From Chitinophaga niabensis (lineage in GTDB: Bacteria > Bacteroidota > Bacteroidia > Chitinophagales > Chitinophagaceae): a stretch of DNA of 64,000 nt. This document shows, one piece after another, positions 1-64,000 of this stretch; the first letter of the stretch is position 1, and every line of letters starts with the position of its first letter. The stretch lies in assembly GCA_017849435.1 (NCBI GenBank), contig JAFIGY010000020.1, forward strand, positions 183,425 to 247,424, in the 5' to 3' direction. A model generated the notes under the pieces. It worked only from the letters and a program-made list of their open reading frames with translations, was not told where the DNA came from and made no database searches. The translations under genes were made by a program, and so were the position numbers.

Positions 1-876
1 AGGAACGAACGCTTCTACGTAAAATTCCATTTCATCACACAACAGGGCATTAAGAATTTCACCGACGCGGAAGCCACCGAAATGAAAGGCAAGGATCCGG
101 ATCATGCGCAACGGGACCTCGTGCAGGCGATTGACCGGGGCGACTTCCCGAAATGGACGCTCAAGGTGCAGATCATGCCGGAAGCAGAAGCAAAGACCTA
201 TCACATCAATCCTTTCGATCTTACCAAAGTATGGCCACATGCGGATTACCCGCTGATGGAACTGGGCGTAATGGAATTGAACGAGGTACCGAAGAATTAT
301 TTCGCACATGTGGAACAGGCTGCCTTTGCGCCTGCGCATGTGGTGGACGGCATCGGGTACTCACCCGATAAAATGCTGCAGGGCCGCCTGCTCTCCTACC
401 CGGATGCGCATCGTTACCGCCTTGGTGTGAATTACGAGCAACTGCCCGTGAACAAATGTCCATATATGGTCAACAACTATGAGCGCGACGGTCACATGCG
501 TGTAGACGACAATGGTGGCAGCAATCCGAACTATTTCCCGAACAGCTTTGATAACATAGAACCCGATCCTGCTTACAAACAGCCGCCGCAGGAGCTGGAT
601 TCGATCATGGCTGACTGGTACGACCGGAATGCCCCCGGAGAAGACGATCATTATACCCAACCCGGTAATCTTTTCCGCCTCATGACGCCGGAAGAACAGA
701 AAAACACGATCCATAACATCATTGGCGCCATGAGCGGCATTGAAGGACCCAAACGGGAACAGATCATACAACGGCAGCTTTGCCACTGGTTCAGGGCGGA
801 TATTAGTCTGGGTATGGCAATAGCACAGGGGTTAGGCGTAAAAGTAGACATGGCGGCACACAGCATGGCCAAATAA
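1..876 (+). CDS. Catalase, C-terminal part (5' end outside window)
   Basis: The reading frame is open from the first base and ends at TAA 874-876, giving 291 residues of a heme catalase (hydrogen peroxide to water and oxygen). It begins in the conserved core (FYVKFHF...QQGIKNF) and continues through the NPFDLTKVWPH segment. The proximal heme ligand region is RLLSYPDAHRYRLG, with the ligand Tyr codon at 397-399. The tail (about 100 residues after LPVNKCP) fits a small-subunit clade catalase without the extra flavodoxin-like domain. The N-terminal half with the distal His is outside the window, so activity cannot be judged. A strong hairpin follows the stop. Confidence 0.95.
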   Translation, partial: RNERFYVKFHFITQQGIKNFTDAEATEMKGKDPDHAQRDLVQAIDRGDFPKWTLKVQIMPEAEAKTYHINPFDLTKVWPHADYPLMELGVMELNEVPKNYFAHVEQAAFAPAHVVDGIGYSPDKMLQGRLLSYPDAHRYRLGVNYEQLPVNKCPYMVNNYERDGHMRVDDNGGSNPNYFPNSFDNIEPDPAYKQPPQELDSIMADWYDRNAPGEDDHYTQPGNLFRLMTPEEQKNTIHNIIGAMSGIEGPKREQIIQRQLCHWFRADISLGMAIAQGLGVKVDMAAHSMAK

Positions 877-906
877 AATAGTTTTAGCGGTTGTTTTGAA
901 TACAAG

Positions 907-933
907 CGAAGCCGGGATCAATGCCCGGCTTCG
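907..933 (+). terminator. Hairpin after catalase
   Basis: CGAAGCCGGG (907-916) and CCCGGCTTCG (924-933) form a perfect 10-bp stem with a 7-nt loop, 31 bp after the catalase stop. No T-run follows, so it may act as an mRNA 3' end stabiliser rather than a classical intrinsic terminator. Confidence 0.6.
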
Positions 934-947
934 TGCTTAAAATAACA

Positions 948-966
948 AGGGGCCTCAACGGCCCCT
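948..966 (-). terminator. Terminator of the double-glycine peptide gene
   Basis: AGGGGCC/GGCCCCT forms a 7-bp stem with loop TCAAC. Read on the minus strand it is followed by the T-rich TTGTTATTTT, as expected for an intrinsic terminator 36 bp downstream of the stop codon of the minus-strand peptide gene. Confidence 0.65.
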
Positions 967-1001
967 GTATTACCTTCGATACCATTTAATTCCCTATGCA
1001 C

Positions 1002-1217
1002 TCAGACTGCTCTCACCACGGGATCTACAAATGCCGTCAGCAGTGAGGAAGCAAGCGAACCAGCCAGCGGCACAATGCCGATGAATCCTTTGGTAAGGGC
1101 GTAGAGCCCTTTCCCGAGGGTTAAAACATCATTCACATAACCACCACCGTTAATTTCCTGTAATGCTGCCGGATTAAGTTCTTCGCAGCCAAATTGTGCA
1201 AGTTGTGTGTTTTCCAT
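1002..1217 (-). CDS. Double-glycine leader, bacteriocin-like peptide
   Basis: This is a 71-residue peptide. Residues 1-25 look like a double-glycine leader: acidic and Gln/Asn-rich, with an EELNPAALQEINGG motif ending in Gly24-Gly25 (a third Gly follows). The remaining 46 residues are hydrophobic and glycine-rich (GKGLYALTKGFIGIVPLAG) with few charges, as in class II bacteriocins or other peptides exported by peptidase-containing ABC transporters. No such transporter, immunity gene or modification enzyme is next to it, so function is inferred only from the leader. It has its own apparent terminator (948-966) and a possible -7 element upstream (1277-1284). It could instead be a signalling peptide or a toxin delivered by an unlinked exporter. 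Confidence 0.72.
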   Translation of the reverse strand: MENTQLAQFGCEELNPAALQEINGGGYVNDVLTLGKGLYALTKGFIGIVPLAGSLASSLLTAFVDPVVRAV

Positions 1218-1276
1218 AGAATTGTCAGATTTGGGTGATCAAATTAGGGGCTTAAACTAAGCAGATATATCGGCTG

Positions 1277-1284
1277 CAAACATA
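1277..1284 (-). promoter_or_regulatory. Possible -7 element for the double-glycine peptide gene
   Basis: On the minus strand this reads TATGTTTG, matching the Bacteroidota TAnnTTTG -7 consensus. It would give a 5' leader of about 55 nt. No TTTG or TTG is seen 19-21 nt further upstream, so support is partial. Confidence 0.35.
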
Positions 1285-1310
1285 ATGCAAAAGGAAGCCA
1301 GGCGGACTTG

Positions 1311-1355
1311 TCAATTTTGTTCATTTTTTCCCTCCTGTTCAATTTGTTCATTTAG
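1311..1355. repeat. Imperfect direct repeat in divergent intergenic region
   Basis: TCAATTTTGTTCATTT (from 1311) and TTCAATTTGTTCATTT (from 1338) are near-identical copies about 27 bp apart, between the divergent peptide gene (start 1217) and the membrane protein gene (start 1449). They could be tandem binding sites or a simple duplication. Confidence 0.5.
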
Positions 1356-1448
1356 CCCCTGTGGCTCGTCTTAAAAAAAACTCACCTCGCTCTTGGGGGT
1401 ACGGGCCTATTTTCCGTCATATAAGCAAACAAACAAAACAGGATTACC

Positions 1449-2045
1449 ATGAAACATATCATGCTTGCCTGCGCTATACTGCTGGTAGCGCAGTTCACAA
1501 AAGCTCAGGAAATCGAAACCCTTGCCGGCCATTCCGGAAGTAAAGCTCCTATTAGCGCTTACGGCACCCCGCTGGGAAGGATCACAGCCATTGATGGTAA
1601 ATTCGCCGTGATGACCGGTGGCTATGGCGGCGTACTGTTCAATAAAAAACTCATGCTGGGCGCAGGAGGCTACTCCCTTGCTAACCGCATTGGCGTAGAA
1701 GGCACCACTGATCATAAATGGGGGATGTGGTATACCGGAGCTGTTGCTGAATATGTACACCATTCAGACAAACTCTTCCACTGGTCCGCAGGCGCTCTCA
1801 TCGGCGGCGGCGGAATATCCGACCGCACGGGCCGGGATAAAGGCCGGGACATCGTTCACAACTCCGGCGGCTTCTTTGTAGCAGAACCCTTCGTGAATGT
1901 TGAGCTGAATATTACTTCTTACCTCCGCCTTGTCGCCGGCGGCAGTTACCGCCAGATACTGGGAACACCCTCGGGTATGGGAATCTCCGATGCTAAACTA
2001 AGCGCCCCGGGATTTCATCTCGGTATAAAAGCCGGATGTTTTTGA
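1449..2045 (+). CDS. Secreted/outer-membrane protein of unknown function
   Basis: The product is 198 residues. It starts with a clear signal peptide (KHIMLACAILLVAQFTKA, cleavage before QE). The mature part alternates short aromatic/glycine-rich segments (GGYGGVLFNKKLMLGAGGY, LFHWSAGALIGGGG, YLRLVAGGSYRQILG) and ends in aromatic CF. That pattern suggests a small eight-stranded outer-membrane beta-barrel, although I do not recognise the family. The gene stands alone: divergent from the double-glycine peptide gene and 86 bp before the STN protein, with a hairpin between them. Confidence 0.75.
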   Translation: MKHIMLACAILLVAQFTKAQEIETLAGHSGSKAPISAYGTPLGRITAIDGKFAVMTGGYGGVLFNKKLMLGAGGYSLANRIGVEGTTDHKWGMWYTGAVAEYVHHSDKLFHWSAGALIGGGGISDRTGRDKGRDIVHNSGGFFVAEPFVNVELNITSYLRLVAGGSYRQILGTPSGMGISDAKLSAPGFHLGIKAGCF

Positions 2046-2096
2046 CCGCCTGTAAAAAATCGTGACCCGCATTCAGGGATTCGTTACTAATTTTGC

Positions 2097-2126
2097 CCGC
2101 CGGGACTGAAAATACAGTCCCGGCGG
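2097..2126 (+). terminator. 12-bp perfect hairpin just before a start codon
   Basis: CCGCCGGGACTG (2097-2108) pairs perfectly with CAGTCCCGGCGG (2115-2126) around the loop AAAATA. It lies 51 bp after the stop of the upstream gene and 5 bp before the preferred ATG at 2132. No T-run follows, so it may end the upstream mRNA or mask the ribosome site of the downstream gene. Confidence 0.55.
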
Positions 2127-2131
2127 TTGCC

Positions 2132-4075
2132 ATGCATAAACCCTGCTTTGTTTTGAAACATGCCATCTTTGTCCTCCTTGTAACTGCCACTGCGCTGTTC
2201 CCCCATCCGCTCCATGCACAACAGCCATTGAGCAAAACCGTATCGTTCCGTGTTGCACGTCAGCCGGTGGATACTGTGCTGTTCATCATCAGCCGGCAAT
2301 GCCACGCTTCTTTTTCATATACCGGCACACCCTTTCGCCGGGACAGCATCGTGACCCTCACCATTACCAACAAAACCGTGAAACAAACGCTGGACCTGCT
2401 CTTCGAAGGGCGCGTACAATACATCGAAAGCGGGGACAATGTCATCCTGCAGAAAGCGGAGGCACTGCGGGAAAGGATCTATATCGTCAGCGGATACGTG
2501 CGCGATAAAGAGAACGGGCAGCTGATCGCCAATGCCAGCGTCTACGAACATGCTTCCCTGATCTCCACCTTCACGAACCAGGACGGATATTTCCACCTTC
2601 GGTTGAAAGACAAAGGACGGCAGCCTTCTGCGCAGTTGATGGTCAGCAAAGAATTCTATATGGACACTGCCCTGTACGTGATGCCCGGCTTCGACCGGGA
2701 AGTATCCATCACCATCTCCCCCGCCAAAGCAGTACTGTTGCGGGAATTTGTGATATCAGACCAGGTGGAAAAAACCTGGCTGGGCAAACGGCTGCTAACA
2801 GAGGGATTAAAGCGACAAACACAGAATATCTCCCGGTTCCTCGCCAACAAACCCTTTCAGTCTTCGATCGTTCCATCGGTCGGGTCCCACGGCCGGATGG
2901 CCGGGCAGGTGGTGAATAAAATATCCCTCAACATCCTGGGCGGATATGCCGCCGGATTGAACGGCGTGGAAGTAGCGGGCGGATTCAATATCGATAAGAA
3001 GGATGTGCAATATGTGCAAATCGCAGGCCTGTTCAACATCGTAGGCGGCAACATGAAAGGCGTGCAAACCGCCGGCGCGTTGAATACCGTTTTAAGGTCC
3101 GCCACCGGTGTACAGATCGCAGGTTTAAGCAACAGCGTGAACGATACATTACGAGGTATACAGGCCACCGGCGGGCTGAACAGGGTGAAGAAGGATGCAA
3201 CAGGTGCCCAGGTTTCCGGGCTCGCAAACATCACAGGGGAAAGCTTTTCCGGCATACAAAGTACGGGCGGCCTGAATATCGTGCAGGGGAATATCAGCGG
3301 CATCCAGATCGCCGGGCTTAGCAACTCGGGGAAAGGCCACCTGCGCGGACTCCAGATCACCGGTGGGCTCAACAACGCCGGCAGGGACTTACGCGGTTGC
3401 CAGATCGCCGGTATCTTTAGTGCAGCAGGCGGCAGCATGCAAGGCGCGCAGCTATCCGGCGCCATCAATCGCAACAACGGCGAAACGCGCGGCCTTCAGG
3501 TTAGCGCATTATACAACTACAGCGGAAAGCTCCGCGGCGCGCAGTTTGCACTCATCAATGTGGCAGATTCCTCCTCCGGCTTCAGCTTCGGGCTGATCAA
3601 TATCGTGCGGAAGAATGGATATCAGCGGTTGATGCTTTCCTCAGATGATATCATGCGGTATAATATCACCCTCAAAACGGGCAGAAAACAATTCTATACC
3701 CTGATCACCGCCGGGATGAACGATTCCCTTTACCAGTTCGGTTTTGGGATCGGAAGGGAATTCACGCTGAATAACCGCTGGGCCGTAACCACCGACGTTA
3801 TCCAGCAAACCATTGTCAGTCGCAGCTTTGAGCAGCTGTCCACCGTTTACCGGTTCCAGCCGTTGCTGCATTTCCGGTTATTGCCCTGGGTGGGCGTGCA
3901 TGCCGGACCGGCTTTTTCGTACGCGGATTTCAAGCGGACGGGAGGGGGCCTGGGGAAAGGGTATCTTACTGTATTCTCTTCGGAAAGCGAACGCGGCTGG
4001 TTCGGATGGCAGGCAGGGCTTAGCTTTTCAACTGCGCGGCAAGCCATCCGCTCGTCCACGCGTGCTGAAAATTAA
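2132..4075 (+). CDS. STN-domain protein with LA_2272-type surface repeats
   Basis: The preferred start is ATG 2132 because a signal peptide begins there (MHKPCFVLKHAIFVLLVTATALF...HAQ); the frame also allows TTG 2093. The mature protein starts with an STN (secretin/TonB short N-terminal) domain (VSFRVARQPVDTVLFIISRQ). A carboxypeptidase-regulatory-like beta-sandwich follows (YIVSGYVRDKENGQLIANASV). Residues about 260-490 carry roughly a dozen repeats of about 20 residues, GVQxAGxxNxxxGxxxG, typical of LA_2272 surface-repeat proteins and probably a beta-solenoid. The C-terminus looks barrel-like. STN domains usually sit in TonB receptors or secretins, but no TonB plug is visible. Role unknown; probably outer-membrane or surface exposed. 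The last 56 bp overlap the convergent flavoprotein gene. Confidence 0.8.
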   Translation: MHKPCFVLKHAIFVLLVTATALFPHPLHAQQPLSKTVSFRVARQPVDTVLFIISRQCHASFSYTGTPFRRDSIVTLTITNKTVKQTLDLLFEGRVQYIESGDNVILQKAEALRERIYIVSGYVRDKENGQLIANASVYEHASLISTFTNQDGYFHLRLKDKGRQPSAQLMVSKEFYMDTALYVMPGFDREVSITISPAKAVLLREFVISDQVEKTWLGKRLLTEGLKRQTQNISRFLANKPFQSSIVPSVGSHGRMAGQVVNKISLNILGGYAAGLNGVEVAGGFNIDKKDVQYVQIAGLFNIVGGNMKGVQTAGALNTVLRSATGVQIAGLSNSVNDTLRGIQATGGLNRVKKDATGAQVSGLANITGESFSGIQSTGGLNIVQGNISGIQIAGLSNSGKGHLRGLQITGGLNNAGRDLRGCQIAGIFSAAGGSMQGAQLSGAINRNNGETRGLQVSALYNYSGKLRGAQFALINVADSSSGFSFGLINIVRKNGYQRLMLSSDDIMRYNITLKTGRKQFYTLITAGMNDSLYQFGFGIGREFTLNNRWAVTTDVIQQTIVSRSFEQLSTVYRFQPLLHFRLLPWVGVHAGPAFSYADFKRTGGGLGKGYLTVFSSESERGWFGWQAGLSFSTARQAIRSSTRAEN

Positions 4076-5273
4076 ATCCACCCGTGATCCCGTCCACATC
4101 CATCACCTCCCCGGCGAAGAACAGTCCGGGTACCAGCCTGCTTTGCATCGTATTCGGATCAATCTCTGACAAACGGATGCCGCCACAGGTTACAAACTCT
4201 TCCTTGAACGTGGTTTTGCCTTTCACATGAAACTCCATACCCGTCAAACACCGGATCAACTTATTCTGTTCTTTGGCCGGTATCTCCGCCCATCGTAAAT
4301 TTTCGTGTATGCCTGCCTGTTGTAGCAGGAATTCCCACAACCGTTGGGGCAGACCAAACGGATTTCTTGAACGTATCATTTGTCCGCCCATATCCAGTCG
4401 CAGCTGTGACCAGGTTTCCCGGAGCTCGCTTTCATGTTGGTCCGGCAACCAGTTCACGATCAGCGTAAAGCTGTAATGCTGTTCCTGCAGATATCGCGCG
4501 CCCCAGGCAGACAGTCGCAGAATGGCCGGTCCGCTCATTCCCCAGTGTGTGATCAGCAAAGGGCCGGTTTCCTGTAATTTACTGCCGGCAATCTTCACCT
4601 GCGCCTGCGGAACGGAAACACCCATCAATGCTGTGACGGGATGCCCCGGCATGTTGAATGTAAACAGCGAAGGCACAGGCGGCTCTATCGAATGCCCTAA
4701 TGCCTTTAGCCAGCCGAATTTCTCCGGCTGTGCATATCCACCCGCGGCAATGCACACATAGCGGGTATTTATCGTTCTTCCGTTTTGCAGATGTAATATC
4801 CATCCGTCTCCCTCCCTCTCCATCCGGACCACTTCCGCATGCGTTTCCACTTGTACCCGGTAACGGTCCGCCTCCTTCAACAGGCAGTCGATGATCGTCT
4901 GGGAATCATCCGTCACGGGGAACATCCGGCCATCTTCTTCCGCTTTGAGCTGCACGCCCCTTTCCGCATACCAGGCAATGGTATCCGGCACAAAAAAATG
5001 AGTGAATGATTTTTTCAGGAACTGCGGACCGCGGGGATATTTTTTTACCATTTCCGGAATGCTGTAAAGTGCATGCGTAACGTTGCAACGGCCGCCTCCG
5101 GAGACCTTCACCTTGGAGAGCAGTTTGCCTGTTTTCTCCAGCAACCATACTTCCAGTCCGGGATGCAGCCGGGCGGCATTCACCGCACAAAAAAAACCGG
5201 CGGCCCCTCCACCCGTAACTACCAGCCTGTCTTTATACTTAAATTTGTCCTGATCCATATCCATGATTGCCAT
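4020..5273 (-). CDS. BaiN/HI0933 (YhiN) family FAD-dependent oxidoreductase
   Basis: The 417-residue product has an N-terminal FAD-binding Rossmann motif (LVVTGGGAAGFFCAVNAA), then the family signature KTGKLLSKVKVSGGGRCNVTHA. A central insertion domain follows, and a C-terminal FAD segment (GLFFAGEVMDVDGITGGFNFQHAWTSG). This matches the HI0933/YhiN/BaiN family of NAD(P)/FAD-dependent oxidoreductases, whose housekeeping substrate is not firmly known. The first residues (MAIMDMDQDKFKYKD) allow starts at Met1, Met4 or Met6. Its 3' end overlaps the convergent STN gene by 56 bp. Confidence 0.9.
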   Translation of the reverse strand: MAIMDMDQDKFKYKDRLVVTGGGAAGFFCAVNAARLHPGLEVWLLEKTGKLLSKVKVSGGGRCNVTHALYSIPEMVKKYPRGPQFLKKSFTHFFVPDTIAWYAERGVQLKAEEDGRMFPVTDDSQTIIDCLLKEADRYRVQVETHAEVVRMEREGDGWILHLQNGRTINTRYVCIAAGGYAQPEKFGWLKALGHSIEPPVPSLFTFNMPGHPVTALMGVSVPQAQVKIAGSKLQETGPLLITHWGMSGPAILRLSAWGARYLQEQHYSFTLIVNWLPDQHESELRETWSQLRLDMGGQMIRSRNPFGLPQRLWEFLLQQAGIHENLRWAEIPAKEQNKLIRCLTGMEFHVKGKTTFKEEFVTCGGIRLSEIDPNTMQSRLVPGLFFAGEVMDVDGITGGFNFQHAWTSGWLAAQLKS

Positions 5274-5398
5274 TCCGGCTTCCGCCGCGAATTTCGTACT
5301 TATCGATTTAAAAAACGAAATGTTAAAATTCTACCGATCTTTATCTACTAATTATTCGTAATTCACTATCTTGTTGGTTTAAACACATCATCGTTGCC

Positions 5399-7837
5399 AT
5401 GCAAAGCAAATCCCTGAAGAAAGTGCGTTCCCTGCTGATAACCGCGCTGTTGGCCTCCGGTATCTGGGGGGCGCTGGGCTTTACCGGACCGGATGACTGG
5501 GCGGACCGGATCGCAAAAGCGCTGGAAAAATTCACGAACACGTATCCGCAGGAAAAGGTATACCTGCATTTTGACAAAGATTACTACGCCTCGGGGGAAA
5601 CGATCTGGTTCTCCGCTTACGTAACCCTCAATGATGTTCCCGCTCTGGGCGCACGGAACCTTTACGCAGAACTGCGGGATCAGAAAGGCGCCATCGTACA
5701 GAAAGAACTGCTGTTGGTGAATGAAGGCGGCGCCGCGGGGGAATTCAGCCTGCCCGAAAGCGTCAAACCAGGGCTATACCAGGTAAGAGCGTACACCGCA
5801 TGGATGCTTAATTTCGATACCACTTTCCTTTTCTACAAGAATATCCAGATTATGGATCCCAAAACCAGCAAGACCGGCGATGTGGAAACGGGTAAAGACT
5901 TTTCCGTGCAGTTCTTCCCGGAAGGCGGGGATATGATCCAGGACGTGAACGGCATTATTGCCTTCAAGGCCATCGATCAGAACGGATACCCTATTAAAGT
6001 AGTAGGCGCAGTGCGGGACAGCAAAGATAAACAGGTGGCAGTGATCGAAACCCTGCATGACGGGATGGGCAGCTTCGAGGTCAAACCCACTCCCGGCGAA
6101 ACCTACAAAGCCGTCATCCAGTCGGCCGGCGGACAGCAGAAAACCTTCAATCTGCCTGCCGCCAAAGCATCCGGTGTGGCCCTGCGCGTATATAACCGCA
6201 GCCAGCGGATCTTCTTCCTTACCGGGTTCAACGGGCTGGACAGTAGCAATAACGAACTGTTCCTCGTAGCGCAAATGCAGAACCAGCTGATCTATAAAGC
6301 CTCCCTGAATATTGCGGAAGGAAAGGTAAGCGGTCTTATACCTACCAAAGACCTGCCCTCCGGCATCATGCAGCTAACCCTGTTCGATAAAAATGCCCGT
6401 CCGCTCAGCGAACGCATTGTATATATCAACCAGAAGAAAGATCTGCTCGATTTCTTCCTGGACCCGCAGGAACTCAATAAAGGTCCCCGCCAGCGCACAG
6501 AACTGGTGCTACAGGTGCCGGATTCCATGCGTGGTCGTATAAGCGTTTCCGTTACAGATGCGGACCAGGTGGCGCAGGACCCGGATGCGAACAACATCAT
6601 CTCCCACACCTTCCTGACGTCCGATATCCATGGCTATGTGCACAATCCTTACTGGTATTTCCGGAACGACAGCGCTACCACCCAACAGGCGCTGGACCTG
6701 GTGATGCTCACTAACGGCTGGAGGCGCTTCAACTGGCAGCAGATACTCAACAATAAATTCCCCGAGATCGTACATCCTTATGAACAGGGCCTTGCAATCA
6801 CCGGCACCGCCTATACATCCGGCCATCAGCCGGTAACGGACGGAAATGTGACCTTCATGATCCGGCTTATGATAGACAGCTCGATGGCCATTGCCTCCGC
6901 CCCGGTAACACCCAAGGGTAAATTCGCACTGGCCGGCCTTTTCTTCAATGATACCGCCAATGTATATTACCAGGGTAATATGACAAACAAGAAATGGAAA
7001 GATGTGAATGTGCAGTTCGACCGGCATTTCTTTGACAATTATTCCGCAGTGAAAACGCCCGTCCCCCTGCTCCCTCCGCCTCCTATGGATAACCGCGTGC
7101 TGAAGAATTATCTGGCAACGGTTTCCGAGGGCAATGCCGTGAACAGGAGAATACTCAATGGTACTATTTATCTGAAAGAAGTGAACATCAACGCCAAGAA
7201 ACCCACACCACAGGAGTCTACCGAAAAAAGGTACACTTCCGGCCTGTTTGCCGGCGGAGATGCCTACACATTTGATCTCACACAGGAAACCCCTGTTTCC
7301 TTCAACGTGTTCCAATACCTCCAGGCGCGTGTGCCCGGCCTGCAGATCACCGGAGATATCAACGCTCCGCAGCTCAGCTGGCGTGGCGGTACTCCGGGCG
7401 TGTACCTCGACCAGATGCCCGTTGATATCAGCACGATCGCTTCCATCCCCATGTCAGACGTGGCGATGATCAAAGTATTCCGCCCGCCGTTCTTCGGAGG
7501 GGCCGGCGGAGGAGCCGGTGGCGCCATTGCTGTATGGACCCGCAGGGGTGGCGACTACAAAGGGAATCCCAATGCGAGAGGCATGGAGCTCATGAAAAAG
7601 GGTGGCTACAAGATCATCAAGGAATTCTATAGCCCGGATTATGCCGTAAAAAAGGCCGTGCACAACCTGCCGGACAAGCGTCTTACGCTGTACTGGACCC
7701 CCTCCCTGCGTGTAGATTCCGCCAATCACACCGGCCGCATTATTTTCTACAACAATGATTTCACCAAAAATTACCGCGTGGTGGTGGAAGCGATGGATCA
7801 GTTCGGACGCGTGGGACGAGTGGTGAAGAACTTCTAG
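5399..7837 (+). CDS. MG2-domain surface protein with C-terminal TonB plug-like domain
   Basis: The 812-residue protein has an N-terminal signal/hydrophobic segment. It then shows the MG2 signature of alpha-2-macroglobulin-like proteins (EKVYLHFDKDYYASGETIWFSAYV) and several further macroglobulin-like beta domains, including the segment around LMLTNGWRRFNW. Residues about 585-725 resemble a TonB receptor plug (IYLKEVNINAKK, FQYLQARVPGLQITG, PGVYLDQMPVDIS, PMSDVAMIKVFRPP, then a Gly-rich GGAGGGAGGAIAVWTRRG). No 22-strand barrel follows, so it is not a complete transporter. This architecture recurs in Bacteroidota; its substrate is unknown. It is followed by a strong terminator and is probably monocistronic. 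Confidence 0.82.
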   Translation: MQSKSLKKVRSLLITALLASGIWGALGFTGPDDWADRIAKALEKFTNTYPQEKVYLHFDKDYYASGETIWFSAYVTLNDVPALGARNLYAELRDQKGAIVQKELLLVNEGGAAGEFSLPESVKPGLYQVRAYTAWMLNFDTTFLFYKNIQIMDPKTSKTGDVETGKDFSVQFFPEGGDMIQDVNGIIAFKAIDQNGYPIKVVGAVRDSKDKQVAVIETLHDGMGSFEVKPTPGETYKAVIQSAGGQQKTFNLPAAKASGVALRVYNRSQRIFFLTGFNGLDSSNNELFLVAQMQNQLIYKASLNIAEGKVSGLIPTKDLPSGIMQLTLFDKNARPLSERIVYINQKKDLLDFFLDPQELNKGPRQRTELVLQVPDSMRGRISVSVTDADQVAQDPDANNIISHTFLTSDIHGYVHNPYWYFRNDSATTQQALDLVMLTNGWRRFNWQQILNNKFPEIVHPYEQGLAITGTAYTSGHQPVTDGNVTFMIRLMIDSSMAIASAPVTPKGKFALAGLFFNDTANVYYQGNMTNKKWKDVNVQFDRHFFDNYSAVKTPVPLLPPPPMDNRVLKNYLATVSEGNAVNRRILNGTIYLKEVNINAKKPTPQESTEKRYTSGLFAGGDAYTFDLTQETPVSFNVFQYLQARVPGLQITGDINAPQLSWRGGTPGVYLDQMPVDISTIASIPMSDVAMIKVFRPPFFGGAGGGAGGAIAVWTRRGGDYKGNPNARGMELMKKGGYKIIKEFYSPDYAVKKAVHNLPDKRLTLYWTPSLRVDSANHTGRIIFYNNDFTKNYRVVVEAMDQFGRVGRVVKNF

Positions 7838-7861
7838 TAACTTTAAAAGCTTTATATTGTG

Positions 7862-7890
7862 CGGGGAGATGAAGTTCATCTCCCCGTTTT
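7862..7890 (+). terminator. Intrinsic terminator after MG2/TonB-plug gene
   Basis: CGGGGAGATGAA (7862-7873) and TTCATCTCCCCG (7875-7886) make a near-perfect stem and are followed by TTTTGTTTT, 25 bp after the stop. Confidence 0.85.
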
Positions 7891-7918
7891 GTTTTACCCG
7901 CTTTAAATCCCTTCAGAC

Positions 7919-9100
7919 ATGAAAAAATTATTATCCCTTTGTCTATTGATGCTTACAGCATCCAACCTTCTATTTGCGCAAACATCAAATGTTACTTACA
8001 ATTGGAATAGTTCAAGACTGGGCGCAAACGGCACACAGGCTGTACGGCATTGCATTGGAAGAATATATTATAATGCCGTTAACTGGGGCGATTATAATAG
8101 TATCAGATTTACACTCCGGCAGGACTATTACACCGCCGGTTACATGGAATACATCATCACTGTTCGATCCAGCACGCCGGCGATCTACTGTACCAAAGCA
8201 TATGGCGCAGCTGTTCACAGAGGAAGACTCGTATTGGGAGAACAAACATCTGCCGGTAACAGTTACCTGGATCAACCCAATTATTACAGGGATATTTTCC
8301 TCGAAGCAGAATATTATACACAATGGCAGGTAGAAGCCAATGCAGTGGGAGTGCACTATCAGTTGGACAAATTCTCGCTTACCAACCCTGCAGATTACCA
8401 GTTTGTTACTTTCTTCAGCGCGCCTGTCACACAGAACATCCCCGGTTTTTCGCCGGATATCAAAACGATCACTTTGGCGGATGATGAGTTAGGCGCAAAC
8501 AGGGTGGGTATCGGCACCCTCACCCCCACGGGCAAACTCCATATCTACAAACCCGCAGCCGATGGATACGGCTCCCTCACCATAGACGGCTCCACAACCG
8601 CCCAGCGCAGTATTACCTTCAATGACAATGGCCAACAGGCATGGTGGTTCGGAAGAGATAACAATACCGCAGCGGGACTGAACGATGGCATCGGCTTCTG
8701 GCGTGCAAATACCGGCACAGCGCTGATCATCAAAGACGATGGCCGCGTGGGCATCGGCTGCCAGAACCCGCAGTCCGATGCAAAACTCGCCGTCAACGGA
8801 ACGATGTACGCAAAAAAAATAAAAGTCACGCAAACCGGCTGGGCGGACTTTGTGTTTGAAGACAGCTACAAACTCCCTGCCTTATCATTCGTAGAAAAAT
8901 TCGTGCGCATCAACAAACACCTGCCTGATATTCCCTCCGCCGGCGAGGTGGCCGAACAAGGGATCGACATAGGAGAAATGAATAAAAAGCTCCTGCAGAA
9001 GATCGAAGAACTGACCCTGCATCTCATCGATCAAAATAAACGCATCGACGCACTGGAAAAAGAAAATGCGGTTATCAAAAAGAAGATCACTAAAAAATAA
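7919..9100 (+). CDS. Secreted protein with tail-fibre-like C-terminus
   Basis: The 393-residue product has a signal peptide (KKLLSLCLLMLTASNLLFA, cleavage before QTS). Its middle shows repeated VGIGTLTPTGKLHI and VGIGCQNPQSDAKLAV motifs typical of Bacteroidota cell-surface fibre-like proteins. The C-terminus has the common HLPDIPSAGEV...GIDIGEMNKKLLQKIEEL segment and then a Lys/Glu-rich coiled coil. That end resembles the conserved C-termini of phage-tail-fibre-like and adhesin-like proteins of this phylum. The N-terminal 190 residues are not recognised. It has its own terminators on both sides, so it is probably a single-gene transcript. Confidence 0.78.
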   Translation: MKKLLSLCLLMLTASNLLFAQTSNVTYNWNSSRLGANGTQAVRHCIGRIYYNAVNWGDYNSIRFTLRQDYYTAGYMEYIITVRSSTPAIYCTKAYGAAVHRGRLVLGEQTSAGNSYLDQPNYYRDIFLEAEYYTQWQVEANAVGVHYQLDKFSLTNPADYQFVTFFSAPVTQNIPGFSPDIKTITLADDELGANRVGIGTLTPTGKLHIYKPAADGYGSLTIDGSTTAQRSITFNDNGQQAWWFGRDNNTAAGLNDGIGFWRANTGTALIIKDDGRVGIGCQNPQSDAKLAVNGTMYAKKIKVTQTGWADFVFEDSYKLPALSFVEKFVRINKHLPDIPSAGEVAEQGIDIGEMNKKLLQKIEELTLHLIDQNKRIDALEKENAVIKKKITKK

Positions 9101-9106
9101 TCAACC

Positions 9107-9141
9107 AACACGGCTGCCCTGTAACATTTGGCAGCCGTGTT
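9107..9141. terminator. Bidirectional terminator between convergent genes
   Basis: AACACGGCTGCC (9107-9118) pairs perfectly with GGCAGCCGTGTT (9130-9141) over 12 bp with an 11-nt loop. It lies 6 bp after the plus-strand stop and 11 bp after the minus-strand one. Confidence 0.8.
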
Positions 9142-9152
9142 ATATGTACTGC

Positions 9153-9539
9153 TCAATAGTATACAACATTGTATACATCCCCTACCGGCCAGGCATCTGT
9201 ACCTATCACTACCGGCGTCTGCTGATACGTTATCAGGTGCGTTTGCCCGCTATACATGGTAACATGATGCGTTCCTACCTGTGAAGGCAGACCGTTATAC
9301 ATGATGTCCACATCAAACTCCACGTTTCCTGTCCCCGCTTCCGGCCCGGTTCTCCAAACCTCCAGTACAATCTCACGCGCTCCTATACCCGGCCCGGCGG
9401 ATACCGTGAATGTTTCATCTCCTGTAAACATTTTCACCTGCAGGCGTGCAATGCCTGATGATGAGGAACGAACAGGCGCAAACGAACTGATAACAATGAA
9501 GAGCATGGAAACCATGCATAATGACAATACTCTTTTCAT
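9153..9539 (-). CDS. Small secreted protein, unknown
   Basis: The 128-residue product has an N-terminal signal peptide (KRVLSLCMVSMLFIVISSFAPVRS). The mature part is Gly/Val-rich and beta-strand-like (MFTGDETFTVSAGPGIGAREIVLEVWRTGPEAG), with no motif I recognise. It is convergent with the tail-fibre-like protein and divergent from the histidine kinase. The coding call rests on the signal peptide, the isolated position and the lack of any competing frame. Confidence 0.65.
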   Translation of the reverse strand: MKRVLSLCMVSMLFIVISSFAPVRSSSSGIARLQVKMFTGDETFTVSAGPGIGAREIVLEVWRTGPEAGTGNVEFDVDIMYNGLPSQVGTHHVTMYSGQTHLITYQQTPVVIGTDAWPVGDVYNVVYY

Positions 9540-9621
9540 ATGTCGGGATTTTGGTGATGCATAAGGGGTAACGGGTCTTCTTAAAGCTACTGAAAAACAG
9601 GATCAAATTAAAATTTTATCT

Positions 9622-9640
9622 ACTGCGAATTAGTCGCAGT
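9622..9640. promoter_or_regulatory. Inverted repeat upstream of the histidine kinase
   Basis: ACTGCGA (9622-9628) and TCGCAGT (9634-9640) form a 7-bp perfect dyad with spacer ATTAG in the 209-bp divergent region between 9539 and 9749. It is a plausible operator half-site pair, with nothing else to support it. Confidence 0.35.
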
Positions 9641-9748
9641 GGGGCCATATAAACATGTTTGTGCGATTACTGTTATTTCTGAATAATTCTGTAACTTGAT
9701 CTAAATGCTGTCAGAGTCATCAGCATAACCCTTGCTCAACCTTATCTT

Positions 9749-11839
9749 ATGATGGAGCCTCCTTACGTGATGGGTATGTGTCTGCGTCGTTTTGTGTATT
9801 GCCTGTTTGTTTTGCCATTCCTGTTTTCCTGCGGCAGGCACAGCCATAACGACGTGTACCATCGTGCTTACTTTGAACCCTTATTTACCGTAAGCGACAG
9901 CATTGCGCCGGAGAACCCCGGTAAAGCGCTGCGCCTGCTGGATTCCGCATATGCGGCATTTCCGGCTGCAGGCCTGCTGGATCTCTCCCACATATACGCA
10001 TATAAAGCCAGCTATTATCAGGATATCCCGAAAGATTATGACAAAGCAAAGATGTATCACGACAGCATCATCTACCTTTTCAAAGACAAGCTGACTGACC
10101 CCGATTACATCAAAGTCTACTCAAGGGCGCTACTGGGACAGGGAGACATACTGATAAGAAAAGGAAGATACACAGATGCCTTTCTTCATTTCTACGAAGG
10201 CAAACAGGTTGTTCAGCAAAGTCATGATACCTGCTATTTCAATGAATTCAGCTTGCGGCTGGCTTATGCCTACTACACTCAGGGGAAGTTCCGCGATGCC
10301 ATTCCCTTTTTCAGGGAAACCTTTGGACTGGCCGGTCATTGCACGGAAAATCCCTTTATGAGATTTGCGTTGCAACAGGGGCAGCTGGATAACCTTGGGT
10401 TGTGCTATGCCCAGTTGAAAGTATATGACAGTGCCCGTTATTTTTACGACAGCGCCTTGCGGTATATCGACAAATGGAATGGAACTTTTGTCACATCCCC
10501 TTCAAGAAAGACCTTCGTGGAAACTGCCAAAGCAGTGATATATGGAAATCTGGGGGAAACATCTCTCGCTGTCGGGGATACCGCCTCCGGCGAACGGCTG
10601 TTCAAAGAAAGCATCCGTATCAATGAAAGGAAAGCCAATGATCCGGATGATGCCCAGTTTACAAGGATCAAGCTGGCCACCTTATATCTCAGCCAGGGCA
10701 GGCATGACGAAGCGCGGGAGGTGTTGAAGACACTGAAGCAATATGTCGATTCGTTACCACGGATCACACCAAAACTACGCCTGCTCAAACTGCAATCGAA
10801 ATATTTTGATGAAACAGGAGAAGTGGCAAATGCATATGCCGCCCTGCAATCCTATACGCAACTGAAAGACTCCGTAACGAGTGCCAACGAAGCCCTCAGC
10901 CTGGTAGACATCCGGAAAGAGTTCGAACACATGTCCCAGGACCGGGAAATAGAAGTGTTGAAACGGCAAAGCGAACTGAAAACCCTCTACCTGATCATCG
11001 TGCTGTTGTTCTTCGTGATGACGGCTATCATAGTTTTTCAAACCTGGCGCAACTGGAAAAAATCACGGGAACATGTGAAAGAACTGGAAATGCTTAACCA
11101 GCGCGTTACTGCCCAGAACGAATACCTGGAAGAAAGCCTCAATGCCCTCGAGCAAAGCCAACAGGATAATTCCAAAATGATGAAAATAGTGGCGCACGAC
11201 CTCCGCAATCCCGTAGGTGCCATGATCACCATCACCGATATCCTGCAGCAATATGGTGGCATTACAGAGGAAAAGAACCAGGAACTGTTACGCATGATGA
11301 AGGAATCCGGGGACCGCGCACTGCATCTGATCAACGATCTCCTGCACCTGAAAATCTCGCAGGAAGCACAGAAAGAGACTATGGAAGTGCACGTGATGCT
11401 GAAGTACTGTGTAGATATGTTACAAGCCAGAGCCCGGGAGAAAGGGCAACAGATATTGCTGGAGACCATACCGGCCGTCATTCCCGTGAACCGCGAAAAG
11501 ATCTGGCGTGTTTTCAGCAACCTCATCAGCAATGCCATCAAGTTCAGTCCATCCGGTACCACTATTCACGTATGGATGGAACAGGAAGATACAAGATTGC
11601 GGATAGCGGTAGAAGACGAAGGTATTGGTATACCGGAGGAGCTGAAGGAAAAGATATTCAGTATGCCGCATGAAACAAGAAGGGCCGGTACGCTGGGCGA
11701 AGAATCCTTTGGCCTGGGGCTGGCCATCAGCAAGCAAATTGTGGAGGCCCACGGTGGAAGGATATGGGTGGAGAACAAAAATAAAAAAGGGACCATCTTT
11801 TATGTTGAACTGATGGCCCCGTCTTCTCTTAATCTTTAA
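9749..11839 (+). CDS. TPR-containing sensor histidine kinase
   Basis: The 696-residue protein begins with a lipoprotein-like signal (CLRRFVYCLFVLPFLFSCG); ATG 9776 would give a more typical short n-region. Residues about 40-400 are helical tetratricopeptide-like repeats (NPGKALRLLDSAYAAFP, DKAKMYHDSIIYLFKDK). One membrane helix is near 413-433 (LYLIIVLLFFVMTAIIVF), then a coiled coil. The HisKA box is MKIVAHDLRNPVG, with phospho-accepting His at residue 483. A HATPase domain follows, with N box NLISNAIKFSP, G1 VEDEGIGIPEE and G2 GLGLAISKQIVEAHGG. All key residues are present. No response regulator gene adjoins it, so it is an orphan kinase here. Its end overlaps the convergent gene by 11 bp. 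Confidence 0.92.
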   Translation: MMEPPYVMGMCLRRFVYCLFVLPFLFSCGRHSHNDVYHRAYFEPLFTVSDSIAPENPGKALRLLDSAYAAFPAAGLLDLSHIYAYKASYYQDIPKDYDKAKMYHDSIIYLFKDKLTDPDYIKVYSRALLGQGDILIRKGRYTDAFLHFYEGKQVVQQSHDTCYFNEFSLRLAYAYYTQGKFRDAIPFFRETFGLAGHCTENPFMRFALQQGQLDNLGLCYAQLKVYDSARYFYDSALRYIDKWNGTFVTSPSRKTFVETAKAVIYGNLGETSLAVGDTASGERLFKESIRINERKANDPDDAQFTRIKLATLYLSQGRHDEAREVLKTLKQYVDSLPRITPKLRLLKLQSKYFDETGEVANAYAALQSYTQLKDSVTSANEALSLVDIRKEFEHMSQDREIEVLKRQSELKTLYLIIVLLFFVMTAIIVFQTWRNWKKSREHVKELEMLNQRVTAQNEYLEESLNALEQSQQDNSKMMKIVAHDLRNPVGAMITITDILQQYGGITEEKNQELLRMMKESGDRALHLINDLLHLKISQEAQKETMEVHVMLKYCVDMLQARAREKGQQILLETIPAVIPVNREKIWRVFSNLISNAIKFSPSGTTIHVWMEQEDTRLRIAVEDEGIGIPEELKEKIFSMPHETRRAGTLGEESFGLGLAISKQIVEAHGGRIWVENKNKKGTIFYVELMAPSSLNL

Positions 11840-13040
11840 GCTTGTTCAGGAAGAAGCTGAGTTTGAAAAGCAATTCATCCTGCAATCCCGCCCGAAGCTG
11901 TGCCTCTTCTTCAGATATGCCCAGCCTGCGAAGGCGTTGATAATAAACATAAGAACCGCCGATCAGCTCCAGGCATTCCTGGATCTTTGTTTTCACTTCC
12001 TCTTCCTTCGCTTTCTTATCGAATTCCTTTTTAGAAAGTATCTTGTCCACAAAGTAAAAGGCATCCTTGTCCTCTATCCATTTCCCTTCTTCCTTATGCT
12101 GCGGTTTGTAGACCTCCATGTAGCAGTTATCCAGCTTCAGCGGCTCACCGAACTCCGCTTTGATATCGATCACCATCGGCTTTTCAACAGCAGGGTTGGC
12201 AAGCCGTTTCTTGATAGCGTTGCTGATCTCCACGCCCAGTTCACCGCTGCTCATCAGCAACTGGTTAAGCTCCGAGAACTCCAGCCCGATGGTGATACGG
12301 GTATACCGGCTGCCGCTCCGGATCTTTCCGAAAAGGCTCGGCGTAGTTTTGTCGTCAAAAACGATGTCTTCTATCTGTACCTTTGAAATGGTTTTGTAGT
12401 TGGGCTTATACCCTTCCTCTGCAGGCGTAAGCCGTTTGTTCCGCGGCTTGGCCACCTCCTGCCGGCGCAGATGCTGAATGAAATCATCCACGAAACGCAG
12501 CTGCTGCTTTTTTAGTTTCGCATACAGCTCGTGGCTGGAATAATTGTGCACCTTGCTCAGCACCAGCAAATCTTCCCAACTGTCGTGTTTTTGCGCGCGC
12601 TGCAGCTCATCCAGCACATCCTGTGCGGCCATGTTGCGGCGGTACAACAACTCTCCTACCAGGAAAATGGCGTAGTCATGCGCCGGATATCCCAGTTCCG
12701 GCAACACATCGTACGGGCTCCGCTTCTGATCGCGGGCCAGTGTCAGCTGTTCGAGATCACTCATAACCGGTGACAATAAATACTTACGGGCGGCGGTGCG
12801 CAATTTCTTACTTACGTAATCCAGCAGTTGATCGTTCACTACACTGTGATTGACAAAGTCGTGCAGGATCTGTACAAACCGCTTGGAAACGGGCAGGCCG
12901 AATTGCGTAAGGATGTCGTTCTCCATCTCCTGAACCGACCCTTCCCCGACTTCACCGCTTTCTTTCCGGGGCTTCCTGTCCAGCTTCTGATAACGCTGAT
13001 AATACTCCTGTAATTTCAATTTAAGCTGATCCATATGCAT
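11829..13040 (-). CDS. Conserved-looking protein of unknown function
   Basis: The 403-residue product has no signal peptide and is rich in Lys, Glu and Leu. The N-terminal half is helical (LKLKLQEYYQRYQKLDRKPRK). A long helix-rich region follows (DYVSKKLRTAARKYL, DLEQLTLARDQKRSPYDVLPELGYPAHDYAIFLVGELL). The C-terminal third is mixed (YTRITIGLEFSELNQLLMSSGELGVEISNAIKKRL) and ends in a coiled-coil-like segment. I do not recognise the family; it is probably cytoplasmic. A terminator-like hairpin lies between a possible promoter (13153-13160) and this start codon, suggesting attenuation. Confidence 0.8.
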   Translation of the reverse strand: MHMDQLKLKLQEYYQRYQKLDRKPRKESGEVGEGSVQEMENDILTQFGLPVSKRFVQILHDFVNHSVVNDQLLDYVSKKLRTAARKYLLSPVMSDLEQLTLARDQKRSPYDVLPELGYPAHDYAIFLVGELLYRRNMAAQDVLDELQRAQKHDSWEDLLVLSKVHNYSSHELYAKLKKQQLRFVDDFIQHLRRQEVAKPRNKRLTPAEEGYKPNYKTISKVQIEDIVFDDKTTPSLFGKIRSGSRYTRITIGLEFSELNQLLMSSGELGVEISNAIKKRLANPAVEKPMVIDIKAEFGEPLKLDNCYMEVYKPQHKEEGKWIEDKDAFYFVDKILSKKEFDKKAKEEEVKTKIQECLELIGGSYVYYQRLRRLGISEEEAQLRAGLQDELLFKLSFFLNKLKD

Positions 13041-13091
13041 AATTAGATGTATGTCAGTATTTTATATAATTTTTCTTCATTTCATACAAAC

Positions 13092-13121
13092 AAAAAGCCC
13101 AGCACTTCGCAATGCCGGGCT
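13092..13121 (-). terminator. Terminator-like hairpin in the leader of the minus-strand gene (possible attenuator)
   Basis: On the minus strand AGCCCGGCA pairs with TGCTGGGCT (9 bp, one G-U) around loop TTGCGAAG, followed by TTTTTGTTTG. It points towards the gene starting at 13040 and lies about 50 bp upstream of its ATG. It would therefore end transcripts before that gene unless read through. Confidence 0.6.
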
Positions 13122-13152
13122 AGTAAGTTGATGGGTTATATTTTGCGAAAAG

Positions 13153-13160
13153 CAAAGATA
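13153..13160 (-). promoter_or_regulatory. Possible -7 promoter element
   Basis: The minus strand reads TATCTTTG, a full match to TAnnTTTG. Transcription would begin near 13146 and run through the hairpin at 13121-13092 into the 403-residue protein gene. The -33 position is only a partial match. Confidence 0.4.
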
Positions 13161-13298
13161 CGCTTTTTTCTGTGGAAATCATGTGCATAACCCTCCTTTG
13201 CCACAGATTTCCAACCGCCATATGTTAGTCATCTTAGCTTCAACACTTTATCCTCACCAAAAAAAACAGTTATATTTAAAAAAGATTTTTGGATGACA

Positions 13299-13331
13299 TT
13301 TGGAAAATGAGAACGAATTACGTTAACTTTG
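13299..13331 (+). promoter_or_regulatory. Bacteroidota-type promoter of tRNA-His
   Basis: TTTG (13299-13302), a 21-nt spacer and TAACTTTG (13324-13331) match the -33/-7 consensus. The start of the tRNA is 20 bp further on. Confidence 0.75.
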
Positions 13332-13351
13332 CACTCCGCAAAACACACATG

Positions 13352-13425
13352 GTGACTGTAGCTCAGTTGGTTAGAGCATCAGATTGTGGTTCTGAGGGTC
13401 GGGGGTTCGAGACCCCTCAGTCACC
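13352..13425 (+). tRNA. tRNA-His (anticodon GTG)
   Basis: A complete cloverleaf is visible: acceptor GTGACTG/CAGTCAC, D stem GCTC/GAGC, anticodon stem TCAGA/TCTGA with loop TTGTGGT, and T stem GGGGG/CCCCT with loop TTCGAGA. The preceding G at 13351 can be the His-specific G-1 opposite C73 (13425). CA follows, so CCA does not seem fully encoded. Confidence 0.97.
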
Positions 13426-13439
13426 CATCTTATAAGAAT

Positions 13440-13475
13440 GGTCTCTTTAAAAACAAAGAGACCATTTCTTTTTTA
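13440..13475 (+). terminator. Terminator after tRNA-His
   Basis: GGTCTCTTT (13440-13448) and AAAGAGACC (13455-13463) form a perfect 9-bp stem, followed by a T-rich run ending near 13475. Confidence 0.85.
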
Positions 13476-13487
13476 AAGACGTTGATC

Positions 13488-14081
13488 ATGTTGCTTTACC
13501 TCATACCCTTCCTGGCAGCCTTCACCGGCTGGTTCGTAAATCGGGCGGCACTCTGGCTGCTTTTCCATCCTGTAAAACCGGTGAACCTGGGATTGTTCAC
13601 CCTGCAGGGTGTTTTCCCCAAACAACAACAGCAATTGGGCGATCAATTGGGGAAAATGGTGGCAGAGCAGTTCTTTTCCTTTGACGATATCCGCAACAAA
13701 CTAACAGATCCGCAAAAGATCAGTGCCATCAAACCTTATGTGGAAGAGCATCTCGAACATTTTCTGCGCAAGAAACTGCCGGAAGCGATGCCCATGATCT
13801 CGATGTTCATCGGGGAAAGCACCATCCAGCAGATCAAGACCACGCTGGCGAACGAACTGGACCTGCTCTTCCCGAAGCTGATCGATCAATACCTGCAGAA
13901 CACCCGAAAAGACCTTGACCTTCAAACCATTGTAGCCGGCAAGATCGCAGGGCTCTCCGCCGAAAGTACTGAACAGGCGCTGCACCGGCAACTGGGCAGC
14001 GGGCTCGCAAAAATGGGCTGGATCAGTGCAGCCATCGGTTTCGTGATCGGATGCATCCAGTTACTGCTGGTAGTGTTGTAA
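13488..14081 (+). CDS. DUF445 family membrane protein
   Basis: The 197-residue product starts at ATG 13488. The longer frame reading back into the tRNA is rejected because it would cross the tRNA and its terminator. N-terminal and C-terminal hydrophobic segments (LLYLIPFLAAFTGWFVNRAALWLLFHP and AAIGFVIGCIQLLLVVL) flank a soluble helical region. The motif GWFVNRAALWLLFHPVKP matches DUF445 (YheB-like) proteins, whose function is not established. It is shorter than the 400-residue DUF445 members, but short forms exist. Confidence 0.85.
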   Translation: MLLYLIPFLAAFTGWFVNRAALWLLFHPVKPVNLGLFTLQGVFPKQQQQLGDQLGKMVAEQFFSFDDIRNKLTDPQKISAIKPYVEEHLEHFLRKKLPEAMPMISMFIGESTIQQIKTTLANELDLLFPKLIDQYLQNTRKDLDLQTIVAGKIAGLSAESTEQALHRQLGSGLAKMGWISAAIGFVIGCIQLLLVVL

Positions 14082-14193
14082 CGCCCATGTGATTGTTAAA
14101 TACCGTTAATACCTTTTACCCCTGTTTTCGCTGCTTTTGTCGCGATAATCCGTCCCTTTATCAATTAGTCTTCGGGCTGATCCGAATTGCCCC

Positions 14194-14201
14194 TACTTTT
14201 G
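14194..14201 (+). promoter_or_regulatory. Possible -7 element of the TonB receptor gene
   Basis: TACTTTTG matches TAnnTTTG and would give a leader of about 70 nt before ATG 14281. The -33 region has only TTCG at the expected distance. Confidence 0.4.
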
Positions 14202-14280
14202 TTTCTGCAAATGCAAATTCCGCAAAAGGTCTGGATAAAAACAACGTCTAACTAAATCTGAGTAAAGAAAGTAACGTAAG

Positions 14281-16890
14281 ATGAAAAAATTGTACGCATT
14301 ATTACTGGGGTTGATCGTCATGCAAATGTATGCGATCGCACAGATGCCCCAGGGCGGCGGCAGACCGGGAGGTGGAGCCCCCGGAGCCGGTGGTCAGCAA
14401 CGGCCGGGAGGGAACGGTGGAAACATTCCCCAGATCGGCGTGGTATATGGCAAATTACAGGATGCACAAACCAGGCAGTCCGTGGAATACGCTTCTGTAG
14501 CCCTGCTGCGGCAGCGGGATTCCGGCGTTGTAACGGGCATGTTGAGCAAATCCAACGGGGACTTCATTTTTGAGAACGTGCCCTTCGGTGCCTTTATCCT
14601 CCGCATCAACTTTATGGGTTACAAACCGGTGTTTAAAAAAGTAACCGTAACCCCGCAGAACGTTTCGCAGGACCTGGGTAACATCCGCCTTGAAGCGAAT
14701 GCCAAATCATTGCATGAAGTACAGGTAACCGGTCAGCGTACCGCTTTTCAGATGGGCATCGATAAAAAGGTGTTCAATGTGGACCGTAACCTGGTAAGCG
14801 CAGGCGGTACCGCCGCCGATGTGCTCAAGAACGTACCGGCCGTTAACGTGGATATCGACGGGAATGTAACGGTACGGAACGCTTCGCCAAACATCTTTGT
14901 GGACGGCAAACCCAGCACCCTTACAATCGATCAGATCCCTGCGGACGCGATCGAAAGTATTGAACTCATTACCAATCCTTCCGCCAAATACGATGCCGAG
15001 GGCATGAGCGGCATCATCAACATCGTGTTGAAGAAAAACAAGAAAGCCGGTTTCAACGGCCAGGTGACTGCAGGTATCGGTACGAACGACAAGTACAATG
15101 CCGGCGGTAACTTCAACGTCCGCCAGGGAAAATTCAACGTGTCCCTGAATTACAACTTCAACGCTAACCGCAACTGGGGAGATGGTACTACAGACCGTAC
15201 CAATTTCTCTTCCCCTAACACGCCCAAAGACTATACCCACCAGACCTCAGACAGCCGGAGTGGCGGACGTTTTCAGTTCGGCCGCCTGGGTCTGGATTAT
15301 TACCTGGACAACCGGAACACCTTCTCCGTTGGCCAGAACATCGTAGGCGGGAATTTCAAGAACTACGAAGACCAGCAGAACATCTTCAGTGATGTCAACA
15401 AAAGCTGGAGCGGTCAGAACCAGCGTATCACGGACAATAAGTTCGGATTCCGGAACTACACCACCACCCTTGGTTTCAAACACCTGTTCGCAAAGCCGAA
15501 CAAGGAATTCACAGCGGACGCTTCCATGAACCTGAGCAATAACGACAGGAGCGGCGGTTTCCATACCCAGCTGCAGGACATGAACGGCAATCCCATCGGG
15601 CCCGGCCGTTTCCAATCCAACATCAGCGATGGTAAAACGAACTTCTATACCCTGCAGGCAGACTATGTGAATCCCATCGGCACCAACGGCAAATTCGAGA
15701 CCGGCGCAAAAGCCACACTGCGTGATTATACCAGCGCGTATGATGTGTTTAACCGCAATCAGGCCGGTGATCCCGTGAAGATCGACAGTCTTTCCACAGA
15801 CTATAAATACAACGAACAGATTTACGCTGCATACGCAAACTATTCCAACGCCATCAAAAACTTCGGTTACCAGCTGGGGTTACGGGTAGAGCAGTATGTG
15901 TATGCCGGCGAGATCCCCAACAAGGGCCAGAAGTTCAGTCCTACCAAAGCCAGTCCCGGCTTCTTCCCCAGCGTGTACCTGTCGTACAAACTGGAAAAAG
16001 ATCAGGAACTGCAGTTGAACTATTCCCGCCGGGTGAACAGGCCGAACTTCTTCCAGCTGATCCCTTACCGGGATATCTCCGACCCGCAGAACCAGCGGGA
16101 AGGTAATCCCGATCTGAAGCCGGAATATACCAACAGCCTCGAATTTTCTTACATGAAGACCTGGAAGAAACACAACTTCCTTGGAACCTTGTATTTCCGC
16201 AATACCAACGACCTGATCACCATGTACAGCACAGTGATCGGCAAGGACTCATTGCTGTCTACTTTCGTGAATGCGCATAAGAACAATTCCTATGGCGCAG
16301 AACTCACGCTGAAGAACCAGGTGGTGCAGGGCTGGGATATCACCACCAACGTGAACCTGTACCAACAGGAGCTGGATGTGCTGAACCCCAAGACCAACGA
16401 GTTCATCACCAACAGGAAATTCTCCTGGATGGCGAAGATCAACTCTGAAACCAAACTGCCTGCCAACTTCACCTTCCAGGTATCCGCCAACTACCAGGCT
16501 CCCACGATCACACTGCCCAGCAGCAGCGGCGGTGGTGGCGGAGGTCGCGGTGGCGGAGGCGGCGGTGGCGGATTCATGATGATCCCCACTTCGGCACAGG
16601 GTACCATCAAAGGATTGAGCGCAGTGGATGTTGCCCTGCGTAAGGACTTCATGAAAAATAAAGCAGCGTCCCTCACGCTCAGCCTGAGTGATGTGTTCAA
16701 TACCCGCCAGTTTGAAATGGATCAGCTGGATGATGCTTTCTCCCAGCACTTCCTTCGCAAGCGGGAATCCCGCGTGCTGAGGCTTACCTTCAGCTACCGT
16801 TTCGGCAAGTTTGATACACAGCTGTTCAAACGCAGGAACAACCGTAGCAACGGTGAAGGCATGCAGATGGATACCGGACAAGGGTTTTAG
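14281..16890 (+). CDS. TonB-dependent receptor, outer-membrane beta-barrel family
   Basis: The 869-residue protein has a signal peptide (KKLYALLLGLIVMQMYAIA). It is followed immediately by an unusual Gly/Pro/Gln-rich stretch (MPQGGGRPGGGAPGAGG, about residues 22-45). A carboxypeptidase-regulatory-like domain follows (GVVYGKLQDAQTRQSVEYASV), then a plug (TAADVLKNVPAVNVDIDGNVTVRNASPNIFVDGKP, IELITNPSAKYDAEGMSGIINIVLKK). The rest is a large barrel of the OMP_b-brl type, with LQLNYSRRVNRPNFFQLIPY and a terminal aromatic region. A glycine run lies in the barrel at about residues 750-763. The substrate is unknown. The gene has terminators on both sides. Confidence 0.93.
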   Translation: MKKLYALLLGLIVMQMYAIAQMPQGGGRPGGGAPGAGGQQRPGGNGGNIPQIGVVYGKLQDAQTRQSVEYASVALLRQRDSGVVTGMLSKSNGDFIFENVPFGAFILRINFMGYKPVFKKVTVTPQNVSQDLGNIRLEANAKSLHEVQVTGQRTAFQMGIDKKVFNVDRNLVSAGGTAADVLKNVPAVNVDIDGNVTVRNASPNIFVDGKPSTLTIDQIPADAIESIELITNPSAKYDAEGMSGIINIVLKKNKKAGFNGQVTAGIGTNDKYNAGGNFNVRQGKFNVSLNYNFNANRNWGDGTTDRTNFSSPNTPKDYTHQTSDSRSGGRFQFGRLGLDYYLDNRNTFSVGQNIVGGNFKNYEDQQNIFSDVNKSWSGQNQRITDNKFGFRNYTTTLGFKHLFAKPNKEFTADASMNLSNNDRSGGFHTQLQDMNGNPIGPGRFQSNISDGKTNFYTLQADYVNPIGTNGKFETGAKATLRDYTSAYDVFNRNQAGDPVKIDSLSTDYKYNEQIYAAYANYSNAIKNFGYQLGLRVEQYVYAGEIPNKGQKFSPTKASPGFFPSVYLSYKLEKDQELQLNYSRRVNRPNFFQLIPYRDISDPQNQREGNPDLKPEYTNSLEFSYMKTWKKHNFLGTLYFRNTNDLITMYSTVIGKDSLLSTFVNAHKNNSYGAELTLKNQVVQGWDITTNVNLYQQELDVLNPKTNEFITNRKFSWMAKINSETKLPANFTFQVSANYQAPTITLPSSSGGGGGGRGGGGGGGGFMMIPTSAQGTIKGLSAVDVALRKDFMKNKAASLTLSLSDVFNTRQFEMDQLDDAFSQHFLRKRESRVLRLTFSYRFGKFDTQLFKRRNNRSNGEGMQMDTGQGF

Positions 16891-16915
16891 TTTTAGTTTC
16901 AGTATTATATTAAGT

Positions 16916-16949
16916 AAAAGCCCCTATGCTAAAAACATAGGGGCTTTTT
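16916..16949. terminator. Bidirectional terminator between convergent genes
   Basis: AAAAGCCCCTATG (16916-16928) and CATAGGGGCTTTT (16936-16948) form a 13-bp stem with A-run on the left and T-run on the right. It serves both the TonB receptor gene and the minus-strand MG2 gene. Confidence 0.88.
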
Positions 16950-16965
16950 ATCTTATCTGTCTTAC

Positions 16966-19254
16966 CTATCTTACCGAAAAACCAAACCGGTTTGTGCCCA
17001 GCAACACATCTTCCCCCACTCCTTCCACCAATCCCGTAAAATGTCCGCGAATATCTGACGAGAAAAAACTGATCGTGGCTTCTCCGTTCCTGTCCGTTAC
17101 AATATCCGGCTTCCAGAACAGCGTATTACGAGCATCCGCGGCAAAGGCAGGCTCCTTATCATAATCCGGTTCATAGAATTGCCGGCTTTGATAATATCCT
17201 TTTATCACTCCCATTTTGAATTTTTTCAACAGCTCTTCCTCGGTATACTTCGGATAATGATAAACAACCTCCCGTCTGTTTTCCACTATAAAATAAAAGG
17301 GGTGCTTTGTTACTTCGCTTCTTTTAGGTTCGATCAGCTCATAATATTTATGACCTTCCACGGGTTTTGTACCACTTCCGCAGGCGGGACAATTCAACCA
17401 GCCGCAGCCGCCCACAAAATCCATAACGCCTTCAAATTTAGCAATGCTATCCAGGTAGCCCAGGTATTTGTCCCCGAAACCCGTGCCTTTTCCGGTAATA
17501 GTAACGCCCGCCAATGTTTTGCCATATTGTAAAAACCCGGTGTCCGCCACAGGCTTTTTCTTCTCCGGGCTTTTTTCAGCAAACAGATAAACAGGATGCA
17601 GTACCGTCTCGGCCTGTTTAATCGTATCGAAAGGACTGGCGGTATTAATACGGTATTCTTTTTCCGAAACATATTTGACGAAAACCCGGGAACCGATCGC
17701 GAGATGCTCCGGGCGCAGGTAAAACGTCCCTGCCTTGTCTGCAGTCCCTACCTGCATCACGCTTTTGTTATAGTTAAACATCATGAGCGATACCGGTTTT
17801 TCATTTTCCACATTTGTTCTCTTGTGCCTGCTGACAAGCCATGCCTGTATACTGTCTGATAAGACCGGTCTTTCTTCTTTTATTTGTCCGGCGATTAATT
17901 CTTCATTCCAGGCATACCGGCGCCAGCCCTGCGTCAGCAGCAACAGATCCAATGCATCTGCGCGGTCGGGGTTTCTTGTATCAAAATAAAAAGCAGGATC
18001 ATACACCCTTCCGCGAAGTTGTGTGGTGAGGTGATAATAGTTCAGGATGTCTTTTGCATATCCTGCATAACTGAATAAGCTGTCATACACGCTCATGCTT
18101 AGCAGGGCCTGTACGGGCTTCCCATCCGGGCCGGTTGTTCTGACCTTTACCGTTACCTTTTCCTTTTTCCCGTATGCTTCTTTAAACGGACTAAAGGTGA
18201 TGGTCAATTTTTTATCGGGGTTAAGATATACCAACCGCTCCGCCAAAGGCTGCAACCGCTCATCAAAAAGTGTTGCCTCTGCAATGCCTTGCGGCATATT
18301 TCCGGTAGGAAGCCTTATTCCAAGGCTATCCCCAAGCACTCCACTGGCCATATACTGCACCATTCCCCGCATTTGCAGGCGCAGAAAAACCCTCCTCTTA
18401 CCGGCCGGGTGACTGGCAATGATTTTAAAGGTGAGGCTGTCATTTTCTCTTTTTTCAAAATGCAGGACGATACCATTGTCCTGTGCCTCGGGAACAGCAT
18501 ACAGGCTATCGTTATGCTCAAGCCGGATCAGGTATTTGGCGCCCTTCTCCGGCTTGAAGGTAAAACTTCCCATCCCTGCATGCATCGTCTTAAAATTCAA
18601 TACCGGCTGATCTCCTTTTAGCAACGTTCCGGCAACATCTTCGGGGTTTCCATCCGCTTTCACTGCCTTAAAGGCCACCCGGTTCTCCACATCCGCCGCC
18701 AGGTTACCACCTTCCGGGAAAACGGTGAACTGGAGCCTGCCACGCGGTTTTGCAAGGGTGTCAGGCTGCGTGTTATATTTTCTTATCGTATTTGGTTCAT
18801 GGAATAGTTTGAGCGGCTCTACAGCGTAGAAGTACGCCAGTCCTCCGAGGAACGAATGGGCAGTATAGGCCTTCAATAAATAATCCCCCTCCGGTAAAGT
18901 CTGCGGCAGGTATACATGTCCACGCGATATCCCGTCTACGATCGGGTACATCTCCTGCCACACGGCAGTATCGCTGTCTTTCTGCTGCAGTTGCAGATAT
19001 AGTGTTCGATCCAGGTTGGACAAGGTTAAGAGTTGCGCATCCAGCACATAGGCATGAAACCAGAGGTCCTCGCCACAGATGTAGATATTTTTGGCAGCTT
19101 TCAAATAGACGGAGATCTGCCGGTTGTTTTCGGTATAAACATTCAGTCGGTTTGTCAATTGATCCATCTGGGATTTCAGGTCTTGGGGAAAAGCCGGTGC
19201 TGTACCTATCAAAATCAAAAATGGGATAATGAAGACAAATGAAACATATCTCAT
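16966..19254 (-). CDS. MG2-domain secreted protein with Cys cluster
   Basis: The product is 762 residues from the preferred ATG at 19254, which begins a good signal peptide (RYVSFVFIIPFLILIGTAPAFP). The longer frame starting at 19326 would overlap a terminator. It shows the MG2 signature (NNRQISVYLKAAKNIYICGEDLWFHAYV), macroglobulin-like beta domains (ADALDLLLLTQGWRRYAWNEE) and a C-terminal macroglobulin-like end (DRNGEATISFFSSDIRGHF). Near residue 620, where its relative at 5399-7837 has a TonB plug, it instead carries a cysteine cluster, VGGCGWLNCPACGSG. It is probably periplasmic or surface-exposed; the partner is unknown. The upstream Cys-rich lipoprotein gene is separated by a terminator. 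Confidence 0.82.
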   Translation of the reverse strand: MRYVSFVFIIPFLILIGTAPAFPQDLKSQMDQLTNRLNVYTENNRQISVYLKAAKNIYICGEDLWFHAYVLDAQLLTLSNLDRTLYLQLQQKDSDTAVWQEMYPIVDGISRGHVYLPQTLPEGDYLLKAYTAHSFLGGLAYFYAVEPLKLFHEPNTIRKYNTQPDTLAKPRGRLQFTVFPEGGNLAADVENRVAFKAVKADGNPEDVAGTLLKGDQPVLNFKTMHAGMGSFTFKPEKGAKYLIRLEHNDSLYAVPEAQDNGIVLHFEKRENDSLTFKIIASHPAGKRRVFLRLQMRGMVQYMASGVLGDSLGIRLPTGNMPQGIAEATLFDERLQPLAERLVYLNPDKKLTITFSPFKEAYGKKEKVTVKVRTTGPDGKPVQALLSMSVYDSLFSYAGYAKDILNYYHLTTQLRGRVYDPAFYFDTRNPDRADALDLLLLTQGWRRYAWNEELIAGQIKEERPVLSDSIQAWLVSRHKRTNVENEKPVSLMMFNYNKSVMQVGTADKAGTFYLRPEHLAIGSRVFVKYVSEKEYRINTASPFDTIKQAETVLHPVYLFAEKSPEKKKPVADTGFLQYGKTLAGVTITGKGTGFGDKYLGYLDSIAKFEGVMDFVGGCGWLNCPACGSGTKPVEGHKYYELIEPKRSEVTKHPFYFIVENRREVVYHYPKYTEEELLKKFKMGVIKGYYQSRQFYEPDYDKEPAFAADARNTLFWKPDIVTDRNGEATISFFSSDIRGHFTGLVEGVGEDVLLGTNRFGFSVR

Positions 19255-19293
19255 ATCTAAACATGGCCGATTTATGTTACGTAAGATAATAAT

Positions 19294-19335
19294 TAAAAAA
19301 GAAGAGGGCGTCTCTTTTACTTTCAAGACGTCCTC
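19294..19335 (-). terminator. Terminator of the Cys-rich lipoprotein gene
   Basis: On the minus strand GAGGACGTCT pairs with AGACGCCCTC (10 bp with a G-U pair), followed by TTCTTTTTTAATT. It lies between the lipoprotein stop (19383) and the MG2 start and argues for the 19254 start codon. Confidence 0.8.
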
Positions 19336-19382
19336 TCCCTTAATCTATTTCACATACCCACTGAAGGTAGCAGCCTCAATAT

Positions 19383-20321
19383 TCAATCTGTCACAATCGT
19401 AGTATCAACCGGTTTGAGAGTAGTTTTAATAGTCATGGTGCAGGTTTTGCACCCCCAACAAAAAATTAATAACACCTTTCCTGTGGGGCCTTTACTTTTC
19501 TTAAGTTCGCATTTTTTGCCGGGTGCATCATCCGAACAAGTACATGTAGGAATGGGGCTTCCCGCCATCGCCCTCAGTTCCGGCCTGGACGACAGGAAAG
19601 CCTCATCGTTTGGCAGAACCAGCCCTACCTTTACACCGTAAACGGTGAATCCGCCTATAAAATAACCGGAAGGCAAATTGTTCGGGTCAATATTGCTGAA
19701 GTCAGGCCTGGTACGGCCTGCATAAAGAGAATCATAACTTCTCTCCGCCTCCGCCTGAACTGCCGGCAGTTGCACAATTGCTCTCATCCCTTCTTCGGAC
19801 ACTGGCATATTCTGAACAATACTGCTATCTGCAACCTCCAAATGGTCATTTGCTATATAAACCACACCAACAACCTTCTGTTGCGTTGTTTTAAATCCTC
19901 CAATACAATTACCGGTACAGTTTTGCTGTAGGCAGCCAAAAGACTTACTGGTAACAAAGTACATCACAATACAGTCTTTTTTGCCGGTACACTTGCAAAA
20001 ATATATTGCTTTCGATGTATCTGTAACGTATGATCCTGTTACAGAATCCAGTTTCAGAAAGGCATATCCCGCCGGTAATTTTATGCTTGCTTCCGAACTG
20101 TCTTGACTGGTGTACTGCAACGTTGTTCCTTCAGGAAGATAAACATCACCGATTGTGCTGATACTTTCAAGTTGTAAAATGTCATTTACGAGTACTGCCT
20201 TCACGTTTTGACGTGTATTTTCTGCAGTTGAACTTCCCTTTCTACAGGAAATAAAGTAAAAAAAGGTAAATGCCAGAGTGAAGAGAGCCACTAAGGCCAT
20301 TTTGAAATGCATCTTTTTCAT
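19383..20321 (-). CDS. Cysteine-rich putative lipoprotein, unknown
   Basis: The 312-residue product has an N-terminal hydrophobic segment ending in the lipobox-like FYFISC, so it is probably lipidated. The mature part contains about a dozen further cysteines in clusters (FCKCTGKKDC, GCLQQNCTGNCIGG, TCTCSDDAPGKKCELKK, CWGCKTCTM). They suggest disulfides or metal binding outside the cytoplasm. No family is recognised. A strong terminator follows. Confidence 0.72.
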   Translation of the reverse strand: MKKMHFKMALVALFTLAFTFFYFISCRKGSSTAENTRQNVKAVLVNDILQLESISTIGDVYLPEGTTLQYTSQDSSEASIKLPAGYAFLKLDSVTGSYVTDTSKAIYFCKCTGKKDCIVMYFVTSKSFGCLQQNCTGNCIGGFKTTQQKVVGVVYIANDHLEVADSSIVQNMPVSEEGMRAIVQLPAVQAEAERSYDSLYAGRTRPDFSNIDPNNLPSGYFIGGFTVYGVKVGLVLPNDEAFLSSRPELRAMAGSPIPTCTCSDDAPGKKCELKKSKGPTGKVLLIFCWGCKTCTMTIKTTLKPVDTTIVTD

Positions 20322-20496
20322 AGCGGATAGATTTTAGGGTGATGAAAATAATAGGATGACTCTTCTTCAGTTTTTGAAGAGTTTGCAGTGTGTAAGTCCT
20401 TGAATTAACAATTATTGGGTTACCGGGATTAGGGCTATTGGTCTTTATTCAAGTTGTATTTCGAAGTTAGCAATTCCCCTTAGCATTGCAAAAAAT

Positions 20497-20542
20497 AAAA
20501 GAGCACCATCCCAGGTTTCTCCCCCGTTTTCTGTGCTCCTTT
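20497..20542 (-). terminator. Terminator after pcm
   Basis: On the minus strand GAGCAC and GTGCTC pair across a long loop, flanked by AAAAG and CTTTTATTTT, just downstream of the pcm stop codon at 20556. Confidence 0.7.
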
Positions 20543-20555
20543 TGTTTTCAAATCA

Positions 20556-21212
20556 TCAACCCTTCTTTCCTGCCAGCATGGGCACAAACGAGAAATCGTC
20601 AAAGATCTCCTGCTGATACTCCTCTTCACCTGTTTTAGTGATCCGCAGCATCCGTTGTACCTCCTGACCGCCTACGGGGATCACCATCCTGCCTCCGATT
20701 TTCAGCTGCTGCAGCAGCTTTTCCGGGATGTAGGGAGCTGCCGCTGTTACCAGTATCTTATCAAACGGCGCAAAGGTGGGTAATCCTTCATATCCGTCCC
20801 CATAGAAGAACCGGAGGGTGGGATATTTTGATTTGAAGGGGAATTGTTTCACCAGGTCAAACAGTTTCTTTTGTCTTTCAATAGTATAGACATTGGCCTT
20901 CAGCTCTCCCAGTACACAAGCCTGGTAAGCGCTGCCGGTGCCGATTTCCAGCACCTTTTCAAATGGTTTTACCTCCAGCAGCTGAGTTTGATAAGCCACG
21001 GTATAGGGCTGGGAAATTGTTTGCCCTTCACCGATCGGGAAAGCCCGGTCCTCATAGGCGATCCCTTCAAAAGCCGTATCCAGGAAGAAATGCCGGGGAA
21101 TGTTGTTAATGGCTGCCAATACATTTTCGTCTGTAATACCTTTCTGCCGGATGTTGTCTACCAATTGTTTTCTTAATCCTTTTTGCTTGTAATTGTCTTC
21201 GTACCGCCTCAT
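20556..21212 (-). CDS. pcm: Protein-L-isoaspartate O-methyltransferase
   Basis: The 218-residue enzyme methylates L-isoaspartyl residues in damaged proteins using S-adenosylmethionine. The fold signature is clear: N-terminal helix RKQLVDNIRQKGI, then DRAFPIGEGQTISQPYTVA, and SAM motif I LEIGTGSAYQACVLGEL. Later come FDKILVTAAAPYIPEKLLQQLKIGGRMVIPVG and a C-terminal strand. Start ATG 21212 (MRRYEDNY) is preferred over 21230. Length is normal for the family. Confidence 0.95.
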   Translation of the reverse strand: MRRYEDNYKQKGLRKQLVDNIRQKGITDENVLAAINNIPRHFFLDTAFEGIAYEDRAFPIGEGQTISQPYTVAYQTQLLEVKPFEKVLEIGTGSAYQACVLGELKANVYTIERQKKLFDLVKQFPFKSKYPTLRFFYGDGYEGLPTFAPFDKILVTAAAPYIPEKLLQQLKIGGRMVIPVGGQEVQRMLRITKTGEEEYQQEIFDDFSFVPMLAGKKG

Positions 21213-21315
21213 GGGCGCAAAAATAACCATTGTAAAGGATTTTCACAGCTTCGGATTTTCTCCTTATTTTACAGTCCGTTTGAACATTAATGCCCTGTAA
21301 AACAGTTATTTGAGT

Positions 21316-23040
21316 ATGGACGCAAATATTCTAAGCAAAGTAGAGCAATGGCTCGATGGCGGTTTTGACGCAGAAACCGTAGCAGCGATACGCAAGCTGC
21401 AGCAAGAGAACCCTGAAGAACTGACCGATGCGTTTTACCGCAACCTCGAATTTGGTACCGGCGGTTTGCGCGGCGTGATGGGCGTGGGCACCAACCGTAT
21501 GAACAAGTACACGGTAGGGATGGCCACCCAGGGCTTTGCCAACTACCTGAAGAAATCCTTCCCCGGGGAGGTTAAAATAGCGATCTCGCACGACAGCCGT
21601 AACAACAGCCGCTTCTTTGCGGAAGTTGCCGCCAATGTGATGGCTGCCAACGGCATCAAGGTATATCTTTTTGAAAGCCTCCGGCCCACGCCTGAGCTGT
21701 CTTTCTGCATCCGCCACCTGAAATGCCAGGGCGGCATTATGCTCACCGCTTCCCATAATCCCCGCGAATACAATGGTTACAAGGCTTACTGGGATGATGG
21801 CGCACAACTGGTACCACCGCACGACAAGAACGTGATCCTTGAAGTAGAGAAGATAAGTGGTATCGGAGAAGTGAACTGGGCGGGATGGGAACAGAACATC
21901 ACGATCGTGGGTAAGGAGATCGATGAAGCTTATCTCAATATGCTCAAGGGTCTTAGCATTCATCCGGAAGCGATTGCCGCGCAGCACGATCTCAAGATCG
22001 TATATACGCCGATACACGGCACCGGCATTACGATGGTACCTGAGGTGTTGAAACGTTTCGGGTTCACCAATGTGCATGTGGTGGAAGAACAGTCCAAGCC
22101 TGACGGGAATTTCCCGACTGTGGTGTATCCTAACCCCGAGGAGGCTGAAGCCATGAGCATTGGCCTGAAAAAAGCCGCTGCACTGGATGCAGACATCCTG
22201 CTCGGTACCGATCCCGATGCGGATCGTGTAGGCATTGCCGTGAAAGATCATACCGGCCGCTGGATATTGCTGAACGGCAACCAGACCGCCGTACTGCTTT
22301 TCAATTATATCGTAGAATCCCGCAAACGCAAAGGTCTCGCACAACCGAACGATTATATCTGTAAAACCGTTGTAACATCCGACCTCATTGATGTATTTGC
22401 CGCCAGCAATAACATTCACTGTTACAATACCCTTACCGGTTTCAAATGGATCGCTGATCTGATCCACAGACTCGAAGGGAAAGAACATTTTGTTTGCGGC
22501 GGAGAAGAGTCTTACGGCTACATGATCGGGGACAATGTGCGTGACAAAGACGCCGTGGCTTCCGTAGCAATGATCTGTGAAATGGCGGCCTACGCAAAGA
22601 ACCAGGGTAAATCACTTTTCGAGCAGCTCATCGATATCTATATCCGGTATGGTTTCTACAAGGAGTCGCTCATTTCCATTACAAAGAAAGGAATGAAAGG
22701 CGCCGAAGAAATCGCTGCCATGATGAGCCGCTACAGGGAAAATCCGCCCGCTACCATCAATGGCTCCCGGGTAGTAAAGATATTCGACTATCAGCTGCAA
22801 TATGTTACCACGCTCGCAACCGGTGAAAGAACACCCATCGACCTGCCCAAATCCAACGTATTGCAATTCCTGCTGGAAGACGGCAGCCGCATCTCCGCGC
22901 GCCCTTCCGGAACGGAACCGAAGATAAAATTCTATTTCAGCGTGCATGAACACCTGGAAAGCGTAGCCGACCTGGAAAGAGTGGAACAGCTGCTGGACGC
23001 CAAAGTGGCGAACATCATACACGATATGAAACTTTCATAG
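21316..23040 (+). CDS. Phosphoglucomutase/phosphomannomutase (alpha-PGM family)
   Basis: The 574-residue enzyme interconverts hexose 1- and 6-phosphates. All four active-site loops are present: phosphoserine loop GGIMLTASHNPREYNGYK (Ser near residue 146), metal loop GTDPDADRVGIAV, sugar-binding loop CGGEESYGYM and phosphate loop RPSGTEPKIKFYFSV. The N-terminal EFGTGGLRGVMGVGTNRMN is typical of the long PGM2-like bacterial form. TTG 21310 is an alternative start, but ATG 21316 is preferred. The DUF2279-type gene follows after 9 bp. Confidence 0.95.
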   Translation: MDANILSKVEQWLDGGFDAETVAAIRKLQQENPEELTDAFYRNLEFGTGGLRGVMGVGTNRMNKYTVGMATQGFANYLKKSFPGEVKIAISHDSRNNSRFFAEVAANVMAANGIKVYLFESLRPTPELSFCIRHLKCQGGIMLTASHNPREYNGYKAYWDDGAQLVPPHDKNVILEVEKISGIGEVNWAGWEQNITIVGKEIDEAYLNMLKGLSIHPEAIAAQHDLKIVYTPIHGTGITMVPEVLKRFGFTNVHVVEEQSKPDGNFPTVVYPNPEEAEAMSIGLKKAAALDADILLGTDPDADRVGIAVKDHTGRWILLNGNQTAVLLFNYIVESRKRKGLAQPNDYICKTVVTSDLIDVFAASNNIHCYNTLTGFKWIADLIHRLEGKEHFVCGGEESYGYMIGDNVRDKDAVASVAMICEMAAYAKNQGKSLFEQLIDIYIRYGFYKESLISITKKGMKGAEEIAAMMSRYRENPPATINGSRVVKIFDYQLQYVTTLATGERTPIDLPKSNVLQFLLEDGSRISARPSGTEPKIKFYFSVHEHLESVADLERVEQLLDAKVANIIHDMKLS

Positions 23041-23049
23041 CCGAAGTGC

Positions 23050-24000
23050 ATGGCTGGCTGCAGACAAGTATTTTTATTCCTGCTGTTGCTCATCTTTTCT
23101 TCCGCTACGGCGCAAACGCGAAAAAGAACTGGTTTTTTCGAAACGCCGGACACGGTTATCAAAGGAAGGGTATGGGCATTGGGAGCCGGTACCGCGGTGG
23201 TTTACGGCAGTTCTCTGCTGTTATTGAACGAATACTGGTATAAAGGCTACGAGAAAAGCAGCTTCCATTTTATCAATGATTCCGGGGAGTGGTTGCAAAT
23301 GGACAAGTTCGGCCATGTTTTCACTGCTTACATGCTATCCAAATACAGCCGTGAACTCTGGCGCTGGAGCGGGCTTTCGCGAAAGCGGCAGATATGGTTC
23401 GGCGGTTTGAGCGGCCTTGCCTATCAATCCGTTATCGAGTTCCTGGACGCACATTCGGCGCATTGGGGATTTTCCTGGGGAGATATGGGGGCCAATGCCA
23501 TCGGTTCCGCAGGGATGATCTGCCAGGAACTGTTCTGGCACGAACCCCGCATCCAGCTCAAGTTTTCATCGTTCCCCATCCATTACCGCGATCCCATACT
23601 CAGAACCCGGGCGAGGGAATTGTTCGGCTACACACTGGCCGAGCGCACTTTGAAAGATTACAATGCCCAAACGTATTGGTTCTCCGTTAACCTGCATGCA
23701 TTTGCGAGGGAAAGCCGCATCCCGAAGTGGCTTAATATCGCTGTTGGATATAGTGCGGACGGGATGTTTGACGCCAAGGGAAATCGATGGAAAGATGTGG
23801 ACGGGCATACGTATGATTACACCCATATCCGCCGCACGCGGCAGCTATTCCTGTCTCCGGACATAGATTTCACGAAGATCCCCACGCGTAAAAGAGGAGT
23901 GAAAGTATTGCTTCAGGCGCTGAATATGATCAAGGTACCCGCACCGGCGCTGGAGATCAATGGCGCAGGGCAACTGAAGATGCATGCGCTCTATTTCTGA
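23050..24000 (+). CDS. DUF2279 family (YfiM-like) protein
   Basis: The 316-residue product has a signal peptide (CRQVFLFLLLLIFSSATA). DUF2279 features are visible: WLQMDKFGHVFTAYMLSKYSRELWRWSG, YQSVIEFLDAHSAHWGFSWGDMGANAIGSAG and FPIHYRDPILRTRAREL. Several hydrophobic segments suggest membrane association. Function is unknown. It follows the phosphoglucomutase by 9 bp and is probably cotranscribed. It ends one base before the convergent phosphoribosyltransferase stop. Confidence 0.87.
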   Translation: MAGCRQVFLFLLLLIFSSATAQTRKRTGFFETPDTVIKGRVWALGAGTAVVYGSSLLLLNEYWYKGYEKSSFHFINDSGEWLQMDKFGHVFTAYMLSKYSRELWRWSGLSRKRQIWFGGLSGLAYQSVIEFLDAHSAHWGFSWGDMGANAIGSAGMICQELFWHEPRIQLKFSSFPIHYRDPILRTRARELFGYTLAERTLKDYNAQTYWFSVNLHAFARESRIPKWLNIAVGYSADGMFDAKGNRWKDVDGHTYDYTHIRRTRQLFLSPDIDFTKIPTRKRGVKVLLQALNMIKVPAPALEINGAGQLKMHALYF

Positions 24001-24001
24001 C

Positions 24002-24499
24002 CTACACGAGATAGGCAGAGCGGATCTCTTCACCCACCACATCCACCATCACCATTTCCTGCGGGGTGGTGGCGAGACTGTAGCCTACGAAGTCCACGGA
24101 AAGCGGGAAAGATTTATGCCGGCGATCTACGAGCACGGCGGTTTGTATTTTTTTGGGGAGGTATTGCAGGAAGGGTTTCAATGCATATAACATCGTTCTG
24201 CCGGAGTTGGCCACGTCATCAATCAGCACGATCACTTTACCGCTGAAGTCCTGCTGATGCGATAACTCCACTCCCTCCGGCCGCTGTTTGTCCAGCTTTA
24301 CTTCCATCACTTCCACTTTAAACGGTGCGATCCTCTGAAGATGAGCAGCGATCTTATGTGTGAGGATAAGCCCCCTGTCCCAGATACCAGCCAATATCAG
24401 CGAGGGTTCGTCATAATTGTGTTCATAAATCTCATACGCAATCCGTTCAATCTTCTTTTCTATCGCTTCCTGCGTCAGGATAACGTTTTTATTTTCCAT
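24002..24499 (-). CDS. PRTase-fold phosphoribosyltransferase
   Basis: The product is 165 residues from ATG 24499 (MENKNVILTQEAIEKKI); the longer frame to 24544 adds an unlikely N-terminus. It has the type I phosphoribosyltransferase fold with PRPP-binding loop VIVLIDDVANSGRTMLYA and an N-terminal LILAGIWDRGLILTHKIAAHL. It resembles PyrR-like or hypoxanthine phosphoribosyltransferase-like proteins. The substrate cannot be assigned, and neighbours give no purine or pyrimidine context. Confidence 0.88.
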   Translation of the reverse strand: MENKNVILTQEAIEKKIERIAYEIYEHNYDEPSLILAGIWDRGLILTHKIAAHLQRIAPFKVEVMEVKLDKQRPEGVELSHQQDFSGKVIVLIDDVANSGRTMLYALKPFLQYLPKKIQTAVLVDRRHKSFPLSVDFVGYSLATTPQEMVMVDVVGEEIRSAYLV

Positions 24500-24561
24500 A
24501 TAGCGGTTTTGTGCAGCGTAAAAATACATAAATTGCAATAACAACCGGTCAAATCAAGGAT

Positions 24562-25857
24562 ATGCAAATTGTTTCTCAACTCCTCTTCCTCGTAGCATTG
24601 GTTTTTGCCATTTACCTTTTCTCCCGCAGGGTGTTGGGTATCCGGCGGAATATCCTTCGGGGGAGAGACGCAGCGCTCAATGATCAGCCCGGCGTGCGCT
24701 GGAAGAATGTGCTGTTGCTGGCTTTCGGACAGAAAAAGATGTTCCGGAACCCTTTGGTAGCCGTACTTCACTTTTTCGTATATGCGGGCTTTCTGATCAT
24801 CAATCTTGAGATCCTTGAGATCATGATCGACGGATTGGCCGGCACGCATCGTATATTCGCTCCCGTAATGGGATCGCTCTACGGCGTACTGATCGGATGT
24901 TTTGAGATACTGGCCGTACTGGTCGCCGTTTCCTGCGCCGTTTTTCTCATACGCCGCAATATCATCAAGTTAAAACGCTTTATCAGCAAAGACCTGGACG
25001 GATGGCCGCGCTCGGATGCCAACTACATCCTGATCACCGAGATCGCGCTCATGCTTCTGTTCCTGACCATGAATACAGCGGACCAGGTGCTGCAAAGCCG
25101 TGGCGCCGAACATTATCTGCTCACCGGTAATTTCTGGATCACCGGTCATCTGACGCCCTTATTCTCCGGCCTTTCAGACGGCACGCTGATGGCCTTGGAG
25201 CGAGGCGCCTGGTGGCTGCACATCCTCGGTGTGCTGGCGTTCCTGAACTACCTGCCTTTCTCCAAGCATCTGCATATTGTGCTGGCCTTTCCCAACGCTT
25301 ACTATGCAAGCCTCCTGCCCAAGGGCCGGATGGAGAATATGCCGGCCATTCAGCAGGAAGTGCTGTACGCCATGCAACCGGAGCTCGCTCCTGCCGCACC
25401 GGCTACTGATAATGTACCAAAGTTCGGGGCAAAAGATGTATATGACCTTACCTGGAAGAATCTGCTGGACGCTTATTCCTGTACGGAATGCGGCCGCTGT
25501 TCCGCCGCCTGCCCCGCCACACAAACCGGCAAAGCCCTCTCCCCACGGCTCATCATGATGAAAACGCGCGACCGTGCCGAGGAAGTCGGACGCCATAACG
25601 GTACGCCGGACAATAAAACACTGCTGCGCGATTACATCACCGAAGAAGAACTCCGCGCCTGCACCAGCTGCAATGCCTGTGTGGAAGAATGCCCCGTCAG
25701 CATCAACCCTTTGCATATTATCCTGCAAATGCGGAGACACCTGGTGATGGAGGAATCCAGCGCGCCGCAGGAATGGAATATGATGTTTTCCAATATTGAA
25801 AATAACATGGCGCCCTGGAAATTCAGTCCGGATGACCGGGACGCCTGGACCCGTTAA
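24562..25857 (+). CDS. Membrane (Fe-S)-binding protein, HdrC/GlpC-like electron-transfer subunit
   Basis: The 431-residue protein has four to five membrane helices in the first 240 residues (VSQLLFLVALVFAIYLFSRRV, FFVYAGFLIINLEILEIMI, GVLIGCFEILAVLVAVSCAVFLI). Two C-terminal [4Fe-4S] motifs follow: CTECGRCSAACPATQTGK and CTSCNACVEECPVSINP. This is the HdrC/NarI-like membrane ferredoxin arrangement that passes electrons to a cysteine-rich CCG subunit, here the gene 11 bp downstream. The final electron acceptor is not known. Confidence 0.9.
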   Translation: MQIVSQLLFLVALVFAIYLFSRRVLGIRRNILRGRDAALNDQPGVRWKNVLLLAFGQKKMFRNPLVAVLHFFVYAGFLIINLEILEIMIDGLAGTHRIFAPVMGSLYGVLIGCFEILAVLVAVSCAVFLIRRNIIKLKRFISKDLDGWPRSDANYILITEIALMLLFLTMNTADQVLQSRGAEHYLLTGNFWITGHLTPLFSGLSDGTLMALERGAWWLHILGVLAFLNYLPFSKHLHIVLAFPNAYYASLLPKGRMENMPAIQQEVLYAMQPELAPAAPATDNVPKFGAKDVYDLTWKNLLDAYSCTECGRCSAACPATQTGKALSPRLIMMKTRDRAEEVGRHNGTPDNKTLLRDYITEEELRACTSCNACVEECPVSINPLHIILQMRRHLVMEESSAPQEWNMMFSNIENNMAPWKFSPDDRDAWTR

Positions 25858-25868
25858 AAAGATATGGT

Positions 25869-26648
25869 ATGCAAATAAAAACAATGGCCGAATATTTTGC
25901 CAATGGTGAAACCCCGGAAGTGCTCTTTTGGGTAGGATGTGCAGGCAGCTTTGACCAGCGCGCACAAAAGATCACGCGTGCGTTTGCGGAAATATTGGAT
26001 AAAACAGGCATCTCCTTTGCCATCCTGGGCAAGGAGGAATCCTGCACCGGCGATCCTGCCAGGCGCGCAGGGAACGAATTCCTCTTCCAGATGATGGCTT
26101 ACAATAATATTCAGGTATTGAACAACTACGGCGTGAAAAAGATCGTCACTGCCTGTCCGCATTGCTTCAATACTCTCCGTAACGAGTATCCCGAACTGGG
26201 CGGTCACTACGACGTTGTTCACCATACCACCTTCCTCCAGCAGCTTATTGATCAGGGCCGTATCAAAATGAAGGAAGGCGGCACTTTCAAGGGGAAAAAG
26301 ATCACTTATCATGATTCCTGCTATCTCGGAAGGGCCAACGGGGTTTACGAAGCACCTAGACAAGTTCTCGAAACCCTCGACGCGGAGCTGGTGGAAATGA
26401 AAAGATGCCGGAGCAAAGGGCTTTGCTGCGGCGCCGGAGGTGCGCAGATGTTCAAGGAAGAAGAGAAAGGAAGCACCCGCGTGAACTTCGAAAGAGGCCA
26501 TGAGGCCATATCCACGGGCGCATCCGTGATCGCTTCCAACTGCCCTTTCTGCATGACCATGCTCACGGATGGTGTGAAGGAAGCCGGCAGGGAAGAAGAA
26601 GTGAAAGTGCTGGACATCGCGGAAATGATCGCGCAGAATTTGCAATAA
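25869..26648 (+). CDS. (Fe-S)-binding protein with two CCG domains, HdrB/LutA-like
   Basis: The 259-residue cytoplasmic protein carries two cysteine-rich (CCG) domains. Visible motifs include VLFWVGCAGSFD, EESCTGDPARRAGNEF and ACPHCFNTLRNEYP, then ITYHDSCYLGRANG, KGLCCGAGGAQMFKEEE and ASNCPFCMTMLTDG. These are the signatures of HdrB-type heterodisulfide reductase or lactate-utilisation LutA-like subunits. It follows the membrane Fe-S protein by 11 bp, so the two probably form one electron-transfer complex. Their specific reaction in Bacteroidota is unsettled. Confidence 0.9.
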   Translation: MQIKTMAEYFANGETPEVLFWVGCAGSFDQRAQKITRAFAEILDKTGISFAILGKEESCTGDPARRAGNEFLFQMMAYNNIQVLNNYGVKKIVTACPHCFNTLRNEYPELGGHYDVVHHTTFLQQLIDQGRIKMKEGGTFKGKKITYHDSCYLGRANGVYEAPRQVLETLDAELVEMKRCRSKGLCCGAGGAQMFKEEEKGSTRVNFERGHEAISTGASVIASNCPFCMTMLTDGVKEAGREEEVKVLDIAEMIAQNLQ

Positions 26649-26663
26649 TTGTACCTTTGTGAC

Positions 26664-27173
26664 ATGAATACAGACATCACCCATATATTACCTGCTGATT
26701 TTCCCCCCGCTTCCCGGGTGTGGATATACCAGAGCAACCGTCCTTTTTCCGAAAGAGAGGCTGAAGAGATCGAAGAACAGCTGCATCAGTTCACCAGCCA
26801 GTGGAATTCCCACGGTGTGCCTGTGAAAGGCTGGGGCCGGTTGTTATTTGACCAGGTGATCGTGCTGATGGCAGATGAAACGGAATCCGAAGTGAGTGGA
26901 TGCAGCACAGACAGTTCCGTACGCATTATCAAGAGCATCGAGCGCCAGTACAATGTAAACCTGTTCGACCGGCTGCTACTGGGTTTCATCGTGAAAGACA
27001 AGCTACAACTGCTGCCGCTGGCGCAGGTTTCCTATGCTTTGGAAAAAGGATACATCAACACTGATACAATTTACCTCAACAATACCGTGCTCACCAGGAG
27101 TGAACTCGAAAATCACTGGCTGATCCCGCTAAAAGAAAGCTGGCTGATGAGTAAATTGGGGCAGACTGCTTGA
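26664..27173 (+). CDS. Conserved Bacteroidota protein, unknown function
   Basis: The product is 169 residues from ATG 26664 (MNTDITHILPADFPPASRVW). The longer TTG-started frame is rejected. It has no signal peptide. A notable segment is DETESEVSGCSTDSSVRIIKSIERQYNVNLFDR, with a Ser/Thr/Cys cluster. I recall similar short proteins in this phylum, sometimes labelled as ABC-transporter ATPases without real support; no Walker motif is visible. It is 15 bp after the HdrB-like gene and probably cotranscribed. Confidence 0.8.
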   Translation: MNTDITHILPADFPPASRVWIYQSNRPFSEREAEEIEEQLHQFTSQWNSHGVPVKGWGRLLFDQVIVLMADETESEVSGCSTDSSVRIIKSIERQYNVNLFDRLLLGFIVKDKLQLLPLAQVSYALEKGYINTDTIYLNNTVLTRSELENHWLIPLKESWLMSKLGQTA

Positions 27174-27198
27174 TTTTGTGAGTTTTCTATTATATTTG
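27170..27198 (+). promoter_or_regulatory. Promoter of tRNA-Gly
   Basis: TTG (27170-27172), an 18-nt spacer and TATATTTG (27191-27198) resemble the Bacteroidota -33/-7 pair, 11 bp before the tRNA. Confidence 0.6.
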
Positions 27199-27209
27199 CT
27201 GTCCATATT

Positions 27210-27282
27210 GCGGAAATAGCTCATTTGGTAGAGCATCAGCTTCCCAAGCTGAGGGTGGCCGGTTCGAGCCCGGTTTTCCGCT
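27210..27282 (+). tRNA. tRNA-Gly (anticodon CCC)
   Basis: The cloverleaf is complete: acceptor GCGGAAA/TTTCCGC, D stem GCTC/GAGC, anticodon stem TCAGC/GCTGA with loop TTCCCAA (anticodon CCC), T stem GCCGG/CCGGT with loop TTCGAGC, and discriminator T. CCA is not encoded. Confidence 0.97.
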
Positions 27283-27287
27283 CTGAG

Positions 27288-27320
27288 AAAGAGGATGTAT
27301 CAAAAGTACATCCTCTTTTT
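27288..27320 (+). terminator. Terminator after tRNA-Gly
   Basis: AAAGAGGATGTA (27288-27299) and TACATCCTCTTT (27307-27318) form a perfect 12-bp stem with a 7-nt loop, followed by TT and ATTTG. Confidence 0.88.
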
Positions 27321-27628
27321 ATTTGGGTACCGGTATGAACGCAGGCGACCGTTTTAATTTCGATACCTGCTTTTTTTGTTGTAGCCTCCTGCCAATATCC
27401 TCTCTGTTCTGTCAATTTTCTTTTGCGCAGTATTACCGCATCCAATTGAAAAATTGTTTAAATTAGTTACAGAAAACCACATCATAATGATAAACCAGTT
27501 TGTTACCCACGTTCTGCCCAACCTCGTAATTCTACCAATGATCAGTCAATTTATTTCATGTTGATCCCAGGGCGCAAAAAATAAAGTGTAAAAAAAATTT
27601 TGTAACAATTAACCCATAGCTTAATTTT
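27321..27628. other. Gene-free AT-rich 308-bp region before the TAC-like cassette
   Basis: I see no credible gene. A 69-residue antisense frame over the tRNA end is a known kind of artefact. A short plus-strand frame from 27487 has no features. The promoter-like pair at 27599-27629 is at its right end. AT-rich composition begins here and continues through the next three genes. Confidence 0.55.
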
Positions 27629-27629
27629 G
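27599..27629 (+). promoter_or_regulatory. Bacteroidota-type promoter of the TAC-like cassette
   Basis: TTTG (27599-27602), a 19-nt spacer and TAATTTTG (27622-27629) match the -33/-7 consensus well. It would place the mRNA start just inside the predicted GTG start, which leaves the toxin start uncertain. Confidence 0.55.
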
Positions 27630-28048
27630 TGAAAGAAAGAATCGCGTATATCATCCACGCCAAAGAAGAACTCAGGCGCTTTATCTGTATCGATGCGCTG
27701 GAAGAAGAAAGAATTCTGAAATTCATTCAGGAAGAACCGGCCAGAACAAAGAAATTTCAGCATATCGTTGGCCTGATCTTAAACAACATCAAGAACACGG
27801 ATCTTTATGACAAAGAAAACATCAACAAGGCCATCAACGATGTTTATGCGATAAAAATGTTTAAGGGAGGAAGCAACATTCGCTTGTACTGCAAACAGGT
27901 ATCCGGTGCTAATGGTACTTTTTACGTAATTGTCAGTGAATTGCTGGAAAAGAAGAAGAGCGCCAAAAATACATCCGGGATCAAATCTATCATCGAAAAA
28001 GTTCATAATTATGAATATCAAATCAAAGAATATCCAGCCCAACAATAA
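27629..28048 (+). CDS. RelE/HigB-like toxin of a TAC-like module
   Basis: The 139-residue frame starts at GTG 27629; an in-frame stop lies just upstream and no ATG is available nearby. The C-terminal half fits the RelE/HigB (Gp49-like) ribosome-dependent mRNA interferase pattern: DVYAIKMFKGGSNIRLYCKQ, then a core strand FYVIVSELLEKKKSAKN, a helix and a terminal EKVHNYEYQI. The invariant-looking Arg in NIRLY and the Lys-rich KKKSAKN loop suit this family, although catalytic residues cannot be proven by eye. It overlaps the next gene by 38 bp. AT-rich composition and position just after a tRNA suggest transfer. Confidence 0.75.
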   Translation: MKERIAYIIHAKEELRRFICIDALEEERILKFIQEEPARTKKFQHIVGLILNNIKNTDLYDKENINKAINDVYAIKMFKGGSNIRLYCKQVSGANGTFYVIVSELLEKKKSAKNTSGIKSIIEKVHNYEYQIKEYPAQQ

Positions 28049-28490
28049 CCCCTGGGAAGCCATTGTTAAACCGCAAACCAGCGCCGGGCAAATCGAGCAT
28101 GATACGCAGATGCTCGCCTTTAAGTTCCTGGGAGAGATACAAACCTGCCAGGAAATATTAGGCATCAACCGGAAAGAATTAGCCAAAAAGGTCGGAACCT
28201 CGGCAAGCTATATCACCCAATTGTACAGAGGTGATAAACTTCCCAATCTCGAGATACTGACAAAGATGGCGCATGCGCTCAATATTGAATTCAAAATTTC
28301 GGTAAAGGCCGAAAAAGGGGAAACGGTATGCACCGCGGAGGAAGCATTTTTGAAAAGCATACATAAATTCAGCGTCCCGGGAACATCCGTATGGGTAAGA
28401 TATAATCTGACTCCTTCGCAAGATGTTTATAAGGAAGCTTTGAATTTAAAAAATATCAGTAGCAATGAAATTGAAACCATCCCCGCTTGA
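28011..28490 (+). CDS. XRE/HigA-like antitoxin with C-terminal extension
   Basis: The product is 159 residues from ATG 28011. Residues about 40-95 form an XRE helix-turn-helix (CQEILGINRKELAKKVGTSASYITQLYRG, then LPNLEILTKMAHALNIEF). The remaining 65 residues (TAEEAFLKSIHKFSVPGTSVWVRYN and beyond) are extra compared with minimal HigA proteins. By analogy with mycobacterial HigA1, this tail may be a chaperone-addiction (ChAD) segment recognised by the SecB-like protein encoded next. Overlaps with both neighbours (38 bp and 26 bp) imply translational coupling. It should repress its own promoter. Confidence 0.85.
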   Translation: MNIKSKNIQPNNNPWEAIVKPQTSAGQIEHDTQMLAFKFLGEIQTCQEILGINRKELAKKVGTSASYITQLYRGDKLPNLEILTKMAHALNIEFKISVKAEKGETVCTAEEAFLKSIHKFSVPGTSVWVRYNLTPSQDVYKEALNLKNISSNEIETIPA

Positions 28491-28950
28491 ACTAAAGGAC
28501 CTCTCTGTAATTCAATGTGAATACAGGTTTATACCAATTGAGCGAAGTACTCAGCTCAGTGATCTTGCAGGAAAATATACTTACGATATTGATTTTGCCA
28601 TTAAAGGCAATGATGACACATTCATCACCATTTTTACAAAAATCAGTATCAATAATATCAGGGATACTAAACCACTCCCGGGTTATTCCATATTTGCTGA
28701 ATGTGCCGGCGTTTTTTCTCTTTCAGAGAAAAATATATCGGCTGAAGACCGCCAGGCTTTAATAGTTAACAGTGGTGTTTCAATAGTGATAAATTATCTC
28801 AGAAATTTTGTTGCGAATATGACATCGAATTTCCCTGCGGGTAAACTCTGGATACCGTCCTTAAATCTAAGGGAATTAATATTATCCAAATCGCAACAAA
28901 GGGACGACAGTAAAAAAACAATCCGAAAAGCAGGAAAAAAGAAACCATAA
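28465..28950 (+). CDS. SecB-like chaperone of a TAC-like module
   Basis: The 161-residue product is close to SecB length (155 in E. coli). The order of elements matches the SecB fold: strands LELKDLSVIQCEYRF, KYTYDIDFAI and ITIFTKISINN, then SIFAECAGVFSLSE. A long helix NYLRNFVANMTSNFPAG and a closing WIPSLNLRELI correspond to the SecB C-terminal [24 protein letters not shown] region. The tail is basic (KKTIRKAGKKKP). Its ATG lies inside the antitoxin gene. Location after a toxin-antitoxin pair points to a dedicated TAC chaperone protecting the antitoxin rather than general export. Identification is by pattern only. Confidence 0.78.
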   Translation: MKLKPSPLELKDLSVIQCEYRFIPIERSTQLSDLAGKYTYDIDFAIKGNDDTFITIFTKISINNIRDTKPLPGYSIFAECAGVFSLSEKNISAEDRQALIVNSGVSIVINYLRNFVANMTSNFPAGKLWIPSLNLRELILSKSQQRDDSKKTIRKAGKKKP

Positions 28951-28952
28951 AA

Positions 28953-28975
28953 AGCCGGCACGTGCCTGCTCATTT
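28953..28975 (+). terminator. Possible terminator of the TAC-like operon
   Basis: AGC...GGCACGTGCC...GCT forms a short imperfect hairpin followed by CATTTTTG, immediately after the SecB-like stop. Confidence 0.45.
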
Positions 28976-28978
28976 TTG

Positions 28979-30163
28979 TCATTGCACAAACTGTATCTCC
29001 CCGGAACTCTGCAGCCCCCGCTCATCCGTCACGGACAGAAACCACATCTTTGTACCCACCGGAGGTAACGTTGCACGCACCTCCCTACCCCGCAGATCCG
29101 CTTTCACACTTTGCCATACCTTATCCTTCAAAGCAGTAGCGGTATCGGTGGTGTAGTGCAGGAAAGCTGCAGTCAATGGCACAGCGGATGATACCCTCGC
29201 CCGCACGTCATTCTTATACCTGAAAGTTACCTGTACCCTTGGCAGCGACGGCGTATGCGCCAGGTAACTGTTAATAAAAGCAAATATTTCGTCATTCGCC
29301 CAACCTGCGTGGTGACTGTGTTTAAGACCGGGTTTGATGGAGAGGTAGTGATCCTTCACCAACCCGTAAGTTTTCGCGTAGCTGTCCAGATAAAAATGGC
29401 CATCGTTCGTACCGTTCACAAAAAGCACCGGCATCCTCGTTTTCCCGATGTACCGGGATGGATCATATTGTTGCACCCAGGTCTGCCGCTGCGCACTATC
29501 CAACAACAACAATCCTTTCCGCATAGAACTGTTCTCCAGCAGAAAACCACAACCGTATACCGGTACGGCGACTCTATACCGGTCATCCACGCCTGCCATC
29601 AGACAGGTGATAATACCGCCCCAGCTGATCCCTGTGATGGCCGTGCGGCTGCCGTCCACGCCCGGCATACTGCGTAAAAGATTATGTGCAAGTATCACAT
29701 CCGCCACCGCCTGGAACATCCATTGCTCATCCAATGCCGGCGTGATTGTGAAATAAGGCGTTTCGCCACCGGGTTCCTCGAAACCGTTGTCCATATGCTT
29801 CTTACCCGGACCATTCCCCCGCAGATCCATGGCAATGGCAGCATATCCTTTACGCGCCCACATCAGCGCCCATTCCCTGAAAGCCGTGCCCCCTCCCCCA
29901 TGCACCAACACTACCGCCGGAAGATCATGGTCCAGTGACCTGTTTCCAGCGATCGTTCCCGGCGAGGCATAGTAGGCAAATACCGGCTGGGCATGTCCTT
30001 TATAAGACAACCCTTCATAAACGATCCCCAGCGCTGAATCAGCGCTCAAAGTTTTATAAGCGGGTACTTTATAGATATTTTCGATATCCCAGATAGTGCC
30101 GCGTATCTGGGCTTGGGCAGGTAAAGCGAACACAAGTGCGATCAGGAGCCGGTAAAAATGCAT
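28979..30163 (-). CDS. Secreted alpha/beta hydrolase (acetyl-xylan-esterase/dienelactone-hydrolase-like)
   Basis: The product is 394 residues from ATG 30163, where the signal peptide starts (HFYRLLIALVFALPAQA, cleavage before QIRG). The alpha/beta-hydrolase fold shows the oxyanion strand VLVHGGGGTAFREWALMWARKGYAAIAMDLRGNG and nucleophile elbow TGISWGG. The acid VLFVNGTNDGHFYLDSYA and His in LKHSHHAGW complete the triad. The C-terminal 70 residues form a beta-rich extra domain. It probably removes acyl groups from a polysaccharide or ester in the periplasm. It lies 43 bp after hemN and may be a distal operon gene. Confidence 0.88.
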   Translation of the reverse strand: MHFYRLLIALVFALPAQAQIRGTIWDIENIYKVPAYKTLSADSALGIVYEGLSYKGHAQPVFAYYASPGTIAGNRSLDHDLPAVVLVHGGGGTAFREWALMWARKGYAAIAMDLRGNGPGKKHMDNGFEEPGGETPYFTITPALDEQWMFQAVADVILAHNLLRSMPGVDGSRTAITGISWGGIITCLMAGVDDRYRVAVPVYGCGFLLENSSMRKGLLLLDSAQRQTWVQQYDPSRYIGKTRMPVLFVNGTNDGHFYLDSYAKTYGLVKDHYLSIKPGLKHSHHAGWANDEIFAFINSYLAHTPSLPRVQVTFRYKNDVRARVSSAVPLTAAFLHYTTDTATALKDKVWQSVKADLRGREVRATLPPVGTKMWFLSVTDERGLQSSGEIQFVQ

Positions 30164-30206
30164 AAAAGGAAAATACACCATAATCCCGGTTTATGCAAAC
30201 GTTTGT

Positions 30207-31565
30207 TTATATCGCTTTGCTGAACAGTTCTGTTTGCGGAAGATTCCTCCATAACCGCGCGTCAAAAGCCATGCAGATATTGCGGATGAAAGGTTTTCCT
30301 TTTTCCGTCACCCTTACCTTTCCCGGCAACACTTCCACCAAACCATCTCTTTCCGGTTCCTGCAACCGCTGCAAACCTTCTGTGATGGCATCACACTGCG
30401 TGTCCTGCCGCGTCCAGGATGTTTCGAACCGGCACATGAGGGATTGAATATGCCTGCGCAGCAAACGATCTTCCTGATTGAGCAGATGCCCGCGCACAAC
30501 GGGCAATAGCCCCGCATTCACCAGTTGCTGATAAGCTCCCACCTGTTTTTCATTTTGCGCATACGCCCTTCCGCAATCGCTGATGGAACTGGCACCCAGT
30601 CCCAATAAGAAAGAAGTATGCACCACCGTGTATCCCATGAAGTTGCGATGCAATCTGCCATTGTTATAAGCCTGAAAAAGCTCGTCCTGTGGAAGCGCAA
30701 AGTGATCCATACCCACATCCTTATAACCGTTGGCGATGAACAGGGACCTGCCGAGTTCATACAACGCTCTTTTCTCATCATCCGCCGGAAGATCCGCCTC
30801 TGTATAATGGCGCTGGCCGGTCCCCCTGACCCAAGGCACATGCGCATAACTGTAAAACGATATCCGGTCCGGGCGCAGGTCCATCACCTGCTCCGCTGTA
30901 GACCACATACTGGACACGGTTTGCAAGGGCAGCCCATACACAAGATCAAAATTGATGGAAGAAAAACCCGCAGCACGCGCTTCTTCTGTCACACGAGCCA
31001 CCTGTTCATAAGGTTGTATGCGATGAATGATCTCCTGTACGCGGAAATCAAAATCCTGAATGCCAAAGCTCACCCGGTCGAATCCCAGGGAGCGCAGGGT
31101 TTTCAGATGTCCGGAGGTGGTATTCCCGGGATGCCCTTCAAAACTCAAAGCCGCATCCGGCAACAGTTCCGCATCTTTATAAATACTTTTTAATAAGAGC
31201 GATAAATTCTCTTCACTGAAAAATGTAGGCGTGCCACCCCCCAGATGCAACTCGCGAATACGGGGCTTCTCCCCGAAAAACTGCAGGTAAAGCGACCATT
31301 CTTTCAGCAAGGTTTGTATATAAGGTAACTCCACGCCATGATTAACCGTGATGTGCTTATTGCAACCGCAGTAAGTACATAGCTGTTCACAAAAGGGAAG
31401 ATGGATATAAAGACTGATCCCTTCACGGGCATTCACTTCCCGGAATGATGCCTGCATCAGATCCTGCCAGTCCATCCGGGAAAATTTTCCATTGTCCCAG
31501 TAAGGCACAGTGGGATAACTGGTATAGCGCGGTGCGGCTGTATTATATTTTTTGATGAGGTTCAT
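30207..31565 (-). CDS. hemN: Oxygen-independent coproporphyrinogen III oxidase (HemN)
   Basis: The 452-residue radical-SAM enzyme converts coproporphyrinogen III to protoporphyrinogen IX without oxygen. The cluster motif is HLPFCEQLCTYCGCNKHI (CxxxCxxC plus adjacent Cys). Further family motifs are LHLGGGTPTFFSEENL, FDRVSFGIQDFD and YGLPLQTVSS. The length is normal for true HemN. It is 5 bp downstream of safE in the cbb3 cluster, so heme supply and heme-copper oxidase assembly are linked, and both are expected to be needed at low oxygen. Confidence 0.95.
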   Translation of the reverse strand: MNLIKKYNTAAPRYTSYPTVPYWDNGKFSRMDWQDLMQASFREVNAREGISLYIHLPFCEQLCTYCGCNKHITVNHGVELPYIQTLLKEWSLYLQFFGEKPRIRELHLGGGTPTFFSEENLSLLLKSIYKDAELLPDAALSFEGHPGNTTSGHLKTLRSLGFDRVSFGIQDFDFRVQEIIHRIQPYEQVARVTEEARAAGFSSINFDLVYGLPLQTVSSMWSTAEQVMDLRPDRISFYSYAHVPWVRGTGQRHYTEADLPADDEKRALYELGRSLFIANGYKDVGMDHFALPQDELFQAYNNGRLHRNFMGYTVVHTSFLLGLGASSISDCGRAYAQNEKQVGAYQQLVNAGLLPVVRGHLLNQEDRLLRRHIQSLMCRFETSWTRQDTQCDAITEGLQRLQEPERDGLVEVLPGKVRVTEKGKPFIRNICMAFDARLWRNLPQTELFSKAI

Positions 31566-31570
31566 GTGTC

Positions 31571-32263
31571 TTAATGTTTATGACAGCATTGTTCGTGCTG
31601 TGGTTGCATGATCGGACTGATATAAGGAATCCCGAGGTTCATACCGCGCATGATGAGCAACAGGGCCATCGCGATCACCACGAAAGGCAGTACTTTCTTT
31701 GCCTGGCTGCGCACACGCAGGCTTACGAGATGGCTGAACCACGTCACCGCGGCCATGGCAGGCAGTGTACCTGCCCCGAATGCAGCCATGAAAAGCGCGC
31801 CTTTCCAGATACTTCCTGTGGCAACGGCCCCGGCAATCCCCAGGTATACCAATCCGCAAGGCAATAAACCATTGAAAAAACCTATCCCGAACAACGTACT
31901 GAAACGGCGGCGTTGCAGCAGACTGCCCAGCACTCTTTTCAACGGCCCGGTTATCCCGTTCGGGATTACTCCCTTGCCCATGTATTGCAAGAGCACCATC
32001 ATCAGCAACAGACCTCCGAGACCGATAGACAACCATTGCTGCATCCCACCGAGGTAAAACTGCCGCCCCAGCCAGCCGAAAAGCATGCCCATCAGTGCGT
32101 AGGCGCTGATGCGACCGATATTGTACAACAGGATGCCCGTCATCTTCCTCCAGCCGTTCAGATGTTGCACCGGCAACGTCAGCGCAATAGGGCCGCACAT
32201 GCCGATGCAATGGAAACTGCCCAGGAATCCGAGGGACAGGGCGGATAGTATAAGGACAATCAT
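31571..32263 (-). CDS. Sulfite exporter TauE/SafE family membrane protein
   Basis: The product is 230 residues from ATG 32263, whose codon overlaps the ccoH stop (ATGA). It has about six hydrophobic helices and the conserved LGSFHCIGMCGPIALTLP and NGLLPCGLVYLGIAG Cys-containing repeats of the DsbD-like/SafE group. The C-terminus is His/Cys-rich (PQHEQCCHKH), suggesting metal binding. In cbb3 clusters such proteins are thought to help copper handling or thiol transfer during oxidase maturation; this is inferred from context. Confidence 0.9.
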   Translation of the reverse strand: MIVLILSALSLGFLGSFHCIGMCGPIALTLPVQHLNGWRKMTGILLYNIGRISAYALMGMLFGWLGRQFYLGGMQQWLSIGLGGLLLMMVLLQYMGKGVIPNGITGPLKRVLGSLLQRRRFSTLFGIGFFNGLLPCGLVYLGIAGAVATGSIWKGALFMAAFGAGTLPAMAAVTWFSHLVSLRVRSQAKKVLPFVVIAMALLLIMRGMNLGIPYISPIMQPQHEQCCHKH

Positions 32264-32700
32264 GGCTGTATGAATAGTTGTGTTTCCTGGAAATAGGGTT
32301 TTCCGTCCGTTTCCCATTGCAGCTTCACCTGGTAGTTCCCCGGTTGCAGCCGCCTGCGGTCAATCTGCTGACGGCCTTGTGCATCCGGCTGCAAGGGCAC
32401 CCTGATATCTTTCCCTGCATCGGACGGACGGTAGAACAATACATACCCCTGCAAAGGACGCTGGTGCAATTCTTCCGGAAAGCTGATCTCCACCTGTTCC
32501 CCGGGCTGCGTGACCACTACGGGAGCGGATAACCGGTTAGCGTTCTGCCGCCCGTCAATAACCTGCTGGTACTTCAGTTCTTCCGCATAGTAATCCGCCG
32601 TTACCATATCGATCTTCTTCCGCATGCTGCCGATCACCAGTGTGAGTATACCGGCCGCAAACAGCGTGAATACGATAATGATCTTGTGTCCCCAGTTCAT
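32260..32700 (-). CDS. ccoH: FixH/CcoH family cbb3 oxidase assembly protein
   Basis: The 146-residue protein has one N-terminal membrane helix (IIIVFTLFAAGILTLVIGSM), followed by the family segment DMVTADYYAEELKYQQVIDGRQNA. A periplasmic beta domain then ends in FQETQLFIQP. FixH/CcoH proteins assist assembly or stability of cbb3 oxidase. It sits between ccoG and safE with 18 bp to ccoG and an ATGA overlap with safE. Confidence 0.92.
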   Translation of the reverse strand: MNWGHKIIIVFTLFAAGILTLVIGSMRKKIDMVTADYYAEELKYQQVIDGRQNANRLSAPVVVTQPGEQVEISFPEELHQRPLQGYVLFYRPSDAGKDIRVPLQPDAQGRQQIDRRRLQPGNYQVKLQWETDGKPYFQETQLFIQP

Positions 32701-32718
32701 AATGATCGTTTTTGAATG

Positions 32719-34107
32719 TTATGGATGTACGGGGCCGAGGAATGTTGTTCTCAAAACACCTCTCTGCCTGCCGCCTTCGTATATGCCTATCCGTAATGCC
32801 GTTTTTCGTTGATGGATCATCGTTCGCGGCAGAACGAGGAAAAAAGTGCCTTCTCCTTGTTCTCCACCTTTCACCAGCACTTCATGTGGTCCGATCATTT
32901 CGATCTTTCCCTGCGCGTTCAGCAATTCCAGCTGTAGATGCAGCGTTTCCGGCGTTTTGTTGACCAGTTTGATACGATAGAGGTTCGAAACGCTGTCTGT
33001 TCCCCGCTCCTGGTACAGCATACCCGCCGTGCGAATAATGTTCCCGCTTACAGGCTGGCGACTGGCCAGCAGGTAGACGATCCCTCCCAGCAAAACCACC
33101 AGTACTGATGCATAAACCTTCAGTCGCGCCGTAAAACGAAGCGGGGCGCCTTTTGCAATCCCTTCTTCTGAAGCATAACGAATCAGATCTTTCGGCAGGC
33201 CGGTTTTTTCCATCATGAAATTGCAGGCATCGATACAAGCTGTGCAGTTCACACATTCCAGCTGCGTACCATTTCGTATATCTATTCCCGTTGGGCATAC
33301 TTTCACACACTGCATGCAATCGATACAATCTCCCGCTGTCCGTTCCTCATTCTTCCGGAACAGGCTCCGCGGCTCTCCTCTTTTGTAATCATACGCCACC
33401 ACTACGGAGTGCTTATCCAACAACACCCCTTGCAGGCGGCCATACGGACAAACAGTGGTACAAACCTGCTCCCGGAAAAAGGCGAAAACACCGTAGAACA
33501 CGCCGGAAAAAAGCAGTATGGTCACAAAGCCGCCAATGTGAAGGGATACGGGTTCCCGGATGATTGCTATCAGCTCATCCGATCCGATGATGTACGCGAG
33601 GAACAGATTCGCTACAAGGAAAGCGGTTGCATAGAAGATCAGGTGTTTCAATACTTTCTTGCGGATCTTCTCTGCGTTCCAGGGCGCTTTGTCCAGCAGT
33701 CGCTGCGCAGGTGCATCTCCTTCTATCCAGTATTCAATCCGGCGGAAGAGGAATTCCATGAAGATGGTTTGCGGACAGGCCCATCCGCAGAACAGCCTGC
33801 CAAAAGCCATCGTGAACAGGGCGATGAACAACACAAAAGCCAGCATCGCCAATCCGAAAAGGAAAAAATCCTGCGGCCAGAAAATGGTGCCGAACAGGAT
33901 GAACCGGCCTTTTACAACATTGAACATAAACAGGGGCCTGCCGTTCACATGCATAAACGGCAGGATTGCGAAAATGGCGAAGTACACATAACTGAGCAGG
34001 CTCCTGTACCGGTATAACCTGCCCGACGGGCGTTTCACATACACCCATTTGCGTTTCCCCTGCTCATCAACGGTGGCTATACTATCTCTGAATGACGCTT
34101 CTTCCAT
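32719..34107 (-). CDS. ccoG: Cytochrome c oxidase accessory protein CcoG (RdxA/FixG)
   Basis: The 462-residue membrane Fe-S protein has several helices in the first 230 residues. The ferredoxin motifs are CIDCMQCVKVCPTGIDIRNG and CVNCTACIDACNFMM, followed by an Ig-like C-terminal domain (FixG_C). The FCGWACPQTIFMEFLFRRIEYWIEG motif is typical. CcoG is thought to reduce Cu(II) for delivery to the CcoN copper site. Spacing to ccoP is 15 bp. Confidence 0.95.
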   Translation of the reverse strand: MEEASFRDSIATVDEQGKRKWVYVKRPSGRLYRYRSLLSYVYFAIFAILPFMHVNGRPLFMFNVVKGRFILFGTIFWPQDFFLFGLAMLAFVLFIALFTMAFGRLFCGWACPQTIFMEFLFRRIEYWIEGDAPAQRLLDKAPWNAEKIRKKVLKHLIFYATAFLVANLFLAYIIGSDELIAIIREPVSLHIGGFVTILLFSGVFYGVFAFFREQVCTTVCPYGRLQGVLLDKHSVVVAYDYKRGEPRSLFRKNEERTAGDCIDCMQCVKVCPTGIDIRNGTQLECVNCTACIDACNFMMEKTGLPKDLIRYASEEGIAKGAPLRFTARLKVYASVLVVLLGGIVYLLASRQPVSGNIIRTAGMLYQERGTDSVSNLYRIKLVNKTPETLHLQLELLNAQGKIEMIGPHEVLVKGGEQGEGTFFLVLPRTMIHQRKTALRIGIYEGGRQRGVLRTTFLGPVHP

Positions 34108-34122
34108 GATGGTTCCTTTTTA

Positions 34123-35166
34123 TTACTCTGTCTCAGGCTGCCCCTGCGCCTCCTTTGCATTCGGCGGATTAGAGCCCTGAATGCTCCGGATAAAGCTTGC
34201 CAGCTGTGCGATCTGCTTCGGAGAAAGGTCTTCCTGCCAGGATCGCATGCCTTTATCCGGCACACCATACTTGATAGTTTTGAATATCTCGTTGATCTTT
34301 CCGCCATGCAGCCAGAATTTGTCCGTCAGGTTGGGACCAACCATTCCTTCTCCTTTCGTACCATGACAAGCTGCGCAGTTCGTACCGAACAGTTTCTTTC
34401 CTTCTTCCAGTTCGCCGGCATCGGTCAACAGCTGCACACTATTCTCATCAATGTTATTGGCCGCCTTTTTCAGGTACTCTTCCTTTGCTTCCGCAGCTTT
34501 GGTATTGGCAATGGCCAGCTCTTCCAATTGTGAAGGAGCGCTGTGCGCCACGTGGTACGTCCACAGGTAGATAACGGCAAAGGCTATACTGAAATAGAAG
34601 CCCCATTTCCACCAGGGCGGCGTGGGATTGTCCAGCTCCCGTATCCCGTCGAAATCATGTCCCATATCTTCCGACAATTCAGTAGCGGCATCCACGGTTT
34701 TCGTCTTGTTAAATCTTTCCCACCAGCTGGCAGTCTGCTGCTTTACCTTCGTTTTCCTTTTGGACTGTATGCCCAGTAATATCCGCAGCGTCCGCAACAG
34801 GAACAGCAACACGAGCAGTTCCAGTGCAATCACGGAGATCATCAGGTAAAAGGCCACCGGGGAAAGGCCACTGATAGTATGAACCGTTTCCACTGCATCC
34901 GCGGCTTTCGCCGGGAATGCGGAGAAACCCAGTACAGTGATGATACCGATCATGAGTGCTTTATCCTGTCCGTTCTTCATCTTCTCCCGGTATACCTCCA
35001 TCGCGCCCAGTACGGTATTTCCGAGTATGCCAATGGCGATCAGCAGCCCGGCTATCACTGCCAGCAATACCTGCGCGGTGCTGTTCACCAGTATGGAAGG
35101 CGCCTCGGGCTGAGCCTGTGCGGCAAGCGGAAGTGTACAGAGTATGTAAAAAAATATGCGCTTCAT
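34123..35166 (-). CDS. ccoP: cbb3 oxidase subunit III (CcoP), mono-heme
   Basis: The product is 347 residues from ATG 35166 (MKRIFFYILCTLPLAAQA). The N-terminal half has two to three membrane helices (VLLAVIAGLLIAIGILG, VAFYLMISVIALELLVLLFLL). The FixP_N segment follows (DFDGIRELDNPTPPWWKWGFYFSIAFAVIYLWTYHV). The C-terminal domain has one heme-c motif (GTNCAACHGTKGEG, with a distal Met in DKGMRSW). Classical CcoP has two hemes, so this is a mono-heme form. It donates electrons from soluble cytochromes to CcoNO. Confidence 0.93.
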   Translation of the reverse strand: MKRIFFYILCTLPLAAQAQPEAPSILVNSTAQVLLAVIAGLLIAIGILGNTVLGAMEVYREKMKNGQDKALMIGIITVLGFSAFPAKAADAVETVHTISGLSPVAFYLMISVIALELLVLLFLLRTLRILLGIQSKRKTKVKQQTASWWERFNKTKTVDAATELSEDMGHDFDGIRELDNPTPPWWKWGFYFSIAFAVIYLWTYHVAHSAPSQLEELAIANTKAAEAKEEYLKKAANNIDENSVQLLTDAGELEEGKKLFGTNCAACHGTKGEGMVGPNLTDKFWLHGGKINEIFKTIKYGVPDKGMRSWQEDLSPKQIAQLASFIRSIQGSNPPNAKEAQGQPETE

Positions 35167-35176
35167 ACGATGCTTT

Positions 35177-35356
35177 TTATGCGTTTGGTGTTTCATCCTG
35201 GTCGAGCGGGATACGACTGATATGTTCCACGAGCCGTTTATCGGTCCGCAATGCCCATATAGCCGCCACTGTGAAGAAGATGGTAAAGATGAGCAGGGAT
35301 GCCATCGGGTAGAACCCTACTCCCTCAATGTTCTTGAGATAATGAATGAATTTCAT
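35177..35356 (-). CDS. ccoQ: CcoQ-like small subunit
   Basis: This is a 59-residue frame between ccoP and ccoNO. It has one membrane helix (GFYPMASLLIFTIFFTVAAIWAL) and a polar C-terminal tail (RTDKRLVEHISRIPLDQDE). Size, position and topology match CcoQ, which stabilises cbb3 oxidase. ATG 35356 lies 11 bp after the ccoNO stop. Confidence 0.82.
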   Translation of the reverse strand: MKFIHYLKNIEGVGFYPMASLLIFTIFFTVAAIWALRTDKRLVEHISRIPLDQDETPNA

Positions 35357-35367
35357 GACGATCGTTT

Positions 35368-37500
35368 TTATTCTTTCATGGCCGTTTTCGCCGGTTCTGC
35401 CTTAATATCCTTTCCAAGCCGTTGCAGATAAGCGATGAGCGCAACGATCTCACGGTCGGGCAGTATGTCCAGTTTGTCTTTTTTCAACGATGTGGCAATG
35501 GATGTTGCCTGTTGGTCAAGGTCTGCGTTGGCCTGCGTTTCGTATCCTTCGGGATAGGGCACACCCAGCTTCCGCATGGCGTTGATCATGGCCGGTGTGC
35601 GGCTTTTATCCAGCCGGTCGTCCAGCAGCCAGGGATAAGAAGGCATGATGGAGCCGGGGGACATGGAAGTGGGATCGAGCATGTGAGAAAAATGCCAGCT
35701 GTCCGGGTACTTCCCGCCTACTCTTGCCAGATCGGGCCCGGTGCGTTTGGAACCCCACTGGAACGGGTGATCATAAACAAACTCTCCTGCCTTGGAGTAC
35801 TCGCCATATCGCGCCACTTCATCCCGGAAAGGCCGGATCATCTGGGAGTGACAGGTATAGCAGCCCTCGCGTATGTAAATGTCTCTCCCGTGTAACTCCA
35901 GCGGGGTGTAGGGTTTCACACTAGAGATAGTAGGAACGTTGCTCCTGACGAGGAAAGTGGGGATCAGTTCAAACATCCCCCCGATACCTACCACAATCAG
36001 GCTGAATATCATCAATTGCACCGGTCTGCGCTCCATCCAGTTATGCCAGTGTGTTTTTCCATGCACGGTGATCACTTTCGGCAGGGGTGCGGCTTCTGCG
36101 GGTTCGTTGGCGATGAAAGTACCGCGGCGTACCGTTCTTGTAATGTTCACGAGCATCAGTATCACACCGGAGATATACAATATTCCGCCCAATCCGCGCA
36201 GTGCATACATCGGTATGATGGTAGCTACAGTTTCCAGGAACTGGTATTTCAACTGTCCCGCATCCGTGAACTCTTTCCACATCATACTTTGTGTGAATGC
36301 AGCCCAGTACATCGGTATCACATAGAAGATGATCCCCAGGGTACCCAGCCAGAAGTGTGTGTTCGCCCATTTGCGGGAGTATAAAGTTGTAGAGAAGATG
36401 CGCGGGATCAGCCAGTAGAGGATACCGAAGGTGAGGAATCCATTCCAGCCCAGCGCTCCCACGTGTACGTGCGCGATCGTCCAGTCAGTATAATGGCTCA
36501 CCGCATTCACGTTCTTCAGGGAAAGCATCGGTCCTTCAAAAGTGGCCATCCCGTAACAGGTGAGCGCTACCACAAAGAATTTCAGGATCGCATCCTCCCG
36601 CACACGATCCCATGCGCCGCGTAGCGTGAGCAAACCATTCAGCATCCCGCCCCAGGAAGGCGCGATCAGCATAATAGAGAACACCGTGCCCAGCGACTGT
36701 GCCCATTCCGGCAAAGCCGTATAGAGCAGGTGGTGCGGGCCGGCCCAGATGTAAATAAAGATCAGCGCCCAGAAGTGAATGATAGACCATCTATAGGAAT
36801 AAACAGGCCTGTTGGCCGCTTTCGGCACGAAATAATACATCAGTCCCAGGTAAGGCGTGGTCAGGAAAAAGGCCACCGCATTGTGACCATACCACCATTG
36901 CACCAGTGCATCCTGCACGCCTGCATACCAGCTGTAGCTTTTAAACAGTGAAACGGGCAGTTCAAATGAATTGATGATATGCAGCATCGCCACTGCCACC
37001 CAGGTTCCGATATAGAACCAGATGGCAACATACAGATGGGATTCCCGTCTGCGCAAAATGGTGCCCAGCATGTTAGCGCCGAAGATGAGCCATACCACGG
37101 TAATGGCTATATCAAAAGGCCATTCCAGCTCCGCATATTCTTTGCCGGTGGTATATCCCGCCAGCAACGTCAGCGCTCCGCCCGCGATGATCGCCTGCCA
37201 GCCCCAGAAATGCAGTTTGCTCAGCAGATCGCTGAACATGCGGGCCTTGCACAACCGCTGCAGTGAATAGTACACGCCCATGAAAATACCGTTGCCCACA
37301 AAAGCGAAGATCACGGCATTCGTGTGAACCGGCCGGAGGCGCCCGAAAGTAGTGGGTGCGTAATTCAGGTTCAATGCGGGAAATGCCAGGGATAATGCGA
37401 TCCATAGACCGGCCAGCATCCCCACCAGGCCCCAGAACATCGTGGCATAGGCAAACCATTTGACGGTGCGGTTATCGTATGCAAACTTTTCCAATGACAT
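35368..37500 (-). CDS. ccoN: Fused cbb3 oxidase subunits I and II (CcoN-CcoO)
   Basis: The 710-residue protein joins two subunits. Residues 1-470 are the heme-copper catalytic subunit CcoN with 12 or more helices and metal-ligand His residues (LRPVHTNAVIFAFVGNG, QWWYGHNAVAFFLTT, WAGPHHLLYTALP, IAHVHVGALGWNGF). The C-terminal part is CcoO: a membrane helix (RPVQLMIFSLIVVGIGGMFEL) and one heme-c site GCYTCHSQMIRPFRDEVARYG, then TGPDLARVGGKYPDSWH. N-O fusion is common in Bacteroidota. The complex reduces oxygen with high affinity. Confidence 0.96.
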   Translation of the reverse strand: MSLEKFAYDNRTVKWFAYATMFWGLVGMLAGLWIALSLAFPALNLNYAPTTFGRLRPVHTNAVIFAFVGNGIFMGVYYSLQRLCKARMFSDLLSKLHFWGWQAIIAGGALTLLAGYTTGKEYAELEWPFDIAITVVWLIFGANMLGTILRRRESHLYVAIWFYIGTWVAVAMLHIINSFELPVSLFKSYSWYAGVQDALVQWWYGHNAVAFFLTTPYLGLMYYFVPKAANRPVYSYRWSIIHFWALIFIYIWAGPHHLLYTALPEWAQSLGTVFSIMLIAPSWGGMLNGLLTLRGAWDRVREDAILKFFVVALTCYGMATFEGPMLSLKNVNAVSHYTDWTIAHVHVGALGWNGFLTFGILYWLIPRIFSTTLYSRKWANTHFWLGTLGIIFYVIPMYWAAFTQSMMWKEFTDAGQLKYQFLETVATIIPMYALRGLGGILYISGVILMLVNITRTVRRGTFIANEPAEAAPLPKVITVHGKTHWHNWMERRPVQLMIFSLIVVGIGGMFELIPTFLVRSNVPTISSVKPYTPLELHGRDIYIREGCYTCHSQMIRPFRDEVARYGEYSKAGEFVYDHPFQWGSKRTGPDLARVGGKYPDSWHFSHMLDPTSMSPGSIMPSYPWLLDDRLDKSRTPAMINAMRKLGVPYPEGYETQANADLDQQATSIATSLKKDKLDILPDREIVALIAYLQRLGKDIKAEPAKTAMKE

Positions 37501-37520
37501 AAGACTGTTGATTGTTTGAT

Positions 37521-37682
37521 TTATTTATTCTGATCCGTTTCTTTTTTTTCTTCAAAGAGGATGCGGTGCGCCGGTGAATAATCGTCTTCCATCTGCCCGG
37601 TTTTGACCGACCAGCAGAATGCGGCCAGGAATATGAGTGCCACGGTAAGACTGGCGCCCAGTAAGAGGATTATAACGCTCAT
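37521..37682 (-). CDS. ccoS: CcoS-like assembly protein
   Basis: This 53-residue frame between ccoI and ccoNO has one membrane helix (VIILLLGASLTVALIFLAAFCWSVKTG) and an acidic tail with the family-typical GQMEDDYSPAHRILFEE. CcoS is needed for metal insertion into cbb3 oxidase. The stop lies 20 bp before the ccoNO start. Confidence 0.9.
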   Translation of the reverse strand: MSVIILLLGASLTVALIFLAAFCWSVKTGQMEDDYSPAHRILFEEKKETDQNK

Positions 37683-37747
37683 GTCTATACGTTTTTTAAT
37701 ACTGCTGTAAAGTTACTTCCATGTACAGGGAGATATCATGACCACCC

Positions 37748-40150
37748 TCAATCCTTTCGGTGATCCTTGTCAGCCTTTCGCAGCTTCGCCGCCGCCCGCC
37801 AGCTCATGCACCAGGTCAGCAGGATGATGCTGATGGAGCTGGCCGGCATCAGTATGGCAGCGATCACAGGCGAAAGTTTCGCCTGCACCGCGAAGAAGAG
37901 CCCGGTTATATTGTAGGTTAGCGAATACACGAAGCTGATCATAATGATGCGTTTGTTGGCGCGGCACAGCCGGATGAAATATGGCAGCAGGAGCAGCTGC
38001 CTGCCATCGAGGATAGCATCGCTGGCCGGCGTGAAATTGTTTGTGTCATCCGTCACCGAAATACCGATATCGCTTTGTTTGAGGGCGCCGGCGTCATTCA
38101 GACCATCACCGATCATCATCACTTTGCGGCCTTCCTGTTGTAATTGCAGCACGTAATCCAGCTTATCACCCGGCTGCTGGCGGAAGCGCAATTCCGCTCC
38201 CGGTCCCATCAGGCGGCGTAACACGGGCGCTTCCCGGTCATTGTCGCCGGACAGCAGCGCCAATTGATATCGTTCCCGCAATTGTCTCAGCAGCGTATCA
38301 ATGCCTTCGCGATAGCTTTGATGTACGCTGAAGTGCCCCTTGATTTTTCCATTCACGGAAAGGTATACGGCGCTTCCGCGCGCCGTCTCTTCATGGAGGG
38401 CGCCGGTGAATGTTGCGTTGCCGAGTTTCATGGCGAGTCCGTTCACGGAGCCGCTGATCCCCTGCCCTTCCACATTCCGGAAATCTTTCACAGGTTGCCG
38501 GAAGGTTCCGCAGTATCCGGCTAAGGCTTCGCTGAGGGGGTGAGTGGATTGTGCCACGAGGGAGCCGAGCGCTTCCCGTTCTTCCCAGGTAAGCAAACCT
38601 CTGTGAGATATCGTCACTCCAGTTCGTTTATCCGTGAGCGTACCTGTTTTATCAAATACGATCGCATCCGCTTCCGCCATTCGCTCTATGGCGCCGGCAT
38701 CCCGCAGGTAAAAGCGGTGTTTGCCCAGCAGCCGCAGCATATGGGCATTTGTGAAGGAGCTGGCAAGCAGTAATGCGCAGGGACAAGCCACGATCAGGAT
38801 AGCGGTCACGGCGGGCCAGATGTTGGCCGCATCATAAACGCCCCACCATACCGCCGTCATCGCGGCAATCATGAGTACCACCCATGTGAAGTTCCGGGCC
38901 AGCAGGTGAACGAAGGAAACGGACTTCTTCTCCTCCTCTTCCCGCAGCTCCTGGCGATTCCAGAGGCCGGTCAGGTAACTCTGCGCTACTTCTTTGATGG
39001 TGAGCAGCTCGATATTCCCTTCCGTCTGCCGCCCGCCTGCATAAATGATCTCTCCGGCGGAACGTTCCACCGGCGCCGATTCCCCGGTCACAAAGCTGTA
39101 ATCGATCAGCGCTTTCCCTTTTACAAGGATCCCGTCCGCGGGTACGAGTTCGTTGTTATGGATCAGCAGGGTTTGTCCGGCTTTGATCTCCGGCAGCGGA
39201 ACGGCCTTCTCTTTTTTGTCTTCGATAACGGTAACGGCTATGGGGAAATAAGACTTGTAATCACGGTCGAAAGAAAGGCCTTTGTAAGTTTTCTCCTGGA
39301 GGATGCGGCCGGCCAGCATGAAGAACACGATGCCCGTCATGGCATCGAAATAACCCGGACCGGCGCCCGTGAGGATGTCGATGAGGCTGCGGGTGAAGGT
39401 GACCACGATGGCCAGTACGATCGGCACATCGATATTCAGGAAACCATGTTTCAGTCCGCCCCATGCGGAACGGTAAAAGGCCTGGGCGCTATAAAGAAAT
39501 ACCGGCAGCGCCAGCAACAGGTTTAGATAGCGGAAGAGTATCGGGTCGATGTCACCCGGACTGGAAAAGTATTCCGGGAAGCTGAGCAACATTACATTTC
39601 CGAAACAGAACCCCGCAACACCAATCTGATAGATCAACCTGCGATCCACCCGCGGCGCCTTTTGCTGCAGGTCCTGCAAACTGAGGTAAGGCTCATACCC
39701 GATGCTGGTCATCGTTTCCGCCACTTTACGCAGAGTGGTTTCACCCTGGCGGAACACGATCCGCACCTCCTTCCGAACGAAATTCACCTGCACCCGCTCC
39801 ACTCCTGCATCCAGCCGATGCAGGCTTTCGAGCAGCCAAATGCAGGAACTGCAATGAATATGGGGAACATAGAAATTGACATGCGTATGGGTATCGTCGC
39901 GGTACTGAATCAGCTGTTGTTGCAGGCGGGCATCGTCAAGACAGGCAAATTTATCCGCCCGCACCGGCAGGCGCCAGGAAACGCCAGGCTGTTCATTGAG
40001 CTGGTAATAAGTGCACAGGTCATTTTCTTCCAGTATCTCGTAAACGAGCCTGCAGCCTTCGCAGCAAAAACATTTGTCATGTGCAACGATCCTGGTGGTG
40101 AGGAGTGTTTCGCCGCAATGATAGCAGCAATTATCAGTGGCAACATCCAT
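37748..40150 (-). CDS. ccoI: Copper-translocating P-type ATPase CcoI/FixI
   Basis: The product is 800 residues from ATG 40150 (MDVATDNCCYHCGE). An N-terminal Cys-rich metal-binding region (NCCYHCGETLL, CFCCEGCRLVYEIL) and an HMA-like domain (HIHCSSCIWLLESLHRL) precede eight helices. The CPC motif is in VACPCALLLASSF, the phosphorylation site is DKTGTLTDKRTG, and the hinge is GDGLNDAGALKQSD. It exports Cu(I) to the periplasm for oxidase assembly. It is the first gene of the cbb3 cluster, 65 bp ahead of ccoS. Confidence 0.94.
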   Translation of the reverse strand: MDVATDNCCYHCGETLLTTRIVAHDKCFCCEGCRLVYEILEENDLCTYYQLNEQPGVSWRLPVRADKFACLDDARLQQQLIQYRDDTHTHVNFYVPHIHCSSCIWLLESLHRLDAGVERVQVNFVRKEVRIVFRQGETTLRKVAETMTSIGYEPYLSLQDLQQKAPRVDRRLIYQIGVAGFCFGNVMLLSFPEYFSSPGDIDPILFRYLNLLLALPVFLYSAQAFYRSAWGGLKHGFLNIDVPIVLAIVVTFTRSLIDILTGAGPGYFDAMTGIVFFMLAGRILQEKTYKGLSFDRDYKSYFPIAVTVIEDKKEKAVPLPEIKAGQTLLIHNNELVPADGILVKGKALIDYSFVTGESAPVERSAGEIIYAGGRQTEGNIELLTIKEVAQSYLTGLWNRQELREEEEKKSVSFVHLLARNFTWVVLMIAAMTAVWWGVYDAANIWPAVTAILIVACPCALLLASSFTNAHMLRLLGKHRFYLRDAGAIERMAEADAIVFDKTGTLTDKRTGVTISHRGLLTWEEREALGSLVAQSTHPLSEALAGYCGTFRQPVKDFRNVEGQGISGSVNGLAMKLGNATFTGALHEETARGSAVYLSVNGKIKGHFSVHQSYREGIDTLLRQLRERYQLALLSGDNDREAPVLRRLMGPGAELRFRQQPGDKLDYVLQLQQEGRKVMMIGDGLNDAGALKQSDIGISVTDDTNNFTPASDAILDGRQLLLLPYFIRLCRANKRIIMISFVYSLTYNITGLFFAVQAKLSPVIAAILMPASSISIILLTWCMSWRAAAKLRKADKDHRKD

Positions 40151-40286
40151 GGTGCGAAAGTACCGGTGGCGCAAGGGGTGGCGAATGACCGGCATCAATT
40201 TGTGCACTGATTCCTGTCAAAGGTCCCGTCATTGTTTCCTCCAGGCAGCGCTTGAAAATACCCTGTCATTCTGTCATTTTTTTCCT

Positions 40287-40294
40287 TATTTTTG
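40287..40294 (+). promoter_or_regulatory. Possible -7 element of the miaB operon
   Basis: TATTTTTG matches TAnnTTTG and would give a short leader of about 15 nt before ATG 40316. The -33 region is not convincing. Confidence 0.4.
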
Positions 40295-40315
40295 CAGTCC
40301 AAAATTCGAAAGGAC

Positions 40316-41731
40316 ATGCTGGAATCAGTGCAAAAAGTACATGACGAGAGCCGTCAGGGTGAAGCGATTGCGCCGCTGGCAGGGGATACCCGTATCTATT
40401 CAAAAAAATTCTATATAGAAAGCTATGGTTGCCAGATGAATTTCAACGATAGTGAGATCGTAGCTTCTATCCTTAATAAAGAAGGCTTCGGCGCCACCCG
40501 TGATGCCGAAGAAGCAGACCTGGTATTACTGAACACCTGCTCCATCCGTGAAAAGGCGGAGCAAACCGTGAGAAAGCGCCTGTCCGACTTCAAAAAAGCC
40601 AAGAAGGCCCGTCCGGGGCTATTGGTGGGCGTATTGGGTTGCATGGCCGAGCGTCTGAAATCCAAATTCCTTGAAGAGGAAAAACTGGTGGACATGGTGG
40701 TGGGTCCTGATGCCTATCGCACCCTTCCTTCCCTGATACAGGAGGCGGAAACCGGTCAGAAAGCCGTGAATGTGCTGCTCAGCCGGGAGGAAACCTATGC
40801 GGATATCAGTCCGGTGAGATTGAATAGTAACGGCGTAACCGCTTTCGTATCCATCATGCGCGGCTGTAACAACATGTGTACCTTCTGTGTGGTCCCCTTC
40901 ACCCGTGGCCGCGAACGCAGCCGCGATCCGCACTCTGTGGTGGAAGAAGCCGCAGACCTCTTTAAAAATGGTTACCGCGAAGTCACGCTGCTCGGCCAGA
41001 ATGTGGACTCCTACTATTTTGTAGATGAAGCAAAAGACGAGATCATCACCTTTGCCCGCCTGCTCGAAAAGGTAGCCGCCATCAGCCCCCTGTTGCGCGT
41101 GCGTTTCAGCACCTCCCATCCGAAAGATATCACGGATGAAGTGCTTTTCACCATGGCCCGGCATGAAAATATTTGTAATTACATTCACCTTCCCGTTCAA
41201 AGCGGCAGCACCCGTATCCTGCAGCTGATGAACAGGACCTACACCCGTGAATGGTACATGAAGAAAGTAGACCGCATCCGGGAAATACTGCCCGACTGCG
41301 GCCTGTCTACCGATATCATCACCGGCTTCTGCACTGAGACGGAAGAAGATCACGAGGATACGCTTTCCATAATGGAATATGCGCATTATGACCTGGCCTA
41401 TATGTTTGCTTATTCCGAACGCCCTGGCACCCTGGCCGCCCGCCGGTACACGGACGATGTTCCGGAAGAAGTAAAGAAAAGCCGTCTCGCCGGGATCGTA
41501 GCCCTGCACCGCCGTCATACGCTGGAAAGCATGCAGCAGGATGTAGGTAAAACCTTCCGGGTACTGATCGAAGGCGTTTCCAAAAAGTCGGAAAATGACC
41601 TGTTCGGACGCAACGATCAGAACAAGGTAGTCGTATTCCCTAAAATGCACTACCAGAAAGGAGACTATGTGATGGTAAAAGTGGAGGACTGTACTGCCGG
41701 TACATTGCTGGGGAAAGTAGTGGAAGGATAA
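40316..41731 (+). CDS. miaB: tRNA-2-methylthio-N6-dimethylallyladenosine synthase MiaB
   Basis: The product is 471 residues from ATG 40316; TTG 40292 is rejected as less typical and lies in the -7 element. The radical-SAM methylthiotransferase modifies A37 of tRNAs reading UNN codons. Motifs are: N-terminal cluster CQMNFNDSE with later CSIREKA and VLGCMAER, radical-SAM motif [23 protein letters not shown], and a C-terminal TRAM domain. It begins a plus-strand operon with the sigma-54 activator 18 bp after it. Confidence 0.96.
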
Positions 41732-41749
41732 GATCAAAACTGAAAACCG

Positions 41750-42994
41750 ATGGACAACATTCAAAGCATAAAGAACCGCTTCGGCATCATCGGCAACTCG
41801 CATGCGCTCAACTATGCATTGCAGGTGGCCGCGCAGGTGGCCAATACGGACCTCACCGTACTGATCTCCGGGGAAAGCGGTGTGGGAAAGGAAGTATTTT
41901 CCCAAATCATCCATGCCCTGAGCGCCCGCAAGCACAACCCCTTCATTGCCGTCAACTGCGGCGCTATCCCCGAAGGCACCATCGATTCCGAGCTGTTCGG
42001 ACATGAGAAAGGTTCCTTCACCGGCGCGGTAGATAACCGGAAAGGATATTTCGAAACCGTGAACGGGGGTACGATCTTCCTGGACGAGATCGGTGAAATG
42101 CCGCTCGGCACGCAGGCCCGCCTGTTGCGGGTATTGGAAACCGGCGAATACATCCGCGTGGGCTCTTCCAAAGTACAGAAAACTGATGTGCGCGTGATCG
42201 CCGCTTCCAATAAAGACCTCCTGGAAAATACCCAGCAGGGGAAATTCCGGGAAGACCTGTATTATCGGCTCAACACCGTGCCCATCCGCGTTCCTTCGCT
42301 GCGGGACCGGAAAGAAGATATCCCCATGCTGTTCCGCAAGTTCTGCGTGGACTTTGCAGAGCGTTACAAAACCACTTCCATCCAGCTCGATGACGAAGCG
42401 CGTGAAATACTGGTCAATTATTCATGGCCCGGGAATGTGCGGGAACTGAAGAATATTGCAGAGCAGATATCCGTGCTGGCAACAGACAAACTGGTACATG
42501 TCAACGAACTGCGCCGTTTCCTGCCTGAGCAGCCTGTTATGAATCGCCTGCCCATGCTGGCGCCCTCGCATGGAGGTACCAACGGCGGGGATTTCGCGAG
42601 TGAGCGGGATATACTTTACAAACTTTTCTTCGATATGAAGAAGGACGTCACCGAACTGAAGAAGATGTTCTTTGACATCCTCCAGAACCCGTCTGTGGCG
42701 CACGCCACCACTTTCCAGGACGGAGGCGTAATGCATAATTTCCAGCCGGCAGAAGTACCGGCCTCACCCAGTATCATCGCTCCCGCCAGCCAACCTTTCA
42801 TTATCCAGGACAGCAGCAAGATCGATCATCATGAAGAAGTGGAAGAAACCCTTTCTATCGCTGATAAAGAAAAAGAACTGATCGAAAAGGCGCTGAAGAA
42901 ACACAAAGGCAAAAGGAAAGATGCAGCGCTCGATCTCGGAATTTCGGAACGGACTTTGTACAGGAAACTGAAGGAATATAATATCAATGAGTAA
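41750..42994 (+). CDS. Sigma-54-dependent activator, AAA+ and Fis domains, no receiver
   Basis: The 414-residue protein has no receiver or PAS domain; the AAA+ module starts within 20 residues. Walker A is GESGVGKE, the sigma-54 contact loop is HEKGSFTGAVD (the usual GAFTGA with Ser), and Walker B is GGTIFLDEIGEMP. Later motifs are VRVIAASNKDL and EILVNYSWPGNVRELKNIAEQI. A C-terminal Fis helix-turn-helix (AALDLGISERTLYRKLKEYNI) binds DNA. It should therefore be active constitutively or be controlled by partner proteins. Targets are unknown. It overlaps lptE by 8 bp. Confidence 0.95.
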   Translation: MDNIQSIKNRFGIIGNSHALNYALQVAAQVANTDLTVLISGESGVGKEVFSQIIHALSARKHNPFIAVNCGAIPEGTIDSELFGHEKGSFTGAVDNRKGYFETVNGGTIFLDEIGEMPLGTQARLLRVLETGEYIRVGSSKVQKTDVRVIAASNKDLLENTQQGKFREDLYYRLNTVPIRVPSLRDRKEDIPMLFRKFCVDFAERYKTTSIQLDDEAREILVNYSWPGNVRELKNIAEQISVLATDKLVHVNELRRFLPEQPVMNRLPMLAPSHGGTNGGDFASERDILYKLFFDMKKDVTELKKMFFDILQNPSVAHATTFQDGGVMHNFQPAEVPASPSIIAPASQPFIIQDSSKIDHHEEVEETLSIADKEKELIEKALKKHKGKRKDAALDLGISERTLYRKLKEYNINE

Positions 42995-43520
42995 ACACCC
43001 TATGTCAAAGCTGAGCTCTTTTCTTGCAGTAGCAAGCCTGTGGCTGTTCTCCGGAGCGGCCTGTTCCATTAAATACTCCGCCAACGGCGCCAGTATAGAT
43101 CCCAAGGCCAAAACCGTGATGGTGGGGTACATTGAGAACCGCGCCCCGCAGAACAATCCGCAGCTCAGCCAGCAGGTTACGGAGAAGCTGCGCCAGAAGA
43201 TTCTGGGGCAGACCCGGCTTACGCAAACCAACGACGCTAACGCTGATTACGAGTTCAAAGGTACCATTACCGGATATTCCATATCCAATGCTGCCGTTAC
43301 GAATATCGATAAACCTGCTTCCGCCCGTTTGACCATCACCGTGAACATCACGTTCATAAAACGGGTGGGGGATAAAAAAGGATTCAGCAAGCAATCGTTC
43401 TCCCGCTCCGCGGATTTTGACGCAGGCAAAACCATTACCGAAGCAGAGCCCAGGCTGCTGCAGGAAATCGTGCCCAACCTTGTGGACGACATTTTTAACA
43501 GGGCCTTCGCGAACTGGTAA
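42987..43520 (+). CDS. lptE: LptE-family lipoprotein
   Basis: The 177-residue product has a lipoprotein signal ending in lipobox SGAACS; ATG 43002 is an alternative start. The LptE-like features are a short lipidated N-terminus and a mixed alpha/beta domain (KTVMVGYIENRAPQNNPQLSQQVTEKLRQKIL, DYEFKGTITGYSISNAAV), ending LVDDIFNRAFANW. LptE plugs the LptD barrel for lipopolysaccharide insertion. Its start overlaps the regulator stop. Confidence 0.88.
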   Translation: MSKHPMSKLSSFLAVASLWLFSGAACSIKYSANGASIDPKAKTVMVGYIENRAPQNNPQLSQQVTEKLRQKILGQTRLTQTNDANADYEFKGTITGYSISNAAVTNIDKPASARLTITVNITFIKRVGDKKGFSKQSFSRSADFDAGKTITEAEPRLLQEIVPNLVDDIFNRAFANW

Positions 43521-43548
43521 TAAATATTATTTTCATATTTTAGCATTC

Positions 43549-44760
43549 ATGACCGCTAACAGGATCATCCACCATATTTTTAACCAACCGGATCTCCGGC
43601 ATGTTGCCCAGGCCGACCTGGAACAGCTGGTAGAAACGTATCCGTATTTTGCCGCCGCGCGCCTTTTGCTCGCCCAGAAGCAGTTTACGGATAACCGGGA
43701 CCTTGCTTCTACTGCCCTGAAGAAAGCACAGCTTTACAGCAGTAACCCGCAATACCTTTACCGGTTGCTGACAGCGCCGGTGCCTGCCGTTGAAGAAGAG
43801 GTGGTACCTGCAGCGCCGGCGACTACAGAATTTAGTGAAGAAGAACTGGAAGATGCCGTGGCGCAGGAAGATCAGCAGATACAGGATGAGATCGAGGAAA
43901 AATATGAAGCGTTCAGATATGAGATGCAGCCGGTGGACGAGGAAGAGGAGGAAGAGGAGGAAGATGATGAAGTAGTAGCCGTTGATTACGAAACGATCAA
44001 AGCCGAAGCCGAATTTGAAGCACAACGAACTTCAGACGAACCCGATGAGATCGTAACAGTAGATTATGAAGCGGAAGAATTCGAAGCTGCCAGGACCGGC
44101 GTTTTACCGGATGATATCATTGCGGCGGTAGATTATGACGAGCTTTCGGAACGGGAAGAGCCCCCTGCCCCGCAGGAATACGAACCGGAAATAGAGGAAG
44201 AGGAGATCATCGTGGAAGGAGATGCTGCCGGTGGAGGGATTACCCTTCCCGCCGCCACGGAAATAAAACAGGCCCCTTCGGAGGAAGGACCTATCCGGAT
44301 CCATCCGATGGACACCCCGGCCGAAGAAACCACACTCACCTTCCAGCCGCTCTACACCGAAGATTATTTTGCCTACAAAAAGCTAAAAGACCCGAATTCC
44401 GGAGAAATGATGACCGAAAAAGGACAGGCTGAAATGAAAAGCTTCACGGACTGGCTGAAACAGCTGAAGGATAATTTCGCCGGGAAAGCCACGAAGGACT
44501 GGTATCACCAGCAATTGCACCGGATCTATGAAGACGATGAGCCGGAAGTCTCCGAAAGGGTGGAAAAAATGGCCATGGAGTCCATCACTCTCAACGATGA
44601 CATCGTGTCCGAAACGCTGGCCGAAATATGGGTACGCCAGCACCAGCACGGCAAAGCGATTGCCGTGTATCAAAAATTAAGTTTGCTTAATCCCGACAAA
44701 AACGCTTATTTTGCGCAAAAGATCAAAGAATTACAATTACTAACAGACAACAATAAATAA
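43549..44760 (+). CDS. Acidic conserved protein, unknown
   Basis: The product is 403 residues from ATG 43549; the longer frame to 43417 crosses lptE. The N-terminal 80 residues are helical (HHIFNQPDLRHVAQADLEQLVETYPYFAAARLLLAQK). A strongly acidic middle follows (DEEEEEEEEDDEVVAVDYE, PEIEEEEIIVEG), then a helical C-terminal part with a TPR-like segment (IWVRQHQHGKAIAVYQKLSLLNPDK). I do not recognise a named family. Its place between lptE and secG suggests an envelope role, by context only. Confidence 0.82.
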   Translation: MTANRIIHHIFNQPDLRHVAQADLEQLVETYPYFAAARLLLAQKQFTDNRDLASTALKKAQLYSSNPQYLYRLLTAPVPAVEEEVVPAAPATTEFSEEELEDAVAQEDQQIQDEIEEKYEAFRYEMQPVDEEEEEEEEDDEVVAVDYETIKAEAEFEAQRTSDEPDEIVTVDYEAEEFEAARTGVLPDDIIAAVDYDELSEREEPPAPQEYEPEIEEEEIIVEGDAAGGGITLPAATEIKQAPSEEGPIRIHPMDTPAEETTLTFQPLYTEDYFAYKKLKDPNSGEMMTEKGQAEMKSFTDWLKQLKDNFAGKATKDWYHQQLHRIYEDDEPEVSERVEKMAMESITLNDDIVSETLAEIWVRQHQHGKAIAVYQKLSLLNPDKNAYFAQKIKELQLLTDNNK

Positions 44761-44768
44761 CAACGAAC

Positions 44769-45155
44769 ATGTTGATTTTCTTTGGAATATTGATCGTGGT
44801 GGCCTGTATTTTACTCGGTTTCTTTGTGTTGGTGCAAAACCCCAAAGGCGGCGGTCTCTCCGGCACCTTCGGCGGTTTCGGCAATCAGGTAATGGGTGTA
44901 CGCCAAACTACGGACGTACTGGAAAAAGGTACCTGGATACTGGCAGCAGCCATCGCCATCCTTTGCCTCACGTCCGCCATGTTCGTCAATAAAGGTACCG
45001 GCAGCCATCAGAAAGGCCGGAGCGTGATCGAGCAAACCGGTTCCGGTCTCGGTACACAACAAGCTCCCGCAGGCGCTACCCTCCCCCTTCAGAATCAAGG
45101 CCAGCAGGCACCCGCTAACAACGCTCCTGCAAAACCCGATTCCGGCAAACATTAA
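44769..45155 (+). CDS. secG: Preprotein translocase subunit SecG
   Basis: The 128-residue membrane protein has two helices: IFFGILIVVACILLGFFVLVQNPKGGGL and WILAAAIAILCLTSAMFV. The SecG motif NPKGGGLSGTFGG lies between them. The C-terminal tail is Gln/Ala/Pro-rich and longer than in E. coli, as often in this phylum. It lies 8 bp after the acidic protein gene and is followed by a terminator. Confidence 0.94.
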   Translation: MLIFFGILIVVACILLGFFVLVQNPKGGGLSGTFGGFGNQVMGVRQTTDVLEKGTWILAAAIAILCLTSAMFVNKGTGSHQKGRSVIEQTGSGLGTQQAPAGATLPLQNQGQQAPANNAPAKPDSGKH

Positions 45156-45182
45156 TTATATTATTCTATTATAATATTTACA

Positions 45183-45211
45183 AAAACCTCGCGTTAATAG
45201 CGGGGTTTTTT
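45183..45211 (+). terminator. Terminator after secG
   Basis: AACCTCGC and GCGGGGTT pair (one G-U) across a 7-nt loop and are followed by TTTTTTGTTG, 28 bp after the stop codon. Confidence 0.8.
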
Positions 45212-45225
45212 GTTGAATTATCACT

Positions 45226-46263
45226 ATGAAGAACAAACGCTCTCCCTGGTTACGCCGTATTGCTGTTATCATCGGCTGCCTGTTGGCAGGTTTCCTCGTT
45301 TTCGCTGCTTACATCCTGATGGGGTCTAATACCCGTGCCTTTGGCGACAAAAAATACTTCTACGTCCGTACAGGAAGCACATACAAGGATGTGCTGCAGG
45401 GGCTGCAGGACCAGGAGATCATCCGTTCCGCCGCCACTTTCAACCTCGTGGCCCGCAGGCTCGATTATCCTGCCCGCGTGAAAGCCGGCCGCTATGAGAT
45501 CAGGAAAGGTATGGGCAACCTGGACATCATCCGGTTATTGCGTTCCGGAAGACAATCCCCCGTGAAGCTCGTGATCAACAAACTGCGTTTGAAAGAAGAC
45601 TTCATCCATCTCGTTTCTTCCAGCCTGGAGGCCGACTCTGCTACCCTGCAGGCCCTGCTGAACGACCAGGTATACCTCCGTCAATTCGGGCTGGATACCA
45701 ATACCGTCATGTGCGCAGTAGTGCCGGACACCTACGAACTCTACTGGAATACCTCAGCCGAAAAAGTTTTTGACAAACTTGAAGAGGCCCACAATAATTT
45801 CTGGAACAACGGCCGCAAAGATAAAGCCCAGGCGCTCGGCCTCAGTCCGAATGAAGTCACCATCCTCGCTTCCATTGTTGAAGAAGAAACCAACCGCCAC
45901 GATGAAAAGCCTTCCATCGCCAGTGTATATCTCAACCGCCTGCACTCCGGTATGAAACTGGGCGCCGATCCTACCGTGAAATATGCCCTGAAGAATTTTG
46001 CATTGAAAAGGATCTGGGGCTCCTATACGGAATTCGATTCTCCGTATAACACTTACCGTTATAGCGGCCTTCCGCCCGGCCCCATTTGCACACCTTCCGT
46101 AAAATCCATCGATGCCGTGCTTTCTCCTGCGGTTTCTGATTACCTGTATTTCTGTGCAAAAGCGGATGGCAGCGGATATCACGCCTTTGCAGTGACTTAT
46201 AAAGAGCATCTTGAAAATGCCAAAGCTTACCAGAAAGCGCTGAATGAACGGGGCATCAAATAA
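45226..46263 (+). CDS. mltG: Endolytic transglycosylase MltG (YceG-like)
   Basis: The 345-residue protein has one N-terminal membrane helix (IAVIIGCLLAGFLVFAAYIL), a LysM-like region (TGSTYKDVLQGLQDQEI) and the YceG catalytic domain. Key motifs are EVTILASIVEEETNRHDEKPSIASVYLNRL, with the probable catalytic Glu in VEEE, and LGADPTVKYAL, then YNTYRYSGLPPGPICTPS. It cuts nascent glycan strands to release them from the membrane. The length and C-terminal YKEHLENAKAY are typical. Confidence 0.95.
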   Translation: MKNKRSPWLRRIAVIIGCLLAGFLVFAAYILMGSNTRAFGDKKYFYVRTGSTYKDVLQGLQDQEIIRSAATFNLVARRLDYPARVKAGRYEIRKGMGNLDIIRLLRSGRQSPVKLVINKLRLKEDFIHLVSSSLEADSATLQALLNDQVYLRQFGLDTNTVMCAVVPDTYELYWNTSAEKVFDKLEEAHNNFWNNGRKDKAQALGLSPNEVTILASIVEEETNRHDEKPSIASVYLNRLHSGMKLGADPTVKYALKNFALKRIWGSYTEFDSPYNTYRYSGLPPGPICTPSVKSIDAVLSPAVSDYLYFCAKADGSGYHAFAVTYKEHLENAKAYQKALNERGIK

Positions 46264-46301
46264 CTTTATTCGTATTTTTACACCGACCCAACAGTCCCCT
46301 G

Positions 46302-47276
46302 ATGATCGATGTAGAAAAAATAATATTCAACCTTAAACCGGTCAGATGGGTGGTACATAAAAGTAAAACCCTTGTACTGCCCGGTTTTGAAGGTCTGCCT
46401 TTGTATGATGTGATCGTTTTTTTCCTGAAGGAAACCGCCCGCGAGAGCCTCGCCGAACGCTCCGCAGCTATTTCATTCAATTTCCTGCTGGCCATTCCTC
46501 CTTTTTTCATCTTCCTGTTCACCCTCGTGCCCTTCATTCCCCTGCAGAACACAGAGGCTACACTCTACGATCTGGCGGAATCGCTCACACCCAATGACAG
46601 CAGCTATGAAGTAGTACGGGATCTTATTCACGACTTCCTGCACACGCATCGCAATACCTTGTTGTCATTCGCTTTTATCCTCAGCTTTTACTACTCCTCT
46701 AATGGCGTGAAGGGTATGCTGCGTTCTTTCGACAAATCGCTGCCAGGCTTCAAGCAACGAACCTGGTGGGAGGCACGGCTCACGGCGTTAAAACTGACTA
46801 TTTTCCTGGTATTACTGTTACTCGCCACAGTAACACTCATCATCACGCAGGGTGCCATCCTCAAAGCAATTCTGCAGGAGCTGGGCATCCGGGATTCATT
46901 CACCCGCTATATGATCGACGTAGTAAGATGGCTGCTTATCATGTTCCTTTTCTTTTCCATCATCTCGGTAATATATCGTTTTGGACCTGCCACTAAGAAA
47001 AAATGGAAATTTATCTCCGCCGGATCCACTTTTGCCACCATTGCCATGATCGTTGTCACCCTCGGATTCTCCTTCTGGGTGACCAATTTTGCCCGCTATA
47101 ACCAGATCTACGGATCAGTCGGCACTATTCTTGTTTTAATGTTGGTAGTGTACTTCAATTCATTTATCCTTCTCATTGGTTTTGAATTGAATACAAGCAT
47201 CAGTACCCTCCGCGAAATGGCCCGTGAAAGGGAAGCCATCGCGGAAGGAGCATCAGAGATACAAGGATTATCCTGA
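46302..47276 (+). CDS. YihY/virulence factor BrkB family membrane protein
   Basis: The 324-residue protein has about six membrane helices. The BrkB motifs are SLAERSAAISFNFLLAIPPFFIFLF, LLSFAFILSFYYSSNGVKGMLRSFDKSLP and WEARLTALKLT. It continues with YRFGPATKKKWKFISAGS and NQIYGSVGTILVLMLVVYFNSFILLIGFELN. Function in Bacteroidota is unknown. It follows mltG by 38 bp and is probably cotranscribed. Confidence 0.93.
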   Translation: MIDVEKIIFNLKPVRWVVHKSKTLVLPGFEGLPLYDVIVFFLKETARESLAERSAAISFNFLLAIPPFFIFLFTLVPFIPLQNTEATLYDLAESLTPNDSSYEVVRDLIHDFLHTHRNTLLSFAFILSFYYSSNGVKGMLRSFDKSLPGFKQRTWWEARLTALKLTIFLVLLLLATVTLIITQGAILKAILQELGIRDSFTRYMIDVVRWLLIMFLFFSIISVIYRFGPATKKKWKFISAGSTFATIAMIVVTLGFSFWVTNFARYNQIYGSVGTILVLMLVVYFNSFILLIGFELNTSISTLREMAREREAIAEGASEIQGLS

Positions 47277-47330
47277 AAAAAATTGAAAACAATAGAGTAA
47301 TTTCATGTAAACCATAAACAACTTGAGCCT

Positions 47331-47933
47331 ATGAAGAAGCAATTTGTTTTATTACTTGTTGCTGTTGTATGGCTGGCAGCATTCCGCTCACCTGAAGCAC
47401 TGGAGATCGGTGCAAAACTACCCAAACCGGATCATAAGATGAAAGATGTTACCGGGAAGGAAGTCTCCATGAACGATGCTAAAAAAAGTAACGGGCTGCT
47501 GGTGATGTTCAGCTGCAACACTTGTCCTTATGTACAACGCAACCAGGATCGTACGCGGGAGATATGCCATTATGCGTTGAAGAATAATATCGGTGTGATC
47601 CTTATCAATTCCAACGAAGCGGACCGTAATGGCGGCGACTCCTACGATGCCATGCAGGCCTATGCCAAAAAGCAGGCCTATGGCTGGCACTATGTAGTGG
47701 ACAAGAATAACGAGATTGCAGATGCATTTGCAGCGGATCGTACGCCGGAATGTTATCTGTTCAATAAAGATGCGGTACTTGTATACAAAGGCGCAATTGA
47801 CGATAACCCGGGCAATGCGACCGGCGTACAGGAAAAATACCTGCACAAGGCAATGGACGCCATGCTCGCTGGACGACCGGTGGAAGTGACTTCTACGGCT
47901 TCTGTCGGCTGTGGAATCAAAAGGAAGATGTAA
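47331..47933 (+). CDS. Thioredoxin-like (redoxin) secreted protein
   Basis: The 200-residue product has a short hydrophobic N-terminus (KKQFVLLLVAVVWLAAFRSP). The redoxin fold follows (EIGAKLPKPDHKMKDVTGKEVSMND, LLVMFSCNTCPYVQRNQDRTREIC), with active-site CNTC. Later come ILINSNEADRNGGDSYDAM, YLFNKDAVLVYKGAIDDNP and a C-terminal GCGIKRKM. This resembles TlpA-like or alkyl-hydroperoxide-reductase/thiol-specific antioxidant-like proteins with a CxxC. It probably reduces a periplasmic disulfide; the partner is unknown. Confidence 0.9.
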   Translation: MKKQFVLLLVAVVWLAAFRSPEALEIGAKLPKPDHKMKDVTGKEVSMNDAKKSNGLLVMFSCNTCPYVQRNQDRTREICHYALKNNIGVILINSNEADRNGGDSYDAMQAYAKKQAYGWHYVVDKNNEIADAFAADRTPECYLFNKDAVLVYKGAIDDNPGNATGVQEKYLHKAMDAMLAGRPVEVTSTASVGCGIKRKM

Positions 47934-47945
47934 AGCCGATCATAA

Positions 47946-47984
47946 AAAAACGCCGTGGCGGATCATTCCTGCCACGGCGTTTTT
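47946..47984. terminator. Bidirectional terminator between convergent genes
   Basis: AAAAACGCCGTGGC (47946-47959) and GCCACGGCGTTTTT (47971-47984) form a perfect 14-bp stem with T-runs in both directions. Confidence 0.92.
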
Positions 47985-48002
47985 CATTTATAACGATGAT
48001 CA

Positions 48003-51000
48003 TCAGTTAAAGATATATCTTATCCCAAACTGCGCCTGCCAGCGGGATAACTGCAAACTTGTGTTATCCACAAAGCTATTCGTCAACGGGATCTGGTTAG
48101 CTGCATTCAGGTACGGGAAAGAGAACTTCGGTTGATTGGTAGCTGTGAGTCCTTCATATTTCAGGAAAGAAGTAGAAGAGAACGTTTTGTAAACACCCCA
48201 GTTCCTGTTCAGCATATTCCCCAGATTGATCACATCGAAAGTGAGCCGCAATGTATGTTTCTGCCTGCCGGTGAAGAAATGCACGTCCTGCGTAATATTC
48301 AGGTCAACGCGCTTGTAGAAAGGCAGTACCACCGCATTGCGGTCAGCTACCTGACCACGGTGACGGCTCATATATTCATCCTGGCTGATGAAGTTATTCA
48401 ATTGCGCCCAGATCTGGGAAGGCGTACGTGTATCTGTTATACCATTTACAGGAGCGCCATTGTTTACCGGAACCAGCACAATCTCACCGGCATCTCTCGG
48501 GATATAGATCAGATCGTTGTTACCACCGGAATTATCCCCATTCACATCGCCATTGTAAGTGTAGCTTCCTGTACCGGCCGGAGCCGCTTCAAAAATGAGG
48601 CCTACAGAAGTGGAGAAATGTTTCGCATAGTCTACTTTATAGGATGCGGCAGCAATAACACGATGCGGCAGGTAGTAGTTGGCGTAACCAAGATCGTTGG
48701 CATTCGGATCCCCTTTTACCACACGGTCCCTCCACATACTTTGAGCAATAGACCCGCCATCATTCACGGATTCTGCTTTACTGTAAGTATAAGCGGCGCT
48801 CAGATAGAGATTACGGAAGTTCTTCTGCAATTGCAGGGTGATGTTGTAACTATACCCTTTGTTCGTATTGCGCATCAGGATAGCATCACTGATATTGGGA
48901 TTGTTCTCGGTGGTGCCACGATAGATCTGCGCACTGTCATAACGTACCCTTTTATCCGGCATATCCAGTACTTTACCGCCGGAAGGCAGGTTCACGTTCT
49001 GGAAATAGACCGCGTTGATGTCTTTCGTATAAATCCCTTCCAGCGTAGCGATCACGTTACCGGGCAACACCTGATCCACCGCGACACTGGCCTTCAACAC
49101 CTGCGGATACCTGAAACTTTTCTCGATGGCCACAAGGTTGTAAGAGGTGTTGACAGATGTGGAAGCAGGACGATATTTGTTGATATCCTTACTGAAAGCA
49201 ACGCCCGTTGTTTTTGTAAATGATCCGAACTGTACACCGTTGTTAGCGGCCTGGTTGCTGATCCATACAAAGGGAGGCGCACCTGCAAAGATACCCGCGC
49301 CGCCACGGATCTGGGTTTTATGATCACCGTTCACGTCCCAGTTGAAACCTACGCGTGGTGAGATCAACGGATTGTTAGCGGGTTTGGCGCCGACATCTAT
49401 TTTCACCCCGTCGCGGAAGGTAAGGTTCTGAACAGCAGGATTGGTGTCAAAAGTGCTTTCAAAGATGGGCAGGTCTGCACGCAATCCGTAAGTCAACGTA
49501 AAGCGATCATTCACTCTCCATTTGTCCTGCACAAACGCACCTATTTCCCAGGCCCCGATTTTCGCAAAGGGGAAAGAACCGTCTTTCGTGAGTGAATAAG
49601 AGAGCTGGTAGCGGCTGGCGTTGGCAGTGCCATATTTCACGCTGTTATAAAAATCCGTCAATGTTTCAAAGCGGAACACTCCTTCGTAATTCGGCGCGAA
49701 ACCGTTCAGAAATTTTTTGTAGTAGTTCTGGGTACCGAAGGTCAGTTCATGTGCCCCTTTATACAGGGTGAAGATGTCAGAGAGCTGGTACACATCGCTG
49801 TTCAGTTTGTTGTTGTAGGTGAAAGGTTCATAACCGAATGCAGTATAGCTCTGGCCGATCCCGTTCAGGATATCCACCAATGGGAAGTCGCCACCGGCAA
49901 GGCTTTCTCTGAAATCCCTCAAAGCCGTATATCCTACCTGCAATTTATTGGATGCCCTGTTGCCAAACCGTGTATTCAGCTCTGCAATGAAAATATTGAA
50001 GTTATTGTTGATCGCATATCCGCTGCCGCTGAAAGGGAGGCCGGTAATACTGGGCTGGCGGTTGCTATTCGGGGCGCCGCTGTTGCTGCCAGGTATATCC
50101 TTCAGCGATTTGAAATAATTGTATTTCAACGTGAGCGTATTGCTCGCATTCAGGTTCCAGTCGATACGCGCCGTCAGCTTATCACTTTGCGTGCGGTAAG
50201 CGTAGTTTTCGAACGCGCCGGGATTATACTTCAGGCTGTCTACCAGGAACTGCCGCAGCTTAGTGAGGGTATCCGCATTTGCCTGTGAAATACCCGCCGC
50301 CTGATTGGAGGGTTTGCCGGCCGAGGAGGCCTGCCAGGAGGTGGCCGTCTGCTCAATGCGCTCCTGCTCGAAGCTCAGGAAGAAGAACAATTTATTCCTG
50401 ATAATAGGTCCGCCAATGGACACGCCCCGCATATTGTAATTGAAATCCTGTTTGGGAATAGTGGTAGTATGGGTTTTATACCCTTGTGTACCAGGGCCCT
50501 TCAGATAAGTATATACAGATCCTTTGAACTCGTTGGTACCACTGCGGGTAACGGAATTGATGCCCGCTCCGGAGAAACCGCCGGATTTTACATCGTAGGG
50601 AGCGATGTTCACCTGGATCTGTTCGATAGCATCCAGACTGATGGGCTGTGAGTTGGTCTGGCTGCCAAGGTTGGGCTGCAGACCGAATACGTTGTTAAAG
50701 TTGGCGCCATCCAAGGTAACGTTATTGAAAGAAGAATTCCTCCCCCCAAAGCTCAAACCGTTATTGAACGTGTTGCTCACCGCTGAAGGGGCAAGCTTTG
50801 TAAAATCCTGCCAGGAGCGGCTGATACTCGGCAGGCGCTCGATCTGCGAACGGGTGATCACTTCCTGGCTGCCGGTGCGGCTGTTATTGATCACCTTGTT
50901 GTTACTGTTGGAGGTGATGGTTACTGCCGCGAGTTCAGTGATAGCGCTGGAAAGCGAGAAACTGGCATTGTACTCCTGGCCCAGGGTCAGGAAGATATCC

Positions 51001-51272
51001 GTACGTTTGGCCTCACTGTAACCGATATACGAAACGGTAACGGTGTAAGGGCCTCCCACGCGAAGATTGGGAAGATTGTAATAACCGTCCTTACGGCTCA
51101 GGGTACCGTACTTTGTACCGGAAGGCGTATGTATGGCGGTAACGGTAGCACCGGGAACAGGGGTACCTTTTTCTGTGATCCTCCCGATGATCTCGGAAGT
51201 GGTCACCTGTGCGGTCAGATTGAGATGAAACAGGCAGAGTGCTGCCAGTATCCCGTAGATTGTTCTTTTCAT
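48003..51272 (-). CDS. TonB-dependent receptor, Oar-like
   Basis: The 1089-residue outer-membrane protein has a signal peptide (KRTIYGILAALCLFHLNLTA). A carboxypeptidase-regulatory-like domain follows (EIIGRITEKGTPVPGATVTAIHTPSGTKYG), then a plug (RSQIERLPSISRSWQDFTKLAP, SFNNVTLDGANFNNVFGLQPNLG, QIQVNIAPYDVKSGGFSGAGIN) and a long barrel ending WQAQFGIRYIFN. This is the Oar-type group, sometimes linked to export of proteins to the surface. It is 62 bp downstream of the lipoprotein gene, separated from it by a strong terminator. Confidence 0.95.
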   Translation of the reverse strand: MKRTIYGILAALCLFHLNLTAQVTTSEIIGRITEKGTPVPGATVTAIHTPSGTKYGTLSRKDGYYNLPNLRVGGPYTVTVSYIGYSEAKRTDIFLTLGQEYNASFSLSSAITELAAVTITSNSNNKVINNSRTGSQEVITRSQIERLPSISRSWQDFTKLAPSAVSNTFNNGLSFGGRNSSFNNVTLDGANFNNVFGLQPNLGSQTNSQPISLDAIEQIQVNIAPYDVKSGGFSGAGINSVTRSGTNEFKGSVYTYLKGPGTQGYKTHTTTIPKQDFNYNMRGVSIGGPIIRNKLFFFLSFEQERIEQTATSWQASSAGKPSNQAAGISQANADTLTKLRQFLVDSLKYNPGAFENYAYRTQSDKLTARIDWNLNASNTLTLKYNYFKSLKDIPGSNSGAPNSNRQPSITGLPFSGSGYAINNNFNIFIAELNTRFGNRASNKLQVGYTALRDFRESLAGGDFPLVDILNGIGQSYTAFGYEPFTYNNKLNSDVYQLSDIFTLYKGAHELTFGTQNYYKKFLNGFAPNYEGVFRFETLTDFYNSVKYGTANASRYQLSYSLTKDGSFPFAKIGAWEIGAFVQDKWRVNDRFTLTYGLRADLPIFESTFDTNPAVQNLTFRDGVKIDVGAKPANNPLISPRVGFNWDVNGDHKTQIRGGAGIFAGAPPFVWISNQAANNGVQFGSFTKTTGVAFSKDINKYRPASTSVNTSYNLVAIEKSFRYPQVLKASVAVDQVLPGNVIATLEGIYTKDINAVYFQNVNLPSGGKVLDMPDKRVRYDSAQIYRGTTENNPNISDAILMRNTNKGYSYNITLQLQKNFRNLYLSAAYTYSKAESVNDGGSIAQSMWRDRVVKGDPNANDLGYANYYLPHRVIAAASYKVDYAKHFSTSVGLIFEAAPAGTGSYTYNGDVNGDNSGGNNDLIYIPRDAGEIVLVPVNNGAPVNGITDTRTPSQIWAQLNNFISQDEYMSRHRGQVADRNAVVLPFYKRVDLNITQDVHFFTGRQKHTLRLTFDVINLGNMLNRNWGVYKTFSSTSFLKYEGLTATNQPKFSFPYLNAANQIPLTNSFVDNTSLQLSRWQAQFGIRYIFN

Positions 51273-51292
51273 ATGAGACGATATTGGAAAAA

Positions 51293-51319
51293 TTCAGGCG
51301 CAAAGTATTTGCGCCTGAA
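51293..51319 (-). terminator. Terminator between lipoprotein and Oar-like receptor genes
   Basis: TTCAGGCGCAAA (51293-51304) and TTTGCGCCTGAA (51308-51319) are a perfect 12-bp stem with loop GTA. On the minus strand TTTTTCC follows, just upstream of the Oar-like start at 51272. Confidence 0.8.
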
Positions 51320-51334
51320 CCTTACAGGAATGCT

Positions 51335-52933
51335 TTATTGTGCTTTGGCCAGCCATAGCGATGCATTCAGATGCAACGCAGGATGGGAGGTGTAACCGGA
51401 AGGCGCATCTCCTGACCAGCCGTTGTGCAGACTGTCGTTGGGATCGCCCGTGCCGTCATCCGCAGGTGAACTGTCACCTACAAACACCACGCGGCCGCTG
51501 CCATATTCCGCCAGCAGCGCCATCACGCCCCAGTTGTTGCCGATGCTGCTGCTCGTACGCCAGAAGAGCCCTTGTACACTGGGGTTGCCGGAAGGATACA
51601 AAGTAGCAGTGGTGCCATTGTAGAAAGCCAGTTTATTGGCGGTTCCCGCGATGCCGTTCAGTACAGCCTGTGCATTGGTATTGGTGCCGGTGTATACTTT
51701 GGAAGAAGGAGATTCACTGATATCAATGGAATCTGCCCGAAAGCCGAAAGGATTGTTGTTGTTCACGCCGTTGTTCGTCATCAGATCGTTGATGATGCGG
51801 GGAGAATCATAACCGTCTCCATCGCGATCCGAAGGGTTATATCCATTAGCGTCTTTCCCCGCCATGTTCTGACCGGTATGATCGGCGATGAGCATCAGTC
51901 CTCCCCCATTGGTCACAAAATTCATGATCGCGGTTTTCTCGGAAGCGGTGTAGAGGTTATTCGGTTCGATGAGGAGGAATACGTCGTAATTGCTGAGGTC
52001 CTGCGGGTTGGAGGCATCTCCGTAGGTGATCTGTGCTCCACGCGGCAATGTTTCCACATAATGCCCCCGTTTCACGAGTTCTATCGCCCATGCGGAAGTA
52101 GCGCCCCGCCAGTAGGTTTCAGGCGTGCCGGCTGTGATGCCGGTGTAAGACGGTGTGGGGAAACGTTGCGCCATGGTTTCCTGCGTTGTGCCACCCGTGT
52201 AAATGGGCACATACTCTGTTCCATCCGCATCGATCTGCCAGTCTGCACTGCCGGCGTTCTGCCGTTTGCTGGCATCGAACAGGAATTTCTTGCCGGTGAT
52301 GCCGCCACCACCACCGCCGCCTGTATTTACAACGATGTCGTCGATGTTGATGCGGGCGGAGCCACCGCTCAGCTTGCGAATCTCCAGGCGTACATTGCCG
52401 CTGAGGTTCAGGTTGAAGGTTTGCGTCTGCAGCGTGCCCGTGGTAGTAACGTTACTGCCGGACTGCGCCCAGGTACTGCCGCCGTTCACGGAATAGAAAA
52501 GACCCCACTGGCTGGCGGCATCGCTGCCATAAGTGCCGTGTTTGACGGTAACGCTGGTGATACCCGTAGTTACATCAAACAACATGGTGATCTTTCCGGA
52601 ATTGCGGACGCGGGCGGACCAGGAGCCGGATTTCAGATCACCGGCCAGGTTCCCGATCAATGCATCATAGAGGTTCCATGATCTGCCATGCAACGTTACA
52701 TCATCTCCCGCGGAAGAACCCGCAGGCGCCACATCATAAGCTGTTTTGGGGCTGGTGGTACCTACTTCGAAATCCTCGGAAAATGCAACGGACGTTGTAG
52801 CGGCCGTAACGGACACACTGCGCTCGAGGGCGTTGGGCGCCGGTTCATGGAGACTTTTCTTACAACTGAAAATGATCAGTACCGTGGTGGATGCAATAGC
52901 CAGGTACGATACGGTTTTGGAAAACAGGGTCAT
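51335..52933 (-). CDS. Lipoprotein with beta-sandwich and glutamine-amidotransferase-like domains
   Basis: The 532-residue product has a lipoprotein signal (SYLAIASTTVLIIFSCKKS, lipobox ending Cys24). Residues about 50-205 form a beta-rich domain seen in secreted Bacteroidota proteins (FSEDFEVGTTSPKTAYDVAPAGSSAGDD, GSWSARVRNSGKITMLFDV). A short Gly-rich linker follows (GGGGGGITGKK). Residues about 220-532 look like a class I glutamine-amidotransferase/ThuA-like fold (DVFLLIEPNNLYTASEKTAIMNFVTNGGGLMLIADHTG, GVMALLAEYGSGRVVFVGDSSPADDGTGDP). No catalytic Cys is apparent. It probably faces the outside. Role unknown. Confidence 0.82.
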   Translation of the reverse strand: MTLFSKTVSYLAIASTTVLIIFSCKKSLHEPAPNALERSVSVTAATTSVAFSEDFEVGTTSPKTAYDVAPAGSSAGDDVTLHGRSWNLYDALIGNLAGDLKSGSWSARVRNSGKITMLFDVTTGITSVTVKHGTYGSDAASQWGLFYSVNGGSTWAQSGSNVTTTGTLQTQTFNLNLSGNVRLEIRKLSGGSARINIDDIVVNTGGGGGGGITGKKFLFDASKRQNAGSADWQIDADGTEYVPIYTGGTTQETMAQRFPTPSYTGITAGTPETYWRGATSAWAIELVKRGHYVETLPRGAQITYGDASNPQDLSNYDVFLLIEPNNLYTASEKTAIMNFVTNGGGLMLIADHTGQNMAGKDANGYNPSDRDGDGYDSPRIINDLMTNNGVNNNNPFGFRADSIDISESPSSKVYTGTNTNAQAVLNGIAGTANKLAFYNGTTATLYPSGNPSVQGLFWRTSSSIGNNWGVMALLAEYGSGRVVFVGDSSPADDGTGDPNDSLHNGWSGDAPSGYTSHPALHLNASLWLAKAQ

Positions 52934-53070
52934 GACAATACGGATTTGATGTTGATCTTGGATGTAGTTACAAGTGCTCAGGTCAAAAACTCACTATCGC
53001 AAATTTGATCCAAAGCACTTGAATCCTCACAAACTCCGTATTAAGATTATATTAATCTTCCCTATATCCT

Positions 53071-55569
53071 TTACTGGCCTACCATAAACACGGCATTGCC
53101 AAAAAGCAGCTTTCCGTTTTCCCAGAAACTTCTGAACAGGGGATTGTCCATTAACAGTACCAGCTCTCCCGATCCCATTTCTTTTACGCCGAAGAGCAGG
53201 CCGTCTTTCAGTTTAACTTTTGTTTGCGCACCTACAAAACCGGTGAGATAATCTTCTTTCTTCAGTACACCCACATTCCATCCACCGGACTCAAAATATT
53301 CCAGCAGTTTGTCATTCAACTTGAGGGTATAATAGTAATCGGGATAACCGAATGCAAGCGGATGTGTCTGATCAAGATGCACTTTATAAATAGCGCCCGG
53401 AATGATCTGTTTCACGCTTTCTCTTTCCCTGTTGGCATAGGGTTTCAGTGCGGTGTAAGGATCTTTCTTCTCTGCATCCTTCTTGTCCTTCTCTTCTTCC
53501 TTCTTTACTTTGAAACCCCAGTCTCCCTGCGCCAGCTGACCAACGGCATCTTCTATGGCGATCAGCCGTCCGCCGCCATTCACCCAGTCTTTCAATCTTT
53601 CCGTTACGCTCTTGTCATTCAGTGTTGCATAATAACCATCGGGCATTATCAGCACATCGATTTCTTTGAGGTTGACATTATACAAGCTGGCGGCGTTCAA
53701 TACGGTAATGGGATATTCGATTTGTTGCTCGAAGAAATGCCATATCTCTCCCATTCCCAGTGAGGACACGCCATCGCCTGCCAGTACTGCTACTTTCGGT
53801 TTTTTGATAAAACGTATTTTGTCAGACCCGAAATCCGCGCCTTTATCTACAAAACCGGTAGGCACTTTGATCAGCGAAACGCCCATCTTCACAGCCAACG
53901 CGGGAATAGCCTCCAACGAATGGTTGCCTGCTTTTGTGATCACCAGTGTACCGGCCGGGTAAGATTTGCCACCGAGGGTGAAGGGGGCTTCCGAATACCG
54001 GACGTTGATGTTGCGGTTCAGCAGGGCTACCAGGAATTTCAGGTCCTTAGTACTGTTCCAGGGTGCGAGATAAGCGTACGTGTTGCCACCGGCAGGTTCC
54101 GCCTGTGCGGCTTTCGCAGGAGCTTCCGTAGTGGCGGGCGCTACATGTTGTTTCAGTGCATATGCCGGCAGGCCATAGGCATAGGGTAAAGCCCAGGCAG
54201 TGATATCGTATGTAACGGAGTCGGTTAAACGAGCCACCGGTTCAAACAATACGCGTACGAGATTGGAACGGGGCTGAAAGGTGCTGATCACGAGGTCTTC
54301 TTTCTCGATCGTGAAATTTTCCGTTTTGCCGGTAAAATAATTGAATCCGTTGCTGCCGGTACTGCCGGCCGCAAATCCTGCCACGATATTATTCCGCTTC
54401 AGTGTCTCTGCCAGTGAAAGCAACTTCTCCGGGTTACCGGCAGCTTTTACCACAAAGGTTTTATACTCGCCGGAAGGTTTGGTTTGTGCATCGTTGAAGT
54501 ATTTCGCGAATTCATTCACCAGCTTGCCGGCATTGGCAGCGGATACTTCTATGGTGGCGATACCGGTAGTATAATGATGTTCCATCCGGTCTTTCAGCGT
54601 GAGCGTATCTCCCTGACGGGTTTTGATGGCCAGTCCGGCGCGACCGCTTCCACCCTGTTCGTAGGTCATGCCAATGGCGCCATTATAAGTAGGATAGGTA
54701 TCGCCGTAACTCGGATAGAACAGGTCGAATTGTTCTTTGGTGAAATACAACCAGCCTTTGGCATCGAAATATTCAGCGTTATGTTTTCCGATCTGCGTTT
54801 GAAAATCACGCTGCCATGCGGTAACAGCATCATGCAAAGGTTCCGCCGCCGGAGCAAAGTAATAAGGCGCATCTACACCCTGTTCGTGAAAATCCACATG
54901 CACCTGTGGCATCCAGCGGTTGTATTGTGCTACGCGCTGCCGGGATTCTGTTTGTGTTTGCCAGGCCCAGTCGCGGTTCAGATCGAAATAATAGTGGTTG
55001 GCGCGTCCTCCGGGCCAGGGTTCGTAATGCTCCCGGGCATAGGGGGTAGCATCGAACGGTTTGCTGCGCACAGCGTTGTAGAAGTTCACGTAGCGTTCCC
55101 TTCCGTCCGGGTTAAGGCAAGGATCGATGATCACTACTGCGTTCTGTAACAGATCTTTCCGGTCAGTGATCAGCGCGTACAAAGTTTTCATGGAAGCTTC
55201 GGTGGACACGGCTTCGTTGCCATGTACATTATAGCTCAGCCAAACGATCACGGGCATATCCTTCCGGCCTTTACCGGTTACCACGTCCAGGTTATTCTGC
55301 CGGATCTCCTCCAGCCTGGCCATGTTCTCCGGAGAGGCTACAATAGCCATCAGCAATGGTCTGCCTTCATATGTTTCCCCATAGGTTTCCAGTTTGACCG
55401 TTTTGTTAGTGGCGGCCACCTGTCTGAAATAATCCACCACCTTGAAATGCGGTGTGAATCGGGTTCCCAGCGGGTATTGCAGGAAGTCTGAGGGTGAGGG
55501 GGCGGTTTGTGCGAAAGTAGAAAGTATGGTACCGGATAACAGTGTGAGCGTTAATAAAATATGCCTCAT
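53071..55569 (-). CDS. M14 family zinc carboxypeptidase with C-terminal amidotransferase-like domain
   Basis: The 832-residue protein has a signal peptide (RHILLTLTLLSGTILSTFA). The M14 domain shows the zinc motif SYNVHGNEAVSTEASMKTLYAL and substrate-binding LNPDGRERYVNFYNAV. Also present are HVDFHEQGVDAPYYFAP and the catalytic-Glu region MTYEQGGSG. The C-terminal 300 residues look like another glutamine-amidotransferase-like domain (VLIMPDGYYATLNDKSVTERLKDWVNGGGRLIAIEDAVG). This two-domain M14 type is known in Bacteroidota. It probably degrades peptides outside the cell or in the periplasm. Confidence 0.92.
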   Translation of the reverse strand: MRHILLTLTLLSGTILSTFAQTAPSPSDFLQYPLGTRFTPHFKVVDYFRQVAATNKTVKLETYGETYEGRPLLMAIVASPENMARLEEIRQNNLDVVTGKGRKDMPVIVWLSYNVHGNEAVSTEASMKTLYALITDRKDLLQNAVVIIDPCLNPDGRERYVNFYNAVRSKPFDATPYAREHYEPWPGGRANHYYFDLNRDWAWQTQTESRQRVAQYNRWMPQVHVDFHEQGVDAPYYFAPAAEPLHDAVTAWQRDFQTQIGKHNAEYFDAKGWLYFTKEQFDLFYPSYGDTYPTYNGAIGMTYEQGGSGRAGLAIKTRQGDTLTLKDRMEHHYTTGIATIEVSAANAGKLVNEFAKYFNDAQTKPSGEYKTFVVKAAGNPEKLLSLAETLKRNNIVAGFAAGSTGSNGFNYFTGKTENFTIEKEDLVISTFQPRSNLVRVLFEPVARLTDSVTYDITAWALPYAYGLPAYALKQHVAPATTEAPAKAAQAEPAGGNTYAYLAPWNSTKDLKFLVALLNRNINVRYSEAPFTLGGKSYPAGTLVITKAGNHSLEAIPALAVKMGVSLIKVPTGFVDKGADFGSDKIRFIKKPKVAVLAGDGVSSLGMGEIWHFFEQQIEYPITVLNAASLYNVNLKEIDVLIMPDGYYATLNDKSVTERLKDWVNGGGRLIAIEDAVGQLAQGDWGFKVKKEEEKDKKDAEKKDPYTALKPYANRERESVKQIIPGAIYKVHLDQTHPLAFGYPDYYYTLKLNDKLLEYFESGGWNVGVLKKEDYLTGFVGAQTKVKLKDGLLFGVKEMGSGELVLLMDNPLFRSFWENGKLLFGNAVFMVGQ

Positions 55570-55599
55570 AGCGTTTGTTGTATTCAGCTAATATAGCAT

Positions 55600-55637
55600 A
55601 AAAAAGGAGGACGGGCACAGGTACCCTCCTCCTTTTT
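55600..55637 (-). terminator. Terminator of the small secreted protein gene
   Basis: AAAAAGGAGGA and TCCTCCTTTTT pair over 11 bp with a 15-nt loop. On the minus strand it ends in a T-run, 10 bp after the stop codon at 55648. Confidence 0.85.
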
Positions 55638-55647
55638 GGAAATATCA

Positions 55648-56097
55648 TTAGTAATATCCCAACCAGAATTCGTAATTGGAACCGAACACAGGCTGATGGC
55701 TGAAGGTATAACTACCCGCTGCCGTCACATTTTTCGCTTCCACCAATACGCCGTCCTGCAACAAATGCAACTTCTCTCCACCGCGCATATTGCCGCTGAT
55801 GGAAACGGAAATAGTGCTCACTTCCCAATAGGTGTCGTTCCAGGCGAATATATCTCCGCCACAAACATCTGCCTGCAGGAAAAGCGGGAAAAATCCATAC
55901 ACATTCGTGATACAGATATCACTGTGCATCGTCGAATTCATGACGGATACATAACCGCCATCAACAACGGCCTGCTTCGAAGGTATCTTCAGGGTGCTCA
56001 GCCGGCTGTAATCCAGCGTGGCGGTACGGTTAGGGGCCTCTTGCGCGTACGCGGACACAGCGCTGCCCATCAGCAACAATAAAAAGAGCTTTTTCAT
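55648..56097 (-). CDS. Small secreted protein, unknown
   Basis: The 149-residue product has a signal peptide (KKLFLLLLMGSAVSAYA, cleavage before QEAP). The mature part has conserved-looking elements (CITNVYGFFPLFLQADVCGGDIFAWNDTYWEVSTISVSISG, a pair of Cys that could bridge) and ends aromatic (FWLGYY). The family is not recognised. It is flanked by its own promoter (56200-56231) and terminator, so it is a single-gene unit. Confidence 0.75.
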   Translation of the reverse strand: MKKLFLLLLMGSAVSAYAQEAPNRTATLDYSRLSTLKIPSKQAVVDGGYVSVMNSTMHSDICITNVYGFFPLFLQADVCGGDIFAWNDTYWEVSTISVSISGNMRGGEKLHLLQDGVLVEAKNVTAAGSYTFSHQPVFGSNYEFWLGYY

Positions 56098-56199
56098 AGA
56101 ACTACATGTTTAAAGTGAATAAATAAAGAGACAGATTGGGTTAAGATGATATGCTACGGCGAGTTCCACCATTCAAAACAGGGATCACAGGAATAAATA

Positions 56200-56231
56200 C
56201 AAACATAGGTTTACCAGAGTAGCTGATCAAA
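56200..56231 (-). promoter_or_regulatory. Bacteroidota-type promoter of the small secreted protein gene
   Basis: On the minus strand TTTG (56231-56228), a 20-nt spacer and TATGTTTG (56207-56200) match the consensus. The predicted leader is about 95 nt. Confidence 0.72.
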
Positions 56232-56312
56232 TTGACGAATCGAACTTACGATAACATCTGTTGTTATACAAGTAGTTTAATTCAGGAAAATTTTTATTTT
56301 CTCGAAAAGATA

Positions 56313-58721
56313 TCATTCAGACCGCAGAGATGTGACCGGGTTTACCAGCGCGGCTTTTATCGACTGAACACCCACCGTGAGCATGGCGATGATCATTATG
56401 AACAGTCCGGCTGTGCCAAAGATCCACCATTGTATGCTGATCCGATAGGTAAAATCCTGCAGCCAGCGATCCATCACATACCAGGTAAGTGGCGTAGCGA
56501 TGAGGAGAGAGATAGCCACCAGACCGATGAACCCCCTCGACAGCAAACCCACTATATTCCCCACAGAAGCCCCCAACACTTTGCGTATCCCGATCTCCTT
56601 GCTGCGCCTCGTGATGTTATAGGCCGTCAGGCCAAGGATGCCGAGGCAGGTAATGAACAACGTAAACCCTGAAAAGATCGTCACGATCTTCCCGAACTGA
56701 TCATCCGCTTTATACTGCTCATCAAACAACTGGTTCATGAAATGGTATTCAAAAGGATAACCGGGATGTAACTGCGTCCAGATACGCTCTATCTGCGCCA
56801 CGCTTTGCCGTATATCCGGCGTATGCAGCCTGATGGCGTAAAAGTTCAGCGCCTGGTCCCCCAGCGGCGCATACCGGTTGATCATGGGCAGAATGGCCCC
56901 TTTGAGGGACTGCTGGTGATAGTCTTCCACCACCCCTGCAATGATCGAATAAGGGCGGTTGTAGTACTGGAGGTTAATCCTGCCGCCTACCGCTGCAGCC
57001 GGACTGCTAAAACCGAACAACCTGGCAGCTTCCCGGCTGATGATGATCTCTCCGCCAGAGGCCTCACCACCTAAAAAATTACGCCCTGCTAAAAGTTTGA
57101 GATTCATCAAAGGCAGAAAAGCCGAATCCACTTTGTAATCGTAAAAATTGTATCCGTTCCCTTTATCCGAGCCATACTGGCTGAGGCCGCTCATCGTATT
57201 CAGTTCGTACAGGCTCACGCCGGGCAGGCTCCCGGATGCCGACGCATGCTGCACATACGGTAATGCCCTGACGCTGTTCAGGAAAACTTCCCGTTGCCGG
57301 TGGCGGAATGAATCGCTGGGCGCTTCCGCAAGATTCCGGACTACTAACACTTCTTCCGCATTCACGCCAAGATCCTGGTTGCGCATGTGAGACAATTGAC
57401 GGAATACGATGAGACTGGCAGACAACACAATCAGCGCCGCGGTGAATTGCCCTGTCACCAATACTTTCCTGAACAACACTCCTTTCGGAGAACTTGTCGA
57501 CATCCGCCTCGTCACACTCGCCGGAGATACGGCGGACAACACAAATGCCGGATAAAATCCCGAAGCCAGGCAACTGAACAGGAATATCGCTGCAGCGGTC
57601 AACCAGAAAGACGGTGTGCTGAAAAGCTCATTCCCTATCGGTCTTCCGGTGATCGCAGCAAAGCGGGGCAATAGCAAGGCCGCTATCAGCAATGCCAAAG
57701 CCAGTGCCAACAGATTCATCAGCACATTTTCCGTCATGAACTGCCTGATCAGCGATATCCGGGAAGAGCCCAGCGCTTTTCTGATGCCGGTTTCCTTCAT
57801 CCTTTCGGCCGACCGGGCGGTGGTCAGGTTGATATAATTCACGGCTCCCACCAGCAGCACCATAATTGCTACGATAGTCAGGAACTGCACCGTTTTCAGG
57901 TCGCCGTTCATTTCCGGTTCAAAAGGTTTATGGGAAAGCAGGTGAATATCTTTCATTGGCGCAGCCACCATTTTTTCCTTCCGGACCTTTTCCCTCGAAA
58001 GTTTCTCCAGCTTGCGGTTAAAGGCGGCAAGATCTGCATGGGGCAGCAGTTCTACATAGGTATAGTTATTGTTGCCATTCCAGGAATTCTCATCTACTTC
58101 TTTCAACTTTACAAGGGAGGAGAAAGAAACCAGCATGTCAAACTTCAGATGGGTGTTAGGGGGTACGTCCCGCATCACGCCGGTAACGGTATACAGGTTT
58201 CCTCCGTCCGTGAACGTTTTGCCTCTGGCCGGCGTATTACCGAACATGCGTTTCGCCAGCGTTTCCGTTAACACGGCCTGCATGGGCGCATTCAGGGCTT
58301 CGGATGAGCGGCCTTCAATGAACTGGTAGCTGAACAACGAGAACATGGACGGGTCCACAGCATAGGCTCTGTTGATCCGGTACATCCTGTCCCCGGCCCG
58401 GAGTTGCACCGCTCCATCCATCTGCTGCACCCGCACATAGTCTGCCACTTCCGGCATGTCTCTCTTCAGCAGCGGTCCTAATGGGGGATGCGTCTCACAA
58501 TCCGAGGTTACATACTCGGCTCCCTTGTAAAGGTCCAGCGTAATGCGGTACAGATGATCTTTTTTCTGATGGAAGTTCTCATAACTGTATTCAAACCGTA
58601 CATAACTGATGATCAGCAGAAATGCTGCCACAGATAAGGCGAGCCCTGCGATGTTGATCAGCGTATACAATTTGTCTTTTTTGATATTCCGCCAGGCGAT
58701 CTTCAGGTAATTTACCAGCAT
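56313..58721 (-). CDS. MacB/FtsX-type ABC transporter permease
   Basis: The product is 802 residues from ATG 58721 (MLVNYLKIAWRNIKKDK), supported by the predicted transcription start near 58740. Longer frames to 58745 or 58766 would start at or before it. It has two halves, each with a membrane region and a periplasmic MacB-like domain. The motifs are NIAGLALSVAAFLLIISYVRFEYSYENFH, RMKETGIRKALGSSRISLIRQF, and late KEIGIRKVLGASVGNIVGLLSRGFIGLVA. Such FtsX-like permeases drive mechanotransmission with an ATPase encoded elsewhere; no ATPase gene adjoins. The substrate is unknown. Confidence 0.92.
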   Translation of the reverse strand: MLVNYLKIAWRNIKKDKLYTLINIAGLALSVAAFLLIISYVRFEYSYENFHQKKDHLYRITLDLYKGAEYVTSDCETHPPLGPLLKRDMPEVADYVRVQQMDGAVQLRAGDRMYRINRAYAVDPSMFSLFSYQFIEGRSSEALNAPMQAVLTETLAKRMFGNTPARGKTFTDGGNLYTVTGVMRDVPPNTHLKFDMLVSFSSLVKLKEVDENSWNGNNNYTYVELLPHADLAAFNRKLEKLSREKVRKEKMVAAPMKDIHLLSHKPFEPEMNGDLKTVQFLTIVAIMVLLVGAVNYINLTTARSAERMKETGIRKALGSSRISLIRQFMTENVLMNLLALALALLIAALLLPRFAAITGRPIGNELFSTPSFWLTAAAIFLFSCLASGFYPAFVLSAVSPASVTRRMSTSSPKGVLFRKVLVTGQFTAALIVLSASLIVFRQLSHMRNQDLGVNAEEVLVVRNLAEAPSDSFRHRQREVFLNSVRALPYVQHASASGSLPGVSLYELNTMSGLSQYGSDKGNGYNFYDYKVDSAFLPLMNLKLLAGRNFLGGEASGGEIIISREAARLFGFSSPAAAVGGRINLQYYNRPYSIIAGVVEDYHQQSLKGAILPMINRYAPLGDQALNFYAIRLHTPDIRQSVAQIERIWTQLHPGYPFEYHFMNQLFDEQYKADDQFGKIVTIFSGFTLFITCLGILGLTAYNITRRSKEIGIRKVLGASVGNIVGLLSRGFIGLVAISLLIATPLTWYVMDRWLQDFTYRISIQWWIFGTAGLFIMIIAMLTVGVQSIKAALVNPVTSLRSE

Positions 58722-58749
58722 GCGGCCATTTTTGTTTATGTTCATCCGC

Positions 58750-58766
58750 TGCAATAAAACTGCCAA
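58750..58766 (-). promoter_or_regulatory. Sigma-54 promoter of the ABC permease gene
   Basis: The minus strand reads TTGGCAGTTTTATTGCA: GG and GC are separated by exactly 10 nt as in -24/-12 elements, with TGGCA and TTGC both matching. It predicts a start near 58740 and a leader of about 19 nt to ATG 58721. Confidence 0.72.
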
Positions 58767-58818
58767 ACATCAGGATGAGCCTGCCATGGCAGTTTACGTA
58801 TTTCATATTCCGTACACC

Positions 58819-58855
58819 TGTCCGATTTCGGACATCGGTTGTCCGGATTCGGATA
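58819..58855. promoter_or_regulatory. Tandem palindromic activator sites
   Basis: TGTCCGATTTCGGACA (58819-58834) is a palindrome with 7-bp arms and a 2-nt centre. TGTCCGGATTCGGATA (58840-58855) is a near copy. Centres are 21 bp apart, two helical turns. They lie about 80-115 bp upstream of the predicted sigma-54 start, as expected for an NtrC-type activator. Confidence 0.7.
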
Positions 58856-58892
58856 AATGTTATTTTAGCAGGCAAATAATTTTTTACTGCTT

Positions 58893-60584
58893 ATGCGCTC
58901 CGGTTTTCTTGTCGCCCTGCTTTCCCTTCCCGTACTTGCCAATGCACAGGTGAAGATCGACCCGTATCATTATACTATTGATAAACACCTTAAAGCCCGC
59001 AAGTGCGCGGTTGTATCCGCACATCCGCTGGCCAGCCGGGTGGGCGTGCTGGTGATGCAGCAGGGAGGGAATGCGGTAGATGCGGCCATCGCCACACAAC
59101 TGGCGCTTGCCGTGGTGTATCCGCAGGCGGGGAATCTCGGTGGCGGAGGTTTCCTCGTGGCACAGCTGCAGAACGGCCCGTCCCTCGCCATCGACTACCG
59201 CGAAATGGCGCCGGCCGCCGCCCATCGGAATATGTATATCGATGATAACGGGAATGTACAAACGAAGAAAAGCCTGGATGGCCACCTCGCCCCTGGCGTA
59301 CCCGGTACCGTAGCCGGGCTCTTCGCCGCACACACGCATGCCCGCCTGCCTTTCGCGAAGCTCGCAGCCCCCGCCATCATGCTCGCGGAAAAGGGGTTTG
59401 TGATCACGGAAGCGGAAGCGTCCGGACTCAACAAGCTGCGCGAAGATTTCCTCCGGCTCAACACCATGCCCACCGCTTTTGTCAGGAATACGCCCTGGAA
59501 GGCCGGCGACACACTCGTGCAAAAAGACCTGGCCCGCACCCTGCGGCTCATCGCACAAAAAGGCGCGAAAGGGTTCTATGAGGGAGAGACTGCCGCTAAA
59601 ATAACCGCGGAAATGAAACGTGGGCACGGGATCATCACGGAAGCCGATCTCAGGGGCTATCGCGCCGTGGAGCGGAAGCCGGTGCGTTTCGGGTTCAGGG
59701 GATATACGGTGCTCACCATGCCACTGCCCGGTAGTGGTATCGTTTTGCAGCAAATGCTGGGAATGGTGGAGGAGCAACCGTTGGAACAGTGGGGATTTCA
59801 CAGCGCCCGCAGCGCGCAACTGATGATAGAAGCGGAACGGCGGGCGTATGCAGACCGTGCGAGGTATCTCGGGGATGCGGATTTTGTAAAAGTTCCCGTT
59901 GCAACGTTAACGGATAAACGGTACCTCGAGACCCGGATGGCTTCCTTCACGCCGGGAAAAGCTTCCAACAGTGAAGACGTCGGCGCCGGCGAAGTGCCTT
60001 ATGAAAGTCCGCAGACCACCCATCTTTCCGTGTTAGACGCCGCCGGAAATGCCGTATCTGTAACCACCACGCTGAACGCCAGCTATGGCAGCAGACTTGT
60101 GGCCGGCGGAACGGGCGTTATCCTGAACAATGAAATGGACGATTTCAGCGCAAAGCCCGGTAGTCCCAATATGTATGGCCTCGTAGGCACAGAAGCCAAT
60201 GCCATTGCACCGCACAAACGCATGCTCAGCTCTATGACGCCCACCATCGTGCTGAAGAACGGGCAGCCCGTACTGATCACCGGCACGCCAGGCGGTTCTA
60301 CCATCACCACATCCGTATTCCAGACCTTGCTGAACGTGCTGGTATTCGGACTGGATGCATCCACCGCCGTAAATGCCCCGAAATTCCATCACCAATGGCT
60401 TCCTGATCAGGTATATGTGGAAAAGGACTTCCCTGACAGCACCGCGCAGGCGCTGGAAAAAATGGGTTACAAGATCATGAAGAGGGCTGCCATCGGCAGA
60501 ACCGAACTGATCCGGGTACTGCCCGGCGGACGGTTGGAGGCCGTGGGAGACAAACGGGGAGACGACAGTGCCGCGGGAAATTAG
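58893..60584 (+). CDS. ggt: Gamma-glutamyltransferase
   Basis: The 563-residue enzyme cleaves glutathione and transfers gamma-glutamyl groups. It has a signal peptide (RSGFLVALLSLPVLANA). The family landmarks are VSAHPLASRVGVLVMQQGGNAVDAAIATQLALAVVYPQAGNLGGGGF and the autocleavage/nucleophile site PQTTHLSVLD, with Thr375 as the probable nucleophile. The substrate-loop motifs VTTTLNASYGSRLVAGGTGVILNNEMDDFS and LSSMTPTIVLKNGQPVLITGTPGGSTI follow. Length is normal. It is divergent from the ABC permease. Confidence 0.96.
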   Translation: MRSGFLVALLSLPVLANAQVKIDPYHYTIDKHLKARKCAVVSAHPLASRVGVLVMQQGGNAVDAAIATQLALAVVYPQAGNLGGGGFLVAQLQNGPSLAIDYREMAPAAAHRNMYIDDNGNVQTKKSLDGHLAPGVPGTVAGLFAAHTHARLPFAKLAAPAIMLAEKGFVITEAEASGLNKLREDFLRLNTMPTAFVRNTPWKAGDTLVQKDLARTLRLIAQKGAKGFYEGETAAKITAEMKRGHGIITEADLRGYRAVERKPVRFGFRGYTVLTMPLPGSGIVLQQMLGMVEEQPLEQWGFHSARSAQLMIEAERRAYADRARYLGDADFVKVPVATLTDKRYLETRMASFTPGKASNSEDVGAGEVPYESPQTTHLSVLDAAGNAVSVTTTLNASYGSRLVAGGTGVILNNEMDDFSAKPGSPNMYGLVGTEANAIAPHKRMLSSMTPTIVLKNGQPVLITGTPGGSTITTSVFQTLLNVLVFGLDASTAVNAPKFHHQWLPDQVYVEKDFPDSTAQALEKMGYKIMKRAAIGRTELIRVLPGGRLEAVGDKRGDDSAAGN

Positions 60585-60586
60585 TT

Positions 60587-60729
60587 CAATTACGAATTAC
60601 GAAATTGAAACGGGATAACGAATATCATTTTCGTAATTTTGGTATCTGAGAAAAAGAGTAATGGCATCTTTAAAATCCGCTGTCTGTAATCCATCATTCG
60701 TAATTCGTAATTGATAATTCGTAATTAAT
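60587..60729. repeat. Inverted-repeat element with ATTCGTAAT motifs
   Basis: CAATTACGAATTACGAA (60587-60603) and TTCGTAATTCGTAATTG (60697-60713) are perfect 17-bp inverted copies separated by 93 bp. A further ATTCGTAATT copy follows at 60717-60726. The element spans nearly the whole gap between ggt and the DinB gene. A similar ATTCGTAATTC lies upstream of the MG2/TonB-plug gene near 5353, so it may be a dispersed repeat. Confidence 0.7.
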
Positions 60730-61263
60730 ATGCTTGCATCACTTTATCTCGATAGCGTAAAAGCCCGCCTCCTCTCCTACAAGAGCCTCGCGGAAAAAAC
60801 TTTTGCACAGCTCAATGATGAGCAGCTGCACTGGCAGCCCGCCGGAGAACCGAATAACATTTATATCATCGTCAAACATATGAGCGGCAACATGCTCTCC
60901 CGCTTCACCGATTTCCTTACCAGCGACGGAGAAAAACCCTGGCGGGAAAGGGACGCCGAATTTGTGGACGATCAGCCCGGGGGCACGAAAGCGCAGTTGT
61001 TGGAAAAATGGGAAAAAGGATGGGACGCGTTGATCAAAGCGCTGGATGAATTGAAAGAGGAAGATCTTGCTAAAACCGTCTACATCCGTACCGAAGCGCA
61101 CAGCGTTATAGACGCCATCAACCGGCAACTGGCGCATTACCCGTATCATGTGGGACAGATCGTATATCTCGGCAAAATTATGAAAGAAGAAAACTGGCAA
61201 AGCCTTTCCATTCCCAAAGGAGGCACACAACAATTCAATCAGCAAAAAGCATCCGGTAAATGA
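60730..61263 (+). CDS. DinB-superfamily (DUF1572-like) protein
   Basis: The 177-residue helical-bundle protein shows the DinB/DUF1572 pattern: LYLDSVKARLLSYKSLAEKTFAQLNDEQLHW, YIIVKHMSGNMLSRFTDF (a metal His) and LAHYPYHVGQIVYLGKIM (two metal His). These His residues fit the usual three-His metal site. Related proteins act as thiol-dependent S-transferases, but the substrate here is unknown. It overlaps the next gene by 4 bp (ATGA) and starts a four-gene operon. Confidence 0.88.
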   Translation: MLASLYLDSVKARLLSYKSLAEKTFAQLNDEQLHWQPAGEPNNIYIIVKHMSGNMLSRFTDFLTSDGEKPWRERDAEFVDDQPGGTKAQLLEKWEKGWDALIKALDELKEEDLAKTVYIRTEAHSVIDAINRQLAHYPYHVGQIVYLGKIMKEENWQSLSIPKGGTQQFNQQKASGK

Positions 61264-61673
61264 GATATTTTCTGTTCCTGTGCCTGTGCACCGCCCTTGC
61301 ATCTTGTGGCAGCGGCAAAGCGAATGCCTTGTTACAACATAAAAAATGGAAGGTATACGATGTGACCGCTCCTCCCGGCGACCCCTACAACCTCGTGCAG
61401 ATCACGCAGGCAAAGGATCTGAAAGACGGGTATTACAGCGATGTTTTCTACCAGTTTCTTGACAACGGCCTGTTCATCGCCACTATAGCCGGGAAACCGG
61501 ACTCCGGCAGGTACGAGCTGCTCAGCAACGGCAAGGTTATCTCCGTTACGGCTTCCGGCGGTTCGCGGAAAGCGGAACACCTGGTGGAAGTTACCCGACT
61601 GAACGAAAATGAATTTGATATGAAAGTACTCTCCGGCGATTATCATTTCATCCTTCATACGAGAAAGCAATAA
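61260..61673 (+). CDS. Putative lipoprotein, unknown
   Basis: The 137-residue product has a lipoprotein signal (RYFLFLCLCTALASCGSG, lipobox ending Cys16). The mature domain is beta-rich (HKKWKVYDVTAPPGDPYNLVQITQ, GRYELLSNGKVISVTA) and resembles small lipocalin-like lipoproteins, without a firm family match. It is translationally coupled to the DinB gene and is 1 bp before the aminotransferase-like gene. Confidence 0.78.
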   Translation: MRYFLFLCLCTALASCGSGKANALLQHKKWKVYDVTAPPGDPYNLVQITQAKDLKDGYYSDVFYQFLDNGLFIATIAGKPDSGRYELLSNGKVISVTASGGSRKAEHLVEVTRLNENEFDMKVLSGDYHFILHTRKQ

Positions 61674-61674
61674 C

Positions 61675-62733
61675 ATGGTGCAGATCACCGATACCACACC
61701 CGGAAGGACCGTGCTGGTGGATGGCCGTACCTGTCTTTTTTTCTCCGGCTTTTCCTACCTCGGCATGCATGTATCCCACTCTTTCAGGGATCTGCTGGCT
61801 GCGGGCACCGGCCGGTTCGGCAGCGTATATCCTTCCTCCCGCATTTCCAACCTGCAATTACGGCTATACGAAGAAATGGAGCATGCCGCGGCAGCACTGG
61901 TACGGCAACAAGCCTCCATCTGTTTCTCCTCCGGTTACCTGGCGGCACAGGCCGCTATAACGTACGCGGATACACGGGGCGAGGTATTGTTCGCACCGGC
62001 AGTGCACCCGGCACTGAGGTATCCCGGCGCTTCCGTACCGCAGGGGGATTGGAACGACTGGCTGGCGGCCATTGTGGATATGGTGAATAAAGGCGCGGAT
62101 AACCAGTATGTGATCGTATCCGATGCGGTGAACCCGCTCACTTCCGCCATTAACGACTTTGCTCCTTTGCAGGCGATTGATAAAAAAGTGCTGGTGCTGA
62201 TCGATGATTCCCATGGCATAGGGCTGCTGGGCGACAATGGAGAAGGAATCGTGCATACCCTTCCGGAAAGCCCGGCATTGCACTACCTGCTCACAGCCTC
62301 TCTGGCCAAGGCTTTCAGCCTTGAAGGCGGCATCGTTGCAGGGCATGCATCTGATGTGGCCGCCATCCGGAGGCTTCCTCTTTTCACCGCCAGTACGCCG
62401 ATGGTACCCGCCAATGCTTATGCCTTCCTGCATGCTGCAGGCGCTTTTGCGACCGCACGCAAACGGCTCAGGGACCTTATCCTCGAATTTAAAAGACTGA
62501 CGGCCGGTACAACAGGCATTCACCATCCGCATGATCTGCCCGTGTTTGTACTGGAAGACAAGAAAGAAAACGTATATTCTTACCTGTTATCCCGCGATAC
62601 GCTCATCTCATCTTTCGCCTATCCGGATCCGCACGGCCATAAGATACACCGTGTGATCCTCTCGGCCCTGCATACCAAAAACGATCTGCATATACTGGCA
62701 GAACAACTCGCATCATTCTACCCATCCGTTTAA
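61675..62733 (+). CDS. AONS/KBL-like PLP-dependent acyltransferase or aminotransferase
   Basis: The 352-residue protein belongs to the alpha-oxoamine synthase-like group of fold-I PLP enzymes. Motifs are CLFFSGFSYLGMHVS, FGSVYPSSRISNLQLRLYEEME, the PLP region KVLVLIDDSHGIGLLGDNGEG, and the Lys-bearing TASLAKAFSLEGGIVAG, then PLFTASTPMVPANAYA. These resemble 8-amino-7-oxononanoate synthase and 2-amino-3-ketobutyrate CoA ligase. No biotin genes are nearby, so the reaction is open. It is tightly packed between a lipoprotein gene and a TraB gene. Confidence 0.85.
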   Translation: MVQITDTTPGRTVLVDGRTCLFFSGFSYLGMHVSHSFRDLLAAGTGRFGSVYPSSRISNLQLRLYEEMEHAAAALVRQQASICFSSGYLAAQAAITYADTRGEVLFAPAVHPALRYPGASVPQGDWNDWLAAIVDMVNKGADNQYVIVSDAVNPLTSAINDFAPLQAIDKKVLVLIDDSHGIGLLGDNGEGIVHTLPESPALHYLLTASLAKAFSLEGGIVAGHASDVAAIRRLPLFTASTPMVPANAYAFLHAAGAFATARKRLRDLILEFKRLTAGTTGIHHPHDLPVFVLEDKKENVYSYLLSRDTLISSFAYPDPHGHKIHRVILSALHTKNDLHILAEQLASFYPSV

Positions 62734-62734
62734 C

Positions 62735-63598
62735 ATGAAAAAACTCGCTATTTCCCTGCTGCTGAGCTGCCTGTTGATCCCGGCCATGGCACAGCATTCG
62801 CTGCTCTACAAGATATCCGGCAAAGGACTGAAGCAGCCTTCCTATCTGTATGGTACCATCCATCTTATTTGTCCGCAGGACTTCTTCATCGGCAAACAGC
62901 TGAAACAGGTATTCACTGCTGCCAAAACCCTTTACCTCGAAATGGACATGGACGACCCGAAAGTAATGATGGCAGTAATGCTGGCTTTGCAGGAACAGAA
63001 GGCCGGTTATTCCTTTGAGAAGCTCTTCAAACCGGAGGATTATCAAAAACTCTCCCGGTATTTTAAAGACAGTCTGGGTATGAGTCTTGCCAATTTCGAT
63101 AAAATGAAGCCGATGGTGGTACAGATGACCATCGCGCAAAGGGCGCTCACCTGCCCCATCCCCTCTTCTTACGAGCAAACCTTCGTGAACATGGCCAAAG
63201 AACAGCACAAGCCCATAGAAGGACTTGAAAAACCGGAAGAGCAGATCGCCATCTTCGATGCCATACCGGACAGTGCGGAAGTACGCTGGATCATGGAATC
63301 CATCAATGACATGCAGAAACAAAAAACACAGTTCGCCCACATTGTAGCTGCTTACAAGCAACAGGATATCACTGCAATACATGCCATCATGAAAGAATCT
63401 CCCGAAACGGCCGGTTTTGAAGATGAGATGGTCTACAACCGGAACCGCAAATGGATTCCGCTGATAGAAAAGGCTATACAGAAGGAGGCCACCCTCATTG
63501 CCTTCGGCGCCATGCATCTCGGCGGGAACAAAGGCGTGGTGGCCCTTCTCCGGAAACAGGGATACAAGGTGGAGCCCGTCCCTAATAAACAGGATTGA
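62735..63598 (+). CDS. TraB/GumN family protein
   Basis: The 287-residue product has a signal peptide (KKLAISLLLSCLLIPAMA). The TraB/GumN core motifs are SYLYGTIHLICPQDFF near the N-terminus, YLEMDMDDP and the C-terminal TLIAFGAMHLGGNKGVVALLRKQGYKVEPV. These carry the two conserved GxxH elements of this family, thought to be hydrolytic or metal-binding. Function unknown; probably periplasmic. It starts 1 bp after the aminotransferase-like stop. Confidence 0.9.
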   Translation: MKKLAISLLLSCLLIPAMAQHSLLYKISGKGLKQPSYLYGTIHLICPQDFFIGKQLKQVFTAAKTLYLEMDMDDPKVMMAVMLALQEQKAGYSFEKLFKPEDYQKLSRYFKDSLGMSLANFDKMKPMVVQMTIAQRALTCPIPSSYEQTFVNMAKEQHKPIEGLEKPEEQIAIFDAIPDSAEVRWIMESINDMQKQKTQFAHIVAAYKQQDITAIHAIMKESPETAGFEDEMVYNRNRKWIPLIEKAIQKEATLIAFGAMHLGGNKGVVALLRKQGYKVEPVPNKQD

Positions 63599-63652
63599 TC
63601 CATCCAAAAGACCATTTGGTGTAACAAATTACCCTGTCCCTGACGGCCGTCC

Positions 63653-63660
63653 TATGTTTG
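63653..63660 (+). promoter_or_regulatory. Possible -7 element of the last TonB receptor
   Basis: TATGTTTG matches TAnnTTTG, 22 bp before ATG 63683. A -33 match at the right distance is lacking. Confidence 0.4.
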
Positions 63661-63682
63661 CTGTATCAAAATCAGGATATAC

Positions 63683-64000
63683 ATGCAAACGCTTTTTACA
63701 TCTCTCCTTTCCGCCTCCATACTGGCTTTTTCTGTTTCCACCCAGGCACAGCAGCAGCCTAAAAAAGATACGCTCCCCGCTTCCGTGAAGCAGCTGAAGG
63801 AGGTGAGCGTTACCGCCACCACACCGCCCATCACCATGCAGGGGAACACGATGGTGGTGAATGTAGGAAAAACAGCCACCGCCGCAGGCTCTACCGCCTG
63901 GGAAGTGTTGCAGAAGGCCCCCGGCGTGCTGGTGGACAATACAGACAATCTCCAGCTGAACGGAAAATCCGTGACGGTGTATATTGACGGACGTCCCAGC
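63683..64000 (+). CDS. TonB-dependent receptor, N-terminal part (3' end outside window)
   Basis: The frame runs from ATG 63683 off the right edge (106 residues). It has a signal peptide (QTLFTSLLSASILAFSVSTQA). A plug-like start follows (VKQLKEVSVTATTPPITMQGNTMVVNVGKT, TAWEVLQKAPGVLVDNTDNLQLNGKSVTVYIDGRPS) typical of OMP_b-brl TonB-dependent receptors. It lacks the N-terminal carboxypeptidase-regulatory-like domain seen in the receptor at 14281-16890. The barrel is not in the window. Confidence 0.88.
   Translation, partial: MQTLFTSLLSASILAFSVSTQAQQQPKKDTLPASVKQLKEVSVTATTPPITMQGNTMVVNVGKTATAAGSTAWEVLQKAPGVLVDNTDNLQLNGKSVTVYIDGRPS

Follow-up and report, generated by a model that had tools for sequence, protein, structure and literature searches.

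A probable toxin-antitoxin-chaperone operon of the HigBA-SecB type, with a remote HigB-like toxin, in Chitinophaga niabensis

Locus layout, operator and surroundings

We analysed a window of 64,000 nucleotides of Chitinophaga niabensis DNA. Three overlapping AT-rich genes lie on its + strand at 27629-28950, 345 bases after a tRNA-Gly(ccc) gene that ARAGORN places on the same strand (27210-27283). The first gene (27629-28048, GTG start) encodes a toxin candidate of 139 aa, assigned by alignment and profiles as remotely Gp49/HigB-like. The second (28011-28490, ATG start) encodes an XRE-type antitoxin of 159 aa, recognised by alignment and by its match to Pfam HTH_3 (E = 7.2e-10). Alignments set off its C-terminal tail, approximately residues 98-159 (28302-28487), a putative chaperone-addiction region ending in ETIPA. 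The third (28465-28950, ATG start) encodes a SecB-like chaperone of 161 aa, recognised with Pfam and PADLOC models, alignment and a profile search of the PDB. The toxin and antitoxin genes overlap by 38 bases, and the antitoxin and SecB-like genes by 26. All three reading frames are intact, with a GC content of 37-42% against 47-57% in GC-profile windows outside the three genes. The sequence-only reading had described three overlapping AT-rich genes after a tRNA-Gly, and the coordinates, both overlaps and the base composition bear it out. Judged by sequence, toxin, antitoxin and SecB-like gene form a single operon-like cluster.

A near-palindrome, AATTAACCCATAGCTTAATT (27607-27626, core 27609-27624), adjoins the GTG start of the toxin gene and is presumed to be the site of autoregulation by the XRE antitoxin. 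Bacteroidota-like promoter elements can be read from the sequence on the + strand (27599-27629): TTTG (27599-27602), 19 bases, and TAATTTTG (27622-27629), the last overlapping both the operator and the GTG start codon. The TAnnTTTG consensus is reported at -12 to -5 (PMC9723704); with this placement transcription would start inside the first codons, so that either a leaderless mRNA or the use of a different box is possible. A repeat search found an imperfect inverted repeat after the last gene (28944-28979), a possible terminator.

The tRNA-Gly gene borders a variable stretch (27284-40260), so called because the DNA there differs among the fetched relatives. The tRNA gene is present in four of the five and absent in L065, the DNA after it differs, and in three (L064, L066, L067) the flanks corresponding to 25-27 kb and 40-43 kb of the window lie closer together. 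No integrase was seen among the window ORFs read, and the tRNA gene was rejected as an integration site, since no long copy of its 3′ end turned up close to the far side of the stretch. Searches of plasmids, phages and viral contigs with the toxin or chaperone gave no match. Inspection by eye of the ORFs listed next to the window copy turned up no recognisable defence gene. Elsewhere, one TAC (toxin-antitoxin-chaperone) locus (L011:653-1938) is flanked by hsdM and hsdS, within a type I restriction-modification locus. Some of the neighbouring genes were picked by eye and then scanned; besides hsdM/hsdS in L011 this gave pieces of type ISP systems in L095 and L099, two loci that are on the two-gene side or cut, and a weak endonuclease match beside L019.

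Relatives and protein families

The triad with both overlaps is kept in five other Chitinophagaceae loci (6/6 when aligned with the window), and the antitoxin/chaperone overlap is 26 bases in all six. Identities to the window proteins in the five loci are 44-58% for the toxin, 31-45% for the antitoxin and 31-43% for the chaperone, the C. tropicalis toxin being aligned over its shorter open stretch only. At that locus (L002:2406-2828) a frame break separates the conserved GTG from the remaining toxin gene, while the antitoxin and chaperone frames are open; the break is either a sequencing error or a loss of the toxin. The operator core, TTAASCNATAGSTTAA, is identical in the six close loci except at its free base, and the exact core pattern has a single match in the 5.0-Mb host genome.

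The SecB-like protein was found in 3 of 99 genomes, the host included. A chaperone profile search matched 5 of 294 genomes of the family, four of them with a full triad; further triads came from an uncultured Chitinophaga MAG (L003) and a Flavihumibacter MAG (L007), for a total of six. The fifth matching genome (G324) combines a CmdTAC-type locus (L013) with a SecB-like gene that stands alone (L012). The lone gene (L012:1486-1938) has no recognisable adjoining toxin or antitoxin and no Pfam or PADLOC match. Triads were also found in other families (L015, L019, L104). The sequence-only reading had raised a Bacteroidota-specific variant, which fits the loci found; outside the phylum this draws on a single scan with a three-row chaperone alignment, which gave three loci, all in Chitinophagaceae, and the same scan with the window SecB-like protein as sole query gave none.

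By homology the third protein is a member of the SecB family. The window protein itself falls below the cut-offs of the general models: Pfam SecB (PF02556) gives E = 0.0075 and 16.6 bits against a cut-off of 26, and NCBIfam secB gives E = 0.0075-0.018. It matches the PADLOC model PD-T4-9_C at E = 9.7e-6. The orthologue in L011 reaches 37.3 bits with PF02556 (E = 3e-9), above the cut-off of 26, so the PF02556 search proposed in the sequence-only reading succeeded with this orthologue and fell short with the window protein. Three of the six close chaperone rows match Pfam SecB at E <= 1, and 9 of 14 TAC chaperones match the PADLOC CmdTAC chaperone model at E <= 0.01. We then built a profile from 14 Bacteroidota TAC chaperones, the window protein first. 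Among 177,635 PDB sequences it matched three at E <= 1, all of them SecB (E = 3.3e-7, 1.4e-5 and 1.7e-5), which together with the L011 result upholds the SecB-like assignment made from the letters. PDB searches with a profile of the six close rows, or with L011 alone, did not return SecB.

Some third genes lie further off. Those of L108 (543-1022) and L020 (2146-2589) match PADLOC PDC-M64C and have no direct match with the 14-row profile; in a profile comparison they reach a probability of 55% and a score of 31.8, against a maximum of 15.4 in 30 shuffles, and are probably very diverged SecB-like proteins. A 128-aa gene (L107:2257-2643) occupies the SecB position after a window-type toxin-antitoxin pair; it gave no match with the SecB-like profile.

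The window toxin alone has no family match better than E = 0.08 in Pfam, NCBIfam, PADLOC or PHROGs. Neither it nor the five other aligned toxins gave a match to Gp49 (PF05973), and the best family member, the L019 toxin, reaches E = 0.0033, below the Pfam cut-off. One of six family members matches ISP1_C, a family of another kind, at E = 2.8e-4, which we take for chance. The toxins of three other Bacteroidota TACs, L024, L026 and L030, are Gp49 above the Pfam cut-off, and these supply the link. An HMM of window-type toxins matches L020 (3e-6) and L024 (2.8e-5), both above all 2,600 shuffled decoys; with 20 single Gp49 sequences only one exceeds the decoys. The reverse HMM, Gp49 plus HigB, finds the window toxin at E = 0.026, barely beating the best of 1,800 decoys (0.048). 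In a profile-profile comparison with Gp49 plus the three TAC HigBs (L024, L026, L030), the toxin profile scores 33.6 (probability 69%, E = 4.4e-5), against a maximum of 16.6 in 50 column shuffles; with Gp49 lacking these three the comparison is not significant (E = 0.11, or 0.023 with the roles swapped). PDB searches with toxin profiles gave chance-level matches only, none relevant. Since the link is significant only by way of the three TAC HigBs, we call the window toxin a remote relative of Gp49/HigB (RelE superfamily) by profile and place it outside the Pfam family itself. The RelE/HigB-like toxin of the sequence-only reading thus holds as a remote profile relationship, for a protein that no library family covers.

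The dependence on three intermediates, and the poor match to every library family, leave room for a toxin of another fold or target in the same TAC layout, as with CmdT, rather than a HigB-like interferase; TAC toxins are reported to vary (PMC11618068). We consider this possible and rather unlikely. The profile link to Gp49 and the TAC HigBs stands well above its shuffles; moreover, one arginine never varies in the toxin family (Arg85 in the window protein), and a loop rich in lysine falls close to the Gp49 core loop. In known systems, catalytic lysines are named in a HigB-TAC (PMC9098466), and the TAC HigB of E. coli O112ab:H26 is placed in the Gp49 family (PMC11980606). The operator also argues against another fold. 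It is common to the window-type loci and to L024 and L030, whose toxins are Gp49, and was not found upstream of L020, L025-L027 or L029.

Forms with and without the chaperone

Searches turned up the toxin family in 7 of 395 genomes of the phylum, 9 of 92 genomes of one family (f44) and 11 of 395 genomes of the class, the last count including the host genome and repeats. Loci with a SecB-like gene include L015, L019 and L104, and 13 loci are without one, meaning no match to the 14-row profile at E <= 10 within approximately 1.5 kb, or less, on either side. Allowing one mismatch, 16 of 16 family loci compared, eight two-gene forms among them, carry the operator core at the start of the toxin gene or immediately ahead of it; a strict pattern finds it in four of seven further loci and not in L103, L106 or L109. 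In a toxin tree of 19 rows, drawn from the 24 loci with a readable antitoxin (L020, L094, L096, L098 and L109 are absent from it), chaperone loci and two-gene loci are intermixed. Good support is limited to 3 of its 16 inner branches, and long branches come together, so the tree cannot give the number of chaperone gains or losses.

The sequence-only reading had given the XRE antitoxin an extra C-terminal tail; we find one of some 60-62 residues. By hand count on the alignment it has about 62 aa in the window protein, whereas the tails of eight two-gene loci from the f44 family measure about 23-31 aa. The antitoxin thus has a C-terminal extension of the TAC kind, yet the antitoxins of L105 and L106 are long (145-149 aa) and stand beside no SecB-like gene, so tail length was discarded as a mark of chaperone dependence. 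Beyond the HTH region the residues invariant in the six close antitoxins are Tyr140 and the final IPA, with Phe94 at the edge of that region.

The antitoxin ends in two small residues in nine of nine loci with a clear SecB-like gene (IPA six times, AMAG, LEAA and NIAA) and in 1 of 13 without (Fisher p = 2e-5). These loci are not independent: the antitoxins ending in IPA and those of f44 each seem to represent a single clade, and when C-terminal types are counted instead (our own count) the contrast becomes approximately four against five and is much weaker. Of 27 loci, the comparison covers the 24 whose antitoxin could be read, which excludes L099, L110 and L111; L020 and L108 were set aside. 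The antitoxins of these two end in KKM and LIQ despite their probable diverged SecB-like third gene, so the small-residue end is not a universal rule. Another argument against such a rule comes from L013 and L028, both CmdTAC-type, whose small genes end in FTP and FLF rather than LAA. In the six close loci the IPA end overlaps the KPSPLE start of the chaperone, and each could therefore force the other. Three bases of this overlap vary: at two of them the change leaves the antitoxin sequence as it is and affects the chaperone (L007, L010), and at the third, in the window, the antitoxin changes and the chaperone does not. In L015, L019 and L104 the genes overlap by just a few bases and the small-residue ends are still kept.

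These counts bear on another account, in which toxin and antitoxin form an ordinary HigBA-like pair working alone, and the SecB-like protein is a general export chaperone whose gene happens to lie in their operon. The 13 loci with the same toxin family and no detected SecB-like gene would suit such a pair. An export role may moreover be vacant in the host: a Pfam SecB search of its genome at E <= 0.001 came back empty, missing even the window protein, and 4 of 14 control genomes did give a match. All tested TAC chaperones are reported to complement an E. coli secB mutant (PMC5105189). We nevertheless find this account improbable. The distinct antitoxin end accompanies clear SecB-like genes and is mostly absent elsewhere, the antitoxin and chaperone genes overlap, and all ten SecB-like matches in a 395-genome sample of the phylum lie beside a toxin and an antitoxin (that of L028 presumed), although this linkage is favoured because the search profile was built from TAC chaperones.

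That the locus is a decaying mobile remnant without present function is very improbable: several related toxin genes are interrupted (C. tropicalis, L094, L096) or partial (L109) and the triad is rare (4/294 family genomes), but the window frames are open, and in the orthologues, at 31-58% identity, both the operator and the overlaps are preserved.

Proposed mechanism and comparison with known systems

With considerable confidence we read the window locus as a complete TAC operon of the HigBA-SecB type whose toxin belongs to an unrecognised branch. The sequence evidence points this way: the genes present and their conservation, the homology of antitoxin and chaperone and the remote one of the toxin, the operator, and the antitoxin tail with its end. 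The TAC-like interpretation of the sequence-only reading stands as well: the triad is conserved, its third protein falls in the SecB family and its toxin is remotely related to Gp49/HigB.

From this reading we infer toxicity, RNase activity, repression, degradation, chaperone binding and a phage trigger. The XRE antitoxin would bind the palindrome at the toxin start, repressing the operon, and would also block the toxin, which as a remote Gp49/HigB relative would most likely cut mRNA on the ribosome. The chaperone-addiction tail of the antitoxin would end in a small-residue signal of the ClpXP type (IPA), and the SecB-like protein would hold this tail and so spare the antitoxin. Were a phage structural protein, for example, to divert the chaperone, the antitoxin would be degraded and the toxin would stop translation. 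For known TACs, binding of the antitoxin tail by the SecB-like protein is reported to spare the antitoxin both aggregation and proteolysis, a competing client freeing the toxin (PMC5105189, PMC6377645, PMC11618068), and phage structural proteins are reported to draw the chaperone away in CmdTAC and HigBAC (PMC11618068, PMC11980606). The module is probably an anti-phage or stress switch.

A tentative broader picture, which we hold well short of the reading of the locus itself, is of a Bacteroidota stock of toxin-antitoxin modules with a toxin outside the searched libraries, in which chaperone addiction may have been gained or lost more than once while the operator was kept; the SecB forms, with ClpXP-type degron tails, would be phage-protein sensors, and the others plain two-gene modules. 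Chaperone addiction has reportedly been moved to ordinary toxin-antitoxin pairs by grafting of tails in the laboratory (PMC5105189). The present toxin family shows both states in nature, with the chaperone and lacking it, so that comparing and swapping natural parts could put this evolutionary step to the test. SecB-controlled modules would also extend to a toxin branch missed by annotation libraries, in a phylum where the SecB-like genes found are mostly linked to toxin-antitoxin genes (every match in the phylum sample; L012 is alone in the family sample).

The nearest model is HigB1-HigA1-Rv1957 of M. tuberculosis, described with the same order of toxin, XRE antitoxin with a C-terminal extension, and SecB-like protein (PMC9098466, PMC6377645). 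Its toxin is close to Gp49-like HigBs, whereas the divergence of the window toxin puts it beyond the reach of Pfam Gp49. The window tail is not conserved with that of HigA1. Its stretch SVWVRYNL (W-x-R-Y) recalls the HigA1 contacts W108, R110 and Y114, the Trp, Arg and Tyr that Rv1957 is reported to contact (PMC6377645), and is itself not conserved in the five other close antitoxins. The phage-sensing HigBAC of E. coli shares the HigBA plus SecB-like architecture with the window locus (PMC11980606), and the lambda major tail protein is reported to trigger one such system (PMC11980606). The window locus differs in its toxin branch.

CmdTAC (PD-T4-9) resembles the window locus in the chaperone, which matches PD-T4-9_C, and in the small-residue end of the antitoxin, which recalls the reported LAA degron of CmdA (PMC11618068). 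CmdT is an ADP-ribosyltransferase, and a PADLOC search at E <= 1 returned nothing for the window toxin; identity with CmdTAC was ruled out, the window having no toxin match to PD-T4-9_A. Such a match does occur in L013 and L028. These two CmdTAC-type loci of Bacteroidota (L013:1446-2672 and L028:891-2120) match both PD-T4-9_A and PD-T4-9_C, with the toxin first in L013 and last in L028.

The PADLOC candidate system PDC-M64 combines a toxin and an XRE antitoxin, with a SecB-like gene in addition in L025, L027 and L029. The window and L011 antitoxins match it weakly; its toxin models match L025 and L029 and leave the window toxin unmatched. L025, L027 and L029 are TAC-like clusters with a different toxin of 159-161 aa (PDC-M64B at E = 1e-43 in L025 and 2e-41 in L029) and antitoxins ending in RLAS, RLTG and RLAG. 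Some PDC-M64 systems thus look like TACs.

Among the titles and abstracts listed by searches of the open literature on TAC and SecB-like proteins, chaperone addiction and Chitinophaga toxin-antitoxin systems, none described this family; Sala 2013 and Mets 2024 may list such loci. The TAC architecture is already known from the systems above; the toxin branch, the common operator and the natural occurrence of forms that have the chaperone and forms that lack it appear to be new.
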